From Nautilus pompilius (taxonomy: Eukaryota > Mollusca > Cephalopoda > Nautilida > Nautilidae): DNA of 64,000 bases. The stretch's first letter is position 1, and every line of letters begins with the position of its first letter. Below the pieces are notes generated by a model. That model was not told where the DNA came from. It saw only the letters and a program-made list of their open reading frames with translations, and ran no database searches. The stretch covers positions 186,001 to 250,000 of the forward strand of contig JACATO010002142.1 in the NCBI GenBank assembly GCA_018389105.1. Direction: 5' to 3'. This document shows, one piece after another, positions 1 through 64,000 of the stretch. Both the position numbers and the translations under genes were made by a program.

Positions 1-260
1 CAGACTGAGTTCAATCCCAATTCAGGGTCCGCTTGGTTTGACTTATCTACCCCTGGAAATAATCTCTTCTCACCTTTCTTCAGCCAGCCACTAGTTTCCT
101 CCCACATCTAAAAAAAATGAACAGCTCCAGTGGGGGGGGGGGGGTTCTGCTAAAGTCTAAAGTACCAGGCGCAACACTGCCAACCTTTCCTAGCAATACA
201 CTCTCTCACCTACCAGGAGGGTATCGACCTTGTAAACATCACTGTATGAGAAAGATGAAT
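1..260 (+). repeat. tRNA-derived SINE copy (5' end cut by window edge)
   Basis: A RNA polymerase III B-box-like motif (GAGTTCAATCCC, bases 7-18) is followed by a body shared with copies near 15.0, 35.5 and 47.1 kb. The most recognisable shared stretch is 'tttcctcccacatctaaa' followed by an 'agctccagtgg'-like segment. The A box would lie upstream of the window. The short reading frame over this copy is not a gene. Family assignment rests on comparing copies within this window only. Confidence 0.55.
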
Positions 261-3200
261 GTGCTTTACATTTTGTCTTCTGAGAACAATGGATATAATC
301 TCCAAAATAAGAAAACTGTACATCTAACAAATGCTTAGTAATAATTATGCAAGACATTTGAACAATGAAGTACTCTCAACAGAGACAACCAGATTTATAG
401 GATCATTTTTTAAAAAATGCTATCCTACTATCATTATTGAAAGACTGCCTTTTATTTCATAGCTATAGAGTGCATGGCAGCAAAAATAAATTACTCATGA
501 CTTCAATGTATTTCCCAACCTAAAAAAAAAACAAAAACAAAACAAAACTACCAGAAAAATAGTAATTTAATTAGCCATGTAAAAGATTTCACTTGACAGT
601 TTTGATGTAAACAAAGTATCCTTCATTTTTTTTTAAACTAGCTTATCACTAAATACAGGTCTCTCTTGATCAGAACAAAGTTATTTGAGTTGAGAAGTAA
701 AGGGTTAAGTTTGAGCATTCTCCATCATCTTAACTCCCCCCCCTCCCTTGGCATTAAGTTTAATCCTGGAAACAAATGGTTTTGGGTACAATAATGCTAA
801 TTTGCAGAGGATGCTTCTATTTTATTTTTTTTTTTACTATACATGAGACTTCCACTTATCTGTTTGACATAGGTTTATTCTTTAAATAAACATCACTTCA
901 GCCCAATGTGCCACTAAAGCCTCTTACAGGTCTACGTTCCCTTATCACAAGAGACAGATTAATGTTACGTTATTTTGTGTTAAAAAAAAAACAAAATTGT
1001 TGCATTTACAGCTGTAGTGGTATATGAAGAGGCTAAACTGCACCCCTTTTCACTAATCCATAAACACTCGACTGCCATTTAACAGAATATGATGATTTAA
1101 ACAAAATTTTTCTTCTTTTAAATTACAGGAGTCACTGCACTCAGAACTGTTCTTGGCTTCCATTCTTCTCATTCAAACCCACCTACTTTGTAAATATAAC
1201 AATGTATGCTTACTATGCCATCATGGTCGAAAGACCCATTAAAACAAATTTTCATCTTGCTTTCTTTTCACAAACTTTACCAGTATTTTTTTTTTTAAAA
1301 AAAAAAAAAAAGAAGTGTTCCTTAGGATGGAAAGGGGGAAGGAAGGAAAGAAAAATGAAACTGGCAATAGTTTGCACGACCAACTGCAGAGAGTTTTCAT
1401 TGCTCTCGCAGTTTACAAAAACCACCATCTCTGCTCGAGTCAGTCAGTAAAAAGTATCTCACCTTGCTACATCACTAACGCCATCTGGATTGTGAAAACC
1501 TGCATGCAAACAAACAAAAAAAAAAAAAAAATGCTACATTAAGTCAGGTGGCTTAAAGACAGATACTCGGATTCCAGCCAAGTTGATTTGCAGGTAAGTT
1601 ACGTAGACAATTTGAATTTCAATCTATAAGTGAACGTGCGCGCGCAAAGATAGCGAAGGCACATACAATTTGAAGTCGCATAAGAAACCTTAAGTGGACA
1701 GAGTTGGGTTGAAAATGTATTTGAGAGAATACAGCTGATTCCAAGGCATTATGAATAGCTAAGATTAAGAAAAGCCTATTTTAAAAAAAATGAAAATTTA
1801 AGTTCAAAGAATTTTTAATAAAAAAGCCTTTCCAACTTTTACAGTTTTCGTGTCAATCCTTCCACGTGTATGTAATATATATTTATAATTCAGAAAAAAA
1901 AAGAAGTTATATTCTAGTAGGTAAAGGTTTCAGTTTACAAAGCATATGAGAAAAAAAAAACAAACAAGTAGCTAGATTGGGTCTGCTATAACATCAACCT
2001 GGAAATCAAATCTATAGATCAGCATTCAAGATAAAACACTGCACCAGCATTTAATTCCCAATTCTTCTTTTATTCAAAATTGTCATTTTTTTTTTTTTTT
2101 CCTCCTTTGGCTCCTCAACATACTTCTAGAAAGGTGGTTTTCTCCATCCATCTTCTATAACAAATATGCTTCTCTCAAGAAATAGTTACAAAGTGCAATT
2201 TAATTTTTTTTTTTAAAGTCTACAAAGTTATAACCAGAGTCGAGTAACAGATGTTATATAAATCTCAAGTATTCAAATTTTAATATTTCTTCCATACAGT
2301 TCAAGGTAGAATAATAGAAAATGGAAAATATTGAACATCCTCTCGTGTTTCAGAATACTTAACTTTCATTCAATCGTGAATTATGGAAAATATACTGTGA
2401 ACAAAAATGACGCAAGAAGTAAACAAACAAAATCAACTGCGATCAAAGTTTGCGGTTTTAAACAGCGTATATAAATGCGGAATGGTTAAAGAGAAATTTT
2501 CTTTTTTTAACAGAGGCATGACAACTGGTATGGCGGGGGGGGTTTTTTTCAATTAGATTTCATTTATGCAAGCTGAATCAATAATAAAGAGCAGTTACTC
2601 CTCCTTGGAACATTTTCATCAAAAACGTTATGAATGATTTCATCTTTTATTTGAAACTCTAGTAAAATAATTATATTTTAGAATTCTATATTACTCTCAG
2701 GCACCTGCTAGAACTTCAGATTAACAAGCCATCCATTTCTAGACCATCTACGAATAAACTTTCCAGCAAACTGTCGAAATTCCAAATTAGTCTAAAACTC
2801 TGGGCCAAAACTGGATAGATAATAAACAAATTTCCATATGGCTTTTCTTCAAATGATTAACAAAATAGCATTTAAAAAAATATTAATATAGTTTTTTTTT
2901 TTTTTTTTTTAAGAATTTGCTTCAGATTTCAATAATATATAAAAGGATAACACTACAATTTTCTTCCAAATATGAAGTTTGTATTTATTATGTAAACAAT
3001 CCTAGTGTTTTTAAACTGTTTATTTTTATAACACATGAAAAAAAAAAGTTCTTTCATTGTGATTTAAAGACGTTTTTTTTTTTTAAAGGTGTGTGTGTCT
3101 ACAACTTGTTTGTACTAGGGATGTCTATAAAGGTGCTCCCTTTCATCGGTATAGATCACATTTTATCTGCAAAGACGATAATGTGATAATGCGTCCAAAA

Positions 3201-6200
3201 CAAGGAAGTTCACACAAATTTGCTGTGTTAACAGGTGTAAGTCAAGTCTAAATATTTGCTTATAGGAGAATTAATTGCATCCATCCGTTTTCTCCCTATA
3301 TGGGTATTTAGAAAAGTAACTTAGGTAAGTCAATTCAACAGAGAGCAGCAAAATTCCTGCCAGGAATTTTGTTTGTTCAGGTGGTAGGGAATAATGACAA
3401 ACAACCAGCTACCAAGCACAAAAGGAATTAGAGTTGGCCTGCTAAGCTATTCTTTATTGACCAATGATGGTTGATAAATCAATTCCGGAGTACAATACAG
3501 GAGTGTCAATGACATCAGTTGATTATATTAAATACAACACTACCAATAGATTTGAATTATACATACCACAGTTTACTACATAATTTGAAACAATCTACAA
3601 AGGATGGGGATTAAAGATAATGATTCCCCTCCATTTATAAATACAAAAAAAAATATTTCAATAAATTTGGAACTATGCTGCATTATGAAAGCATATTCTG
3701 ATAATGTAAGGATAGGTTGTTTGTAACTCTTGACAGGTCTTAGTTGTTAGTTAATTGTGTGGCTATTGGATACATTTTTTAGCAAAATTCCCAATGTAAA
3801 ATAATTTAGTTGGAAAAAGTTTTGCAGTGTCACTTTTATCATCTTATAAAACAAATATTACAAAAAATGGGCAATAACAGTAAAACAGATGACTACAATC
3901 ATAACTGCATCAGATATATATAGACGAGGTTATGCATAAAAACTAATGAAAATAATTCTTTCTCAATGGGCTAATGATTTTTTCTCATGACATTAAAAGC
4001 AAAGAGCTGAAGAATGTATATAGAAAGCCACTATTTCACATTACTACAGAACTGATATCAGATCATAGGCAAAATACTTAGCCAGGATAAAATTAGTCCA
4101 ATGGAAGTCTCTTAAAATATGCACATCCTTGATATCATAACTATTAAGTGTTAAAAACATACCAACTTGGTCTTAATCAACAGTTCATCAGGATGTATGC
4201 AAATTAGCATTATACCAGTGTCTTGTATTATAAGACTAATTTCAAACTTATGCTAAGTGCATGACAATAAAAGAATTTCTAATTACAGCCAATAAAATAT
4301 GCAGTGATGAAGTCTAATAGATTCTGCACTTTGCTAACATAGAAGAAAATTGCGTTTTTTTTTTTTTTTTGGTGCTTTTAGAAAATAGTTATGGCAAAAC
4401 TTCTTTCAAGTAAAAAATGGCTTTTGGCACCAGAAGGGTTTTTTGTTTTGTTTTTGTTTTTTTTTAAATTCTTCAACCTCATAATTATCTCAGCACTATT
4501 CATAATTTTCAATGAGTATGACAGGATTCAATTGTTCACAACTTAAGGTGATAGCATTATGTTACCATCCGCATTATTTAACAGAGTGAAAGAAGATGCA
4601 TTTTTATACTGGTCAGAGAACCACTTTCAAAGCTATAGGCAGACAACTCATATCATATCACATCAGGGATGGATTAGGGCAATCTGAAGCCCTAAGCTAA
4701 ACCCTTTTGAGGCTCCCAAAGGCTCAAATAATAAAATGTCAATCATATTATATTAGCTTCAGACATAATGTATATTATCTTTTATTATTTAAATTGACAC
4801 ATTTAAAGTGTTTCTTTCTGTATGAAACCCTTTATGAGTTGAGACCCCAAACTGAAGCTTATCTAGCTAATAACTTAAATCTAACCCTGGATACAGTACA
4901 CCAAAATAATCAACCTTAGATTACTCCAAATTAATTACATTGCTTCTTTTGAAACCTAAAGATAACTCATTAAAAAAAGAGACTTACTAATTAATATTCG
5001 ATTTAATCAAACATCAATCTGTGCAGAAGTAATATTAAACTATGACAAAATTACCAACATGACAACAACAAAAGACAAAAACATACCAAAATATTTTTGA
5101 ATTCAACCAAAATCTTTTTTTTTTCTTTCCAATACACCAATGTCTACAGCCAAGGTGAAGAAAGCAGAGAGTTGCAGTTAGAGAATGTATCCTGCATCAC
5201 AAACCAAGCACTTCCAACTTTCATCTAGCTCCTGAAGAAGAAACCATGCCAGACAGGTAAGCCAACCTGAACTCAGGTCCTCAGCCTTGGCAGCCTATTA
5301 GCCTCATCACCAGTAACCCCTATTATAATCAACTGAAAAACCAAATGAAACAAAGCAACATGACACACTGTGATAAGTGTCTGGAACTTAGAATTTCCAT
5401 TTCAATTTCTAACAGAATCAGAACTCTTTTCCATACGTTATTTATTTTACAGCATCAGTGAAGTAAGGTCACCTTAGTGAGCAAGACCATAGAAGATTCA
5501 GTGCACAGGGAAAATTTTAAAATATCATGGTACATTTTTTTTAGCTACCTTTTGTTGCCATCAATTTAGTATTTGGATATATAAAAAATGAATTTATTCT
5601 AGGCATAAAAATCTATATATATTGTTTATTTTTTATCAAACTTAAAATGACAATTTCAAAATTACATGATTTATACTAACCTACAGCATAACAATACTGA
5701 AATATTACACACACACACACACACGTGGTACTCAAGTGAAAATTTCTAAATGCTTGTTGGCAACAAAAATGACCAGTAGTAGCAAGGAACCTCGCTGTAT
5801 AGAATCACAATGGTAGCTACAAGACATTACCAAACTAAATACTCCTTACTGTAGGGCAGTTGTAAAATAACCAAGCAATTGACGTGGCTACAAATTTTCA
5901 GCAGCAGATTGTGTGGATGCATACATATGCTGTGCATGTATAAGTGATGTCAATGACACTGTAAAGTTGCTTTTTCCATGATCACTACAAACATCTCATG
6001 ATAATAGTGCAGTATGCTCTCCATAGATTCAATAGGCAATGAGGTACTGATGTCACTATCCACTATTAAAGACAAGTATTTTCCACCACAGATATCTGCA
6101 GCGAAGTCTGTGTAGTCACCTGACCTGGATAAGGATACATCGTTGGTAGGTGAGGGCCATCAAACAGCAGTGAGTCCTGATTACAGATAAAACCCATTCT

Positions 6201-8645
6201 AACTTGAAACTTCTGTGCAGCAAATGCGATAATGTTAAAAAAAAAGAGCAATACACTGCTGCAAACATTAACCAACATAACCTTAGTGACAGCAGAATGG
6301 TAGTACAAAAAGGAATAATTTCAGCCTGAACCCCCCCCCCCATCCCTTAGCATATCTCAAGGTCAATCCACCAACTGGGGGGTACCTGGATAAAGTTTAA
6401 AGACCAATTTTCTTTGTCAGCCATGCTCAAAAACAAAATCATCAGTCCACAGCACCATAGACCAGAGTCAAGATCCTCCTTCCAGCAGACTAGCCAACAG
6501 TATACTTGGACCTGTTACCTATCAAACACCTCAAAGATGCAGTCAACAACAACCCCCACCCCCCTCCATAATCTGGGTATGGAGTAGCAGCTAACAATAC
6601 CAGAAGGCTCAATAAAACCAAGAAACAGCATTCCAACCCATGATCAATCCAAATGGAGCCCCACACAAAGCCAACTTTACCTACACAAGCTGTGTCATGC
6701 AGTAAAAAATCTGCTAAAATAAAATTCATCTTTTTTTTTTTTTGGAGAACAAGTCTTCCATAACACATTCTCTCATGTTAGTTCAAATTTTCAGCAATAT
6801 AGAAAACAAACAACAGTACCCCCCCTAAACACCACTTTAATATTTACTGTTTAAGTTCAAGGATTAGCTGAATGTGATTGCTTTAATTTATAAGAACTGT
6901 TTAAAAAAAATACAACAAGTCAAGTTTAAGTTCACTTTTAGATGAAAGTTCTAGTTTGTTCCAGGTTTTCAAAACTTAATTATCTTATAGCAGTTTTTCT
7001 GTAAAAAAGAAAAAAAAAAGCTGAAATAAAAGTAGCAGAGCAATACCAAACTATTTCCTCCAACTCGGAATAATCATTTTAACTCTTTGAAGATGGCACT
7101 CATTTACAGGGCATGGACAATGATCCTATCAGAGTAATCCCATAAGTGTACTTCAAGATCTAACAGACCAATGGATATCCTTCAGATGATTAGCTACATA
7201 GAAATTATTTTTCATTTGTAAGTATTACCAAAATATACTGCTAAATGTTGTTCTAAACAAGTGTGGCTGTAACAGAATGCTTAAATAGTAAGAAAACTTT
7301 TTAGCTAAAAAGAATTCTAATTCTGCTTCACTCTTCAATACAGTCAGATCATTATTCCAAATTATTTTAATTAGGAAAGGAATGTTTGAGCATCTTTCTA
7401 AGCTCTAATATTTTAAAAACTTTATCTGCACTTTTTTTTTTAAAATATGGTCAAATTCTCTTATATAAATAAAAAATTAATTATTCAAATATAGCAGCCG
7501 AAATTTCAAACTCCAATCATACAGACTGACTATTATAGCAATGTTTGTAAAACCCCTAGAGGTAAAGAAGTTGGTCACATCCAGCAATCTTAGCATCTGC
7601 TCGTTATATAGATAAATCCCTCGAAACAATTCTTCTGATGATGCAATGAGATGCAAAAGAAAAAAAAAATGGAAATATACAGGAGCAAGCAAGAATTTAA
7701 AATTTAAAAGGATAACTTAAAAAAGTTAGGTATACACACTATATTTTAATAACTTGATTTCTTTTTCCTACTTTGTTGTTCAACAATAGACTTTCAAATA
7801 AACAGACCTTCATACTCAATCAAAAATCTTGAATTTATACTTGGCACTTATGTTCTTCTTCATGTCTCTCTACATGGAAAAAATAAGTTCTGTCTTGTAA
7901 AACTTGTGGTGGTGCAATATTATAAACTGGAAAAAAATAAATAAAAACAGCTGACATGTCAGGGCCTCCATTTAAAAAAATTTTTTTAAATTAAAACAAT
8001 ACATATAACTTTGATAATTCATCATTTATCAATAACAGGATTCAAACAGGCCAGCAGTGATGCGACACCAAGGGTCTGAAGAGTTTGCTACGTGTGTTTC
8101 CACAGAACCCCAACAACTTCCTCTGTCAAACTTAAGAGACCCTTTTTTTTCATGTTTGTTTTTTTTATCAAATTATCCACTGATAGTAAAGAAACAAACA
8201 GCCTGGAAAGTTCACTAAATTTTTGTATTCCAGTTAAATGTAGACAAAATTAATTAAGAATCAAAATGTGTCATTAGAAGCGATATGGATTCCTACATTT
8301 CTGCTCATTGAATTGTCAAAATATGGTAGGTACAATTGCACAATTTGAAAACATGTTAAAGAATGGAGTAGGTACAACAAATGGATATTTTAATGCTTTC
8401 TTGTACAAAAATGTGCTTCCAGAACCTGTATTTGTTCCCCAAACGATCATTCTAGAAAACATCTATTTACATTTTTTTTTTTTTTTGCTGCCATTTTTTT
8501 CCAAATTTAAATTTCTCCATATATGGATACAGATTTTCGTTAGTTTGTTTCCTAAACAAAATAGTTATCTTTTCTTGAAAGATCTACCATTTCTTATCTT
8601 CACATCACTGGTGTGTAGCCAATATTAGCTAGATTTTAATCAATA
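261..8645. other. Non-coding flank downstream of the LYSMD gene
   Basis: No convincing exon was found on either strand. Contents are poly-A/T tracts, a (CA)n run at 5706-5724, poly-C/G runs (for example 6331-6341) and AT-rich DNA. Part of the upper end (just below 8646) must be the 3' untranslated region of the LYSMD gene on the minus strand. The cleavage site cannot be fixed, because reverse-strand AATAAA hexamers are frequent by chance at this base composition. A higher-GC patch at about 6320-6770 and another at about 5150-5330 look like old repeat relics but match nothing I can name. Confidence 0.5.
3349..3371. repeat. Perfect 11-bp-arm palindrome
   Basis: CAAAATTCCTG, one C, then CAGGAATTTTG: perfect 11-bp arms with a single-base centre. 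It lies in the non-coding flank below the LYSMD gene. No flanking element borders were found, so function is unknown. Confidence 0.8.
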
Positions 8646-8841
8646 TTACAGCTGGTATAAGTCTTCGTCAGCCTGCTCAGATTTCTGGAGAGTAGATTTC
8701 ACTCGCTGGTTTTTGGTCCGACTTCGTATAACAAGAACGGGTGAACTACGATCCTTGAAACTGTAGGTAATAGATAAAGGGTCTAAGGAGGTCCTGCTAG
8801 ATACCAGGTACAGTGGGTCATCGAGGTTTAGGTCCTGCAAA
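8646..8841 (-). CDS. LYSMD1: LYSMD1/2-like gene, terminal coding exon (exon 4)
   Basis: The last coding exon encodes about 64 residues and a TAA stop. The acceptor is TTCTTTTTAG|T; one base completes the split codon left by exon 3 (GG + T, Gly), so phases match. The peptide begins LQDLNLDDPLYLV, then becomes basic (VIRSRTKNQRVKSTLQKS) and ends EQADEDLYQL. The basic stretch followed by an acidic -DEx(L/I/F)xxL terminus resembles the C-terminal tail of animal LYSMD1 proteins, which is why the LYSMD1 symbol is used. Invertebrates usually have one LYSMD1/2 ancestor-type gene, so LYSMD2 is equally acceptable. No transmembrane segment is present, consistent with LYSMD1/2 and unlike LYSMD3/4. The intron above is 14.6 kb. 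Confidence 0.8.
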
Positions 8842-11800
8842 CTAAAAAGAACAAAAATACCAGTTATTAATGAGCAATGTTGTTGAAATGTTTACCAATC
8901 AAATGGTCCATAGTTAATGAAGCAAAACTGATTCTTATTAGCCATGCTGTTGTAACTTGCTTTATGAAATCATGATCACTTATCTGCATTATAATAATAC
9001 TGACAGCCACAAGTGTGTACAAAGATAAAATCAGATAAGGGTTAAACGCAGTATCAATGACCTCTTCACACAGAAATCCGAGCCAGACTATATTAGTGTG
9101 TCTTAATGTCATCTAATGTTTAACGAGATTTATCCAGTTTATGAATAAACATCAATTTCCAAGCATACAAGTGAGTTTATTTTGAAATAAGAATTTCATC
9201 TGCATGCTAATTCAATAGCAAGCCCCCCCCCCCACTGATAATTTCACAGATCCTTTAACATTAATCAATCTATTCATGTGGAAAAATCTGTTAGTTTTTC
9301 TTCTTCTGAAGCCTTTCTTTCCAAAACCTTTCAAGCAAAACATTAAAATAAGCACTTCTGGTTCAACTTAGCTGAAATGCCTAGTAGAATTTTTCAGTCT
9401 TCATTATGATTTTGCAATTTTATTTGTTGCACACTCCATCAGTAAAACTGTAGGGCAAATAAAGTGTGCAAGAACTGTCTCCAGGTGTCCACATGTAGAA
9501 ATGCACGCAAAAAGTCATTTCGCCTTATTGTCATTGACTTTGAAATGGGCATCACTCCTGCTGCTAGGCAACAGTGAACTTACACTTTCCACGATAAACA
9601 GCTACTAGTGTAGACAAAACTTACCGCTTCAGCATCTCAAGTACCTTCCTGGCTGGTAGCAAAAAAAAAAAAAAACTGGCCAAGATCAACAAATGGTGAT
9701 ATTATGAATATCAAGTAGCAAATTCTTAGCTTATTTAAAAATAACTAACAAAAATTTATTCAAATTTCCCATAAAACAGTGTCATGTTTGAAGTTTGCAA
9801 ACAGTGAGTAGTATTTAGTTTAACCAATCGTGAACAGCAACAAGATCAGCTTTGGACACTTGTACACTCCTCACCCCATACCCCCCCCACAAAAAAAAAT
9901 GTTTAGCAAAAATTAAAAACACTGAACTGAAAAGTGTCTTCCTCAGGACTAAATCCCAATGGCACCAGAAAAAGATGTCCCAGGTGTAGATTCAGCAGCT
10001 AGTTCATTTACTATTAATAAGATGGAAAATGCCTGAAATGATCCTTTATTTTATCTAAAGATATAAGATGAGTGCTAACATATTAGCACTAAATACATTA
10101 AAGTGCCCGAAATAAGGATCTAGCCCTGACCAAACAATATTTGGATCCTATCTTAAAATAGTTAATTTTTTTTTTTTTCAGTTGGCCTGAACCATATTCA
10201 GAGCTAACCATCTTTCCATCAAACTTGTAATCCTTCCCATGCTCAAGGATTTATTAAATATTTTGAAAGCTAGCCACAGCTGTCTTAGGAATTAATCCAC
10301 TATTTGTATTAAACATAAACGATGAAATAATAATCATCTAGCAGCTGCGATATTAAGGTTTATTACTGCAAAAAAAGAAAAGTATCAAAGGCACACTACG
10401 AAATCTGGCCAGACCCATATCAAACTCACGTCTAACTAGTTTTCTTTACCAACATCTAAAGTTACATTAAATTCTCTATAAAAAAGATTTAACAAAAAAA
10501 AACCTCATCTACTATCGATGATGGTGATGATTATATCTATTTCTATTTCATCATAGAGAACAATTACAGATGAGAGAGAGAGAGATAATATACATCTTTC
10601 AATGTGTTTTGATTACTATGAAATAGCTAATTTAATTATCTTCATAATTCAGAAACAAATCTTTGCTATTAAAGTTTCAAAAAATGTAATTATTGTTCAG
10701 TTTTATCATTCTTGCATTGAATCTGACTTCAGAGAGACCACCTTGGCTGTAAGACAATGTGCTAGCAGTTCTTCTTTTCATTATCACATATTCACTAAAG
10801 TGCTGCTGTGTAGTAAAAGCCTAATCAAGAAATTACAGCATCCTCCACCTCTTAATAAAGGTAGAACTTTTAATGACTATCAAGATAAGGAGAATGTTTT
10901 ATTTTGCAAGAAGCCAAATCCCCACTTTCTATAGATATATAATTTAAACATTTCTTTTAATCTGCAACAGCAATTTAACCAGCATTTCAATTGCTACAAG
11001 ATGAATAAGATTTACTCACTATAAAACTATACACTCAATTCAAAGTTTTAGTTATCCCTTCATAGTCAGGATTATTAAGGTACATGCTGTAGATAGTTTC
11101 AGCAATGGTCCTCTCTTTAATAGTGTAGTTTTTGAAGTAGTATGGTGTAGTGTGGTTGGTAGCATCCAGATATACAAAGGTGAAGACCATACAGGCTATT
11201 TTATTAGTGGTCTATACTGATTAAAGATTAAAAGTTCTATCTGTAAAAAAGTTCTCTTCATTAGTCTAAATAAATGACTGACCAAAAAAAAAACAAACAA
11301 AAAACTTTAGCTCAAGAGAAAACACACAACTGCTCATTCTAGAAGACTAGTACTTTCAAAGCCTATAGTTTAAGATGTCGTAAGTCCATTTGTCATCACT
11401 GCTTAGTGACTAGCTTTCATTAATCAAAGCATTCATGATGATGCACATTACACTCCACCAGCTAGAGTGATTTAGCCTTGGTCTTGTAGTTCTTCCCCTT
11501 TTCTTGTACAAACAAACTGTTTTTGATCTGGTGTAAATTCCAAATTTCCTGCACTAGTACTACAGCTATTACTCCCTTGATTAGAAAAGAAAAGCCCATC
11601 ACAAATATGTCTATCCCACAGAGAGCGGTTCTGTTCTGCAGAAGAATCTTCACCAGGTTTTGACTTAAGTGTGCTGAATTCTTTGCTTAGCTGATTTAGA
11701 AGGGCACTGACTCAATGTTGGACAATAACTATTTGTACATACTTGTCTGATTTACACACATTACAAAGCTTGTTGTAATTCTTACATTCAGAATTTAATA

Positions 11801-13119
11801 AAAATTGTTATTTGGAAAAATACTTATTCAAGGAATTTTACTTTGAAGGAAACCAGTGTTAGCAGAACATGTTTCTATAATTCCATATTAAAAACTGCAG
11901 ACTGATTTTGAAATCTTCATGCCAATTGGTCCAGGGGATCATTAGATGAACAAACTATAGTGTACATTATTGAATAATTTCTCAAATGATTTAGTTATGT
12001 TAACAAGGGCATAACTAAATCTGTAAACATGGGTTTGTTTCTGGCAATCTGATAAACACAAAGGCCTTTGAGTCAGAGTTATCTCCAAAATCAAAGACAA
12101 CTAAGGTGGTGGTGTCTTTCAATATTACTATATTAGCTAATAACTGATAACTACTAAAGTAGGCATACAAGTGTTTAAATATTATCCATGGTAATTAATA
12201 AGTTTAAAAAAAAAAAAAACGTTCTCCCTTGCAAGAGTAAACCATAAGTATAAACATTTGAGAAATTACAGCACTTCACTTCACTTTGAACTCGCATGCT
12301 GACGTCAACAAGGCATCCACCAAAGGAACCCTCACCCCCCGGTTTGTTTCTTAAATAAAGCAGAGGAGAACCAAGTTTGGAGATTTCAGCCATATGCCTA
12401 TCACAAAAAATCATTAGGTTTCCTTTCCTTTAAAGATGGGGGAAGAAATCTGCAACCCCAGAAGAAATCAATGCTGTTGAGAAGAGACAAGAATAAACCG
12501 TGCCAAGGAGTTTCACCAAACAAAGCTGGTCCTCAATTATATCAGTCTACCACTGGACTGCTGCCATGCTTCTGACTTAAACACAAGCCAGTTTAACAGA
12601 TCACCCCCATGCTCCAATAAACAACCCATCCGCACTAAAAGAGCTATATTAAAATTATAATAATTCCCATTTGTTTAATATTTTGGCAAGTAAATATAGT
12701 CCATCAAAAATTTACTTTGTAGACATGACAACCCTTGATCGTTGTTTTTACAAATATTAAACAAAAAATAATCTCTCATTTTTTAATCAATTGAAGCATT
12801 CTTTAATGTCATCTACCAACATACTCATCCTGTAAATGTTGCAGAATCACTATGTATCACTTCATTTGATGCTGCTTTAGAAAATGTTCCTTATTTGGGC
12901 ATGTTATTGTTGAATTACCGATCACTTCATGCTTGGTACGATTGTCAGTTATTTGTTGTACTTCTTCCATATCAGGTCTTTCTGATACAACACTGACTCC
13001 CCCCAATCTTCACTGATTTGAAAACATGTATTGTGTCTGCAGAAAAGTTAGAATACCAAAAGATGCCAAGCTATATGATAGAGATCAAAATCATTTTTAA
13101 AAAAAAAAACCATCTTTCT

Positions 13120-13215
13120 TCTTATGTCATCAGCAAAGAAACCAAGTAAAATTACTTCAATGTTTCTTTTGTTTCCATCCTTTTGTTTGATGTTCATGTA
13201 GATCTTTGCTGCTTG
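13120..13215 (+). repeat. Dispersed repeat, copy 1 of 3
   Basis: Shares a diverged stretch with about 34660-34745 and 50010-50088. Each has a segment like 'caaagaaaccaagtaaaatta' shortened or mutated, then a run of 'aatgttt...tttcattt'-like sequence, then a 'catgta/atga' end. All copies are old. The family was not recognised. Confidence 0.4.
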
Positions 13216-14939
13216 TCATATGTTCAATGTCAATGTCACTTAGCTTCTATTGTGGAGATGTTCTCATAGTTTAGTTCCTATGTTGCCGATCAAAGCTTTC
13301 AGCAGATTGAATTATTTGACTCACTAATAACCTACCACAAAATTCTGAACTTTGTTCAGTTCTGATAAACACTCAGGTGGCAATTTGAACCAACAGTATT
13401 TTACTAACTTCAGGTAGGAGAGAAAAAAAAAGAAGAAAAAAGCATCTAAGTGGTACTGCTGGATTTTCTGAAAAAGAAATTATATTTTTTAAAATTTTGC
13501 AATGAATAATTTACTTAAAATTTTTATAAAAACTGCATGCTTCATTCATAACAAAAACTGAAAAAAAATAAATCTATATAGTTTTTACTATCAAGCACAT
13601 CAGTATACATTGAATAAGATCCATCTCCACATTATTTTCTACATGTGAGGATGAAAAAAAGTGCATCTAACTTTGTTAAACAAAACTGCTTACAACTGTT
13701 GTTGTAAATAAACAGACTAAACTTATATATTGTTTGAAATTTATTCTTTTGAAGGGTAGTCCGCAATCTTTTTAAATGTATATTAACATGAACAAAATGT
13801 GTAAGGTAAAGCAATTGTGCATACGAAATTATTTTTAAAATCTAGTTCCCTTTATGAGAAAATTACCATACTGTAAATATAACATGGCCATGTGAAAACT
13901 AATGTGTGTGATAACTTGATGGTTGTTTTCTTAGAAAACCTTCATCCTCAATATCTGAATTAAATGAAAATAACTTTTGAATATTATTTTGTGGCAAAGG
14001 GAAACATTTTACATAAAGCTGCATGGAATTTCATTTGTACAGGAGTTAAAATCAACGAAGTCCATCCCTCCTTGACCTAAATTTTCCACATCCATTTGAA
14101 GAGTGGCTCCTAAAAAAAACTGAAAGATGAAATGCTTCTTTCCATAAGCTGCATCTTGAACTAGAAACAAATAAGCAAGTGTGCTTTATAGACCAGAAAA
14201 ATACAGTATCTTTATATACATTCATATATCAATCTAGGATGTCAGCTAAGAGTTGAAGAGTTCAGTAACTCAATTCACTTGAAAGGCTCTTCTACAACCT
14301 CCAGTTGCCACACTTGCTGCTGCTGAATAGCATCAGACAAAAAAAACTATCACCATTCTTAATGCAATCTATGTAAATAAACAAAGGTGATATGAAAAAG
14401 TGTCAATACCTGTCTGAAAAAATGAAAGTCATGTTTCATTTTACTCTCTACTTGTCAGCATTAACCACATTCTTAATTCATCATTACAAATGATCAAATG
14501 CTAGAATTTATTCCTTTAACTGCTGCTTATTTGTTAGCTCCTACAATTAGCAAAACAAAAGCATCAAAATATTCTGATGTAGCACTGTTTATTCATTTTG
14601 CTCCATGATTAATTTGCAATTAAATAGCAGCATTAAAGTGGTAGCAAATTCTAAAAATGAACAAATTACTGTTTTACCAGTCAGTGGCAATTGCAACATA
14701 TCCTTACCACTGTTGCATATTTCAGCAACCTACTTTTTATTTTACACACAAAAAAAAGGGGGGGTTACCAATGTTACATGCTTCCCTGATTACAGATGTT
14801 GCAAATTTCTATCTAGGTTACAAAGTTATGGATTGAATGCTTACATACTGCTGGGGTTGCACAAACATTAGTAAGAGTCCCTAGAAGAACTCTCCATTTT
14901 CAGACATGAGAAAAGGCCATAAGGGAGATATGCCAAACT

Positions 14940-15290
14940 GAGTTACTCCTGACTAGAATTTAAACTTGAGCCATACTGGAATGCTTAGGTCCAGGACCTC
15001 AAATGTGCTTTCTCATGGGAACAGCTCAGATTGGTGAACTCCCCTGACAAGGGTTCTTATTGTCCCTTTTAACCTAACCGGCTATTTAGGTTTCCCATGG
15101 GTACTCCAGTTTCTTCCCATATCTAAAATGAAAAGCTCTAGTAGAGATTTCCCTGCCAAAATAGAAAGTGTTGGGTTCTACAAGTCATAGGGTTGGCAAT
15201 AATTCCTAGCAGACAACTGCAGCACCACCAGGGTTTTCTACCTTATAAACAGTTCACACAAACAAGAAAATACATTAATACCAATTAGTG
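14940..15290 (+). repeat. SINE copy related to the one at window start
   Basis: The central part 'cagtttcttcccatatctaa' with the following 'aaagctctagtagag' aligns to the copy at 1-260 and to those at 35515-35660 and 46985-47275. The 5' head is diverged and no good B box remains. It lies in the LYSMD last intron. Confidence 0.45.
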
Positions 15291-16900
15291 TTCCAAAATT
15301 TGCTGATTTTCAGTGAAATCAATATGCTCCGAGGAAATTATTAACAGCGAGCTATTTCGTATTCTGTTTGCTTATGAACAGTTATCTATAATTCCATGCT
15401 GACAAAATAAAATGTTCTTTAAAACAATACCATGTGTTTTTTTTTTTTAAAGTTCAAACTTCAATAAGTGTACATACTAATAAAAATTGCTAAAATAGCA
15501 TTCATAAGAAAAATAAAGTGATCACGTATTGAAGTTGGATTCTAAGCTTTCTTATCAACATTAAAACTGCTTTACCTTTTTCAGCTGTTTCTCTGAAACA
15601 ATGGATGTAGAAAGTACTCGGAAGAAAACTTAAATGTGCTAACAGCCACATCTACTTAAGATCTTACAGTATGGATAGTTGGAAAGAAACCTTCAGGACA
15701 AAATTAGAGTAAAACACCTCCACCAAAGTTTTGGAATGCCTTTAGTCTCCATACTGTGTGTAAAGTCTTCCTCTGAATAACTAATAACTTACCCCAAGCA
15801 GATGGGAATTCTAAATGAGACTACTGCTAGGACCATTATTTCTACCTGTCCTAGTTTGCTGATTGATAATGAACCTGTGACTCTGGTTCTCTATCAAAGT
15901 GGTAGAAAAAAAATCATTTCAAACATGTGCCAGGGAGAAAACTATTAGCCTTGAGATTATGGAGATTTAATAGAGACATTAGAAAATTTTAAGAACAAGA
16001 TAATCTTTTTTGTTCTTTCAGGTCACAAGGGACTATGATTTACATTTTAGCAAGCTGGTGTATGATACATTCTACCCAACAAAAATCAATGTACCACATT
16101 CAGCTCATTTAAAAATGCAGTAGACAAATGGTTTAGAAGGATGGACTCAGCTTCCCTGTAACCATTACACACTTTGCCATCTGCTGTCCTTGTTAATGCA
16201 CCTTCTTGCTATGACAGGGAACCAAAGTTTGATTTCCATTGGAAATTGACTTGGTTTGGCAAACTTCTCATATCATGGTTTCTGCTTGCCCTTTTGAACC
16301 ATTCAGTCATCATGAACTCCCTTAGGGCATTACAATTGATTCCCACAGCTAAACAAAGGAATTAGAGTAGGATTTTCCATTTCCTAATGAAGAATGCAGT
16401 GCCAGGTTCACAAAGTGCATAAATGGTAATGCTCATTAGGGTTTAAGTTGTACAGAGGTAGGACTTCGGATTTTGTTACTGGAAACTAATAATGGAGAAA
16501 TCACTGAAGGCAGAAAGTTATACTGCACAGCTTTTCTCCTTCAAAAACGAACCACATTTTCCAGAAATTGCTGTTTGGTAGAATATTTTAAAAGAAATTA
16601 AAATAATAGCCACTATTAAAAACTTTTTTTTTCCAGTTATATATAATAAAAAAGTAGTAAGCTACAGCTTACTCTGTATAAAAATTAAACACTAATAAAA
16701 AGGTAATCCATGCCATTTTTAATTAAGTTTTACATTGCTCAGTTACCTGAAGTTTAAATCTTGATAGCAAGTTAGAAATTGGTACATAATTAGGGTATTA
16801 TCTAAATGGTAAAGTGTGTTGTAGCAGAACAGTAGCATTTCATAAAACATTGCCAACAGAGTTCTTTCCCTTTTTTTAAACAATAAATCAACATGTACAC

Positions 16901-17405
16901 CAGGGGTCGGCAACCTTTTCGGCTCGCGGGCCGGATTCAAAATTAGCCGCATGTCCGCGGGCCGGATGGTTATGAGTTGCCAAAAATCGTTTCTATTGCC
17001 ACTTTACATCTATAAATTAAGTGATTTCTTAACAATTGCAAGTTAACACAGCTTACCGATGACAAGTAATTAATGCGTAACGCGCTCGCAAAAACTCTGA
17101 CAGACTGTTATCAACGTGTGCGCTCACGCCATTTTATAGTAGCCCTGACCTGCTTTCGGACAAAACACCTGAGTCTGCGCGCGCCTTGTCAATTTTGTGC
17201 GTGCATCGCACACGTGATCACACGTCTGAGCGCCCACTTGCAAGCGCGTGCAGCACTCAAGAACGCTTGAAAAATAAAAGGCACACACAGCCATGATTTC
17301 TCAAGGACTGAATATTTTGTCATTTTTCCGGAAAGGCTCCGCGGGCCGGATGAGAGTGCCTCGCGGGCCGGATCCGGCCCGCGGGCCGTATCGTGCCGAC
17401 CCCTG
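16901..17405. mobile_element. Non-autonomous hAT-type transposon (505 bp, MITE-like)
   Basis: Terminal inverted repeats begin CAGGGGTCGGCAACC on the left and end ..GTGCCGACCCCTG on the right. Both ends carry repeated GCGGGCCGGAT motifs. The element is flanked by a perfect 8-bp target duplication, ATGTACAC (16893-16900 and 17406-17413), as expected for hAT. There is no transposase; open frames inside are incidental. The interior is strikingly CpG-rich compared with the CpG-poor surroundings. It lies in the last LYSMD intron, 172 bp from the candidate exon at 17577-17667. Confidence 0.93.
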
Positions 17406-17576
17406 ATGTACACCGAGTATGGAGACAATATAGATGCCAAACAAATCAATAGACTACAAAAAAAGCATACAGAAAGCAGATGTAGAGATGAGAACACAAG
17501 CAGCAGAGTAAAATGTTAAGTTTAGTTAGACTGCTGGGTTATGGAGAAATATACCTCAGTCACATGATTGATGGTG

Positions 17577-17667
17577 TTAACATTCTGCTTCTTTCATAAT
17601 CTCTGAATGCAGTTCATATGGTGAGCCAAGGCTTTGAGATGAAGGCTTAGATCTAGATTCAAAAAGA
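17577..17667 (-). CDS. Candidate alternative or cassette exon of LYSMD gene
   Basis: A strong acceptor (TTATTTATTTTCAG|T) opens a frame entered in phase 2. It encodes LFESRSKPSSQSLGSPYELH and a further 10 residues before TAA. Phase 2 is exactly what exon 2 and exon 3 of the LYSMD gene both leave, and the Ser-rich composition fits exon 3. The only downstream donor inside the open frame (GAAT|GTTAAC) would exit in phase 1, which exon 4 cannot accept. It therefore works best as an alternative terminal exon, or as part of a longer isoform with another unseen exon. It may also be a chance acceptor with a short frame. Confidence 0.3.
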
Positions 17668-20600
17668 CTGAAAATAAATAACACATGGAAAGTAATTTTA
17701 TCATCATCAGAACGTAACTTCAATTTAATGAAGAAACCAATGAAAGTAAGGTTTGTTTTTTTTTTTTTTGTTTTTTTCAAAAGAAATTATTCATATACAA
17801 AAATTCAGTGGATGTCATTGAGAAACATTGGTAACTGACATCACATTAATCCGAAATGCTTTTAGTTTGTTAGTCATTAAAAAATTATATAAATTGAAAA
17901 AAACAAAACAACAAGCATCGCATTAAAAATATAAATCAGTTTCTTTCATGTTTTAATGTGTATTAGATGTTCAAATGAAACCTGGCTGAAATAGCGATCT
18001 TTAGTGGTACCTGACGGACTGGTTTCTTTTGAACATTCTTATTATAACAATATTGTGTTGCAGGGCTAGAAAGTAGAAAAAAATATCTGTACAGGCAGCA
18101 TCTTTGAGAACAGGTACTTTGGGAAACAAGTCTTCAATCTTGTATGTTACCTACAATTTTATCAGAATAAAGTGGGTTATGTTTCAGTCTTCTAAATTGT
18201 ACACAACAAAGATATCAGCATTAGTATTAAATCATTGAAGAACAGTGACAAACCTTAGCAGGTTTACACAGATTTTTTTGTGCACATCTATAATTACCAG
18301 CTTCAGGTCAATCACCTGTCATTCTTGTAAAATACATAGTCTTTTTTTTTGTGTGTGATGGGGGCTGTGAAAAAGCAGCACACATACTTAGAAATGTCAA
18401 GTTTGAAAAATGGGCAAGATATTCCACTGTCTAGGAAAACTCATGTCTTAATAAGCATGTCCTATTTAATGGTGTGTGCTGGTGCTTCATTCTGCTGGTT
18501 AGATTCCAGTTCAATGGTGAATATTTCTTCTATCACAGATAAGGCTTTAGATTGTAAAATCAATATAAAGATACCTCATCCTAGCAAGTGTTGGCAATCA
18601 ACTCACTTCATACTTTTTTTTTTTTTTTTTAAGTCACACTGCACATAATTTAAGAACAATACCCTTATTAGGATAAAAATCGTACAACAAACTTTTATTG
18701 TGCCATTTAGTGTTTTCAATTTTCTTTCTATTTGACTGGATTTGATTTTGACAGTTAAAACCTTAAACCGCTCTATGAAAAATGTGGTAAACATTTGATC
18801 GATATAGTCATCCAGTGTATCCAGCAGAACATTCTCAAGATATCAGCTCGTAAATCTGAATCAACACAAGTGCAAAGTCTTTTCAAGAAACATGGAAACT
18901 CTTTGAACGTGAAGATAGAAAAGCTAATGAATACAGCACTAATTATATTTATTTAGGACTATTTCAATGCATTGAAGATTTAAGATTTAGTTATTGGCTT
19001 GAACTAGGAATGAATCCACATTAACAGATGGTTACAGAGTTCTGCAATGGGTTCCTAGAACAAGCAACTGGGGATTACATTTAGATCACATACTTCACCT
19101 GCCAATGACATGTAAAAGATAATAAAGTCTTTTAGCTTGAGCCACCATATTTTACCTTTGGAATATTATTGTAGACCTCAACTAAAAATTCCCATGGCAA
19201 TTTTACTACCATAATATTTAGTTTTAACTCAGTCTTCAGGAGACTTAATTTGGCATAGAATTTTTTCAAATTAAAGTTATGTACCACACAATGAAATAGT
19301 TTGATTACCTCTGACTTCTTTACAAAAAAACTTACCCATTTTTCCTAAAACCACCAAGAAAGCTTACTTGTTCATTTTATTTATCCAAACTATTATCATA
19401 GGTAATCTCATTTATATTTAAAGCAGCTTGGTACAAAACCACCAAAATGTTTAAAGCAGCTTCTTTAAAAATAATATACATAATCATAAAATTACTTAGA
19501 GTTAATAAGCAAATTATATCGCTGCATCATAGTCCCCCCTTCAAGAGCAGATGGCAAGATATCTTTCCCTAGCTCAATGCTGTCAAACGAAGCTAACTAT
19601 TTAAGTAGTCTTCAATGTTTCATGAGATGTAAAGAAAAATCTAGTAACAATGATAAAGGCAGGTGCTGGAACGAATAAGTTAAAATCTTACATCGTGAGA
19701 AAATCAGGCAGAAATCTAGCTGATGGTTAGGATATTCAGAATTTGTGGATGCCTCTCAAATGATAAGAGAAATAAATGACCACGAAAATCAGTCATCTTT
19801 TTTTTATTATTACTATTTCTAATAATGGTTTTTGTCTCCTAAAATCCTATAAATAAAGTTCAAAGTATAATTTTAACCACAAACAATGATCAAAACAAAA
19901 CATCTTTCTTTCTATACAAGTGTTAATAATACTGTCAGTTCAAAGCTCTTGAATTTTTTTGCAGATGTGCATAAATAGTAAGAAATAGGAATGAAGTTAA
20001 ATAAATAACAACAAAAAATTCTCTCAGATGTTTGGTTACTATGCTTGGTTTAATTTACAACAAAGATTTAAAAACATTAATAGACAAACAGGTGAAACAA
20101 ATCAAATAAGTTACCAATAGTGTCATTTTTTTTAAAAATTCAAGAATAGAAAATAACCAATTTGTAAAGATATTACATGAAAGAAATTCTCAAATGTAGA
20201 ATGAAAGTCTTAGCAAATGTTTCAATAGCCGAAGGTTCTAATGCCTATAACATAAGTATGTTGTATAATAAAATATCTAAATGGAGGACAAAAATAAACA
20301 ATATACTTCAAACTTGGTACAATCATTGACTGGCAGATCTAGTTAAATTAAAAATCAACAAATACAGCTTATAGTTTTGATACCAGTTTCTTTTTTAATC
20401 TTATTTCAGAGAAACTGAATACCTTTATCAAAGTAAAAAGATACTCATTAGTCCCCATATAAAACAGTAAATCAAGATAACTACACATCAGACTTCAAAT
20501 TCTGTTTGTAGAGTGCAGACTAATTTCCTGTCTGCCATTATGTTATTTAAAATTTGTTGTTTCTAATAACATTTTTCTCATCTGCTCTTAAAATCCTACA

Positions 20601-23475
20601 AAGGATGTTCAGAAAACCACATGCACCTTGAAAGAAAAAATAGCTCCCTTTCCTATACTTGATGCATTCACCTTGACTCTGTATGTACACTTACTTTGCT
20701 GACATCCTACAGTTTGGGAGTTATAACTGACTGAAGAAAGTAACTTTATGGTCACCTGATAATGTAAATCAGGTTACTGCTATTGTAATTATTATTATTA
20801 AAAGTACTAACTTTATTTAGTGTTTAAAATATTGTAAAATGCAACTTAACACTAGATTCGAAGAGAATAGTTCACAATGTGATAATTAGAGAGACTGCCA
20901 CAAAAAGAATCTACTAATTTTCATGAGTTTAAAATATTTTGTTTAAAAAGTGAACAGTTCAAAGCAATTTCAGAGAACTCTCTCTCGTTCATCCAATAAG
21001 TTTCTGAACCCTCTTATACTACCTGGACTGCATATGTACCCAACCTTTAAATCTGTATTAGTCAGCATAGATTGAGCTATAAAGGTAGGCTGTGATATAC
21101 CTTATTGATTGATAATCCTTGGTAATGATGCATTCATATTGTTTCAACCATGTGTTTTGCATTATGAGCAACATACTGACTAAATATACAGCTAGTTCAA
21201 CACTCATACTAGCGCATCTAAGTTAGGGTACAAAAATATCCAGGTATAGGGTAAAAACTGACCTGGCGTAAAATAACTTTTTGCCTCACCTGAGCAAAGA
21301 GGCTCCTCCATTTTCTACTACTCAATTGAGTAACAGCAGCTATTTATTTTTGTGTATACTTTGTAAGGCAACAAGTCTCTGCTTTCTCTTCAGGACATGT
21401 GCTATGACTTTTTTTTTTTCATTACAAGTCTCCAACATAATTAGGAGAAAAAGCATTGTCATCAAAAAAAACAGGCAAAATGAAGGCGTATTACAGTTTT
21501 TCATGCAGTTGACTTCAAATAAATAGGTTTTTGTTGCTTGCACAAAGGAAGCAGTGTTAGAGACACACACAGCAAACATTGAAACTTACATGTTTGCATT
21601 GCATTAAGTCGTGTGTCTTTTCAGCAAAACAGAGTTTAAGTCAGGAAAGAAAGACTATCACAAAAAGGTGGCGGGCCCACTAAAGTGTTGACTGAAGATG
21701 ACAGATTCTTAGGATTAGTGTCTGCGTTGCTAAACACCACCACACCTAATGGCAAACAATAGTGGTGGCCAAGTTGGTAAAGAGATGTGTAAAATGAGTT
21801 TACTTAAGAAAGTAAGGGTGGTCTTAAAAAAAAAAAAAAAAAGATAATGGAACAAGTAAATATCTACAGTAGAATAACTAATGTTCATTCAAAAGATAAA
21901 TCCATGATTTTCCCCAGAACACAGCTAATGAACTCCATACATAGATGCTACTAAAATGAAACTGCAATTTTCAAATAGTCACTTATGTCCAATATAGAAA
22001 TTTAATAACCTGCAAAATACAGGAAAATCTTGAAGTTGATGACTTGCTTAGAGCCAGTCTTCACATTCTTTCAGTGATATAGGTAGTATTGTAAAATAGA
22101 ATACTAAGTGGCTTAAACATCTGCATTTCTTTTTTATGTTTAGACCTGATCATGCTATTTTGAAATTCCATCGATATCCTCATCTGACCAGGTGTTTTAT
22201 ATTCCAAGAAATTTATAGGTTTGGTCGGTCTTGTTTAGCGTCTATCTCTACTTCAAACTGTCTGTAAAATTCCAGTTGTTACAAACTTGAATAAATTATA
22301 TCAGTATAGATTTCCATGCAACATTTAGTATACAAAAGTTAGAAGGCTTTTGGTAAATGCCACATGAGATATCCTGATCATATCACTCACTCACGCACAT
22401 TTAGCACCAAAAATATAGTTTGTACAATTATTTCTCAATTTCTAATATTTAGAGATTTAGCAGATAAACTTCCAAACCATTTCAAGATGACCAACATCCT
22501 ATGGGAAATAAACTACTAATTAGTTTTTTTTTTTTTTTTTACAAGCCTCTATATACATTTTGAAAAGAATTCCAGATAAGTCTCCTCTAGTCATTCCATA
22601 ACTTAACTTTACTCTATACGCTATAAAACTGTATTGGTTCCCTAAAGTAGAACTGTTTGTTTTATTTTACTATTTCATTTCTAACAAATTGGCCAAGGCT
22701 CTATTCAAGTCCAGAAAAGCAGATGTCCATGTGGTGGTGGCATATTCCATAATTCTTTTGTACAGTTCACAGACAATAGTAAATTGAGTTTTTGAATGTT
22801 AGCTGGATGATATTTTACCATTTCTTGTTTGACTTTTCAAACAAAGGTACATTTTAAGTTCTGTCCAGAAGTTTGAAAGCCAATTTTAGATTGCTGATTA
22901 GCCAGAATTGTTATGATTTGCACAGACTGAAAGTCAATTGTCTAGTTTTATAATATGGGCTCTAAATACTCATGCCATGTTTTGAATTCAAATTATAAGA
23001 TTGAAACAGCAAAATACTTCTGTTCTATCCAAAAATATAAATAGCAAATCTTTCATCTGCTCAAAAATGAAATCTATGGGAGGAAATTCAATTCCATTTG
23101 TCAAAATCTACCATCAAAGACCAACCAGGATCAGGCTGATGGATTACTCCCAAAACAAAGAAATTCATTTAAAAAGTCATAACTAGTCAGATTTCTTCAA
23201 ACCAGTAGTAACCCATAAGAATAATGGCCTAGAAGCTCAAGGTCAGTGAATCAACTGACTGTAATGCGGTCAAAAAAGAGCTCTGATTCTATCCTTACAA
23301 ATTTCAAAAGAGATTAGTTAGTTCCTGATGGTGCAGTCACAACAAAAGCAACTGGGTCATTCTCATCAACTCAACACTAGATTTTCTTCTGGCAGTTATT
23401 TTCCCCATCTTGTTTTTAGATAAGGCTCCATTTTATGCCAGATCTTCCTCAAATCAATAATAATAAAAAACTCAC
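17668..23475 (-). other. LYSMD last intron, upper part
   Basis: AT-rich intronic DNA with poly-A/T tracts (for example 18614-18630 and 21825-21842) and no supported exon. It contains the dispersed repeat copy at 20140-20410. Short open frames here occupy simple sequence. Confidence 0.5.
20140..20410 (+). repeat. Dispersed repeat shared with 26780-27030
   Basis: About 250 bp aligns in the same order to 26780-27030. Shared blocks include 'caatttgtaaaga', 'ttctcaaat..agaatgaaagtct', 'taataaaata', 'aatcattgactggca' and 'aatacagcttatagtttt'. No terminal repeats or coding sequence were recognised, so it is probably an old non-autonomous element. Confidence 0.65.
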
Positions 23476-23897
23476 CCATCCGTCAAATGTAAGAGGTGCC
23501 TTCTCTGTTGGCTTGAGCTAGCATCACCAGTGACAGATGAATTGTATTGGTTTTTGTCCCTCAAGGTAACAAAATCAATGCCAAAATCTGGAGACTTATG
23601 AGAAGTATTAGGCATAACACTGAAAATAAACTCAGGACATTTACCCACTTGGCCCAAACATCTGCAGAAGTGATTATCCATCAAGTCTGAAAAAGTCTCA
23701 GACAAAGTTGATTGGCTGCTGCTATCGTCGTCCAATCTGAATCCCCTAGATTTTTTTCTTTGGTGAACATTGGAGAAAAACGCTTGCTTGAGATTCCTCA
23801 AGAACTGTTCTGAAATGCTAATAGCTTTCCCTGATGTCTCCAAACTTGCATCAAAGCCAGAGGCAGATTCATCAAATGATGTTAATATCAATGTAAA
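23476..23897 (-). CDS. LYSMD1: LYSMD1/2-like gene, exon 3
   Basis: An open frame of about 140 residues is bounded by TTCTTTAG|TTTACATTG (acceptor) and GATGG|GTGAGT (donor). Its 422 nt run from phase 0 to phase 2, and the exit phase fits exon 4 exactly. The peptide is Ser-rich: SFDESASGFDASLETSGK near the start, SRGFRLDDDSSSQSTLSETF in the middle and GDASSSQQRRHLLHLTDG at the end. No domain is recognised; LYSMD linkers between the conserved core and the C-terminal tail are typically low-complexity. Entry phase 0 does not match the phase 2 left by exon 2, so an extra small exon (length 1 mod 3) or another acceptor is needed. The acceptor pyrimidine tract is weak. Assignment to this gene relies on strand, position, phase with exon 4 and open frame. 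Confidence 0.6.
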
Positions 23898-25731
23898 CTA
23901 AAGAATTTGAGCTTTTAATCAACAATTTGTCCTGTGATTTTTTTTTTTTGCTTTTGAAAAACAAGTTTCGAACTAAACTTAAAACCACCTGTATATACAT
24001 TTTCATGGGATATTTATAGTAAAGTTTATGTTGTCTGCCAGTAAATGGCTTGGTTTGTTACTAATTTAAAGTGGTGTTGGCAATTGTAAACACTTTAGCC
24101 ACACACACACACACAAAAAAAAGTTGTGAATACATTAACTATTCGCTGTTTACTGAGAAGTGTTCATCAGTACAATAAAATCATAAGCTGACCTGTATAA
24201 ATTATATTATGGTCTCATAGATGGCAGATGAAAGTTGATGTTACAGTGCATTAATCAATGTTTATCACAGATTAAAATTGTAAATTAGGCAAAATATTAT
24301 GCGCATATCAAAAAAAAAATTCTTAGCCGTTGAGAGAATTCTGATAAGTTGAAAACTGTGCAATCATGTGATAGAAAATATTACAGGATAATGACTGATC
24401 TCGTGGTGCATTTTACACTTGACAATGCATCAGCAAAAAGTAAAGGAGACTAAATATTAGAAAATGTTTTTTGTTTTTTTTTTCCATCTGCTTATTTACA
24501 TAGCTAAAACTTTTGAAACTACAAATTTGATTTTTAAAAAAGTGGTGGCTATAGTTTTTGGACACACGAGTTGCAAATTCCAGTTTCTCTAATTTGTCTT
24601 TAATAATCTAGTGCATTATTTAAAATAAAATAGAATGACATATGAGTAAGTTTTAAGGATTGACGGTCAACCAGTTATTGATATTGAGGATAGGATGTTC
24701 AAAATGACGCCTGACTAAAATAAGATTGCTGCAATCGTACACCAGTGAGTTTCATCTGAACATTCCTAGTAATTATTAAAATTTTGAATTAGCAAGCACT
24801 CTTTAGTCTAATGTTATGATATTAAAAATGTTAAATGAACAAAAAACATTATCATGCAGAAATTAATTTTTAGAATACTTTTCTCCTAATGATAGAAATT
24901 GCAAACTTTCAAAAATTTTCTGCTTGTTCTGGAAAAATTGGAGTATCTACATACTAGAAAACCAAACAAGCTAACTGCTGTTAAAAAATTAAAAGGCAAT
25001 TCACTCCAGAAACCCTGCAAATTCTAGCAAGATTTACATAAAAAAATTATCGTTAAGAGTTTGACATTTAAAAAGTCAATCTTTTTTTTTCATTTTGTTA
25101 CTTTAGCCTTTGACTTCATTAGGTTTACCAAATTTTTAGAACTATCAAAAGTAATTAGTAAACAAGACTAAATTTCCAATACTAGGAATGCTGAGAGCCA
25201 AGTTTTGTTGATGGGCAATTTACTGTAGCTATGACTCACTGATGAAGTCCATTAATCTGATAAAGCAAACACTTATTTTATGTCTCAAGTGAGCTCAAGG
25301 TGTGACACTAATTTATTTCAATCTTTATAAACATTATTTTAAAGTGGATGTGTGCTGGTGATTCATTTTATGTAGAATTTTAAAAAATTTATGAACATGA
25401 AAATTTTAGAGTTTTTTTTTTAATGATTGGTGGGGATTAGGTTTTGAATGTTACTGTTTGCATTAATGGACCTCAACTACAAAATCATTGTTTTGTACTT
25501 TTCAAACATCAGATGCCTAACAAATGTTTTTCAGTATTAACCACTGCCCAAATATTTTAAGCAAACATTAAATGAGTAGTTTAATCTAAATCTGTTGTAC
25601 TGCACTTCAAATGAAGTTGTAACTATAAACAATCTATCTACTGTGTGGTGTACACAACATTTATCAGAAGTACATTTGATTTGAGAAGACTGGCACTTAC
25701 ATTTTAATGTCATAATAAAAAACAAACAAAC

Positions 25732-25759
25732 TTTAATGTTTGATTTTGACACTCTACCC
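25732..25759 (-). other. Weak candidate microexon bridging LYSMD exons 2 and 3
   Basis: A good acceptor (pyrimidine run then CAATTGTAG|G) opens a frame entered in phase 2. It reads GRVSKSNIK and reaches AAA|GTTTGT after 28 nt, which would exit in phase 0 and so repair the phase conflict. The donor is poor (GTTTGT). A better donor further on (AAAAT|GTAAGT) exits in phase 1 and does not help. This is only a hypothesis. Confidence 0.15.
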
Positions 25760-26165
25760 CTACAATTGAAAAAAAAAGGCACTAAACTACGGAAATTTTT
25801 AGGTAACAGTTTATTAAAAACAGTTTGTTTAGATTGTAGCCATCAGTCTAAAGCTATGGAGACCTTTGTGCATTTAATATTTTTAAGAGAACATGGTTTA
25901 TGGTTGAATTCTTTTACTGTTCTAATCTTTCTAACTATAGTTCTATTATTGGTAGGCTTAATTCCTCATTCATATAACCACCCCATTTAGCATATGAAAA
26001 TAGTTTATATTTAGAAAATTACTATAAAGTTTTTTTTACCACCCTCAACACAAAAAATATCTTATTGCTCAGATACACAGCAAAGCAACAGTATTAAAAA
26101 AACAGACTGATCCAGTAGTAAAACATTTTTCTAACACAAATCAGAAAACAGTTCACATTTATAGC

Positions 26166-26231
26166 CAGCCATAATAAGAAACAGTAAATCACTGATCCAA
26201 TCTCAGAAACAGTAAATCACTGATCCAATCT
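26166..26231 (+). repeat. 28-bp tandem duplication
   Basis: Two adjacent near-identical copies of a unit containing 'gaaacagtaaatcactgatc' and ending 'caatct'. It lies within LYSMD intronic DNA. Confidence 0.85.
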
Positions 26232-26779
26232 CACACACACACCAAGGAAGAGGTATAAAGAACAGTTTAGAACAGTGGTAGTTAACATTCAATTTTTTTT
26301 TAAAATTCTAATCATTTCTATCTAAAAGTTCAGAGTTTTCTAGGTGGAACAACAACCTTATTCTCTCTCTCTGGCAGTTGTCCTAAGAAACTGCAGGACC
26401 CTTTGCTAATTAAGATATTCACTGATAATGATTTTCTATTTTTTGACAATGGTTGTTGATTTAACATTTAATAGAAACTCTGGCAGGATCAAGGTGTATC
26501 AGCTGAAAGGCAACACTTTAAAACTATTATTAACCCATTTAAACCATGAAATTTCAGCAGAATGAACATTTTTTTTTTGTTGCAAAAGATCTACATAAAT
26601 ATGGATGTAGAGAGACAGAGAGATTACCTCACAGGTGTTTAATTTGTGTGTTTGATTTAATTCACCATAGATTGAGGAGAAATAGGCAAGAGGATTTTAA
26701 ATATTTTAATATCTAAATGGAACATAAATGAATAAATTACTGTTAGAACCCATTATTTTATAAAAATTGATTTAAGGTA

Positions 26780-27030
26780 ATGAAAATACCCAATTTGTAA
26801 AGAAATTATTTGAAAAAAACTTCTCAAATATGGAATGAAAGTCTAATTGAATGTTCTTGTAGTCAAAGGTGCATTTGAAAAAAAAATGCCTGATATAAGT
26901 GTGTAAATAAAATAAGCTGGATGGAGCACAGAAAGAAACATACAAAACTTGATGAAAATCAATGACTGGCAAAAGATCTGCTTAAATTCCCCAAACAAAT
27001 ACAGCTTATAGTTTTAATACTAGTCTTTAA
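26780..27030 (+). repeat. Dispersed repeat shared with 20140-20410
   Basis: Second member of the pair, with the same block order as the 20.1-kb copy. It ends in 'aatacagcttatagttttaa' and directly precedes the Tc1 relic. Confidence 0.65.
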
Positions 27031-27039
27031 ATTAAGTAT

Positions 27040-27390
27040 TCCAAAAGAACTGTCAATACACTTCATGACAAGACACTTTCTGATTATTTCTCCGATACCC
27101 TTGGCACTGAACTTGCATTGATCCACCTCCATGCTTTACTGTAGCTGTTGTATGCAGACTGTTATACTGCTCCCTAGTCCATCTTTAAACAAACTGCCAT
27201 TGATTATTGCCAAACAGTTCAAACTCGGGCTCATCTGTAGAGAGAACCTTCCAGGTTATCCCAGTTTCATTTCTGCTGTCCATTTCAGCCTTGCCATTTG
27301 GTCACGTTGCCTCTCAGCAAAAATTTCCAACTACACATTCATTTAGACCACTTTGCACTAATGTAAAATGTATTTTACTTCTTTTGTGAA
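27040..27390 (-). mobile_element. Tc1-like transposase relic (catalytic core fragment)
   Basis: Minus-strand translation gives a recognisable but broken Tc1 core. It reads WKVLSTDEPEFELFGNNQW (the region normally reading W..V.W.DES.F.LFG, around the first catalytic Asp). Then come a stop and TREQYNSLHTTATVKHGGGS, the conserved KHGGGS motif. Stops and frameshifts interrupt it and no clear inverted ends were found. It is dead and lies in an LYSMD intron. Confidence 0.75.
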
Positions 27391-29272
27391 ATTGCTAACA
27401 TCTGTACCTGCAACTAAGTTATTTGAAAGATTTAACTGGCTTGTCGTTTATCTCAAAGAATATATCCTAATTTGCTTAGCCAAAATTTGCAAAATCGATG
27501 TTTTATTCCTCAACTGTGTCTATTGTCAACAGTACCAGTTTTGCATCCTACATCAATTTTGCATACAGCTGAAATAAAGTCTGGCTACAGTCTGCCACAT
27601 GTAGTAGTCTTCATTAGCTAAGACAGATTTCTATGAATGTGTCATGTATATGTAATACTTCCTTCCAAAAAGCTATAGCATTCACCACACTACAATATCA
27701 TGGACTACGGAAGTATAGGCTTTCAGCAAGTGTGACAATTCCTGATTGCAAGCATGACTTTATCAACACATGACTATACCATGAAGCATTTCAATTTTAT
27801 TCATGATGCAATTCCATTAAGTGTCATTTGCATTTTATACCCAATTTTCTAGTTTCCTTAATTATTTCCAATATTGTAAGTGTTCACCATTATTTGAGTT
27901 TTATTACTTCAGAATTACTCAATTTATTTCCTTATTTTTTTTTAATTACTTTGGAGAAAAAAAAAAGAAATCAATCCTAAAGTGTTTACTTTTAAGAACC
28001 AATGTTTACTTTCAATTTTTTTTTTAAACTACAATGAGCATTTAATATGCAGAATACTTTTCTAAATTGTCTTATCCGTCCACTTAGCTAACAAGTGGTT
28101 CTTAAAAGCAAGTTCTAGCTTGTGAAGTGAAGATCGTGTGATAGGAAACCAACTGTAGAAGTTCCTATGTCGCAAGACTAAAGTCTTTCAGGAAAACTGT
28201 ACACAAGTCAGAAAACAAATGTCATTAGATTAGGAATTGTCTTGGATTATAGGAATGATATTTACTATGCATAACTGTTTATAGCAGTTTTTTTCCCCAA
28301 GCTAAAATAAAAGCACATTACAAACTTAAAGGAATTTAGAACAACATTTAAAAAATGTATTCATTTATATTAAACTGTATCCAGCAATTTTATTTTAAAG
28401 TGATTTAGCTTTTAGTTTTTTTTTAAAAATTCCTACTTTGTCCCTCCCCCCACCCAAATAATATACTATTTCCTCTAGTGATCAATTAGTAAAGAAATGT
28501 GAATCATTAATAAAAGTTAACTCTGTTAAAATTATCATTACAATTTGCCAGTGAAAATAACTCTAGGAAAGCTAAATCTGCAACAACATATCAAGATCAC
28601 AATACATACACATGCATGCCTTCTCTCTTTGTGCTTGCTTTGACTAAGATCAACTGGACCATGTTATGGATACACAGGTTGCAGATCTAGTACAATTTGC
28701 CAGTACTATCATTACCAATGCAGTATAAGTGAGAACTGGAATTTTTCAGTAAACACTCAGAATGGCTTAGGTCCCAGATAAGGAACAGCTATTTTCCAGT
28801 TTTGACTCCAAAGGCATAAGATTCAGATAGTGATATGAACAATCAGGATGAGTATGGAAATGCAGCAAGCATCACCCACCCAGGATTTGTCTCTTTTAGT
28901 GGAGGGGTGGTTCATTTTGCCAGATCTGGACTCCAAAGAGCATCTTTAGGACAAGAGAGTTGGCTCTTCATATTCCGGAAACATTCTGCCACAAATGGAG
29001 TTATTTAGGCAGCATGGCAAAATTCTAATATATTCAGACAAGACTTCCACTTAATTTGCATCACTTGAAACTAAGCTACAATAACATGGTGTAAGAACCA
29101 ATTAGAATTAACATTGTACTAAAGTCAAAATATGAGTCTTATTTAAAGAATTTAATACTGTATAAACAGATGAGTAGAAGGTATTTATGAACATGTACCA
29201 TTCTGTAAAATGTAGACCAATAAATTTGAACATTTTTGTAATAAAGATTAGGTAAATGCCACTTTGTCTTAC

Positions 29273-29565
29273 CTACTGTTTTCCCCCATTTTTTGAACAT
29301 TATACTTCAGCTGTGCTATGTTGCAATCATATCTGCTAAGAAAGTCTTTGGCTGTTACATCTGGTGTTTTTGCTGGTTCTGAAGAGTTGTGTGTAAGTTC
29401 TGTTCTTGAATTATTGGTGTTTTTCACCACAGAGTTTACCCGCACGGTCTCTGAGTTCTCTGGAATGCACTGTGAGTTTTCTTTCGTTAGAGGAATCCGT
29501 AAGTATTCCCGTATACAAAACTCATCATTCGACCATAATTTGTTTTCTCTTTTTAACTGTTCGAC
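29273..29565 (-). CDS. LYSMD1: LYSMD1/2-like gene, exon 2 (second half of LysM)
   Basis: Acceptor CTTTTACTTTCAG|GTCGAA enters in phase 0; the donor is best read as AGTAG|GTAAGA (293 nt, exit phase 2). The peptide opens VEQLKRENKLWSNDEFCIRE and continues YLRIPL, the second helix and last strand of a LysM domain. It joins in frame to KYGVS of exon 1 or KYGTT of the alternative exon. The middle is a Ser/Thr/Asn-rich linker. The end, DVTAKDFLSRYDCNIAQLK, is the conserved helix of LYSMD1/2 proteins (family pattern (A/S)xDFLxxxDxxI). LysM domains bind N-acetylglucosamine-containing glycans; the role of the intracellular animal proteins is poorly established. An alternative donor three bases plus one earlier (AACA|GTAGGT) is weaker. 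Confidence 0.9.
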
Positions 29566-32500
29566 CTGAAAGTAAAAGAAACAGTAGCAGGTGTTGAGAG
29601 AAAGAAAGAAAAAAAAATCAATACTAATGGTTCTTCAACCTTTCTAGTATATGCTACCAGCTTGTTGCAGAAGCCAAGTTTTGGCTTGATATTTATTTTA
29701 GCAAAATAAAGTTACTGGTGATGCGTTATTTACAGCGGCATAGTTGTATTATTATTATTATTGGGGTGAGTAGAAATCATCAAACTAACTAATAAACCCA
29801 CACTTTGGGGAAACTTTGCTACCATCAGGGGTTTGTGCCCTGAGGTAACTGTATTAGTGTTAGTAGTTTTGAGATAGCAAATTAAAACTTAAAAACAAAA
29901 AAAAATTGGTGATTCCTTAAAAAAAAAAAAAAAAGTGTTCTAAGTGGACACAGACAAAGAGAGAACACAAACTGGACAAGAGAAACTTGGCGAAGACTAA
30001 CTTTAACCTGAAAATTTTCAGAAGTATTGATCTTAAGAATTTTAAAGTTAGAGTTTTTGAATGTTGTGCAAGAAAAGAATGCATATCATCCCTGAGGTGC
30101 TTTGCAAATCTACTATTAATGTAATGAATCATTCTATAATTTGAGAGAAATTACAATGCCTTCAGTTCTAAGAAAGGAATTCTATCCTTCAGTAGTCTAT
30201 CCCGATGTACTAATTGTTACAACAGCTATTAAACATGTAACAAGTGGCATAAATGCTTTAATTATGGGTTACAGTTATTTATGTAACCCTAACCCCTACC
30301 AATATGAAAAAGCAACGTACATGTGCTTCCCTGGTTTTACACTGACTGGTACAGAACCATACTAATTATTCTATAAAAGCATCCATTACCTAAGGACCTT
30401 GCAATATATATATATATATATTTTTTTTTTTTGCATCAGATTCTTAGTGCCTCAAATTTTAATAAATTCATATTGAAAAAAAGCTAAGGTTAATATGGCA
30501 GCAATTATTCTTGCAGAACTAAACCGTACAATTTGCCAAGATTAGCCATAATCTGAGTTGTTCAAACAAATGCAAAGCTGTAAACACATTACAGAATTTG
30601 ACAATTTGTCTTTTGTTTTACTTTCTGCATTTCTTGTACAATCCATCTCTGTGGGTATTGTTGTTTTGTTTTTAAATAACTTCATTCATGATCCTTTAAT
30701 ATGTATGCTATTTCAGTTCCTATACTGTATTTTCATTAAGAAAAAAATTCTCGCTATATTTCAAAAAAGAAAAAATATTTGATAAGCTAGATTTGCATGC
30801 AGGACTCTGCCATTATCTCTTGCACAAAAATACTTAAACTGAAATTACCAGGTTATCTCCACTTGAACAAATTTCTGTTTAAAAACTCAGCAGTTTTGTG
30901 ATAACAGTACAGTAGGCTATAAGTTTGATGTACGTACCATGTACTGCTCAATATAAATTAACTCATTTCAAACACAGATTACTTAACCCCACCACCCACG
31001 ATAACTTTACATTGGATAACTCAAATATATTGTTTGTCAGTTACTGTAACATCTGATGAATGATTAAAATAAATAAGAAATCAGTTTATTCTCCTATCTA
31101 TAAAGATGCACAATCCTTTCCTTGTGTCACCTGCCTTTTGACATGCCAATGCAATAACAACTTGCACATAAAGATGCCTTAAAAACTGAAGACTCACAAA
31201 ATTGAGAAGTATCAGGCAATTCCCAAAGTTGAAGAGAGATTAAAATGTAAAACAAATAGCAATGTGATTTCATAAGAATAAAGAGTTAAATTCATTGTTT
31301 TAAAGAACTATAGGCCCTTTACCCCAACACAAACTAATGTATCCATTATCACCCAAGAAGAAAAGCCAGTAATGTAGATAAAGTCAATTTCTGGTAAGTC
31401 AAACTCTGGTTAACTTGGAATATTTTTGGCAATCCCTGAAATTTTGAGTTATTGAGTATGTCATATATGAAAAACATGGAAATAAACTCTTTATAAAATA
31501 TTTAGTACAGCTATACTTTAGAAAACATTTTCAACTTTCACCAATCTTTGCCTTGATAGTCTAAAGATATCCATATCAAAGTTAAACTTAACCTCAAGTA
31601 CAAAATTACCTGTCAGTAATTAAGTGTCATGAGATCAATGGAGAACACCTGGAAACCTTTCATTGGTCTCAGTGTAAAGAATATCAAACACTTCAGAAAG
31701 AAAGCATACTCAGAGTTGTGAAGGAGTAAAAATTGAAGTATAAAGTGGATACTATTTGTATATAGATTTTTTTAGCCCTGATTTTTAATACTGCAAATAA
31801 AACTAGTCATCTCTTTTTATTAAAAAAAGGTTTTAAAAGACTTTGAAAAATTTCTACTTCAAATGAAGACAGGCAAAGCAGCCTTTAAAAAGTGTTTTAT
31901 TTTTAAAATTTATAACATAGGTGAGTAATAGTCCTTTATATACACTTTGATGCACCTTATTTATACAATATTTCTGAAGTTATGTGTTTTTATAATTTGG
32001 CTTTAATTTTTTGATGAATGAAGTCAGTTGTGTGGAAAAAGTAGTATTAGAATTTCAACTTTTATCTAATAAAAATTTTACTAAAACAAAGTCCATGATT
32101 ACTCAGTTCATGTAAATGAACTTTTCTTCCATATTTTGCTGATGGTAAGAAACAGGGAGGTCTTGTGGAGCAAGCAGATTCAAAACAAGCATGTTTTCAG
32201 TCTTAAAACTTATCTTTAGGCACCCAAACAAACCAGATATGATATGCATGTTTTCAGGTTTACTTGCTAAAATAAATTAGTGATAAAGTCATGAGTTGTT
32301 CAGTGACAGGGAACAATGCTTGGGCCTCAGACAGTGCTCTGTCTTCAGGCTAGTATTGTAAGCAGAATAAATCCAGTAGCAGCAAGTTTAACCTTAAAAT
32401 GAGAAGATTATAGATCGACTTCAGAATAAAAGGAGTATTTGATAATGAATTACAAAAATAAAACTACAATAAAGTATCTTTAATTTTGATACAGGTAAGT

Positions 32501-33914
32501 CCAGAATTAGTTTTCCCCTGATAAACAGTACTAGCATTTGTCTAGGCCACACAAATCTGTATGGATAAGAATCTTGATCAGCAAGTCCTTAAAAAAAAAA
32601 TTTGAGTGCCAAATTAGTGGAGAGCATCCGTTTTTGTTCCTCCTTCAAATCAGGAAAAATATTTTAGTGTTCTAAACAAAGAAATTATTCTCACGTTTTC
32701 ACTCTCTTTCTAATAAAGAATTCCTTAGATAATTTTTTTAAAATGCAATTTTTGCAAGGAGTTTGACTTTGCTGATAAATATGCAAGTTAGAGAACATTT
32801 CTTTAAGTCTTTTGTAGCAGTTAATCCAGTTTAATAGTAGAAACACACAACTAATGGAATAGGTGTCACCCAGTTATTAACTCAAACTGAAAACAAAAAC
32901 ATTTAAAATTTAAAATAAAAAATAAACTGATTTTTAAATTTTTTTTAAAGCAATAATTTTTCAAAGGAAATTAAAATGAAGGTAAGTAAACTAATTTCCT
33001 TTTTAATAATGTTTACCTTAAAAATACTAAATTTTTTTTGAAATTTCATTTTGAGGGAAAATAAAAAAAAAAAATTGAAAGGATTTAAAATCAGAAACAA
33101 AAGGAAACTGTTTAGTTTGACAGTCCCATGGTTTTCAGCTGGCTATGTATGCATCCTTTAACTTCCTCTGTAAACAACTAAATGCATATCAAAAAGGTGG
33201 ATTTTTAGACTAGTAAAATAAAAATTAGCTGATAATTTCTTTGGTTGACAAGGAAGGAACTTGACAAGAAACAGACTTAGCTGTAGACATATTGCTCAGG
33301 TTCTTTTTTTTTTTTTTAATAAAAGACTTATGCCTATTTAATATTACTTAATGAATCTACATCTCCATTCCACTGGATAAAGTAAATGCTTGCTACCTGA
33401 GATTCTGAACAAACTATTAATTTAAAGTTTAACTTTTCATCAGACAGGTGTAGTTATTTACACAGAACAAGGACTGACCTAAATTCATGTGTACGTATTT
33501 ATAACAAAATATCACATACTGTCACCTTTGACTGCTGCAGATCTGAGGACAAGTTGGATAGTAAAGCATGAGATTTAAGACTGGCAAACTTAGGTCTTTT
33601 TCTGGAAAGTAAAACACAATCAAGCAGTTCGTTTAACTGAGAAAACAGCTTTTATACTAAATAATACTGCAGTCTTCAAGCTTAATTCAGTAACCAATTA
33701 TGCTAGGGTAGGATTTTTCCTAGTAAATTCCTGCAACTTTTTTTTTTTTTAAAAAAAAAACTGTTTTAAATATAATTTTAAAAAAAAATTTTTTTTACAC
33801 CTGATAATACTGCAACGTTCTTTTTTTTATCACTATCAAAACTAGGCTAAACAGTGATTCACTAACTAAAATTAACAAAAGGCCTAAATGTGTTGTCAGC
33901 AAATGTAGGAGTGA

Positions 33915-34468
33915 AGTTATAAGTTGTTTATTCTGAGCAACAGTGATGCGGTAGATAACCACAAAGTCATATTTCAATGTGCTTTAGGTATGAACAAAGC
34001 AAACACCATATTCAGAAAGATTTGGCAAAACAAACATCTAGATTTCTTTGTAAAACAGACCAGTTATGCCCCAAATCAAACATTTAATGAGACTGCAGTC
34101 CCTTTTTTTGAAATGAAATACTTACAAATCAGAAATCATTGTGTATCATGTCCATGATTCACGTAGGACCGAAACATCAAGCACAGGTTATAAGTTGTTT
34201 ATTCTGTTTATTATGAGCAACAGGGATGCAGTAGACAACCACAAAGTCATATTTCAATGTGCTTTAGGTATGAACAAAGCAAACACACCATATTCAGAAA
34301 GATTTGGCAAAACAAACATCTAGATTTCTTTGTAAAACAGACCAGTTATGCCCCAAATCAAACATTTAATGAGACTGCAGTCCCTTTTTTTGAAATGGAA
34401 TACTTACAAATCAGAAATCATTGTGTATCATGTCCATGATTCACGTAGGACCGAAACATCAGGCACAA
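33915..34468 (+). repeat. Tandem duplication of a roughly 275-bp unit
   Basis: Two nearly identical copies begin 'gttataagttgtttattctg' (33916 and 34187) and end near 'gaccgaaacatca'. The second copy has about 10 extra bases near its start and a few substitutions. Parallel open frames over both copies have no recognisable product. The low divergence implies a fairly recent duplication. Confidence 0.92.
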
Positions 34469-34659
34469 TGAGAATTGACTAGACATTATGTTAAGGATGA
34501 AAAACTAAAATAAGTACCTGGCAAAGTCTACAGTAATATCAAAGAGCAACTTGGTCAAGTTAGTCAGTGATAAAATATAAGCAAGTGTACTTGTTTTGCG
34601 TCCATCTGTTTTATTCCAACATCCATCCCTTCCAGAGACAAAAACAAGAAGTTTTGTTT

Positions 34660-34745
34660 TCTAAATCATTGTCACTGACAAAGAAACAAAGTAAAATTAC
34701 CCTAGTAATGCTTTAATGTTTTTCATTACATTTATATGATTCTTT
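34660..34745 (+). repeat. Dispersed repeat, copy 2 of 3
   Basis: The stretch 'ctgacaaagaaacaaagtaa' and the T-rich segment after it match the copies at about 13120 and 50010. The family is unnamed. Confidence 0.4.
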
Positions 34746-35514
34746 ACAGTTGTGTATGCTCAGCGTTAGTTGGCTCCTGTAATTCTGCTAAGTTCCAATA
34801 CCGATTATCTGGTTTGAATTATTCCACCAAATATAATACTGGTATACTTCTTTCCTACAAAAGGTGATCAGAGATACCATTAAATCAAAAGCAAGCTACA
34901 TACTAAAAGAATTAACATGTTTTATTTGACAAAATTTTAAAAAAATTTAAAACCAGATATTTAGAATAAAAACAAAAATTGCTTTAGAAATGAAGAATTA
35001 TTAATAAAATTTAATACAAAATATAAAGGCTGGCTTTAGCGAAATACTGCAATCTGTACACTGAACCCAATAACATTTTGTAATATAAAATAAAAATTAA
35101 ATAAACTTTAATCATTAAATACAGTAATATCCAGACCATTCATAAATTGTTATTTTTTTTTTACAAATTTAATTATACTCATGTAATCTGTCAAAGATAT
35201 TCTTAAGAAAAAAATAAAGTAGCACTCTAGTTTTCAAGGGTTTTCTTCAGTTGCTCCAATTCCCTTCCACATCCAGTCAGAAGTGTTCATGCAGATTATT
35301 ATATTTGGCTTACTCGTATACAGGGAGCAACCTTAGTCAAAATATGGTCGTCTCAGTTTAAATAACCGACTAGTGGATGGCATTATTTTCATAGACTTAA
35401 ACATTCATTATTGCATACACAGTAGAAAACGTACTTTAGTTTCTGCACTGACAGCACACATCTAAACCAGTTATTTCTTTGTATGCAATTATAAAGGAAT
35501 AGTTTCATCTTGCT

Positions 35515-35660
35515 CCTCTTCACCAGTCAACTACATCAGCTTCCTTTCACATCTAAAATCGAAGATTTCTAGTGGAAACTTTTACTCATGGCCTCCCTTG
35601 CTAAAAATGCAACCTACTTATTATGTAAGCACATAATCCTCCATCTTAAAACCATAATAG
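35515..35660 (+). repeat. SINE fragment (same family as window start)
   Basis: 'cttcctttcacatctaaaat' followed by 'gatttctagtgg' aligns to the body of the SINE copies at 1-260 and 46985-47275. The tRNA-like head is absent. Confidence 0.45.
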
Positions 35661-37948
35661 GAATCTGCAACCCTCATAACCATTAATAATGAACATGGTC
35701 TCTTAATTTTCATTAGATATATTTTCTGATTAATCAATCAGCCATTTTGCTGATTAGTCGATTATGAGGTTTCATAACAGCAAATGGAAAACTTTTTTTT
35801 TTTGGTAAGAAAAAAAAAGGACTGGAGTATTATTGCTGTTTTCCATATTACACCAATTTTTGTCAACAAATAAATTTATCCAGACTAACAAATAACCAGT
35901 GGCATATATGGCAAATCGTACAGACATTCATTCAATCACTACCTTACACATGCATAACCTATATACATTTTAGCCACACATTTTGGAGAGAGAGAGAGAC
36001 CAATTGCCCTTAGACTTCGTTTCTCAAACCAAGCAAGCACATAACTAGGTGAAGGCTAAAACTAATGCAAATCTAAAAACAATTACATTCAAAACACAAG
36101 ACTTAAGTTTATAAAAAAAAAATAATACAATTTTATAGTAGAAAAAGAAATCTTCAAAAGTTTAATGTTAACTAATCAATATAGGTATATCCAAGTCCCA
36201 ATTAATAAGTGCATTTAAAAGCCAAAATATTAAAGCAATATTGAGTGTTACAAACATTCAATATTTAACATTTATGAGGCTTCTAAAGGCTGTCAAAAAT
36301 ACAATGAAAATTTCCTATTTGAAATCAAAGGCTTAAAGATTTATGTTAAAGAAATCAACATAGTTGTGTATTAATCTGAATTTGGAATGGAATGACAATG
36401 TGAAAGCTAAAGCATTTAAAGTAAAACTTGTCTACAAACAAAGATTCAAAATTGGAAACAATTATGAAAGTCTGTCAAAAAGTACAACTTAGCATTTAAA
36501 GCTATCAAAAGCTTTTAAATTATAATGCATAATCAAATGGATTGAGGCAGTATTTTGTCGGCTCATATGTCCACAATGATAAAAAGCTGTTTGTTTACTA
36601 TCCATGGAAGATGGAGATGTACATAAAAGTTGGGCACAGGTGCATTTTCACCCTTTTGAAATGGAGAGCATTTCCTTTCCACCACTGCAAGGATCTTCAT
36701 CCATAAGTAGTGGGCACAAATCAGGATGTTCTTCAACCTCAATCTCTCTTTAACAGCAGTGATAAATATATATATATTAGTTCTTAAGGATCTGTGGTTA
36801 GCTTTCTTGTAGAAATGACAGCTTAATCACTGAACTTGCTAATATTTTAAAGGACAATTACTTCGCATACTGCAAGGAAACATTCTAATAACGATGCAGT
36901 GCAATACAGGTACTCTGTGCAATGATCATTTCTGATTTCAACCATATTTTAAATATTTTTTTAGTCTTTGTATCTGTATGCATCTTTGTTTCTTCTTCCA
37001 TCAAAATATACTGGCAGGATGTTGCGATAGATCACAAGTTCTCAAAGTTTACATGAACTGAGAAATCAGTTAGGGGGTATTTTTACTCTTCAGTTTTCAA
37101 TAATAATTGAAATTGTATTGCTAAGATTTTGGGTAATTGAATAAAATTTGAACACACGAAGTTTCATGAACATATCTGTCACAAAGCTTGTAATGATACT
37201 GTGTACGGAAATAAATTACTGGCTTCCCAGCAGAAGCAAAACAAAATTTATTATAAATTCTATTAATTTGCATATTAACTGTTAATCAGATATTCTGATA
37301 GCAGCAACTCTAATTTTGATTTAATTTTGCTTTACCAACATTAGGTATATTGTATGTATGATGTGAATCTATTCAACCAGAGCTCATCTATGGTTAAAAA
37401 AAAGAATAAGTTCTTCAAGAATGGACTTTCATACTTAGAGGAGACAGAAAAAAGTGAAAAATTATTTGTCAATAATAGTCCAAGCAAGATATTTATAACA
37501 GATCTAAAAAAAAAAACTATGCAGGTAATGATTCTCATTCCACTGAAGGTAATTATGCAATAATCTTGATTGTCACACGAGTCATATCTAAAATAAACAT
37601 TTTTAAAATCTTGCTAAACCAGTATACCTCTAAATATTCAAAAGGGCCAACTCAAGAAACAATGTATATGCAATAAAAGGAATTTCATGTCACACCAAGA
37701 ATTAGTTGATTATCTGTATTTAAATTAACAAGATGATGATGAAAGCTAAAGATACAGATTTTGTGTATACTACACTAGATGCTGCACCTAAATTTTATTT
37801 GTAAGAAGTAGATTAAAGACAAACACAAGAAATAACAGTTAGAAAGATGAGGGAACAGCTTTTTCATCCAAAAGCAAGCCAAGTTGTACAACAAAAGGCA
37901 GGTAAACAAATACTTCAGATGACTTGTGGTAGATGTGTATTTACTCAC

Positions 37949-38098
37949 TGTGGTGCCATACTTCAAGGCAATCCCCATGAGAGTCTCTCCTGGTAGCACT
38001 GTGTGCTTCATGTAGGAGGCTGAAGGTGAATGGATGGTGGTAATGATCCGCCTTAACTCTGTCATACCTACCCAGTCACCCACCAGGACCTGCTGCAT
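37949..38098 (-). CDS. LYSMD1: Alternative first exon of LYSMD gene (second LysM-start exon)
   Basis: An ATG opens a 50-codon frame ending ACA|GTGAGT, a consensus donor in phase 0, the same phase and same LysM position as exon 1. The start reads MQQVLVGDWVGMTELRR and the LysM half reads KHTVLPGETLMGIALKYGTT; exon 1 has KHFVSPGDSLVGIALKYGVS at the equivalent place. Either exon would join in frame to VEQLKRENK of exon 2. An in-frame TAA lies 36 bases upstream of the ATG and no good acceptor is visible, so a first exon with its own promoter fits better than an internal cassette. The exon is more GC-rich than its surroundings and its LysM residues are conserved, which argues for selection. It could also be a dead duplicate. 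Confidence 0.7.
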
Positions 38099-40617
38099 GC
38101 TGCTTGGCTTGACACACACAACTTATCATTGTGACAGCCAGCCCAGTCACATCACATGATCATGATTATCAAGTTGTTAGACCATACTGGGTGACCCAGA
38201 TAATAAGGGGAGTGAAAGACGACAATAAATCTTACAGTAAGGAAGCAAAAATAATGTAAATAAAATCTAAGGAATTTTGTGGTTATGATAAACTAATTAG
38301 TCATGTAAATAAAAGCACAGCAAAAGTAATGTAACTAAACAACTAGATAGTTTCAGTAAAAAAATGGTTGCTAAGAATTATTGTTATTATTATAAATTTA
38401 AAGTATACTGCTTTGCTGGCTAACAGAAAGAGCACACACTCCCTCTTAAATATTTTATATTTATACATATATGAATAAAATCAGCATAAAGATCAACAGT
38501 TAATCAGATACAGTTATGAAAGTAGATTAACATAAGTATTAACTGTTTAATCTGTGAGAATTTAAAGACTTTATACAGCTTCTACCAGGTGGGCAAACTA
38601 GTTAAAAGGTAATTTCAAAAAATTGACAAAAAATGCACAACGAAGAGATCAACTATTCTGAGGTTTTGATATTAAAACCTTGAACTGTGTCTTTATGATG
38701 ACCCAAGCTGAGAAAAATCATCATTAATTTAAATATTAAAATGACTGAACTTTACACCTTTACCACAAAAGCACATTTAGGGAATGTCAAAAGGTAATTA
38801 GTTAAGTCAGCTTATAAAAATGATTATAGTAATTAGTTAAGTTTACTTTTAGAAAGATTGGTTAAAGATTTGATATTTAGAAATACCCAGACAGGAAATT
38901 CAAACACTACATTCTGCTACCTGTTGCTGTATCAATCAAGAAAAGAATACAGTAAAAATCATGTTTAATATTTCCGTGGAATACACTGCAAGCTTTCAAG
39001 ATTCGCACCTCTGAATTACAACCTCGTCTCATTATCCTCATTTAATGTTAAAAATTCAAAAAGTGGATATCAAATAAATAAAACAACATTGTGTGTACTT
39101 TACTTGCCAAACTGAGGTCTCTCATAATTCATGGAAGATAAACTGCTCTCAACCAAGCAGAGACTGAACTGTGAGCATCACTATGATAGTGACAATTTTA
39201 CAACCTAGTTTTCGCTTTCTAATTGCAATGGATCTCCCATAATTTTTCTTTCAAAATTTTAAGTGGAGAATGGCATAAACTTTATCTGATTACCCCTTCT
39301 CCATTATCAGATTCTGCAAATCTAAACAATCTTTGATAAAATATCATGATACTGCAATTTCAACTGTGATTGGTCCTTTGATTTTAAACTTTAAATTACC
39401 TGTGTATATAATACAAAGCTCATTCATGAAGAAACTTAAAGTTGTTTCTCAGACATAAAATAGCAAAATGACTAGCAAAAGTAGAGATAACTCATTTGAC
39501 AAAGTTATCTCTCTTGTGATGCAATGCATTTGCACTGACAAAGTTATAGCCCCTGAGATTCTTGTCCCATTTGTGAGTACAAATAATGACTTATATATTA
39601 AAAATAAATAAAAGCAAATTAATCTCCCTAACATATTTGTGAAATTCACATGCACAGACTAAATATTGATCTACAAAAAAGAAGTATTTTTAGAAATTTG
39701 CATGATACTAAATATTAATAACCTACAATATGAAAACTCAGTAAATACAGACATACCAAATGCTCCAGCATATATAGCCTACACTTTAATACTAACCTAT
39801 TTAATGTAATCAGCCAAAAGGGTACCCATATCTTTTTTGTTATCTCCTTTGTACCAGACAGGGAATTGAGTTGACAGACCTACTGAAACTAGGCAGCTCA
39901 AAGTCACATATGTTATCAACAAAAGGAACCTGATATGGTTAAAATAACCTAGTTAATTGTGAAAAGACAAAAGAAATAAGAATTCATTTACCTATTTAAA
40001 GACCATTTTCCATTGAGTTTCTTTACACATTAACAAATGCCATATAGAAATCAAAGTCCAACTATAATTTCTCTCGTACACTAGGTAGAAGTGGTCACGT
40101 GGGTATCTATTAGAAAAACTGTTTAACTTCAAAAATAAAATTAGAAAATTTTTGAAATCCTACAAAATGAATGTCTCAGTGCATTAATTATCAATAAATG
40201 GCCATCATCAAATGCAAAAAAAAAAAAAAAATTGTTATAATTATGCACCAGTCTGAAGCCTACAAATGTTTTACCGATTTCTGACAATGGCTGCTTTATT
40301 CTCTTTACATGTTATGGCTACTACAGTCTGTCACAACATATCAGATGCAGCAGTTCTCCCAAAGGATTTTTCTAAGTGACTAAAACAATGAGGCTTTAAA
40401 TAATGTTTGAATGAAATTAAAGAACTTGATATCCACAATTCTGATTTGGTTTACTAAACTAAATGATGTGCCAACTACTTTGAAATTTAAAGACAATTCA
40501 TACAAAATTCATTTAAAAAAGTAAAGTAAATAAAAGATGTAGCATCACAAAAGAAAAAAGAAACTGGGAAACTGATGGTTTCATTAAAAAAGTCCTTTCA
40601 TCTGTAAAACTAACCTA

Positions 40618-42203
40618 CAGCAGCGACAAAATTTGTAAGCGGATTTGGAGGAAAATTTTCAGATGTTCAAAACTTTTGATAAAATGACCAGTAACAGTGC
40701 ATTTCAGGTAATTTTCAGTGTTTCAGATGCTTTTTAAGCCTCACCATAAATGTGTACTAAAAAATTTGATTCTCAACAAAATTTTATTGTCATTTCATAG
40801 CGGAAAAAATAAGCAAATTTTGTTTCGATCTAGACAATGTATATTTGCAAAATAAGGCACTTTCTTGACATCTAAATCATTAAATACATTCTATTATTTG
40901 GTAGGATACCCGAAAATTACTGATCATGACATGATAGCAAGAGGGCATCGAATTGATAAGCTTATTGCAATAGTCAACCGTAATTTTACCCCATAATTCT
41001 TAAATATTTTTATACAACTTGCTCAATTTCATTAGCTTTGAAGCTCTAATACGTCTCCTTAGTATGCAACACGTTATCTATTGGATTTAAATCCAGAGAC
41101 TGAGGCAGCCATTCAGGAAGAGGAGTTTTTGAGGCTTGGAACCAATGCTTAACAATATTCGCAGTATGAATAGGCACATTGGAAAATCCAAGTCAAGGGC
41201 AAATTCTCATCAGCATATGGTTTGAGGACATTTCTCAAGATGTGCAAATATCCGTTGCTGTTCAAAGCTCCCTTGATTTTGCAAATCTGATCAATCCAAT
41301 GTCCAGAGAAAGAGCTCCAAATATTTATGCTCCCATCACTCCTTGAACAGTTGGAAGAATATATTTCTGATTCAACTCTTCGCTGATTCTGCATCAGACA
41401 TATCGCATACTGTCAGAACCAAACAAATTGAACTTGGATTTGTCCAACCAGACAACTTTGGACCACATTTCTAGTGTCCAGTTGATGTGCTCCCGTGAAA
41501 AATTGAGATGGCGCAAGTGCTTCTTTTGGGAAACGAATGTCTTATTGGTGATTGTTCCATTCAGTCCAAACTCATAGTCAGTTCCTGACAGTCCACACAT
41601 TAACCCCCCACTCCATCTTTCCACTGTTGAATTTCCCTATTGATGTCCACAGCTGTCTTCATACAATTAACTTCAGATAGCCTATGGATGCATCAGTCCA
41701 ATCTTTGGGTAGTTTTTCTAGGCCACCCAGAATGCAGACAATCTGCTATACTGTCCGGTGGCTTGGTAGAAATTCCAGGCTTGTCTGCAGGTTGTTCATT
41801 TCTTCTGATTTCCTCGGAGATTCAGGAATAAGGAAATTTAAGCTTTTTCAAAACCCCAACAATTCTTGAACAAGTAGTTGGAGAAAGTCTAGTCTTTCTA
41901 CCCATTCTAGGAATAATTAATCATATATTAGCCACACAAGTGATAAATATCAATAGGCCTATAAAATCCTACTATCATATCAAATTATTTAACTATTCAA
42001 AATCTGCTTATAAGTTTTGTTGTTACAAAATGACAAAGAAATAATTTTTTTTTATAAATAAAATCTTTTCCATGTAAATTTGTACTAGAACTTTAAAAGC
42101 ATCTGAAACACTGATAAATTACCTTTTTGTCTGATATATAAATGCACTGCTATTGGTCATTTTAGCAAAAGTTATAAACATTTGAAAATTTTTGCTACTA
42201 CTG
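40618..42203 (-). mobile_element. Decayed Tc1-like transposon with long inverted ends
   Basis: Ends begin CAGCAGCGACAAAA (left) and, read inward from the right, CAGTAGTAGCAAAA. Both are flanked by TA (40616-40617 and 42204-42205), the Tc1/mariner target. Imperfect inverted repeats extend roughly 200 bp inward, sharing 'cagtgtttcagatgctttt'. Minus-strand coding pieces in order are: HLRHLNFSREHINWTLEMW with WLDKSKFNLFGSDSMRYV (first catalytic region); SDGSINIWSSFSGHWIDQI; then, near 41050-41160, LPEWLPQSLDLNPID (normally WPxQSPDLNPIE). Frameshifts and stops make it non-functional. About 1.59 kb is full length for the family. Confidence 0.88.
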
Positions 42204-43914
42204 TAAAATCAAATCAAGTTTTATCCATGAAATTTCAATTTGTAAGGTGGACACAATAAAGACGATGTTAATTGGCTTTGTGGCAATAAAACTACCAAAT
42301 CATACAAATCAGCTTTAATGCAAGTGAAGGACAGGAATGGAACTAGACAGTTTGCTTTTTATTTACCAAGCACAAATTAATGAACAGATTATTCACCTTT
42401 ATTTGTAATGTAAAAAACAAACTTACCAGTTACACAGCAGCTCACTTTCATGTGTGGCATGCAGCTGTGACATTTTAGCAATTGATGCCTTTGTTATAAA
42501 TGTACATTTATTACACAATCAAAAACAATTCAAACTAAAGCTACAGTTGCTCAAAGTCAAACATACAAGCTAATGTGCTATAATTTACACGCACTTTGTT
42601 AAAAATCTAATAGTGCTAAAACTTGTAAATGTATGTCAGCACATTTTTTTTAGAATTTCTTCATACTATACTACTTTCTTGTTTGGTGATTTTTCTACCA
42701 CCAAAATCAGGATCAAGATAAACTGTCCTGATCAGTAGCTGACTACAAGTCTCTCTCTCACGCTACAGCTTTTTTTTTTTTTTTTTAAGAGAAGACTGAT
42801 CTGACATTATTCCATGTGCTTTCCTGCCTTTCTCCTTTTTGATTCTTTGTCATCTTTAATTTGAAGATCTGTTAGTCTGCCAATCATGTTTTCCAAGCCC
42901 CTTTAGTCTTTCAGCCATTTTTTCTTATGTAGTTTTTTTTTTTTGCTCACCTCTTGGAGTGAGAAAGCTTGAACAATTTTTCTTGAGCACTGCCAGCTGA
43001 AGATTTCTTGTCCAGATTTCAGATGGCATCCACCCCTGCCTGCAGCTATTCCCAATTTAGCTAGTACACTCAAATTTGCATTGATTATAAACATTCATCT
43101 TTTGACTTATGCAACACATCAACCAAACAGAATTTGTATTTCTCTTTTCCTATTATTCGCTCAATTTCCATCTACATGTCAATAAAACAGTATATCTCAT
43201 GCTTCTAGTGCCAGTAGTACTTATGCAGTCTGAGAGTGATCAAATGTGATGCAGGTCTCTAAACCCTTTGACCATTTACAAGACGTTCCCTCCTTTGGCT
43301 ATAAAAAAAAGAATTTTTGAAAAACATCCATCAGAATCTGCTATTGCTAAACTGAATAAGTGTTTGTTTGTTTTTTTAAATTTAATACTAAAGTATTAGA
43401 GTGTAAACACTTGACTTGGCTAAAGTCCAAAGTCTGTAGCCAGCTTTCATCAGACATGCATTGAAATTGACAACAAAAACAAGTGTACTCATCAGTAACC
43501 AGTTAGAAATATTCAAATCGCACAATTTTTCTTCCTGCAAAATCTTAATTTGTTCAATTATATACTTAAATTCCATCAAAGCTTTCCAACAAAAAAAAAA
43601 ATTAATAAATATACCATATATACTCTAACAAAGACACTGAATGCGAATTATGAATTGCATATAATGCTTTAATTTCAACCCAGTCACCTTGAAATTATAC
43701 CATACAGTACATACTGGAAGGTTTAATTGCTCACTTACTAATAAATTATTCATCAGATATGGAAAAAGTCAGTTATATGCATGTAAATACAACGTTTTAC
43801 AAAAGTTATGATGATTCATTTTATTCAACAGATGTACAAAAACCTTGCTTTGATATAAAAACATGAAAAAAACAGGTTTGTGTTCATAGCAATTTGGGCT
43901 GTTAGGATTTTAGT

Positions 43915-44580
43915 TTTGAAGCAGATTACCAAAGGTGGAGATCTACTGATAGGACAAAGGTGGACAGTTTCAGACTCATCACTCTGGTGATTAAATGGCT
44001 AAATGTGAACGTTCTGGCTATAGAGAATTTCAAGTGCACATAGAAGTTGTTTAAAGACCGCTTCAAGATCAACAATGAGTGATAACACAAGCAGATCACT
44101 GTCACTTTTGGCTTGGCAAAGCAGAACTTCAACACCAACTGGTTTCTGATCTCTGTAGCCACAGGAATGTTGGTATCATCATGGACCATACACAGGTAGA
44201 TGTATGACAAATGACTATGCAAGACAATCCATGGTGTATATCCCTTGACCCGCCACCATAAACAGATGAACTGGTGCTATGAACATGTCAATTAGATACC
44301 ATTCATTTTCTCTTGATTGATGAGTCAACATTTAGCTTTCAATGCAACTCCATGTACTTATCTGGAAATGTGGAACATGTAATCAGCCAAAAATTAAGGA
44401 AAGGAATCATTCCAATAGTGGTGTGATAGTCTTAGCCAAAATTTTATTGGGTGGGTATACAGACCTGCACGTGTTTTTGAGGTGGTACCCTAACTGATGG
44501 AGTATAAGGATGAGATTCTAGATTCCTATGCCAGACCATATACAGGTCCACCTGAACTACATCCCCTATTGATGACCTTC
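43915..44580 (+). mobile_element. Tc1-like transposase relic
   Basis: Plus-strand frames retain diverged Tc1 signatures. MNWCYEHVN is in the region normally containing the W...W.V.F.DES core, then a frame change. GVIVLAKILLGGYTDLHVF then corresponds to the MVWxGI...GRTDLHxF segment. Multiple stops are present. Ends and target duplications were not found, so borders are approximate. Confidence 0.7.
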
Positions 44581-45479
44581 ATTTCACTTTTGTTCACATT
44601 CTTTGTTTCCCATTATGCTACTAAAATTTATTTGTAATTTTCGTATTTTTTTTATAAAAATTGTTACAGAGAGGATTCAGTGTTGTACATTTATTGAATA
44701 AAAATAACAATTCTGAAAAATTTTTTTTAGATCATTGGTTTCCAAAAGTTAACCAGTGTATATAATAATGTACAAAATATAGAATATTACAATTATGGCT
44801 GCCAATGCATGTGCTTAGAATGTTTGAAGCAGGGTGTAATTGTGTGATGTAGTTATAAATACTGCAGTATAATTCAACTCTGAAGTATCCTTGCATCACT
44901 TAGGTAATCTGAAGTAGTAAAAAAAAGATTAATGGCCTTTATTGATTTTCTGTAAAACAATTAACCTGTCTAATTAGAGGAGTAAACAGAATTAAATACC
45001 AATTTCAAATTGTATGTCTTTCTTATAATTCATTAAGAAATCTAATTTGTAAAATTTTGGACAAGCAAATTACCATTGTTATATCAATGTGCTCTGTATT
45101 TAAGAAATTTTGGATGAAAATTAAAAATAAAAAGAAAAAACAAAATTTATAACTGCAATTGCTGTACTGTTATATGCTTTATCACAGGCCACTATTTTGT
45201 ACTGCTTATATAAAGCAATCCATTGCAATAAAGATTCGATTATCTCCCTGGTTCTTATAACCATTAGGATTTTTAGATTTTCACTTAGTAGCCATTACAC
45301 TGGAGTGAGAGACATCCTTAAAATCTAACTTTTTGAAAAAAAAAAAAAAAAACTCCAGTAGAATAGTTATTCAAATGCCAATAAAAACTCATGCTTCATC
45401 AATACATTTATAATTGTTTAATTTTTTTTAAATGTTGGTATTTAAAGTCAAAATTAGTCAAAAGAAAATACACTAGTTT

Positions 45480-45610
45480 AACAGCCTCCTCTGGTACCAA
45501 ATTACTTTTTTTTGTGCATAGCTCAATACTCTTCTGAATTGTACTTGTATTTGGGATACAGCACTTTAGTCTACAGGCACTTAGGGCTAAAGGCACAACA
45601 GCCTACAAGC
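45480..45610 (+). repeat. Degenerate short-period repeat related to 45836-45942
   Basis: Contains 'tttagtctacaggcacttag' and 'gctaaaggcacaacagccta', which resemble the TTTAGAC..GTGC units of the array 300 bp downstream. Too diverged for a firm unit length. Confidence 0.3.
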
Positions 45611-45653
45611 ATTTGATCTCATTTGAAATTATTTTAAACACTGACTGAATAGG

Positions 45654-45840
45654 ACTGTTGTTTACATCCTTTTGTGATCAACATTTAGCACACCACATTT
45701 CAAGTGTTTTTTCCAGTTTTAATTGCTTCTATTCTATAAGAATAAATACAATCATATAATCTATGAAATAAATACAACACATGGCTGTTGTTTACATCCT
45801 TGTGATCAACATTTAGCACACCAGATTTGGAGTGTTTTTA
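45654..45840 (+). repeat. Direct repeat pair (about 57 bp, spaced about 130 bp)
   Basis: 'ctgttgtttacatcct' with the following 'gtgatcaacatttagcacac' occurs at 45654-45712 and again at 45784-45840, with a few differences. It precedes the short-period array, so both may belong to one composite element. Confidence 0.8.
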
Positions 45841-45942
45841 GACCAAAGTGCCTTTAGACAGATGTGCTGTTAGACAAAAACGTCATTAGGTGAAAGCACT
45901 TTTAGACCAAAGTGATTTCAGACAAAAGGGTTTCAGACGATT
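45836..45942 (+). repeat. Degenerate array of a 16-17-bp TTTAGAC unit
   Basis: About seven diverged units follow the pattern TTTAGACCAAAGTGC, TTTAGACAGATGTGC, TTAGACAAAAACGTC, TTAGGTGAAAGCAC, TTTAGACCAAAGTGA, TTCAGACAAAAGGG, TTCAGACGATTG. There is no coding capacity. Function is unknown. Confidence 0.65.
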
Positions 45943-46984
45943 GTACCTACACCCTTTTATTTATATAAAGGCATTGCAATTTTTAAGGGTGTAGTAGTAA
46001 AAAAAACTATTAGAAAGTCAATCTATCAAACAGATTTTGGTATCCACTTTTTTTAAAAAAATTAGGCACAGATAAATAAGGGAAAGTTATTACAACAAAA
46101 AAAATATTTTAAAAAAAGCTGATATTTAATCCTGAATTTCCCAATGTTTATAAATGGCCATACAAATAAAACTGCATGAGAGGAAGAGATGGATATTCTT
46201 CTCTCTAACTTTGATTACATTACTCATTAACTGTAGAATTTCTAAATAGTTTGTTAGGGATAAAATTCTGTAAACCCAATGAGGGCAAGTCTATCAAACC
46301 AGATGGATATTCTCCAAAATAAAAAACAAACAAATGAAAATTTGTGGCTGCTGCTCTGCTAAATGATATCAAAGGAATGCTATAAATTGATGTCAGCTAT
46401 TAAAACCGAAGCCACCACACATGCACATAATGCATGTTTTCATTTCATCACAGGATTTTACCATCATCAAGTTATCTCACTGAAAGAAAACTGATTGGAT
46501 AAGATAATCCAAAGTTAAACAAACTTACTTCTATATAAAATAAAAGATTTACAGATGTAGGTTATAGATAATCCCTAAAATAAGTAACTATATTTTTTTT
46601 TTTTATTTAAAAAACATCTTATATTTGAGAACTAATGGCAGATAAATAGAAAATATTTCAGGTGCAATGTTAAAAATATCATGTTGGAAAAAACAACTGA
46701 AACTGAATTAAGCTACTATGTGGTAATTAATGAAAAAATAAATAGTGACAGTTGTTGTAATTAAAACAAAATTATATTAATTCTACAAACATTCTCAGGC
46801 TTTCAACCTTTTTGCATTACTTTCATAAATTATAGCTAATGGGAAGTAACTCATGTATTATGAAAAAAATATCACCTTTTTAAAAATTTTCTTTATAAAA
46901 AAAAAGGGACACGAACTTATTTCCCTTAACTCCCTCCCTCTCTGTAACTGCACCAACCAATCAACCAATTTAAAAACAATTTCA

Positions 46985-47275
46985 GAGACCACTTCCCCTC
47001 AGGTGTTTTATAATCAAACAGCACTAGCAGGGTACCCACTGGTGGTTATGCTAATGGCTCGCCAAAACTGTGGGTCAGGGTTTGAACTCTGGTCAGGATC
47101 AGCTTGGTTTGGCATACTTCCCCAGTGTGTTTTCTTCTTTCTCTACTTCACCAGCTGGTGCATGGGTTTCCTTTCACGTCTAAAAATTAAGGTTTCTAGT
47201 AGGGTTTTTCAGATACCTAGAAGAGTTTCTGTGGGTAACCTTTGAGTGGCTCACACCTTGACCACCACTTAAGAG
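46985..47275 (+). repeat. tRNA-derived SINE, best-preserved copy
   Basis: An A-box-like segment (atgctaatggctcgcc, near 47048-47063) and a B-box-like GGTTTGAACTC (47079-47089) have tRNA-like spacing. They are followed by the family body, including 'cctttcacgtctaaa' and 'ggtttctagtaggg'. The long open frame crossing this copy is therefore not a gene. Further copies are at 1-260, 14940-15290 and 35515-35660. Confidence 0.6.
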
Positions 47276-48559
47276 TTCCCAACCACACTTGGTGACAAGG
47301 CTAATAATTCCACACCACCTCCCTTCCTGCTGCAAGATGTCCTTAGACCTAAAAAAATCAGGACAGGATTTGTCAAAAAGAATCTCAACTAATAACTGCA
47401 CATCAAAAGCCAATATAATTACTAACAGAAAAGTAGAATAATGCTAGAAAATAATATATAGTCTAAAAGTAGGCCTACTTGTGTTTTTTACTATATTATA
47501 AACTTTCACATTCAATGTAAAATGTGTTTGTTAGCACCAGTTTCTGCACATTTAATATACTGTCAAATCTTTAAATACCTTTCATCAGTTGATGGTTCTA
47601 CTTTAGTTGGAATAGTATGTAAAGAAGATCCAGATTCTTAGCCTTTTTAAAATTTGATATTGTATGTAGCTGAAATCCCAGATTTCCACCTTAAGCATTT
47701 TTTTTTAAAATAAACTTCAGCTGTCTACATAAATCAACCAAGTTAGCGTCAACCCTGCATGATTTTGGCAGACCAGAGAAACTGCACAAAAGCTGCCAGT
47801 AAGCCTTGCAAAATGAACTTAGATTTTTTTTCTTTTGATAAAAACCAAACAAATCAATTTTACACAGAAATGACCTTATATCAGATTTGAGCAAGGCAGC
47901 CAAACAATTTAAAATGTGTAAAAATAATTGCTAATTTGTATAATCTTCATGGATAGCAATTAGCACACTTGCATCCTTTGCAAAGTTCCACTACTTGGCA
48001 TTGGACATGATATATGAAACTACCAAATGTAAAGAATCCTAGTTAATAGCAGGAAAATAACTATTTGGATAAACCTATGATTTTATTCTCACAATATAAC
48101 ACCTCACCCCAAAATAAACAGAAAATGGGATTGTGTGAAAAATAGAAGCCTGTCTTCACACTCTTCCCATGGGTATTCAGAGTTGGCAAATTCCATTACA
48201 CTTTTGAATCAAACATCTCACTATAGCCTGAATAGTGATATTAGCAGAGAATCTCTGACCATAGAAATGACTCTTCAAGGCTACAAGTCAGTCAAAGAAA
48301 TACTGTATTGGTTCTAATCGCTGCCCATCCCCCAAAACTTCTAACAGAACAAAAGGCCCATTTTTCACCATTCATAAATATTCTCAGTAGATGCTTATAC
48401 CCCCTTCTTTAGGAATATTTCAGCAAATGAATATTAACTATCAGAGAATTTACTTTATAGGCATGACTATCCCTTAGGTACTAAATGAAAACCAGCCATC
48501 TCAGTTTGAATCAATTGTAGCCTACTTCAAAGTCCTGTCCACTCCTGAAGTATTTACAC

Positions 48560-50000
48560 CAGGGATAGACAAATTGTTTAATTTGATAATTGCTTCTTAT
48601 TTGCTGAGGCACCTCCCTGTCTATGTACTTAACATCCAGTTCCTGTAACATTCATGAGATATCCGTTAGGTAATACTTTGGAAAGGTTTCTTTGTTTGTA
48701 CCTTTTGTTATTATGTGACCCATGATTGTGTCAGATTATAGTTTGCTATGGTTTTGCCAAGTTAGGACTTTCTACCACAGCACCAATTCTTTTCCACACC
48801 TTCACTCATTTGAAATTCTCATAGCAAACATCTATTTTGCCTACAGAAAAATTAACATTAAGAGTTTAAATGTCAAAGATAGAGAGCTACATGATCAAGT
48901 TAAAGTTAGATACTGCAGACTGCAAGATCTACAACAATTATTGAGATGACAGTTTGATATAGAGAGAAAAGAATTTGAGAATGGATACAAGCCAATAAGA
49001 AAATACTGATTATGGATTTTCCTAAGAAAAAAAAAAATGACTAAGGATGGTCAAAAACTGAAAAATGCTAAAACAGATAAACATTTTGACAGATTTTCTG
49101 AAGGTTGTGATTATGACATGCAAGTTGCAAGAAAAAATATGAAACTTGAGGAATACAGCAAATTTTGCATTACCATTGATCATGGATTTCCATGTAAGTG
49201 TCAGACAGCATCATAAATAGATGAAGTGTCATACTATCTTTGAAATAAAAAAAACAAACTGTGTACAAATATTTCTTCAACAGTAGCAGAAAAAGGATGA
49301 AAACATTCCACCAATACATCAGAATGTGACAATTCTAAGCACTTCAGTGCTAATATCAGAAATATGAACAAGACAATTGTCTATTTCAACATGCTGGGCT
49401 ACATGACTGCATCATTCAAGAGAGAAAACTATCTGGGAATGAAAAAGAGTGACAGTTATTCTTGGCACAATGGCTGATAACTATCTACTTATTAATTCCT
49501 GAAAGCATTTTAGTCATAAGGAGCCCAAAGAAGATATTGTTCTCTTTTGGCTGAAAACATGTAATCACCATGTTCATAAAAAAAAGTGTTTGAGACTTAT
49601 TTAGGACAGAGCACTGAGTCAGTAAGAGACTAACATAGTACAACTAGCTGATGTATCCTGGAATCTTACATTCAAGCAAATCATGCAAGAGAAACAGGAT
49701 TAGAGCAAGGATTGTGATTCAGACAATAAATTGAAGTTTCCAGGATTCATGTTGCAAGATTGAAAAGTGTCAGCTGCAGTACAAAAAGAAACTAGACTGT
49801 TAGAGATGAAAAGCTAGAACAATGTCCCACTAAGTCTACAAGGATATTGAAACGTGACTTGGTGAAGTTGGTTTTAGTTGTATCACTAGATCTAAGTGCA
49901 ATTGATTTGATTTCTTTAATTTTCATTTTATTACTTTTATAATCTCTCTCTTCCAATAGGCAAAGTTCTAGGATAGTTCACTTTACATATCATGCGCTTA
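48560..50000 (+). other. Unidentified region with broken open frames
   Basis: A hAT-end-like motif (CAGGGATAGACAAATTGTTT, 48561 on) is followed by interrupted plus-strand frames, for example KINIKSLNVKDRELHDQVK near 48850. No domain was recognised and no matching right end was found. It is most likely a decayed transposon, but this is inference. Confidence 0.25.
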
Positions 50001-50009
50001 TATTTTTTT

Positions 50010-50088
50010 CTCTGTATGACTGACAAAGCAACTGAGTAAAACTGCTTTGATAATGTTTTAAAGCTTTTCTTTTCCATTCTTTCATGTA
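50010..50088 (+). repeat. Dispersed repeat, copy 3 of 3, interrupted by a Tc1
   Basis: 'ctgacaaagcaactgagtaa' and the following T-rich stretch match the copies near 13120 and 34660. The Tc1 fragment starting at 50089 abuts its end at a TA. Confidence 0.4.
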
Positions 50089-51037
50089 CACTGGGTGGCC
50101 ACTTTATTAGGACTTGTATACAGTTTTGAGACTTTGGCCTGACCTTAGCTGCAGCTGAAAATTAGGTTACCTAAATGTGACAGATGATCCCTGCAACACC
50201 ATCTAGGACTTGGACAAGCACGAAAACATTACAACATACAAAAAAAAGTATGAAAGTTGGTGCAGGTCTAGCAGGTGCCACAGTAATGAAGACAGTTTCA
50301 TTAGTGTCTTGGAGCAGCAAACCAGTCATTTATCAGCAATGGCAAAATAAGAAAATGTCTGTTGCAAGAAAGAATTGTGGCCACAAACATGTAACAAAAA
50401 ACTTTTTGAAAATAGGTAGTTAGATTGATAATGGTTGGACTTCAATATCCTGACAAACCAACTGATAGACATTCAATGCAGATAAAGCCACACCCATCAA
50501 TGAATTGACACTAGCAGAAGACCAATCAGTTACCAACAAAAAGATGCCTTGCTTAATGTAAAGAATGCAGACATTAGATGTGATGTGGGAGTGGTTTGAT
50601 TGTCATACTTCACTCTTTTTGCACAGGAAGAAATGAGAAAGCCACATGAATCAATTATCTCATCTATCCAAGCCTCTGGTAGTGAAGTTATGGTTTGAGG
50701 CATTTTTCTCTCGCTTGCCATCAGCCCCTTGGTCTCTTTAGAAGGTAGAGAGAATGCCAAAGATTATCTCAGCATCATTTCTGATCAAGTGCATCCAGAA
50801 ATTCTTTGTTTTACTATGGAGATGGCATTCAGCGTGTGAAATCAACATGAAATAAACATTTGCCAACAATCTTCCACCTACCTTGCTCAAAACTGTGCAC
50901 AATATTAATGACTAAATTGGGAAATATTCCTTGGGACAACTTCCACTTCCCTGTGGATTCTATGTAACAGTGTCATGTCAGTCATGAAGCAGCCAAACCC
51001 ATTAATTATAGGCCCTAATAAAGTGGCCAACCAGTTG
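50089..51037 (+). mobile_element. Tc1/mariner-type element, decayed and internally shortened
   Basis: The left end is CACTGGGTGGCCACTTTATT. The right end read inward is CAACTGGTTGGCCACTTTAT. TA lies on both sides (50087-50088, 51038-51039). At 949 bp it is shorter than a full Tc1. Plus-strand remnants include SGSEVMV, a stop, then GIFLSLAISPLVSLEGRENA and YLSIISDQVHPE, matching the conserved MVWG...GPLVxLEGRxxAxxYLxxLxDxxxP block of this Tc1 family. Non-functional. Confidence 0.85.
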
Positions 51038-51593
51038 TATATCTATGTTGTCTGTCATGTATATTCAGTGTTACTTATTGTCATCTGGGGATAGTTCGAT
51101 TCCTACATAGTTATGCAGGTAGGAAAATTAGAGGTTTCATTTCCAGTTTTCAGCAAATTTTGACTTTTTTGGCCCCCAATAAATTCTAATAGATCCCTTG
51201 ATAGTGATTAAAACTAATATGGTATCCTGGGTGAGTTTTTTTGTTGAAAGAACAGTTGGCAAAAGCTATATAAGCCAATGTATAGCTGAGACAGTAAAGC
51301 AAGCAGCAAGTATGATTTAAATTTGGAGAGCCAAGTGGTTGGAATATCTGAAAATTGGAGGCAGCATTTACAAATATCTGGAACTCAATTTCTCAGCATT
51401 TCATTAAAAAAGTATGCTAGACTAAACAGGAATTTATAAATCAGATTCACAATATTAATTTATCTCCAAATTATTCAATTTAATTGCATTTTGATATTTA
51501 ATTAACATTTCTTGTTTATGTAATTCGAATTTACACCTTTTCCATTAGAAAATATTGTTAAACTAGTTTACATAATATCAGCATAATTACCCT

Positions 51594-51603
51594 GTCTGTC
51601 TGT

Positions 51604-51638
<35 letters not shown>
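51594..51638. repeat. Compound microsatellite (TGTC)n(GA)n
   Basis: Three TGTC-type units, then about 16 GA repeats. It lies in LYSMD intron 1. Confidence 0.95.
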
Positions 51639-51643
<5 letters not shown>

Positions 51644-53380
51644 CATTTTGAAAAAAGTTCTTTCCAAGCACTGATATCCCAAACTGACAGCTTTTAATTC
51701 TATGAGAGTCCTTCATTAGTGTAGATGGCTCTCTTTAAACAATTTTTAAAAAAATTTTAAATCTGTATTTATCCTAGATATTTAGCTGATAATTCTAAAT
51801 GGAAATAAGAAAAAAAAGTGAAGCATCCATTGCTACAATAGCTTTCCACAATAAAATCATGATTAATGTAACATTCTCCAAGTTTGCTTCAGCTCTTTGA
51901 TTTCATGAATCTCGATGTAATAGTTGTTAAAAAAAACTGAAGGTTCTTAAAATCAACCATGCAAAAAAAAAAAAAGTTAAAGGGAGATAAATTTGGATTA
52001 TGCAGACCAATTTCTTTGCGGTTTTTCTGCCACCGAACTAGAATTTAAAAATTCCATTTAGCAGCTTTGTGTATAGAAAAATAGATTGCTTGGTCACCAG
52101 AGAAACTCAACTGCTTAGACACTTGTGATAAGACCTTTCTATTAATTATAGCTACATGAACAGAATTCAATAACTTTGTTAAAATCTTTTTAAGATAATT
52201 TTCACAGTAGCACATTTGTGATAGAAGCGAAACGCAAGCCATTCTTTCTAAGTCAACCTTGGCTCAGCCAGTACAGATGTAATCTTATCAGACTGATTTT
52301 TTCTGAGTGAGTGGACTCGGCAGTTCTTATCAAAGACATGTTATATCACAACTACACAAGTTAAATTATCATCATTCATTCAGAAAATGTTTAATTCTAA
52401 GCCATTAAACGATTCTAAAATACAGTAATCTTTCAGTAACACACAACAAGAGCACACATTAAGTTTTCACAAATGTTTTCCTACGTAGTTTGAGCAGTTT
52501 CATTGTTATCTGTTTTCAGAAAATTATGCAAATGTTACCAAAACAGATTCAGTACTACTTAGAAAATGCAAGTAATATATATTATCAAAAGCTGGCATCC
52601 TTAATTTCAATATAGTTTTCCACAACGTACCGCCTAGTAAAAACTGCTTAAATTCTATATCCTTTTCAAGATGCAGCATCCCTCACCCGCTCTATATACT
52701 GTACATGTACTAATATTCTGGTAAAACCACTTTTTTCTAAAAAAAAAAAAAATGGATTTACATAAGTTCACCTCTTACATTTTCCCAGCAGTTACATACT
52801 TGGTATCATGCTTAAATTTAATTAAAGTTCAGGGCATCAACAATACCAAAATTAAACGAGGAGTTTAATCAGCCTCTTCGAGCAGACACTGTTCAAAGTC
52901 ATTCATTCACTACTATGGTGACAAAAATAGTTGGATAATATTTTTTTTTTTTTTTTATCTGGCCAAAGTTAAATAGTACGTAATTTTAAGACTGCCCAGA
53001 GGTCCACGTCTAATTGTCAAATCAACTTTCGCGCGGAATCAGCCAACATACTAACCGCAGATGGGGAAAAGGGGGTAGTAAGTAAAATGTCATGGAAAGC
53101 CCTATGGCAGGCTGGGGGAGGGGAGTGAGATGATGGTATCTATGGCTAAAATCACAAGTGCATAGCATTTCTAAAAAAAAAAAAAAAAAAATTAAAAGAT
53201 CAATATACTTTTATTTATTGTCTAGCTTCATTAATGATAATATTATCAGTTTAATAAACTTAATTTTAGTTTCTCTGCTGTATGTGAATGTAAATAATAA
53301 TACTTAATATAAGTAGCAATAGAAATACTTAATAAAAATTCATGTATCCACAGAAAAAAAAAGGAAGACAAATCAGTACA

Positions 53381-53960
53381 ATATCAAGTACAGTAACTAA
53401 TGACGGCGTATTGATATTACTATTATTATTTGGAAGATATCAAGTACAGTAACTAATGACGGCGTATTGATATTACTATTATTATTTGGAAGATATCAAG
53501 TACAGGAACTAATGACGGCGTATTGATATTACTATTATTATTATTTGGAAGATATCAAGTACAGGAACTAATGACGGCGTATTGATATTACTATTATTAT
53601 TATTTGGAAGATATCAAGTACAGTAACTAATGACGGCGTATTGATATTACTATTATTATTATTTGGAAGATATCAAGTACAGTAACTAATGACGGCGTAT
53701 TGATATTACTATTATTATTATTTGGAAGATATCAAGTACAGTAACTAATGACGGCGTATTGATATTACTATTATTATTTGGAAGATATCAAGTACAGTAA
53801 CTAATGACGGCGTATTGATATTACTATTATTATTTGGAAGATATCAAGTACAGTAACTAATGACGGCGTATTGATATTACTATTATTATTTGGAAGATAT
53901 CAAGTACAGTAACTAATGATGGCGTATTGATATTACTATTATTATTATTTGTAAGATATC
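53381..53960. repeat. 56/59-bp minisatellite, ten units, abutting a splice donor
   Basis: Ten head-to-tail units start 'atatcaagtacag' at 53381, 53437, 53493, 53552, 53611, 53670, 53729, 53785, 53841 and 53897; a broken eleventh starts at 53956. Unit lengths are 56 or 59 bp, differing by one ATT in an internal (ATT)n. Each unit contains 'taatgacggcgtattgatat'. Unit identity is very high (mainly T/G at one site). The last partial unit runs straight into the first bases of LYSMD intron 1. On the minus strand each unit holds GTACTTGATATCTTCC, a near copy of the true donor GTAAGTTGATATCTTAC. Confidence 0.97.
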
Positions 53961-53967
53961 AACTTAC

Positions 53968-54132
53968 CGACACTCCGTATTTTAGCGCAATACCAACCAA
54001 AGAATCTCCAGGTGACACAAAATGCTTAATAAAATTCGAGGCTTTCCGAATAGATATATTTGCCGTGCCATACTTCGTCTGACATTTGGCGAACTGTCCT
54101 AGCGTCTGCCTCTCACCGCCGCTATCGGCCAT
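53968..54132 (-). CDS. LYSMD1: LYSMD1/2-like gene, exon 1 (first half of LysM)
   Basis: The ATG at 54132 opens 55 codons: MADSGGERQTLGQFAKCQTK, then an Ile/Ser-rich linker, then KHFVSPGDSLVGIALKYGVS, the first strand and helix of a LysM domain. The donor is TCG|GTAAGT in phase 0, splitting LysM after GV(S/T), where animal LYSMD1/2 genes are also split. An upstream in-frame ATG (MIIILVK before MADSGG) exists, but the MADSGG start sits in a YY1-like context (CAAAATGGCCG) and gives a family-like N-terminus. No signal peptide or membrane segment is seen, so the product is probably intracellular. The gene is head to head with GTF2A2. LysM is a GlcNAc-glycan-binding fold; the substrate in animals is not established. 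Confidence 0.92.
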
Positions 54133-54415
54133 TTTGACCAAAATAATAATCACATGAACGCTTCTATTTGCTGCGAGGTTTAAGTTGTCGGGTTGTCGCT
54201 TTTCTCTCTCCTTAGGATATCCTTCTCCTTTTCTTTTTTTTCTGTAACGCGCTTAAAAATGAGTTCCCTAAAAAAAAAATTTTAAAAAATTAACAAATTA
54301 TGCAATCGGTTTACGCCGTAATCACACTTTTGAGCAAACAGAAACAAGCGGGTACGTTTCCGGTTTGACGGTTTACGTTATTGCCACTAGATGTCGTGCA
54401 ACTGTTGATGGGGGA
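54133..54415. promoter_or_regulatory. Bidirectional promoter region between LYSMD and GTF2A2
   Basis: Only 283 bp separate the two divergent start codons. I count about 15 CpG dinucleotides here, against near absence in most of the window, so it behaves like a small CpG island. On the minus strand the LYSMD ATG lies within CAAAATGGCCG, like a YY1 site. ACCGGAAAC near 54357-54365 (minus strand) resembles an ETS site. No TATA box is clear. Shared control of the two genes is inferred from layout. Confidence 0.7.
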
Positions 54416-54487
54416 ATGAGTTATCAACTATATAGGAACACCACCTTGGGACACACTCTTCAGGAGAGTTTGGACGAGCTGATCCAA
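54416..54487 (+). CDS. GTF2A2: TFIIA gamma subunit, coding exon 1
   Basis: 24 codons begin [20 protein letters not shown] and continue ELIQ before the donor CAA|GTACGT in phase 0. This is the highly conserved N-terminal helix region of the TFIIA small subunit, which forms a four-helix bundle with the alpha/beta subunit. TFIIA binds TBP on promoter DNA and stabilises it during RNA polymerase II initiation in the nucleus. The start is certain, because nearly all animal orthologues begin M(A/S)[10 protein letters not shown]. It is followed by a 5.0-kb intron containing the Tc1 at 55527 and a transposase relic. Confidence 0.98.
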
Positions 54488-54965
54488 GTACGTGTCGTGC
54501 ATGTGTTTGTTTTTTGTTATTTTCGAGGGAGTTTGTTTTTTTTTTGTTGTTGTTGTTGTTGTTCGTAGCTCGGAGATGGTCAGGTTTGATTGTATACAAT
54601 ACATGGGTTTGTTCCGCCAAGAACGATAACTGCTGCCGTGCCTGCCTGCCTGCCTATGTGTGTGTATGTGTAACAACTGTAAACTCTGGCCCACAGGACT
54701 CGTTTCTCTGTCACAGCTCCGTGGTAGGTTGTTTCCCGTACCCCAAGGAAGTCGCTAACCAGTACGGGGGCGATATTGTTGAATTAGCTGGGGATGCGAT
54801 AGGAGTAACCAAAGGAGTAAATGTGACTTGTACTGGATAGAGCAAGGGCAGCAAAACGCCTCCTTGTGATAGCATCTCCAAAGTGTCCTTTAGATTTATC
54901 CCTAATGTTGCAAACACATTATGATTCCATTCTTCTTTTTGTTGTTATTGTTATTGTTGTTGTTA

Positions 54966-55003
<38 letters not shown>

Positions 55004-55526
55004 TATAATCATAATCCTGCAACAAAATGAGCAAACTAGTCTGAATGCAGATGCAAGAAGTTTGGATAATTGCCTTAGTAACTGCTCCGGAATAAGCAGT
55101 TTTTTGGGGTTTTTTGTGGAATTTCATGATGTAAATCCTATTTGTTTAATAAAAAAGTTTTTGTTTTTTGTTTTTTTCTTTTTTTCAATTCTGTTGGCCG
55201 TTTTTTTTAAGAGAAACTATTTCAACTTTATACTGTTCTCCAAAATCAGAATATTTTAAAGCAGTGTAGAGAATACCCGACTTTTTGGAATAGATAGTAA
55301 TTCATGGGTGATCGTATTATGCTTTGGCTTTTGAAAGTTAAAATAATGTAGTTTGTTTGTTGTTTTTTTTAAAGAAATTGTTTTATTTTTGTTTTTCAGT
55401 TCATTTTATTTACTTTGTGTATAAAATTAGTGCGAATGGAGTTATTAAAAATATATAAAATTTGCATACATTAAATTATTTTTAAAATAATTGTACAATT
55501 CTGCACAGGCCATCAGTTTGATAATA
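54488..55526 (+). other. GTF2A2 intron 1, 5' part
   Basis: Holds a (TTG)n run at 54540-54563, the longer TTG/TTA microsatellite at 54940-55002 and T-rich DNA. Open frames on both strands here are low-complexity or incidental. Confidence 0.6.
54940..55002. repeat. (TTG/TTA)n microsatellite
   Basis: A mixed TTG/TTA trinucleotide run grading into pure TTA units. It produces a spurious poly-Leu reading frame. It lies in GTF2A2 intron 1. Confidence 0.97.
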
Positions 55527-56731
55527 CAGGTGCATCTCAAAAAATTAGAATATCGTGGAAGAGTTCGTTTTTTTTCCATAATTTAATTCAAACAGTGAAA
55601 CTTTCATATATTTTGGATTCATTACACATAAAGTGAAATATTTCAAGCCTTTTTTTGTTTTAATTTTGATGATTACGGCTTACAGCTCATGAAAATAAAA
55701 AATCCACTATCTCAAAATATTAGAATATTTCATAAGATCAATAAAAAAAAAAAAGGATTTATAATATAGAAATGTCGATCTTCTGAAAAGTATGTTCACT
55801 TATACACTCAATACTTGGTCTGGGCTCCTTTTGCACGGATCACTGCATCAATGCGGCGTGGCATGGAAGCAATCAGCCTGTGGCTCTGCTGAGGTGTTAT
55901 GGAAGCCCAGGTTGCTTTGATAGTGGCCTTCAGCTCGTCTGTATTGTTGGGTCTGGTGTCTCATCTTCCTCTTGACAATACCCCATAGAGAATCTATGGG
56001 GTTCAGGTCAGGTGAGTTGGCTGGCCAATCAAGCACAGTAATACCATGGTCAGCAAACCAGTTACTAGTAGTTTTGGCATTGTGGGCAGGTGCTAAGTTT
56101 TGTTGGAAAAGGAAATCAGCATCTCCATAAAGCTTGTCAGCAGATGGAAGCATGAAGTGCTCTAAAATCTGGTGGACGGCCAGTCTCAGTCCACTCCTTG
56201 TGAAGCTCCCCCAAGTTCTTGAATCGGCTTTGCTTGAAAATCCTCTCAAGGCTGCGGTCATCCCTCTTGCTTGTGCACCTTTTCCTACCACACTTTTCCC
56301 TTTCAGTCAACTTTCCATGAATATGCTTTAATACAGCACTCTGTGAACAGCCAGCCCTTTCAGCAATGACCTTCTGTGGCTTACCCTCCTTGTGGAGGGT
56401 GTCAGTGAGTGTCTTCTGGACAACTGTCAAGTCAGCAGTCTTCCCCATGATTGTAGTTGTGTGTACTGAACCAGACAGAGATTCATGGTATTTATACTGC
56501 ATAAATAGTAATTTACTCAAACTCGAAATGGAATATTCTAATATTTTGAGATAAGTTTTTTCTATTTTTTTTAGCTGCAGGCCATAATTATCAAAATTAA
56601 AATTAAAAAATGCTTGAAACATTTTAATTTACATGTAATGAGTCTAGAATATATACAATTTTCACTTTCTGAAATAACTGACAAAAATATTGAACTCTTC
56701 CATGATATTCTAATTTTTTGAGATGCACATG
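55527..56731 (-). mobile_element. Tc1-like transposon with inverted/direct repeat ends, transposase internally deleted
   Basis: TA (55525-55526, 56732-56733) flanks ends reading CAGGTGCATCTCAAAAAATT and, from the right, CATGTGCATCTCAAAAAATT. Inverted ends are about 210 bp, each with an inner repeat (tatctcaaaatattagaata), the IR/DR architecture. The minus-strand transposase starts MGKTADLTVVQKTL near 56448 and has an N-terminal HTH (AERAGCSQSAVLKHIHGKL). It then breaks at about 56180, where LHKEWTETG is joined to sequence encoding ILEHFMLPSADKLYGDADF in another frame, so the central catalytic segment is missing. The C-terminal part keeps FLFQQNLAPAH (Asp replaced by Asn in the usual QQDxAPxH) and WPANSPDLNPID, then a further frameshift. 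At 1205 bp it is shorter than the usual 1.6 kb. It is a non-autonomous derivative, inside GTF2A2 intron 1. Confidence 0.95.
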
Positions 56732-56736
56732 TAGGT

Positions 56737-59336
56737 TAGGGTAATGACAAAAAAAATTTTATTACCCTGCAGTGGGATTCGATGAATTTTTTGATACGAA
56801 TTAAGAATATGCTGATCATTCTTCTGAATTTTGAAAAAAGTTCCCCCAGGTTTAAACTTAAAGTTTTTAATATAGTGTTTTTTTTTTAATTTTCCAAAAC
56901 ACGAGAGTGATTTATTTAAAGATTTAAAAACAAAGTAAAAAAAATCAAAGAAAGACTTTATTTCTTTTTTTTAAAGTAACAAATCGTACAATACTACTTA
57001 TTAAAATAATTATAAGTTGTTTTTTTGAAACAAATTTTATATTTAAATACTTATCAGTTTTACAAGTTTCCCTTAATTCTTCCATTAGTTTAATTCCCCT
57101 TTCAGCAATAATATTTGATCATGGTATATCAATAACAGAATTTTCTTGGGATCAGTGAGTTTTGAAGCATTTTTCAGCAGTTCTGCACTTAGTTTCTTTA
57201 ATATTTGATAGGAGTTTGTCATATATTTCATTCATAAATTTTTGGTTAGAAAACCATACTTCCTGCCAACCAAAAGCTATGAAAGTAACTGGTTTTTTTA
57301 AGTATTGCTCTCCAGTTTGGTAACAGAAAATAAGCAATAAGGGAATAAATTGCTCTGGAATTCCATCAAGCACTATGAATTGATGGTAGAGATCGCCAAA
57401 TTATTTTCGGTAATTTGCGATTTTCCTTATATTGTCGAAATGCAAAGCATAGAATATAAAGGAACCTGAAATCATCCCTCCATCCAGGATTTTCCACAAC
57501 GGGCATCTCTACCTCCAGAGTATACGATTCTTTTAAGACCTCATACCCTTCAGTTATTTCATCTATAAATTTATAATTCAAATTAGGACCTGTGGTATGC
57601 TTATCAAGATAGAAGTCAAGAACATGTTTTAATATTCTGTCCAAAACGTGGTGTTGGCAACTTATGTACTGACGTACATTTAGACCCATTTGTAACATTT
57701 TTTGCTGTATTCTAACTACAACCCCATTAATATGGCCAGTATTTACAGCAGTAGTATCACAAGTGATCATTGTCGTCAAGAATACTAACAATTCTTTTAA
57801 ATATACTTTCAGCTGAACCACTTTCACATCTGACCACCCCTAATTTAATTTTTTTTTGTGGGTCTTTGAAGGCATACAACTTGATACTCTTCTCCATGCT
57901 TTACTTTTCTTTTTCTCCTGGTAACCTTTTTGCATCAAAATGCAAGCAGTAATCTTTCTCTTCTCTAAGATTTTTTATTTTCAACTTTTGCTCTTCCCCA
58001 CATCTAATCATACGTTTGAATATTCCAGACTGAGAAGGAGTTGGCAGATTTATCCCCTCTTTTGCAAGATTTAAACAAACTTTTGATGTTTTATGAGTAG
58101 AAAGTGATAGTTCAGTAACTAATTTGGTAGGTGGAGACGTAGAAAATTTTTGCTTTGCTTTAGGGAAGATTCATAGATGCTTTCATTAGAACTGGTATTG
58201 GAATTGGTGGTTGAACTATTGATTTGTCATCTTTTATATCATCTTGTGGCACAGTTTTATTGTCTTTTTGAGTGCATCTGTCTTTTTGATGGATGAATTG
58301 AGGAAATTGGAGCTGGTTTATGAGTTGCGTAGCCTATTTTTCCTTCAGATTCGATCTGTTTTTCATAAAGTTTCTTGTCTTCTTCACACAACCATTGTCC
58401 TTCTGGCTTTGTAATGTCAAATACAGTATCTAATTTTTTTTAAATTCTTCTTTTGGATATCTTTGATTTTTTTTCATATTCTAATATTAGTTTATTAATA
58501 CGAGCAATGATTGCCTGCTCACTAAGTATGGGAAAACTCATCTTCCATAGATTAATTAATTCTTCATGAATAATTTTAACTCTTTTTTGGTTTGATATTT
58601 CATTATCAAGTAGTGTATGGTAACATCCTAAAACACCTTTTTTTAAACGTAACCTAATGTAATCTTTGAAATTTTCAATTCTTGGCAAATTTCTTTTGTC
58701 TTTTAGTCGTACTTGGCAAATATTTGGCCTAAATTTTAAAAATTTTTCTATTGTATCACGACTTAAAATCAGCCATTAGACTAAACTTTATTATAGGAGT
58801 TAATCTGAAAAAGAAAAGGAAAAATAATAAAAAAATTATTAACTATAAAAAGCAAAATTTAAAAATAGGAGAACTTTAAATAATATGTATTTTTTCAAGT
58901 TAATTCAATATATAAACAACCAAATTTTCGACACTGAAGCATACATCACATATCCACCTCTCACGACAGCCAATTCAACACTGTTTTCTAATTTCCGTTT
59001 GCTGATTTTTCTTTCACCCAGAAATCACATGATTTACCAAAATCGCTATTTCTTAGCATCTTGCAACCCTAGATTTAGGTGGAGGGCAAAGAACAGAAGA
59101 GACCCAAACAATGTATCAGTTACGAATAAATTTGTATGATAATGCCAATACATCAATATTTATGAAATTTGCCCTATTAGAGCGTAAAATGAAAATTTTT
59201 ATTTGGCAGCCCGGGGCAACTTTTTTCACACACATCAAAAACGAGCTTTATATTAATGTTTTATATGCAAAAGTTCACCCCATGTCATAGCAGGAATTTT
59301 TATATTTAAAAATAAGTTCTGTAGTCATCACCCTAC
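56737..59336 (-). mobile_element. Degenerate DNA transposon of a little-characterised transposase family
   Basis: Minus-strand pieces, N to C, are as follows. 58440-58688 contains LRLKKGVLGCYHTLLDNE and IHEELINLWKMSFPILSEQA. 57366-57827 contains LVFLTTMITCDTTAVNTGHI, with YISCQHHVLDRILKHVLDFY further on. 57152-57373 contains YLKKPVTFIAFGWQEVWFSN. The 'CDTTAVNTG' motif followed by an H-x-L(D/E)-R-I-L-K motif recalls a family of transposase-derived proteins common in Hydra, arthropod and other invertebrate genomes, often named after cc8L18.2; I recall this rather than having searched it. Frameshifts and stops separate the pieces. Candidate termini TAGGGTAATGAC (56737) and GTCATCACCCTA (ending 59335) match at 11 of 12 bases. 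Target duplications are unclear. Confidence 0.55.
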
Positions 59337-59525
59337 TGTAGGTGTTGATCACTAATTAAAAACAAGTTCTAAAAGAAACTTATAAAGTACAAAACTGGGT
59401 AATACTTCCATTGCTTGTTTTAAGTAGGTAGGGAAAATAAATGGAACAAAACAACAGATTACCCTGTAGTTTTCTTGTATTGTTACACTTGATGAAATAG
59501 GTAATGTGTTGTCAATCTGTTTCAG

Positions 59526-59630
59526 TGTAGCCAAATCTCCCCACAGTTGGCTCTTAAAGTTTTATTACAGTTCGATAAAGCTATCAACAATGCCTTAGCT
59601 AACCGTGTAAAGAACAGAGTTACATTTAAG
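59526..59630 (+). CDS. GTF2A2: TFIIA gamma subunit, coding exon 2
   Basis: 35 codons lie between TCTGTTTCAG|TGTAGC and TTTAAG|GTGAGT, both in phase 0. They encode [20 protein letters not shown] and then [15 protein letters not shown]. This is the rest of the helical bundle and the link into the beta-barrel. Length and boundaries equal those of vertebrate GTF2A2, so the intron positions are ancient. It is followed by a 762-bp intron with nothing notable. Confidence 0.98.
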
Positions 59631-60392
59631 GTGAGTACACAAGCACTAACTTTTTTAATCAGTATTTTGCTATTGTGTAAATTCTGGATAATAGGTTTGT
59701 TTATTTTTGTGCAATCATTTATACTAATAGTAAGTAAGTGACTTAGTTCTGGAGGCATTTCTGTTAAGCTTTTTCTTTTTAATGTTGGTTTTAGACTGTT
59801 TTAGTTTGGCTCCAACATTGAGGTTTAAAATAAATTATGACTTTACATTGTAGCTTTTGGAATTATCCTTCTAGTTTATCATTTGACTTCAATTTTTTTT
59901 TAATGTGAAAACACCACCTAGCCAATAAATCAGACTTCTAATGGGTTATGCCTCGTCTTATTTAAACGATAAATATTGGGAAGTAGTGGGGAGAGTGCAG
60001 ATTTTTTGGCTATATTTTTTCTATTCTTGATGCTCTTGCGTATTTTGTGGTTTGGTTTCTAATACAGAAAAAAAGAAATGCATGTGGATTATTTAAGGAA
60101 TCTTTGATGTGGTGCAAAAACGGTGTTTGATAACTGATCAATAATTTTATTTGGAAATATAATCTACTACGGTAAATGATTCAAGTCTAGCAGTCTTGAG
60201 ATTAAATGCTAACTTTAAAGCAACAAAATTAATCATGGGAACATATTCGTGTGCAATTCTAAATCCAGCACCATAGTGTTCTAATTTACTCTATTAAGTG
60301 AGAGTCTCTGATTGTAGTGCAGAGCAGTTTTTGTACTCAGGTGCTTTCATCAGATGAAGACACTGTACATTAAATCTTTTACTTGCTTTCAG

Positions 60393-60519
60393 GGTCATCT
60401 AAATACGTACAGGTTTTGTGACAATGTGTGGACATTTGTATTAAACGATGTTGAATTTAGGGAAGTGCAAGAACTTGCAAGAGTTGATAAAGTCAAAATT
60501 GTAGCATGTGATGGGAAGG
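60393..60519 (+). CDS. GTF2A2: TFIIA gamma subunit, coding exon 3
   Basis: Acceptor TTGCTTTCAG|GGTCAT and donor GGGAAGG|GTGAGT; 127 nt, phase 0 to phase 1. It encodes [20 protein letters not shown] and then [20 protein letters not shown] plus GK. This is the beta-barrel that contacts TBP and DNA; the [12 protein letters not shown] and [12 protein letters not shown] blocks are near invariant in animals. The remaining C-terminus needs a final exon entered in phase 1. Confidence 0.98.
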
Positions 60520-62098
60520 GTGAGTATTATTTGCTTCTCATTTAGGTCAACCCTGTATATCAACAGAATTTATTGCTAGAGATAATTAGCCATAATTAGA
60601 TTTGAATGACATTTGTTTTATTTAGGATATTTGCATAAAGTGGGTACAGTGATTACATCAGACATAAAGAAAGAAAGAACAGTTTTAAGGGCATTTAGAA
60701 AAGTTGAGTGAGATAAAATAGAGATGAATTTCACAATAAATTACTTGAATTACAAACAATAAATGAAACTGAATGGTATATTTAGAGTGTAATCTACATA
60801 GTTTTGTAGGAAAAATCCATGAGTCATGTATTGGAGGGACTTCCAAAACTCTTAGTAAGGGTCTATGGCATCTGCTACTGGCTTCTGTCTGCTAATAATT
60901 ATGGATATGTTTTCAAAATGCAGTTCTGAAAGTTTCTTTTTCCACCAATGAGACATTGGCACATTTGTCTGTCTATCTATTTGCTTCTGTTCATTTGAAA
61001 ATGTTACCACAGTTGTAGCATCTGAACTTCCTTTCATCAACTACAGTGATCGGCACTTTTAGCCATGTTCTGCTGGAGAGTGTCAATGTGGCCAAGTCTG
61101 ATGTTGCATTGTGGGAATGCTTTCTTAATTATTATTGGCGAGAAGCTAGTTTCAGGTTAGATATAACCTAGCATTTCATTTTCAATGTCACTATTTTTAG
61201 ATAAGTTGGTTTGGGGGATAAGTCATAGCCTGGACTTCTGAAAGGGATGGGGGGTTATTGACTTATACACCAAAGAATGTGGTATTTTAAGACTATGTCT
61301 CAATGGCCATTTTTAATTTGGATTAGGAATTAATTTTTTTAAAAGACTGTAGTGTATTCAGTATATTTAATTTTTTACATTTAATCGATGTAGTGATGTT
61401 ATTTAACAAATTAAACAGTTTTTATTTATTTTAAATATCTATTTCATGACTTAATGTTGCCATTGATTTCAGCTCCCATCTGCATCAGTGACTAGGATTG
61501 CTCCCTACTAGTACTTCACCGGGAGTAGTTGACAGAAATGCTTTAATTAAAATCAGCTGGTGAAGTTAAATTAATTTTTCAAGGAATTGCTTAATCTTTT
61601 TGTCTTGTTTTTTTTTTTTTTCAGTTGATTAGATTGGAACTGTAAGTGGATATGCTATTATAGTCTTGCATGAGATTTTTGGTTTTGATGAAATGTCATG
61701 TTTTAGTTTAAAATGTTGTTTTAAAAGTTATGCATGGTGTTCTTACTGTTCAAATTGAATAAAATGGTTGCTAGTTGTTTTGGTGGTTGACCAGTTACAA
61801 CTGTTTTTGTACACACCGAGAATTTAAATGTTGAAGCTTAACTTTGTAAAGGGTGTGAGAGAGAGAGGGATGAGAAAGGAATTTTAAGAGCTGTCAAGAG
61901 AGCAAAAAAAAAATGGTTGGGTGGAATTTTGTAATTAATGTAATTATATTCATTTACACTGTATGAACATTACCTTACTGTATTGATTTAATGTGTTTCA
62001 TGAAAGACAAAAATGTTATTTACATTGAGCAAATATATTTAAAATCTGTTAAAGCAGGGTTAATTATTTTTATTTTTTTTGTTTGTTTAATGTTTTAG
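60520..62098 (+). other. GTF2A2 last intron (if exon 4 call is right)
   Basis: A 1.6-kb AT-rich intron with no repeats of note beyond T-tracts and a (GA) run near 61856. It contains two other phase-1-compatible acceptors. CATTGATTTCAG|CTCCCATC (exon from 61473) would end in APICISD; a very pyrimidine-rich TTTTTTTTCAG|TTGATTAG (exon from 61625) would end in VD. Confidence 0.5.
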
Positions 62099-62139
62099 AG
62101 GCAGAAAATAACATGGTAAAGAAAAAGACAAGTGGATAA
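62099..62139 (+). CDS. GTF2A2: TFIIA gamma subunit, probable terminal coding exon 4
   Basis: Acceptor AATGTTTTAG|AGGCAG, after a long T-rich tract, accepts phase 1. It adds EAENNMVKKKTSG and TAA, giving a total of about 114 residues; animal TFIIA gamma proteins are usually about 105-110. The tail after ACDGK varies between species, so conservation cannot decide. Two competing acceptors at 61473 and 61625 give totals of about 108 and 103. I prefer this one for its pyrimidine tract and its polar tail. Confidence 0.5.
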
Positions 62140-62658
62140 CACGGGACCTCGATTGTGTGAATGCATTTGGGAAAAGGGTTAAATTGTATGGAACTGAATA
62201 ACTTCTCAGTCAGATTTTAAGAATCTTTCAGAATATTTTTTAACTTTAAGAAAGTTTCATGTTTCTTTTTTTTTATGTGGCCTTTTCTTTTGCAGCACAT
62301 GAATGCACTAAGATGGATAAAAATTTTTTTACTTGGAATTTTTTAAATATGATTTCTTTGAATCATCATTTCACTTTTTCTTATGTTAGCCTTTAAGTTA
62401 ATTTTTTTAAAATAGTTTCCTGTAACAAGTATGCAAATTCACTGGTATCACAGGGCGATTCAGAAGTCGAGTTGGCTAGAAACTGGTGCCAATTAATAAT
62501 GCCCATATTTCTTATAATTGTTAAATTTTAGACAAATAGTTTACAATTATACTTAGTATATGGCAAGTTCATGAAATATGTTATTATGAAAATGAACAGT
62601 AGTAGCATTAACATACTAGAGATGAAAATAATTTTTGCTTGGGAAGATACCTTGTTTG

Positions 62659-62693
<35 letters not shown>

Positions 62694-63020
62694 CTACTTA
62701 TGTTTGCTAATCAATTGAAACAATGCTAATTATTTTGATTTCTTACCACCAGTTGCTGATGATCTTTCTAATTAATTTGCCCCTTGTGTAATTAACAATA
62801 ATAGACCCCTTTCTTCCAACCATTATAAAACACCTAATTTTAAGATATCTATATTTAGATATATGGTTTTCTTTTGTAAGTCTAGTGATTGTTTTTCCAT
62901 TAATCAGAAGGAATTTGCAAACTCTCTTTGTAGATCACTTGCTCTGCCACTATGTTGGTTTTGTTGGATTTTTATAAAAAATTCATCCTTAGTCTTTATT
63001 TTTAATAATAATGAATAAAG
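62140..63020 (+). other. Probable GTF2A2 3' UTR with (TA)n
   Basis: AT-rich sequence downstream of the stop. It contains a (TA)n microsatellite at 62660-62690 and an AATAAA hexamer in 'aatgaataaaggg' near 63013, a plausible polyadenylation signal. The exact 3' end is inferred. Confidence 0.4.
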
Positions 63021-63077
63021 GGCTGCTGTTAGTAAAGATGAAATAATGCTTAGATTTTGTTTGTTTGCTTGTGGAAT

Positions 63078-63397
63078 ACTATACTAAAGCTTGTTATACA
63101 GAACCTTTCTGCGACTTCATCAACAGCTGTGCTCGCACTGAGATTAATTTTTTCCGAGATTACCAACCCTGGGCTCTGTTTCTTCAGATTTAATAATCTC
63201 CATTTTCTACTGGTCCTTTTCTCACCATTGAAGTGTTGCTGCTTTCTTCTGATGCTAATATACTGCCCAGAAATAGCACACCTTAAAGATGTTTTTTCCA
63301 AAACTGTTCCGCATTGTACAGACACAAGTAAAACTGTAGCCATTTTCTGTGAGAAGAGGATTGAGCTCAATTTGCAGACATGGTGGCATTTCTTCAC
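63078..63397 (-). pseudogene. Possible Tigger/Jerky-type transposase N-terminal fragment
   Basis: An uninterrupted minus-strand frame contains QHFNGEKRTSRKWRLLNLKK, then SPGLVISEKINLSASTAVDE, then VAERF. The order (F)NGE..., W..L..LKK, then SEK.NLSA..AVDE resembles the CENP-B-type second HTH of Tigger/Jerky transposases (FxxSxGWLxxFKKRHGI...xGEKLSAD..AVxEF). The key 'GWL' is changed and only a fragment is present. It could be a chance frame. Confidence 0.35.
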
Positions 63398-64000
63398 ACT
63401 TAATTTTTGCTTAACTCTTCAAACAGATTCGAGACTAATAACACGCCCACGTAGCCATTAAAAAAAAAAAAAAAAACTGTTCAAAGTTCTGTCAGCTCCT
63501 GAGATATTCAACCCAAGATATGTGGGTTCACAACTTATTTGTAGACTTGTCATGGTAACCATGCGAGTTCATTAAATATGCAAAACACTTTGGCACTGTA
63601 CTCTTTTAACTGTTAATCAGACTTGTCAAATTTCGTCTCACACCTTTTTTTATTTGAAGACAGCACTTGTTTGAATGCAGTGTTATTGGGATTTTGCACA
63701 TTTTTCATGTTTTATTATTATTTTTTTAGACTTTTTCTTAATTTTTGAAATTCTGTGAATTACAAAATATGATATATTCATCCAAACTTTAAACTAATGC
63801 AGGTAAGAACATTTTCCCCATGCAATGCTTTGGTCAGACTTTACCATATTCGGAAGAATTTGGATGAAAAACAATGGAGTTGTATACCAGAAAATGGTAA
63901 AATGTCATAATTAGGAGAAATGCATTCAAAAATACTGGTAGACTTGGTACCATTGAGTCTATACTTCTACTATGTCAATTGAACTTCCACATGGTTTTTG
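63398..64000. other. AT-rich non-coding end of window
   Basis: No gene was recognised. A poly-A run at 63460-63476 and AT-rich unique sequence continue to the window edge. Confidence 0.5.

Follow-up and report, generated by a model that had tools for sequence, protein, structure and literature searches.

The LYSMD1/2 proteins form a branch separate from LYSMD3/4, and to our knowledge the animal members have no settled ligand. They are reportedly tied to Rab32-family activation or to Rab32-type organelle pathways; our literature searches pairing LYSMD1 with the lysosome-related organelle and LYSMD1/2 with Rab32 returned nothing. Human LYSMD2 has an isoform without the whole first half of the LysM domain. 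We know of no second, alternative exon for that half in the family, and literature searches for an alternative first exon of LYSMD2, or for isoforms of LYSMD1 and LYSMD2, likewise found nothing. A broader precedent is the class of duplicated mutually exclusive or alternative first exons, in which a copy of an exon lies in the adjoining intron, leaves in the same phase as the original and shares a common downstream exon.

The nautilus gene studied here has the layout of this class. It also resembles the LYSMD1/2 family in having one LysM domain with ALKYG in the same place, but it carries a candidate alternative exon for the first LysM half, for which no counterpart in the family is known to us. 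Unlike the general alternative-exon class, the unit that would be swapped makes up one half of a lone, small LysM domain, and it is known here from DNA alone. We analysed a 64,000-base stretch of one contig (C2040, positions 186001-250000, hereafter the window), and searched the assembly of 727,640,739 bases in 2,558 contigs. Coordinates of all features are given in Table 1.

Table 1. Features of the LysM gene, in window positions; a slash marks an exon boundary.
Feature	Positions	Strand	Description
Exon A (1A)	54132-53968	minus	ATG, MADSGGERQ... to KYGVS; LysM first half; phase-0 donor TCG/GTAAGT
Exon B as first drawn	38098-37949	minus	ATG, MQQVLVG... to KYGTT; phase-0 donor ACA/GTGAGT
Minimal exon B, if acceptor cttcag/CCTCC is used	38019-37949	minus	Phase 1 in, phase 0 out
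Short exon 1 (MADSG + 1 base), if internal donor GGCG/GTGAGA is used	54132-54117	minus	Phase 1, fits 38019
Shared exon 2	29565-29273	minus	LysM second half (VEQLKRENKLW...) and linker to DFLSRYDCNIAQLK
Candidate last exon	28985-28946	minus	(R)MFPEYEEPTLLS-stop; phase-2 compatible; tentative, picked by eye
CpG-rich 5' part of gene around exon A	53968-54632		CpG o/e 1.26 vs 0.27 in window
GC plateau across exon B and upstream of it	37944-38224		Surroundings 32% GC; CpG-poor, o/e 0.12

Two exons each encode the first half of a LysM domain, as the initial annotation had proposed. Exon A translates as MADSGGERQTLGQFAKCQTKYGTANISIRKASNFIKHFVSPGDSLVGIALKYGVS and is followed directly by GTAAGT, while exon B translates as MQQVLVGDWVGMTELRRIITTIHSPSASYMKHTVLPGETLMGIALKYGTT and is followed by GTGAGT. 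Joined to exon 2, A scores 34.1 bits and B 35.7 bits against the Pfam LysM model (PF01476; cut-off 20.9), in one stretch each. The accompanying observation, that A and B end at a homologous codon with phase-0 donors and that both fit exon 2 at 29565, was borne out as well. Scored with generic matrices and ranked against the window's minus-strand sites, the donors of A and B fall at the 99.2 and 97.5 percentiles, and the acceptor before exon 2 is strong (99.9 percentile). The proposal that exon B is a genuine copy of the LysM-half exon, conserved over a long time and phase-compatible with exon 2, is supported. The 3' end of the gene is more tentative: the candidate last exon has an acceptor of 3.9 bits and codon log-odds of 4.5, and an alternative candidate, at 28943, does better on codon log-odds (7.5) and worse on its acceptor (2.9 bits).

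The window as a whole is strongly CpG-depleted, yet CpG-rich at a gene start, a combination more typical of vertebrates. A tandem repeat with a 56-base unit (53381-53962, about 10 copies, 98% match) begins within intron 1, a few bases from the donor of exon A; its unit contains CpG, which exaggerates the CpG enrichment measured immediately beyond the 3' end of exon A. A second CpG-rich stretch, at 16251-17500 (o/e up to 1.08), lies downstream of the gene and is perhaps the promoter of a neighbouring one.

Against Pfam LysM, the single half encoded by B scores 21.3 bits, over the cut-off, and that encoded by A 19.5 bits. In a PDB search, A with exon 2 best matched 2DJP at 49.2 bits ('Hypothetical protein SB145', which we take to be human LYSMD1). 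For B with exon 2, two bacterial-type peptidase LysM chains ranked first (54.0 and 51.4 bits) and 2DJP third (48.0 bits). By these scores exon B is closer than A to the general LysM consensus. Its putative descent from LYSMD1/2 is argued from ALKYG, place and phase, not from the PDB rank. No Pfam domain besides LysM was found in A or B with exon 2 at E up to 1.

Other LysM loci of the same genome lie on contigs other than that of this gene. A profile search of the genome gave 35.5 bits at C637:867853, presumably an OXR1/mustard-type locus, and three matches below the cut-off on C424 and C304. A LYSMD3 stretch, used as an approximate query, matched C936:1473473 with 63% identity over 32 residues and had no match to A or B. 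A derivation of B from LYSMD3/4 or OXR1 was rejected, the GIALKYG matches in the genome being A and B only.

A and B are identical at 13 of 21 aligned residues, and among the codons for these 13 residues 4 are identical and 9 have changed. The similarity lies in the 38019-37949 part of exon B. A 20-base degenerate pattern for GIALKYG occurred twice in the window and, with as many as one mismatch allowed, in none of 100 shuffled versions of it. Genome-wide it again had two matches, both in this gene (A and B). The same pattern read backward as a control likewise matched twice genome-wide, so the genome count alone is no evidence, and the argument is carried by one gene, one frame, and a homologous place and phase. 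With GTRAGT present 24 times in the 64,000 bases of the window's minus strand, a donor would hardly fall at the homologous codon by accident. Taken together, A and B are probably related by descent.

A DNA search showed the 701 bases around B to be single copy, and an origin of B as a repeat or mobile element was rejected on this ground. A protein search of the 727.6 Mb assembly with A and exon 2 recovered both of these, B and four weak matches (E 1.2 to 8.5); exon 2 was its sole strong match to the second half. Neither this search of the genome nor a sensitive tblastn search of the window gave a strong second exon 2 that could partner B, and B as part of a nested gene copy was therefore rejected.

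We assessed past selection on exon B from its differences from A, which fall at codon positions 1, 2 and 3 in the numbers 8, 3 and 15 (21 codons of one sequence pair; position 3 vs position 2, Fisher p = 0.0004). In a first simulation, all change was placed on B and was neutral (4,000 runs at each of seven distances); at least 15 changes at position 3 together with at most 3 at position 2 were obtained in no run. A second and fairer simulation used two equal branches, with only synonymous changes on A (1,500 runs at each of six distances). With B drifting throughout, this outcome appeared in at most 2 of 1,500 runs. With drift confined to the last part of B's branch, it appeared in up to 1.9% of runs for the last half, up to 7.8% for the last quarter and up to 23% for the last tenth. 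The bias and the simulations thus indicate that, for most of the time since it was copied, B was translated in the LysM frame and held by selection on the protein. A recent loss of function in B would leave the same codon-position pattern.

The explanation we favour is that, long ago in a LYSMD1/2-like gene, the part of exon 1 encoding the LysM half was duplicated, and that the copy, exon B, has stayed within intron 1 as a functional coding exon and would be spliced to the shared exon 2 instead of exon A. The second isoform would then have KHTVLPGETLMGIALKYGTT as its first LysM half in place of KHFVSPGDSLVGIALKYGVS. This reading, in which B is a working alternative exon swapped for A by whichever way it is entered (its own start, a shared start or an unseen upstream exon), is in our judgement a likely one, resting on the copy, the open frame, the donor at the homologous codon, the single partner exon and the codon-position bias. 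We infer that B is transcribed and spliced at present. We consider it an even chance that this LYSMD1/2 gene yields two LysM proteins with different first halves of the domain, and perhaps with different N-termini, through a choice between the two copies of the half-domain exon from one promoter or two.

The initial annotation had gone further and drawn B as a first exon in its own right, an alternative to A whose N-terminus is unrelated to that of A. Of this, the duplicate exon and the phase fit stand, and the GC plateau and a coding-like N-terminus are in its favour; the lack of a CpG island, upstream ATGs and a rival splicing route count against it. The plateau is one of five stretches of such length and GC content in the 64 kb, the other four being CpG-richer than the window or lying in transposase DNA. 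A coding score like that of 38098-38021 was reached by 2 of 83 intronic ATG-started open stretches of 26 codons, which were not GC-matched, and against a composition-matched Markov control the N-terminus of B gave P = 0.12. The CpG o/e of exon B is 0.10, without an island; that of exon A with the 500 bases upstream is 1.26. Five ATGs lie upstream of the proposed initiator methionine of B (38185-38129), one of them overlapping it out of frame. TATA-like sites are found upstream at 38575, 38465 and 38459, in a window where TATAAA is common (62 on the minus strand).

Alternatively, B may be a 71-nt internal exon (38019-37949) joined from the donor at 54117 inside exon A. The isoform would then read MADSG-ASYMKHTVLPGETLMGIALKYGTT-VEQLK, with ASYMKH beginning directly after MADSG, and the promoter and MADSG would be common to both isoforms. 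By this route the supposedly divergent N-terminus beginning MQQVLVGDWV (38098-38020) would be intron. The join is in frame, and no second promoter would be required, in agreement with the absence of a CpG island at B. The acceptor-like site at 38019 scores at the 99.2 percentile, requires phase 1 upstream and lies 4 bases from the start of the A/B alignment; the donor-like site at 54117 is at the 99.6 percentile, is in phase 1 and outscores the donor at exon A's own end.

The coding set of our controls was drawn from 11 of 30 kinase loci, leaving out one duplicate (L041, of L040), 16 minus-strand loci and two with stops; beyond the composition-matched control it was extended by 6 of 12 hemocyanin loci (minus-strand ones out), for a total of 17 loci and 10,260 bases. 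None of the 496 GTs in this set scored as high as 54117. Against this, when exon A was recoded synonymously 5,000 times, 855 versions contained a donor as strong, 707 of them in phase 1; the protein sequence of exon A itself favours such donors, so the 54117 donor alone is weak evidence. Acceptor-like sites as strong as 38019 are also not scarce (28 in the window's minus strand, 13 in the coding set), the GC plateau and the coding-like signal extend upstream of 38019, and both sites were scored with the same generic matrices.

The two routes fit about equally well. Entry of B as a separate first exon, starting in 38224-38098, is overall somewhat short of an even prospect and slightly likelier than splicing from 54117 to 38019, which we also hold to be less likely than not, though it accounts for a share of the favoured reading. 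As to further upstream exons, two ATG-started open frames between A and B could serve as phase-1 first exons (donors above 6.5 bits), at 42951 (26 residues) and 42427 (11 residues); neither showed visible merit, and both were set aside.

A different possibility is that B functioned for a long time, either as an exon of this gene or within a tandem copy of it, and was recently abandoned, its frame and donor being leftovers. The absence of a CpG island of its own and the presence of the upstream ATGs are in keeping with such a relic, and the second simulation is compatible with constraint lost in the last tenth or even the last quarter of its history. The donor, the frame and the LysM consensus are nevertheless all intact, and B beats A on the LysM model; we therefore give an abandoned exon a minor share of the probability. 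It is much less probable that B is a poison exon, included between A and exon 2 to cause a premature stop and decay, and thus serving dosage control and not domain coding. Its 71 nt are no multiple of three, and A joined to 38019 does read KYGVS-PPT-stop, but the position-3 bias in the LysM frame indicates that B's own frame was translated. Chance, a recent copy, assembly error or contamination can be dismissed almost entirely: although GIALKYG is not rare genome-wide, as the backward control shows, and B with exon 2 is closest to bacterial-type chains, both matches sit at homologous places within one gene, shuffles of the window gave none, and B is single copy, differs from A at the third position in 15 of 21 codons, is CpG-poor like the intron around it and sits within a 543 kb contig.

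If the working-exon reading is true, the gene would contain a built-in switch of the LysM binding face, in a family with no ligand known to us. If only this half differs, a comparison of the natural isoforms would trace differences in binding or location to about 20 residues. The locus would also be a clean example of a half-domain exon duplication retained over a very long time. The suggestion that the two isoforms have different glycan-binding halves is not supported and stays conjectural; glycan binding by this protein is itself putative. It is for the LYSMD3/4-type proteins that recognition of chitin oligosaccharides or peptidoglycan has been reported (PMC12707137, PMC10220488).

Elsewhere in the window, transposase remains are found at 55848-56622, with a DDE_3 match of 40.7 bits, over the cut-off, and a weak helix-turn-helix match below it. 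By eye, more transposase-like fragments were seen near 41149-41624, where there was no Pfam match, and at 27100-27350. An open frame of 139 residues (23472-23891, minus strand) ends at a GTGAGT donor and had no Pfam match; its codon log-odds are well above those of the other two frames, and it is possibly an exon of another gene.

Several observations concern the assembly more widely. The nuclear assembly contains 117 COX1-like matches, mostly broken; in one copy (L017) the frame runs on through conserved positions when AGA is translated as serine, as in the invertebrate code. A search for tyrosinase-type units gave 15 matches at E up to 1e-20, with 7 on C557 and 7 on C1362, and a unit from these loci matches hemocyanin chains. 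We take the chains to be molluscan, and seven units per locus presumably fit nautilus. The two hemocyanin loci (C557:779675-791468 and C1362:511660-522919), with seven units each, may represent two genes or two haplotypes of one.
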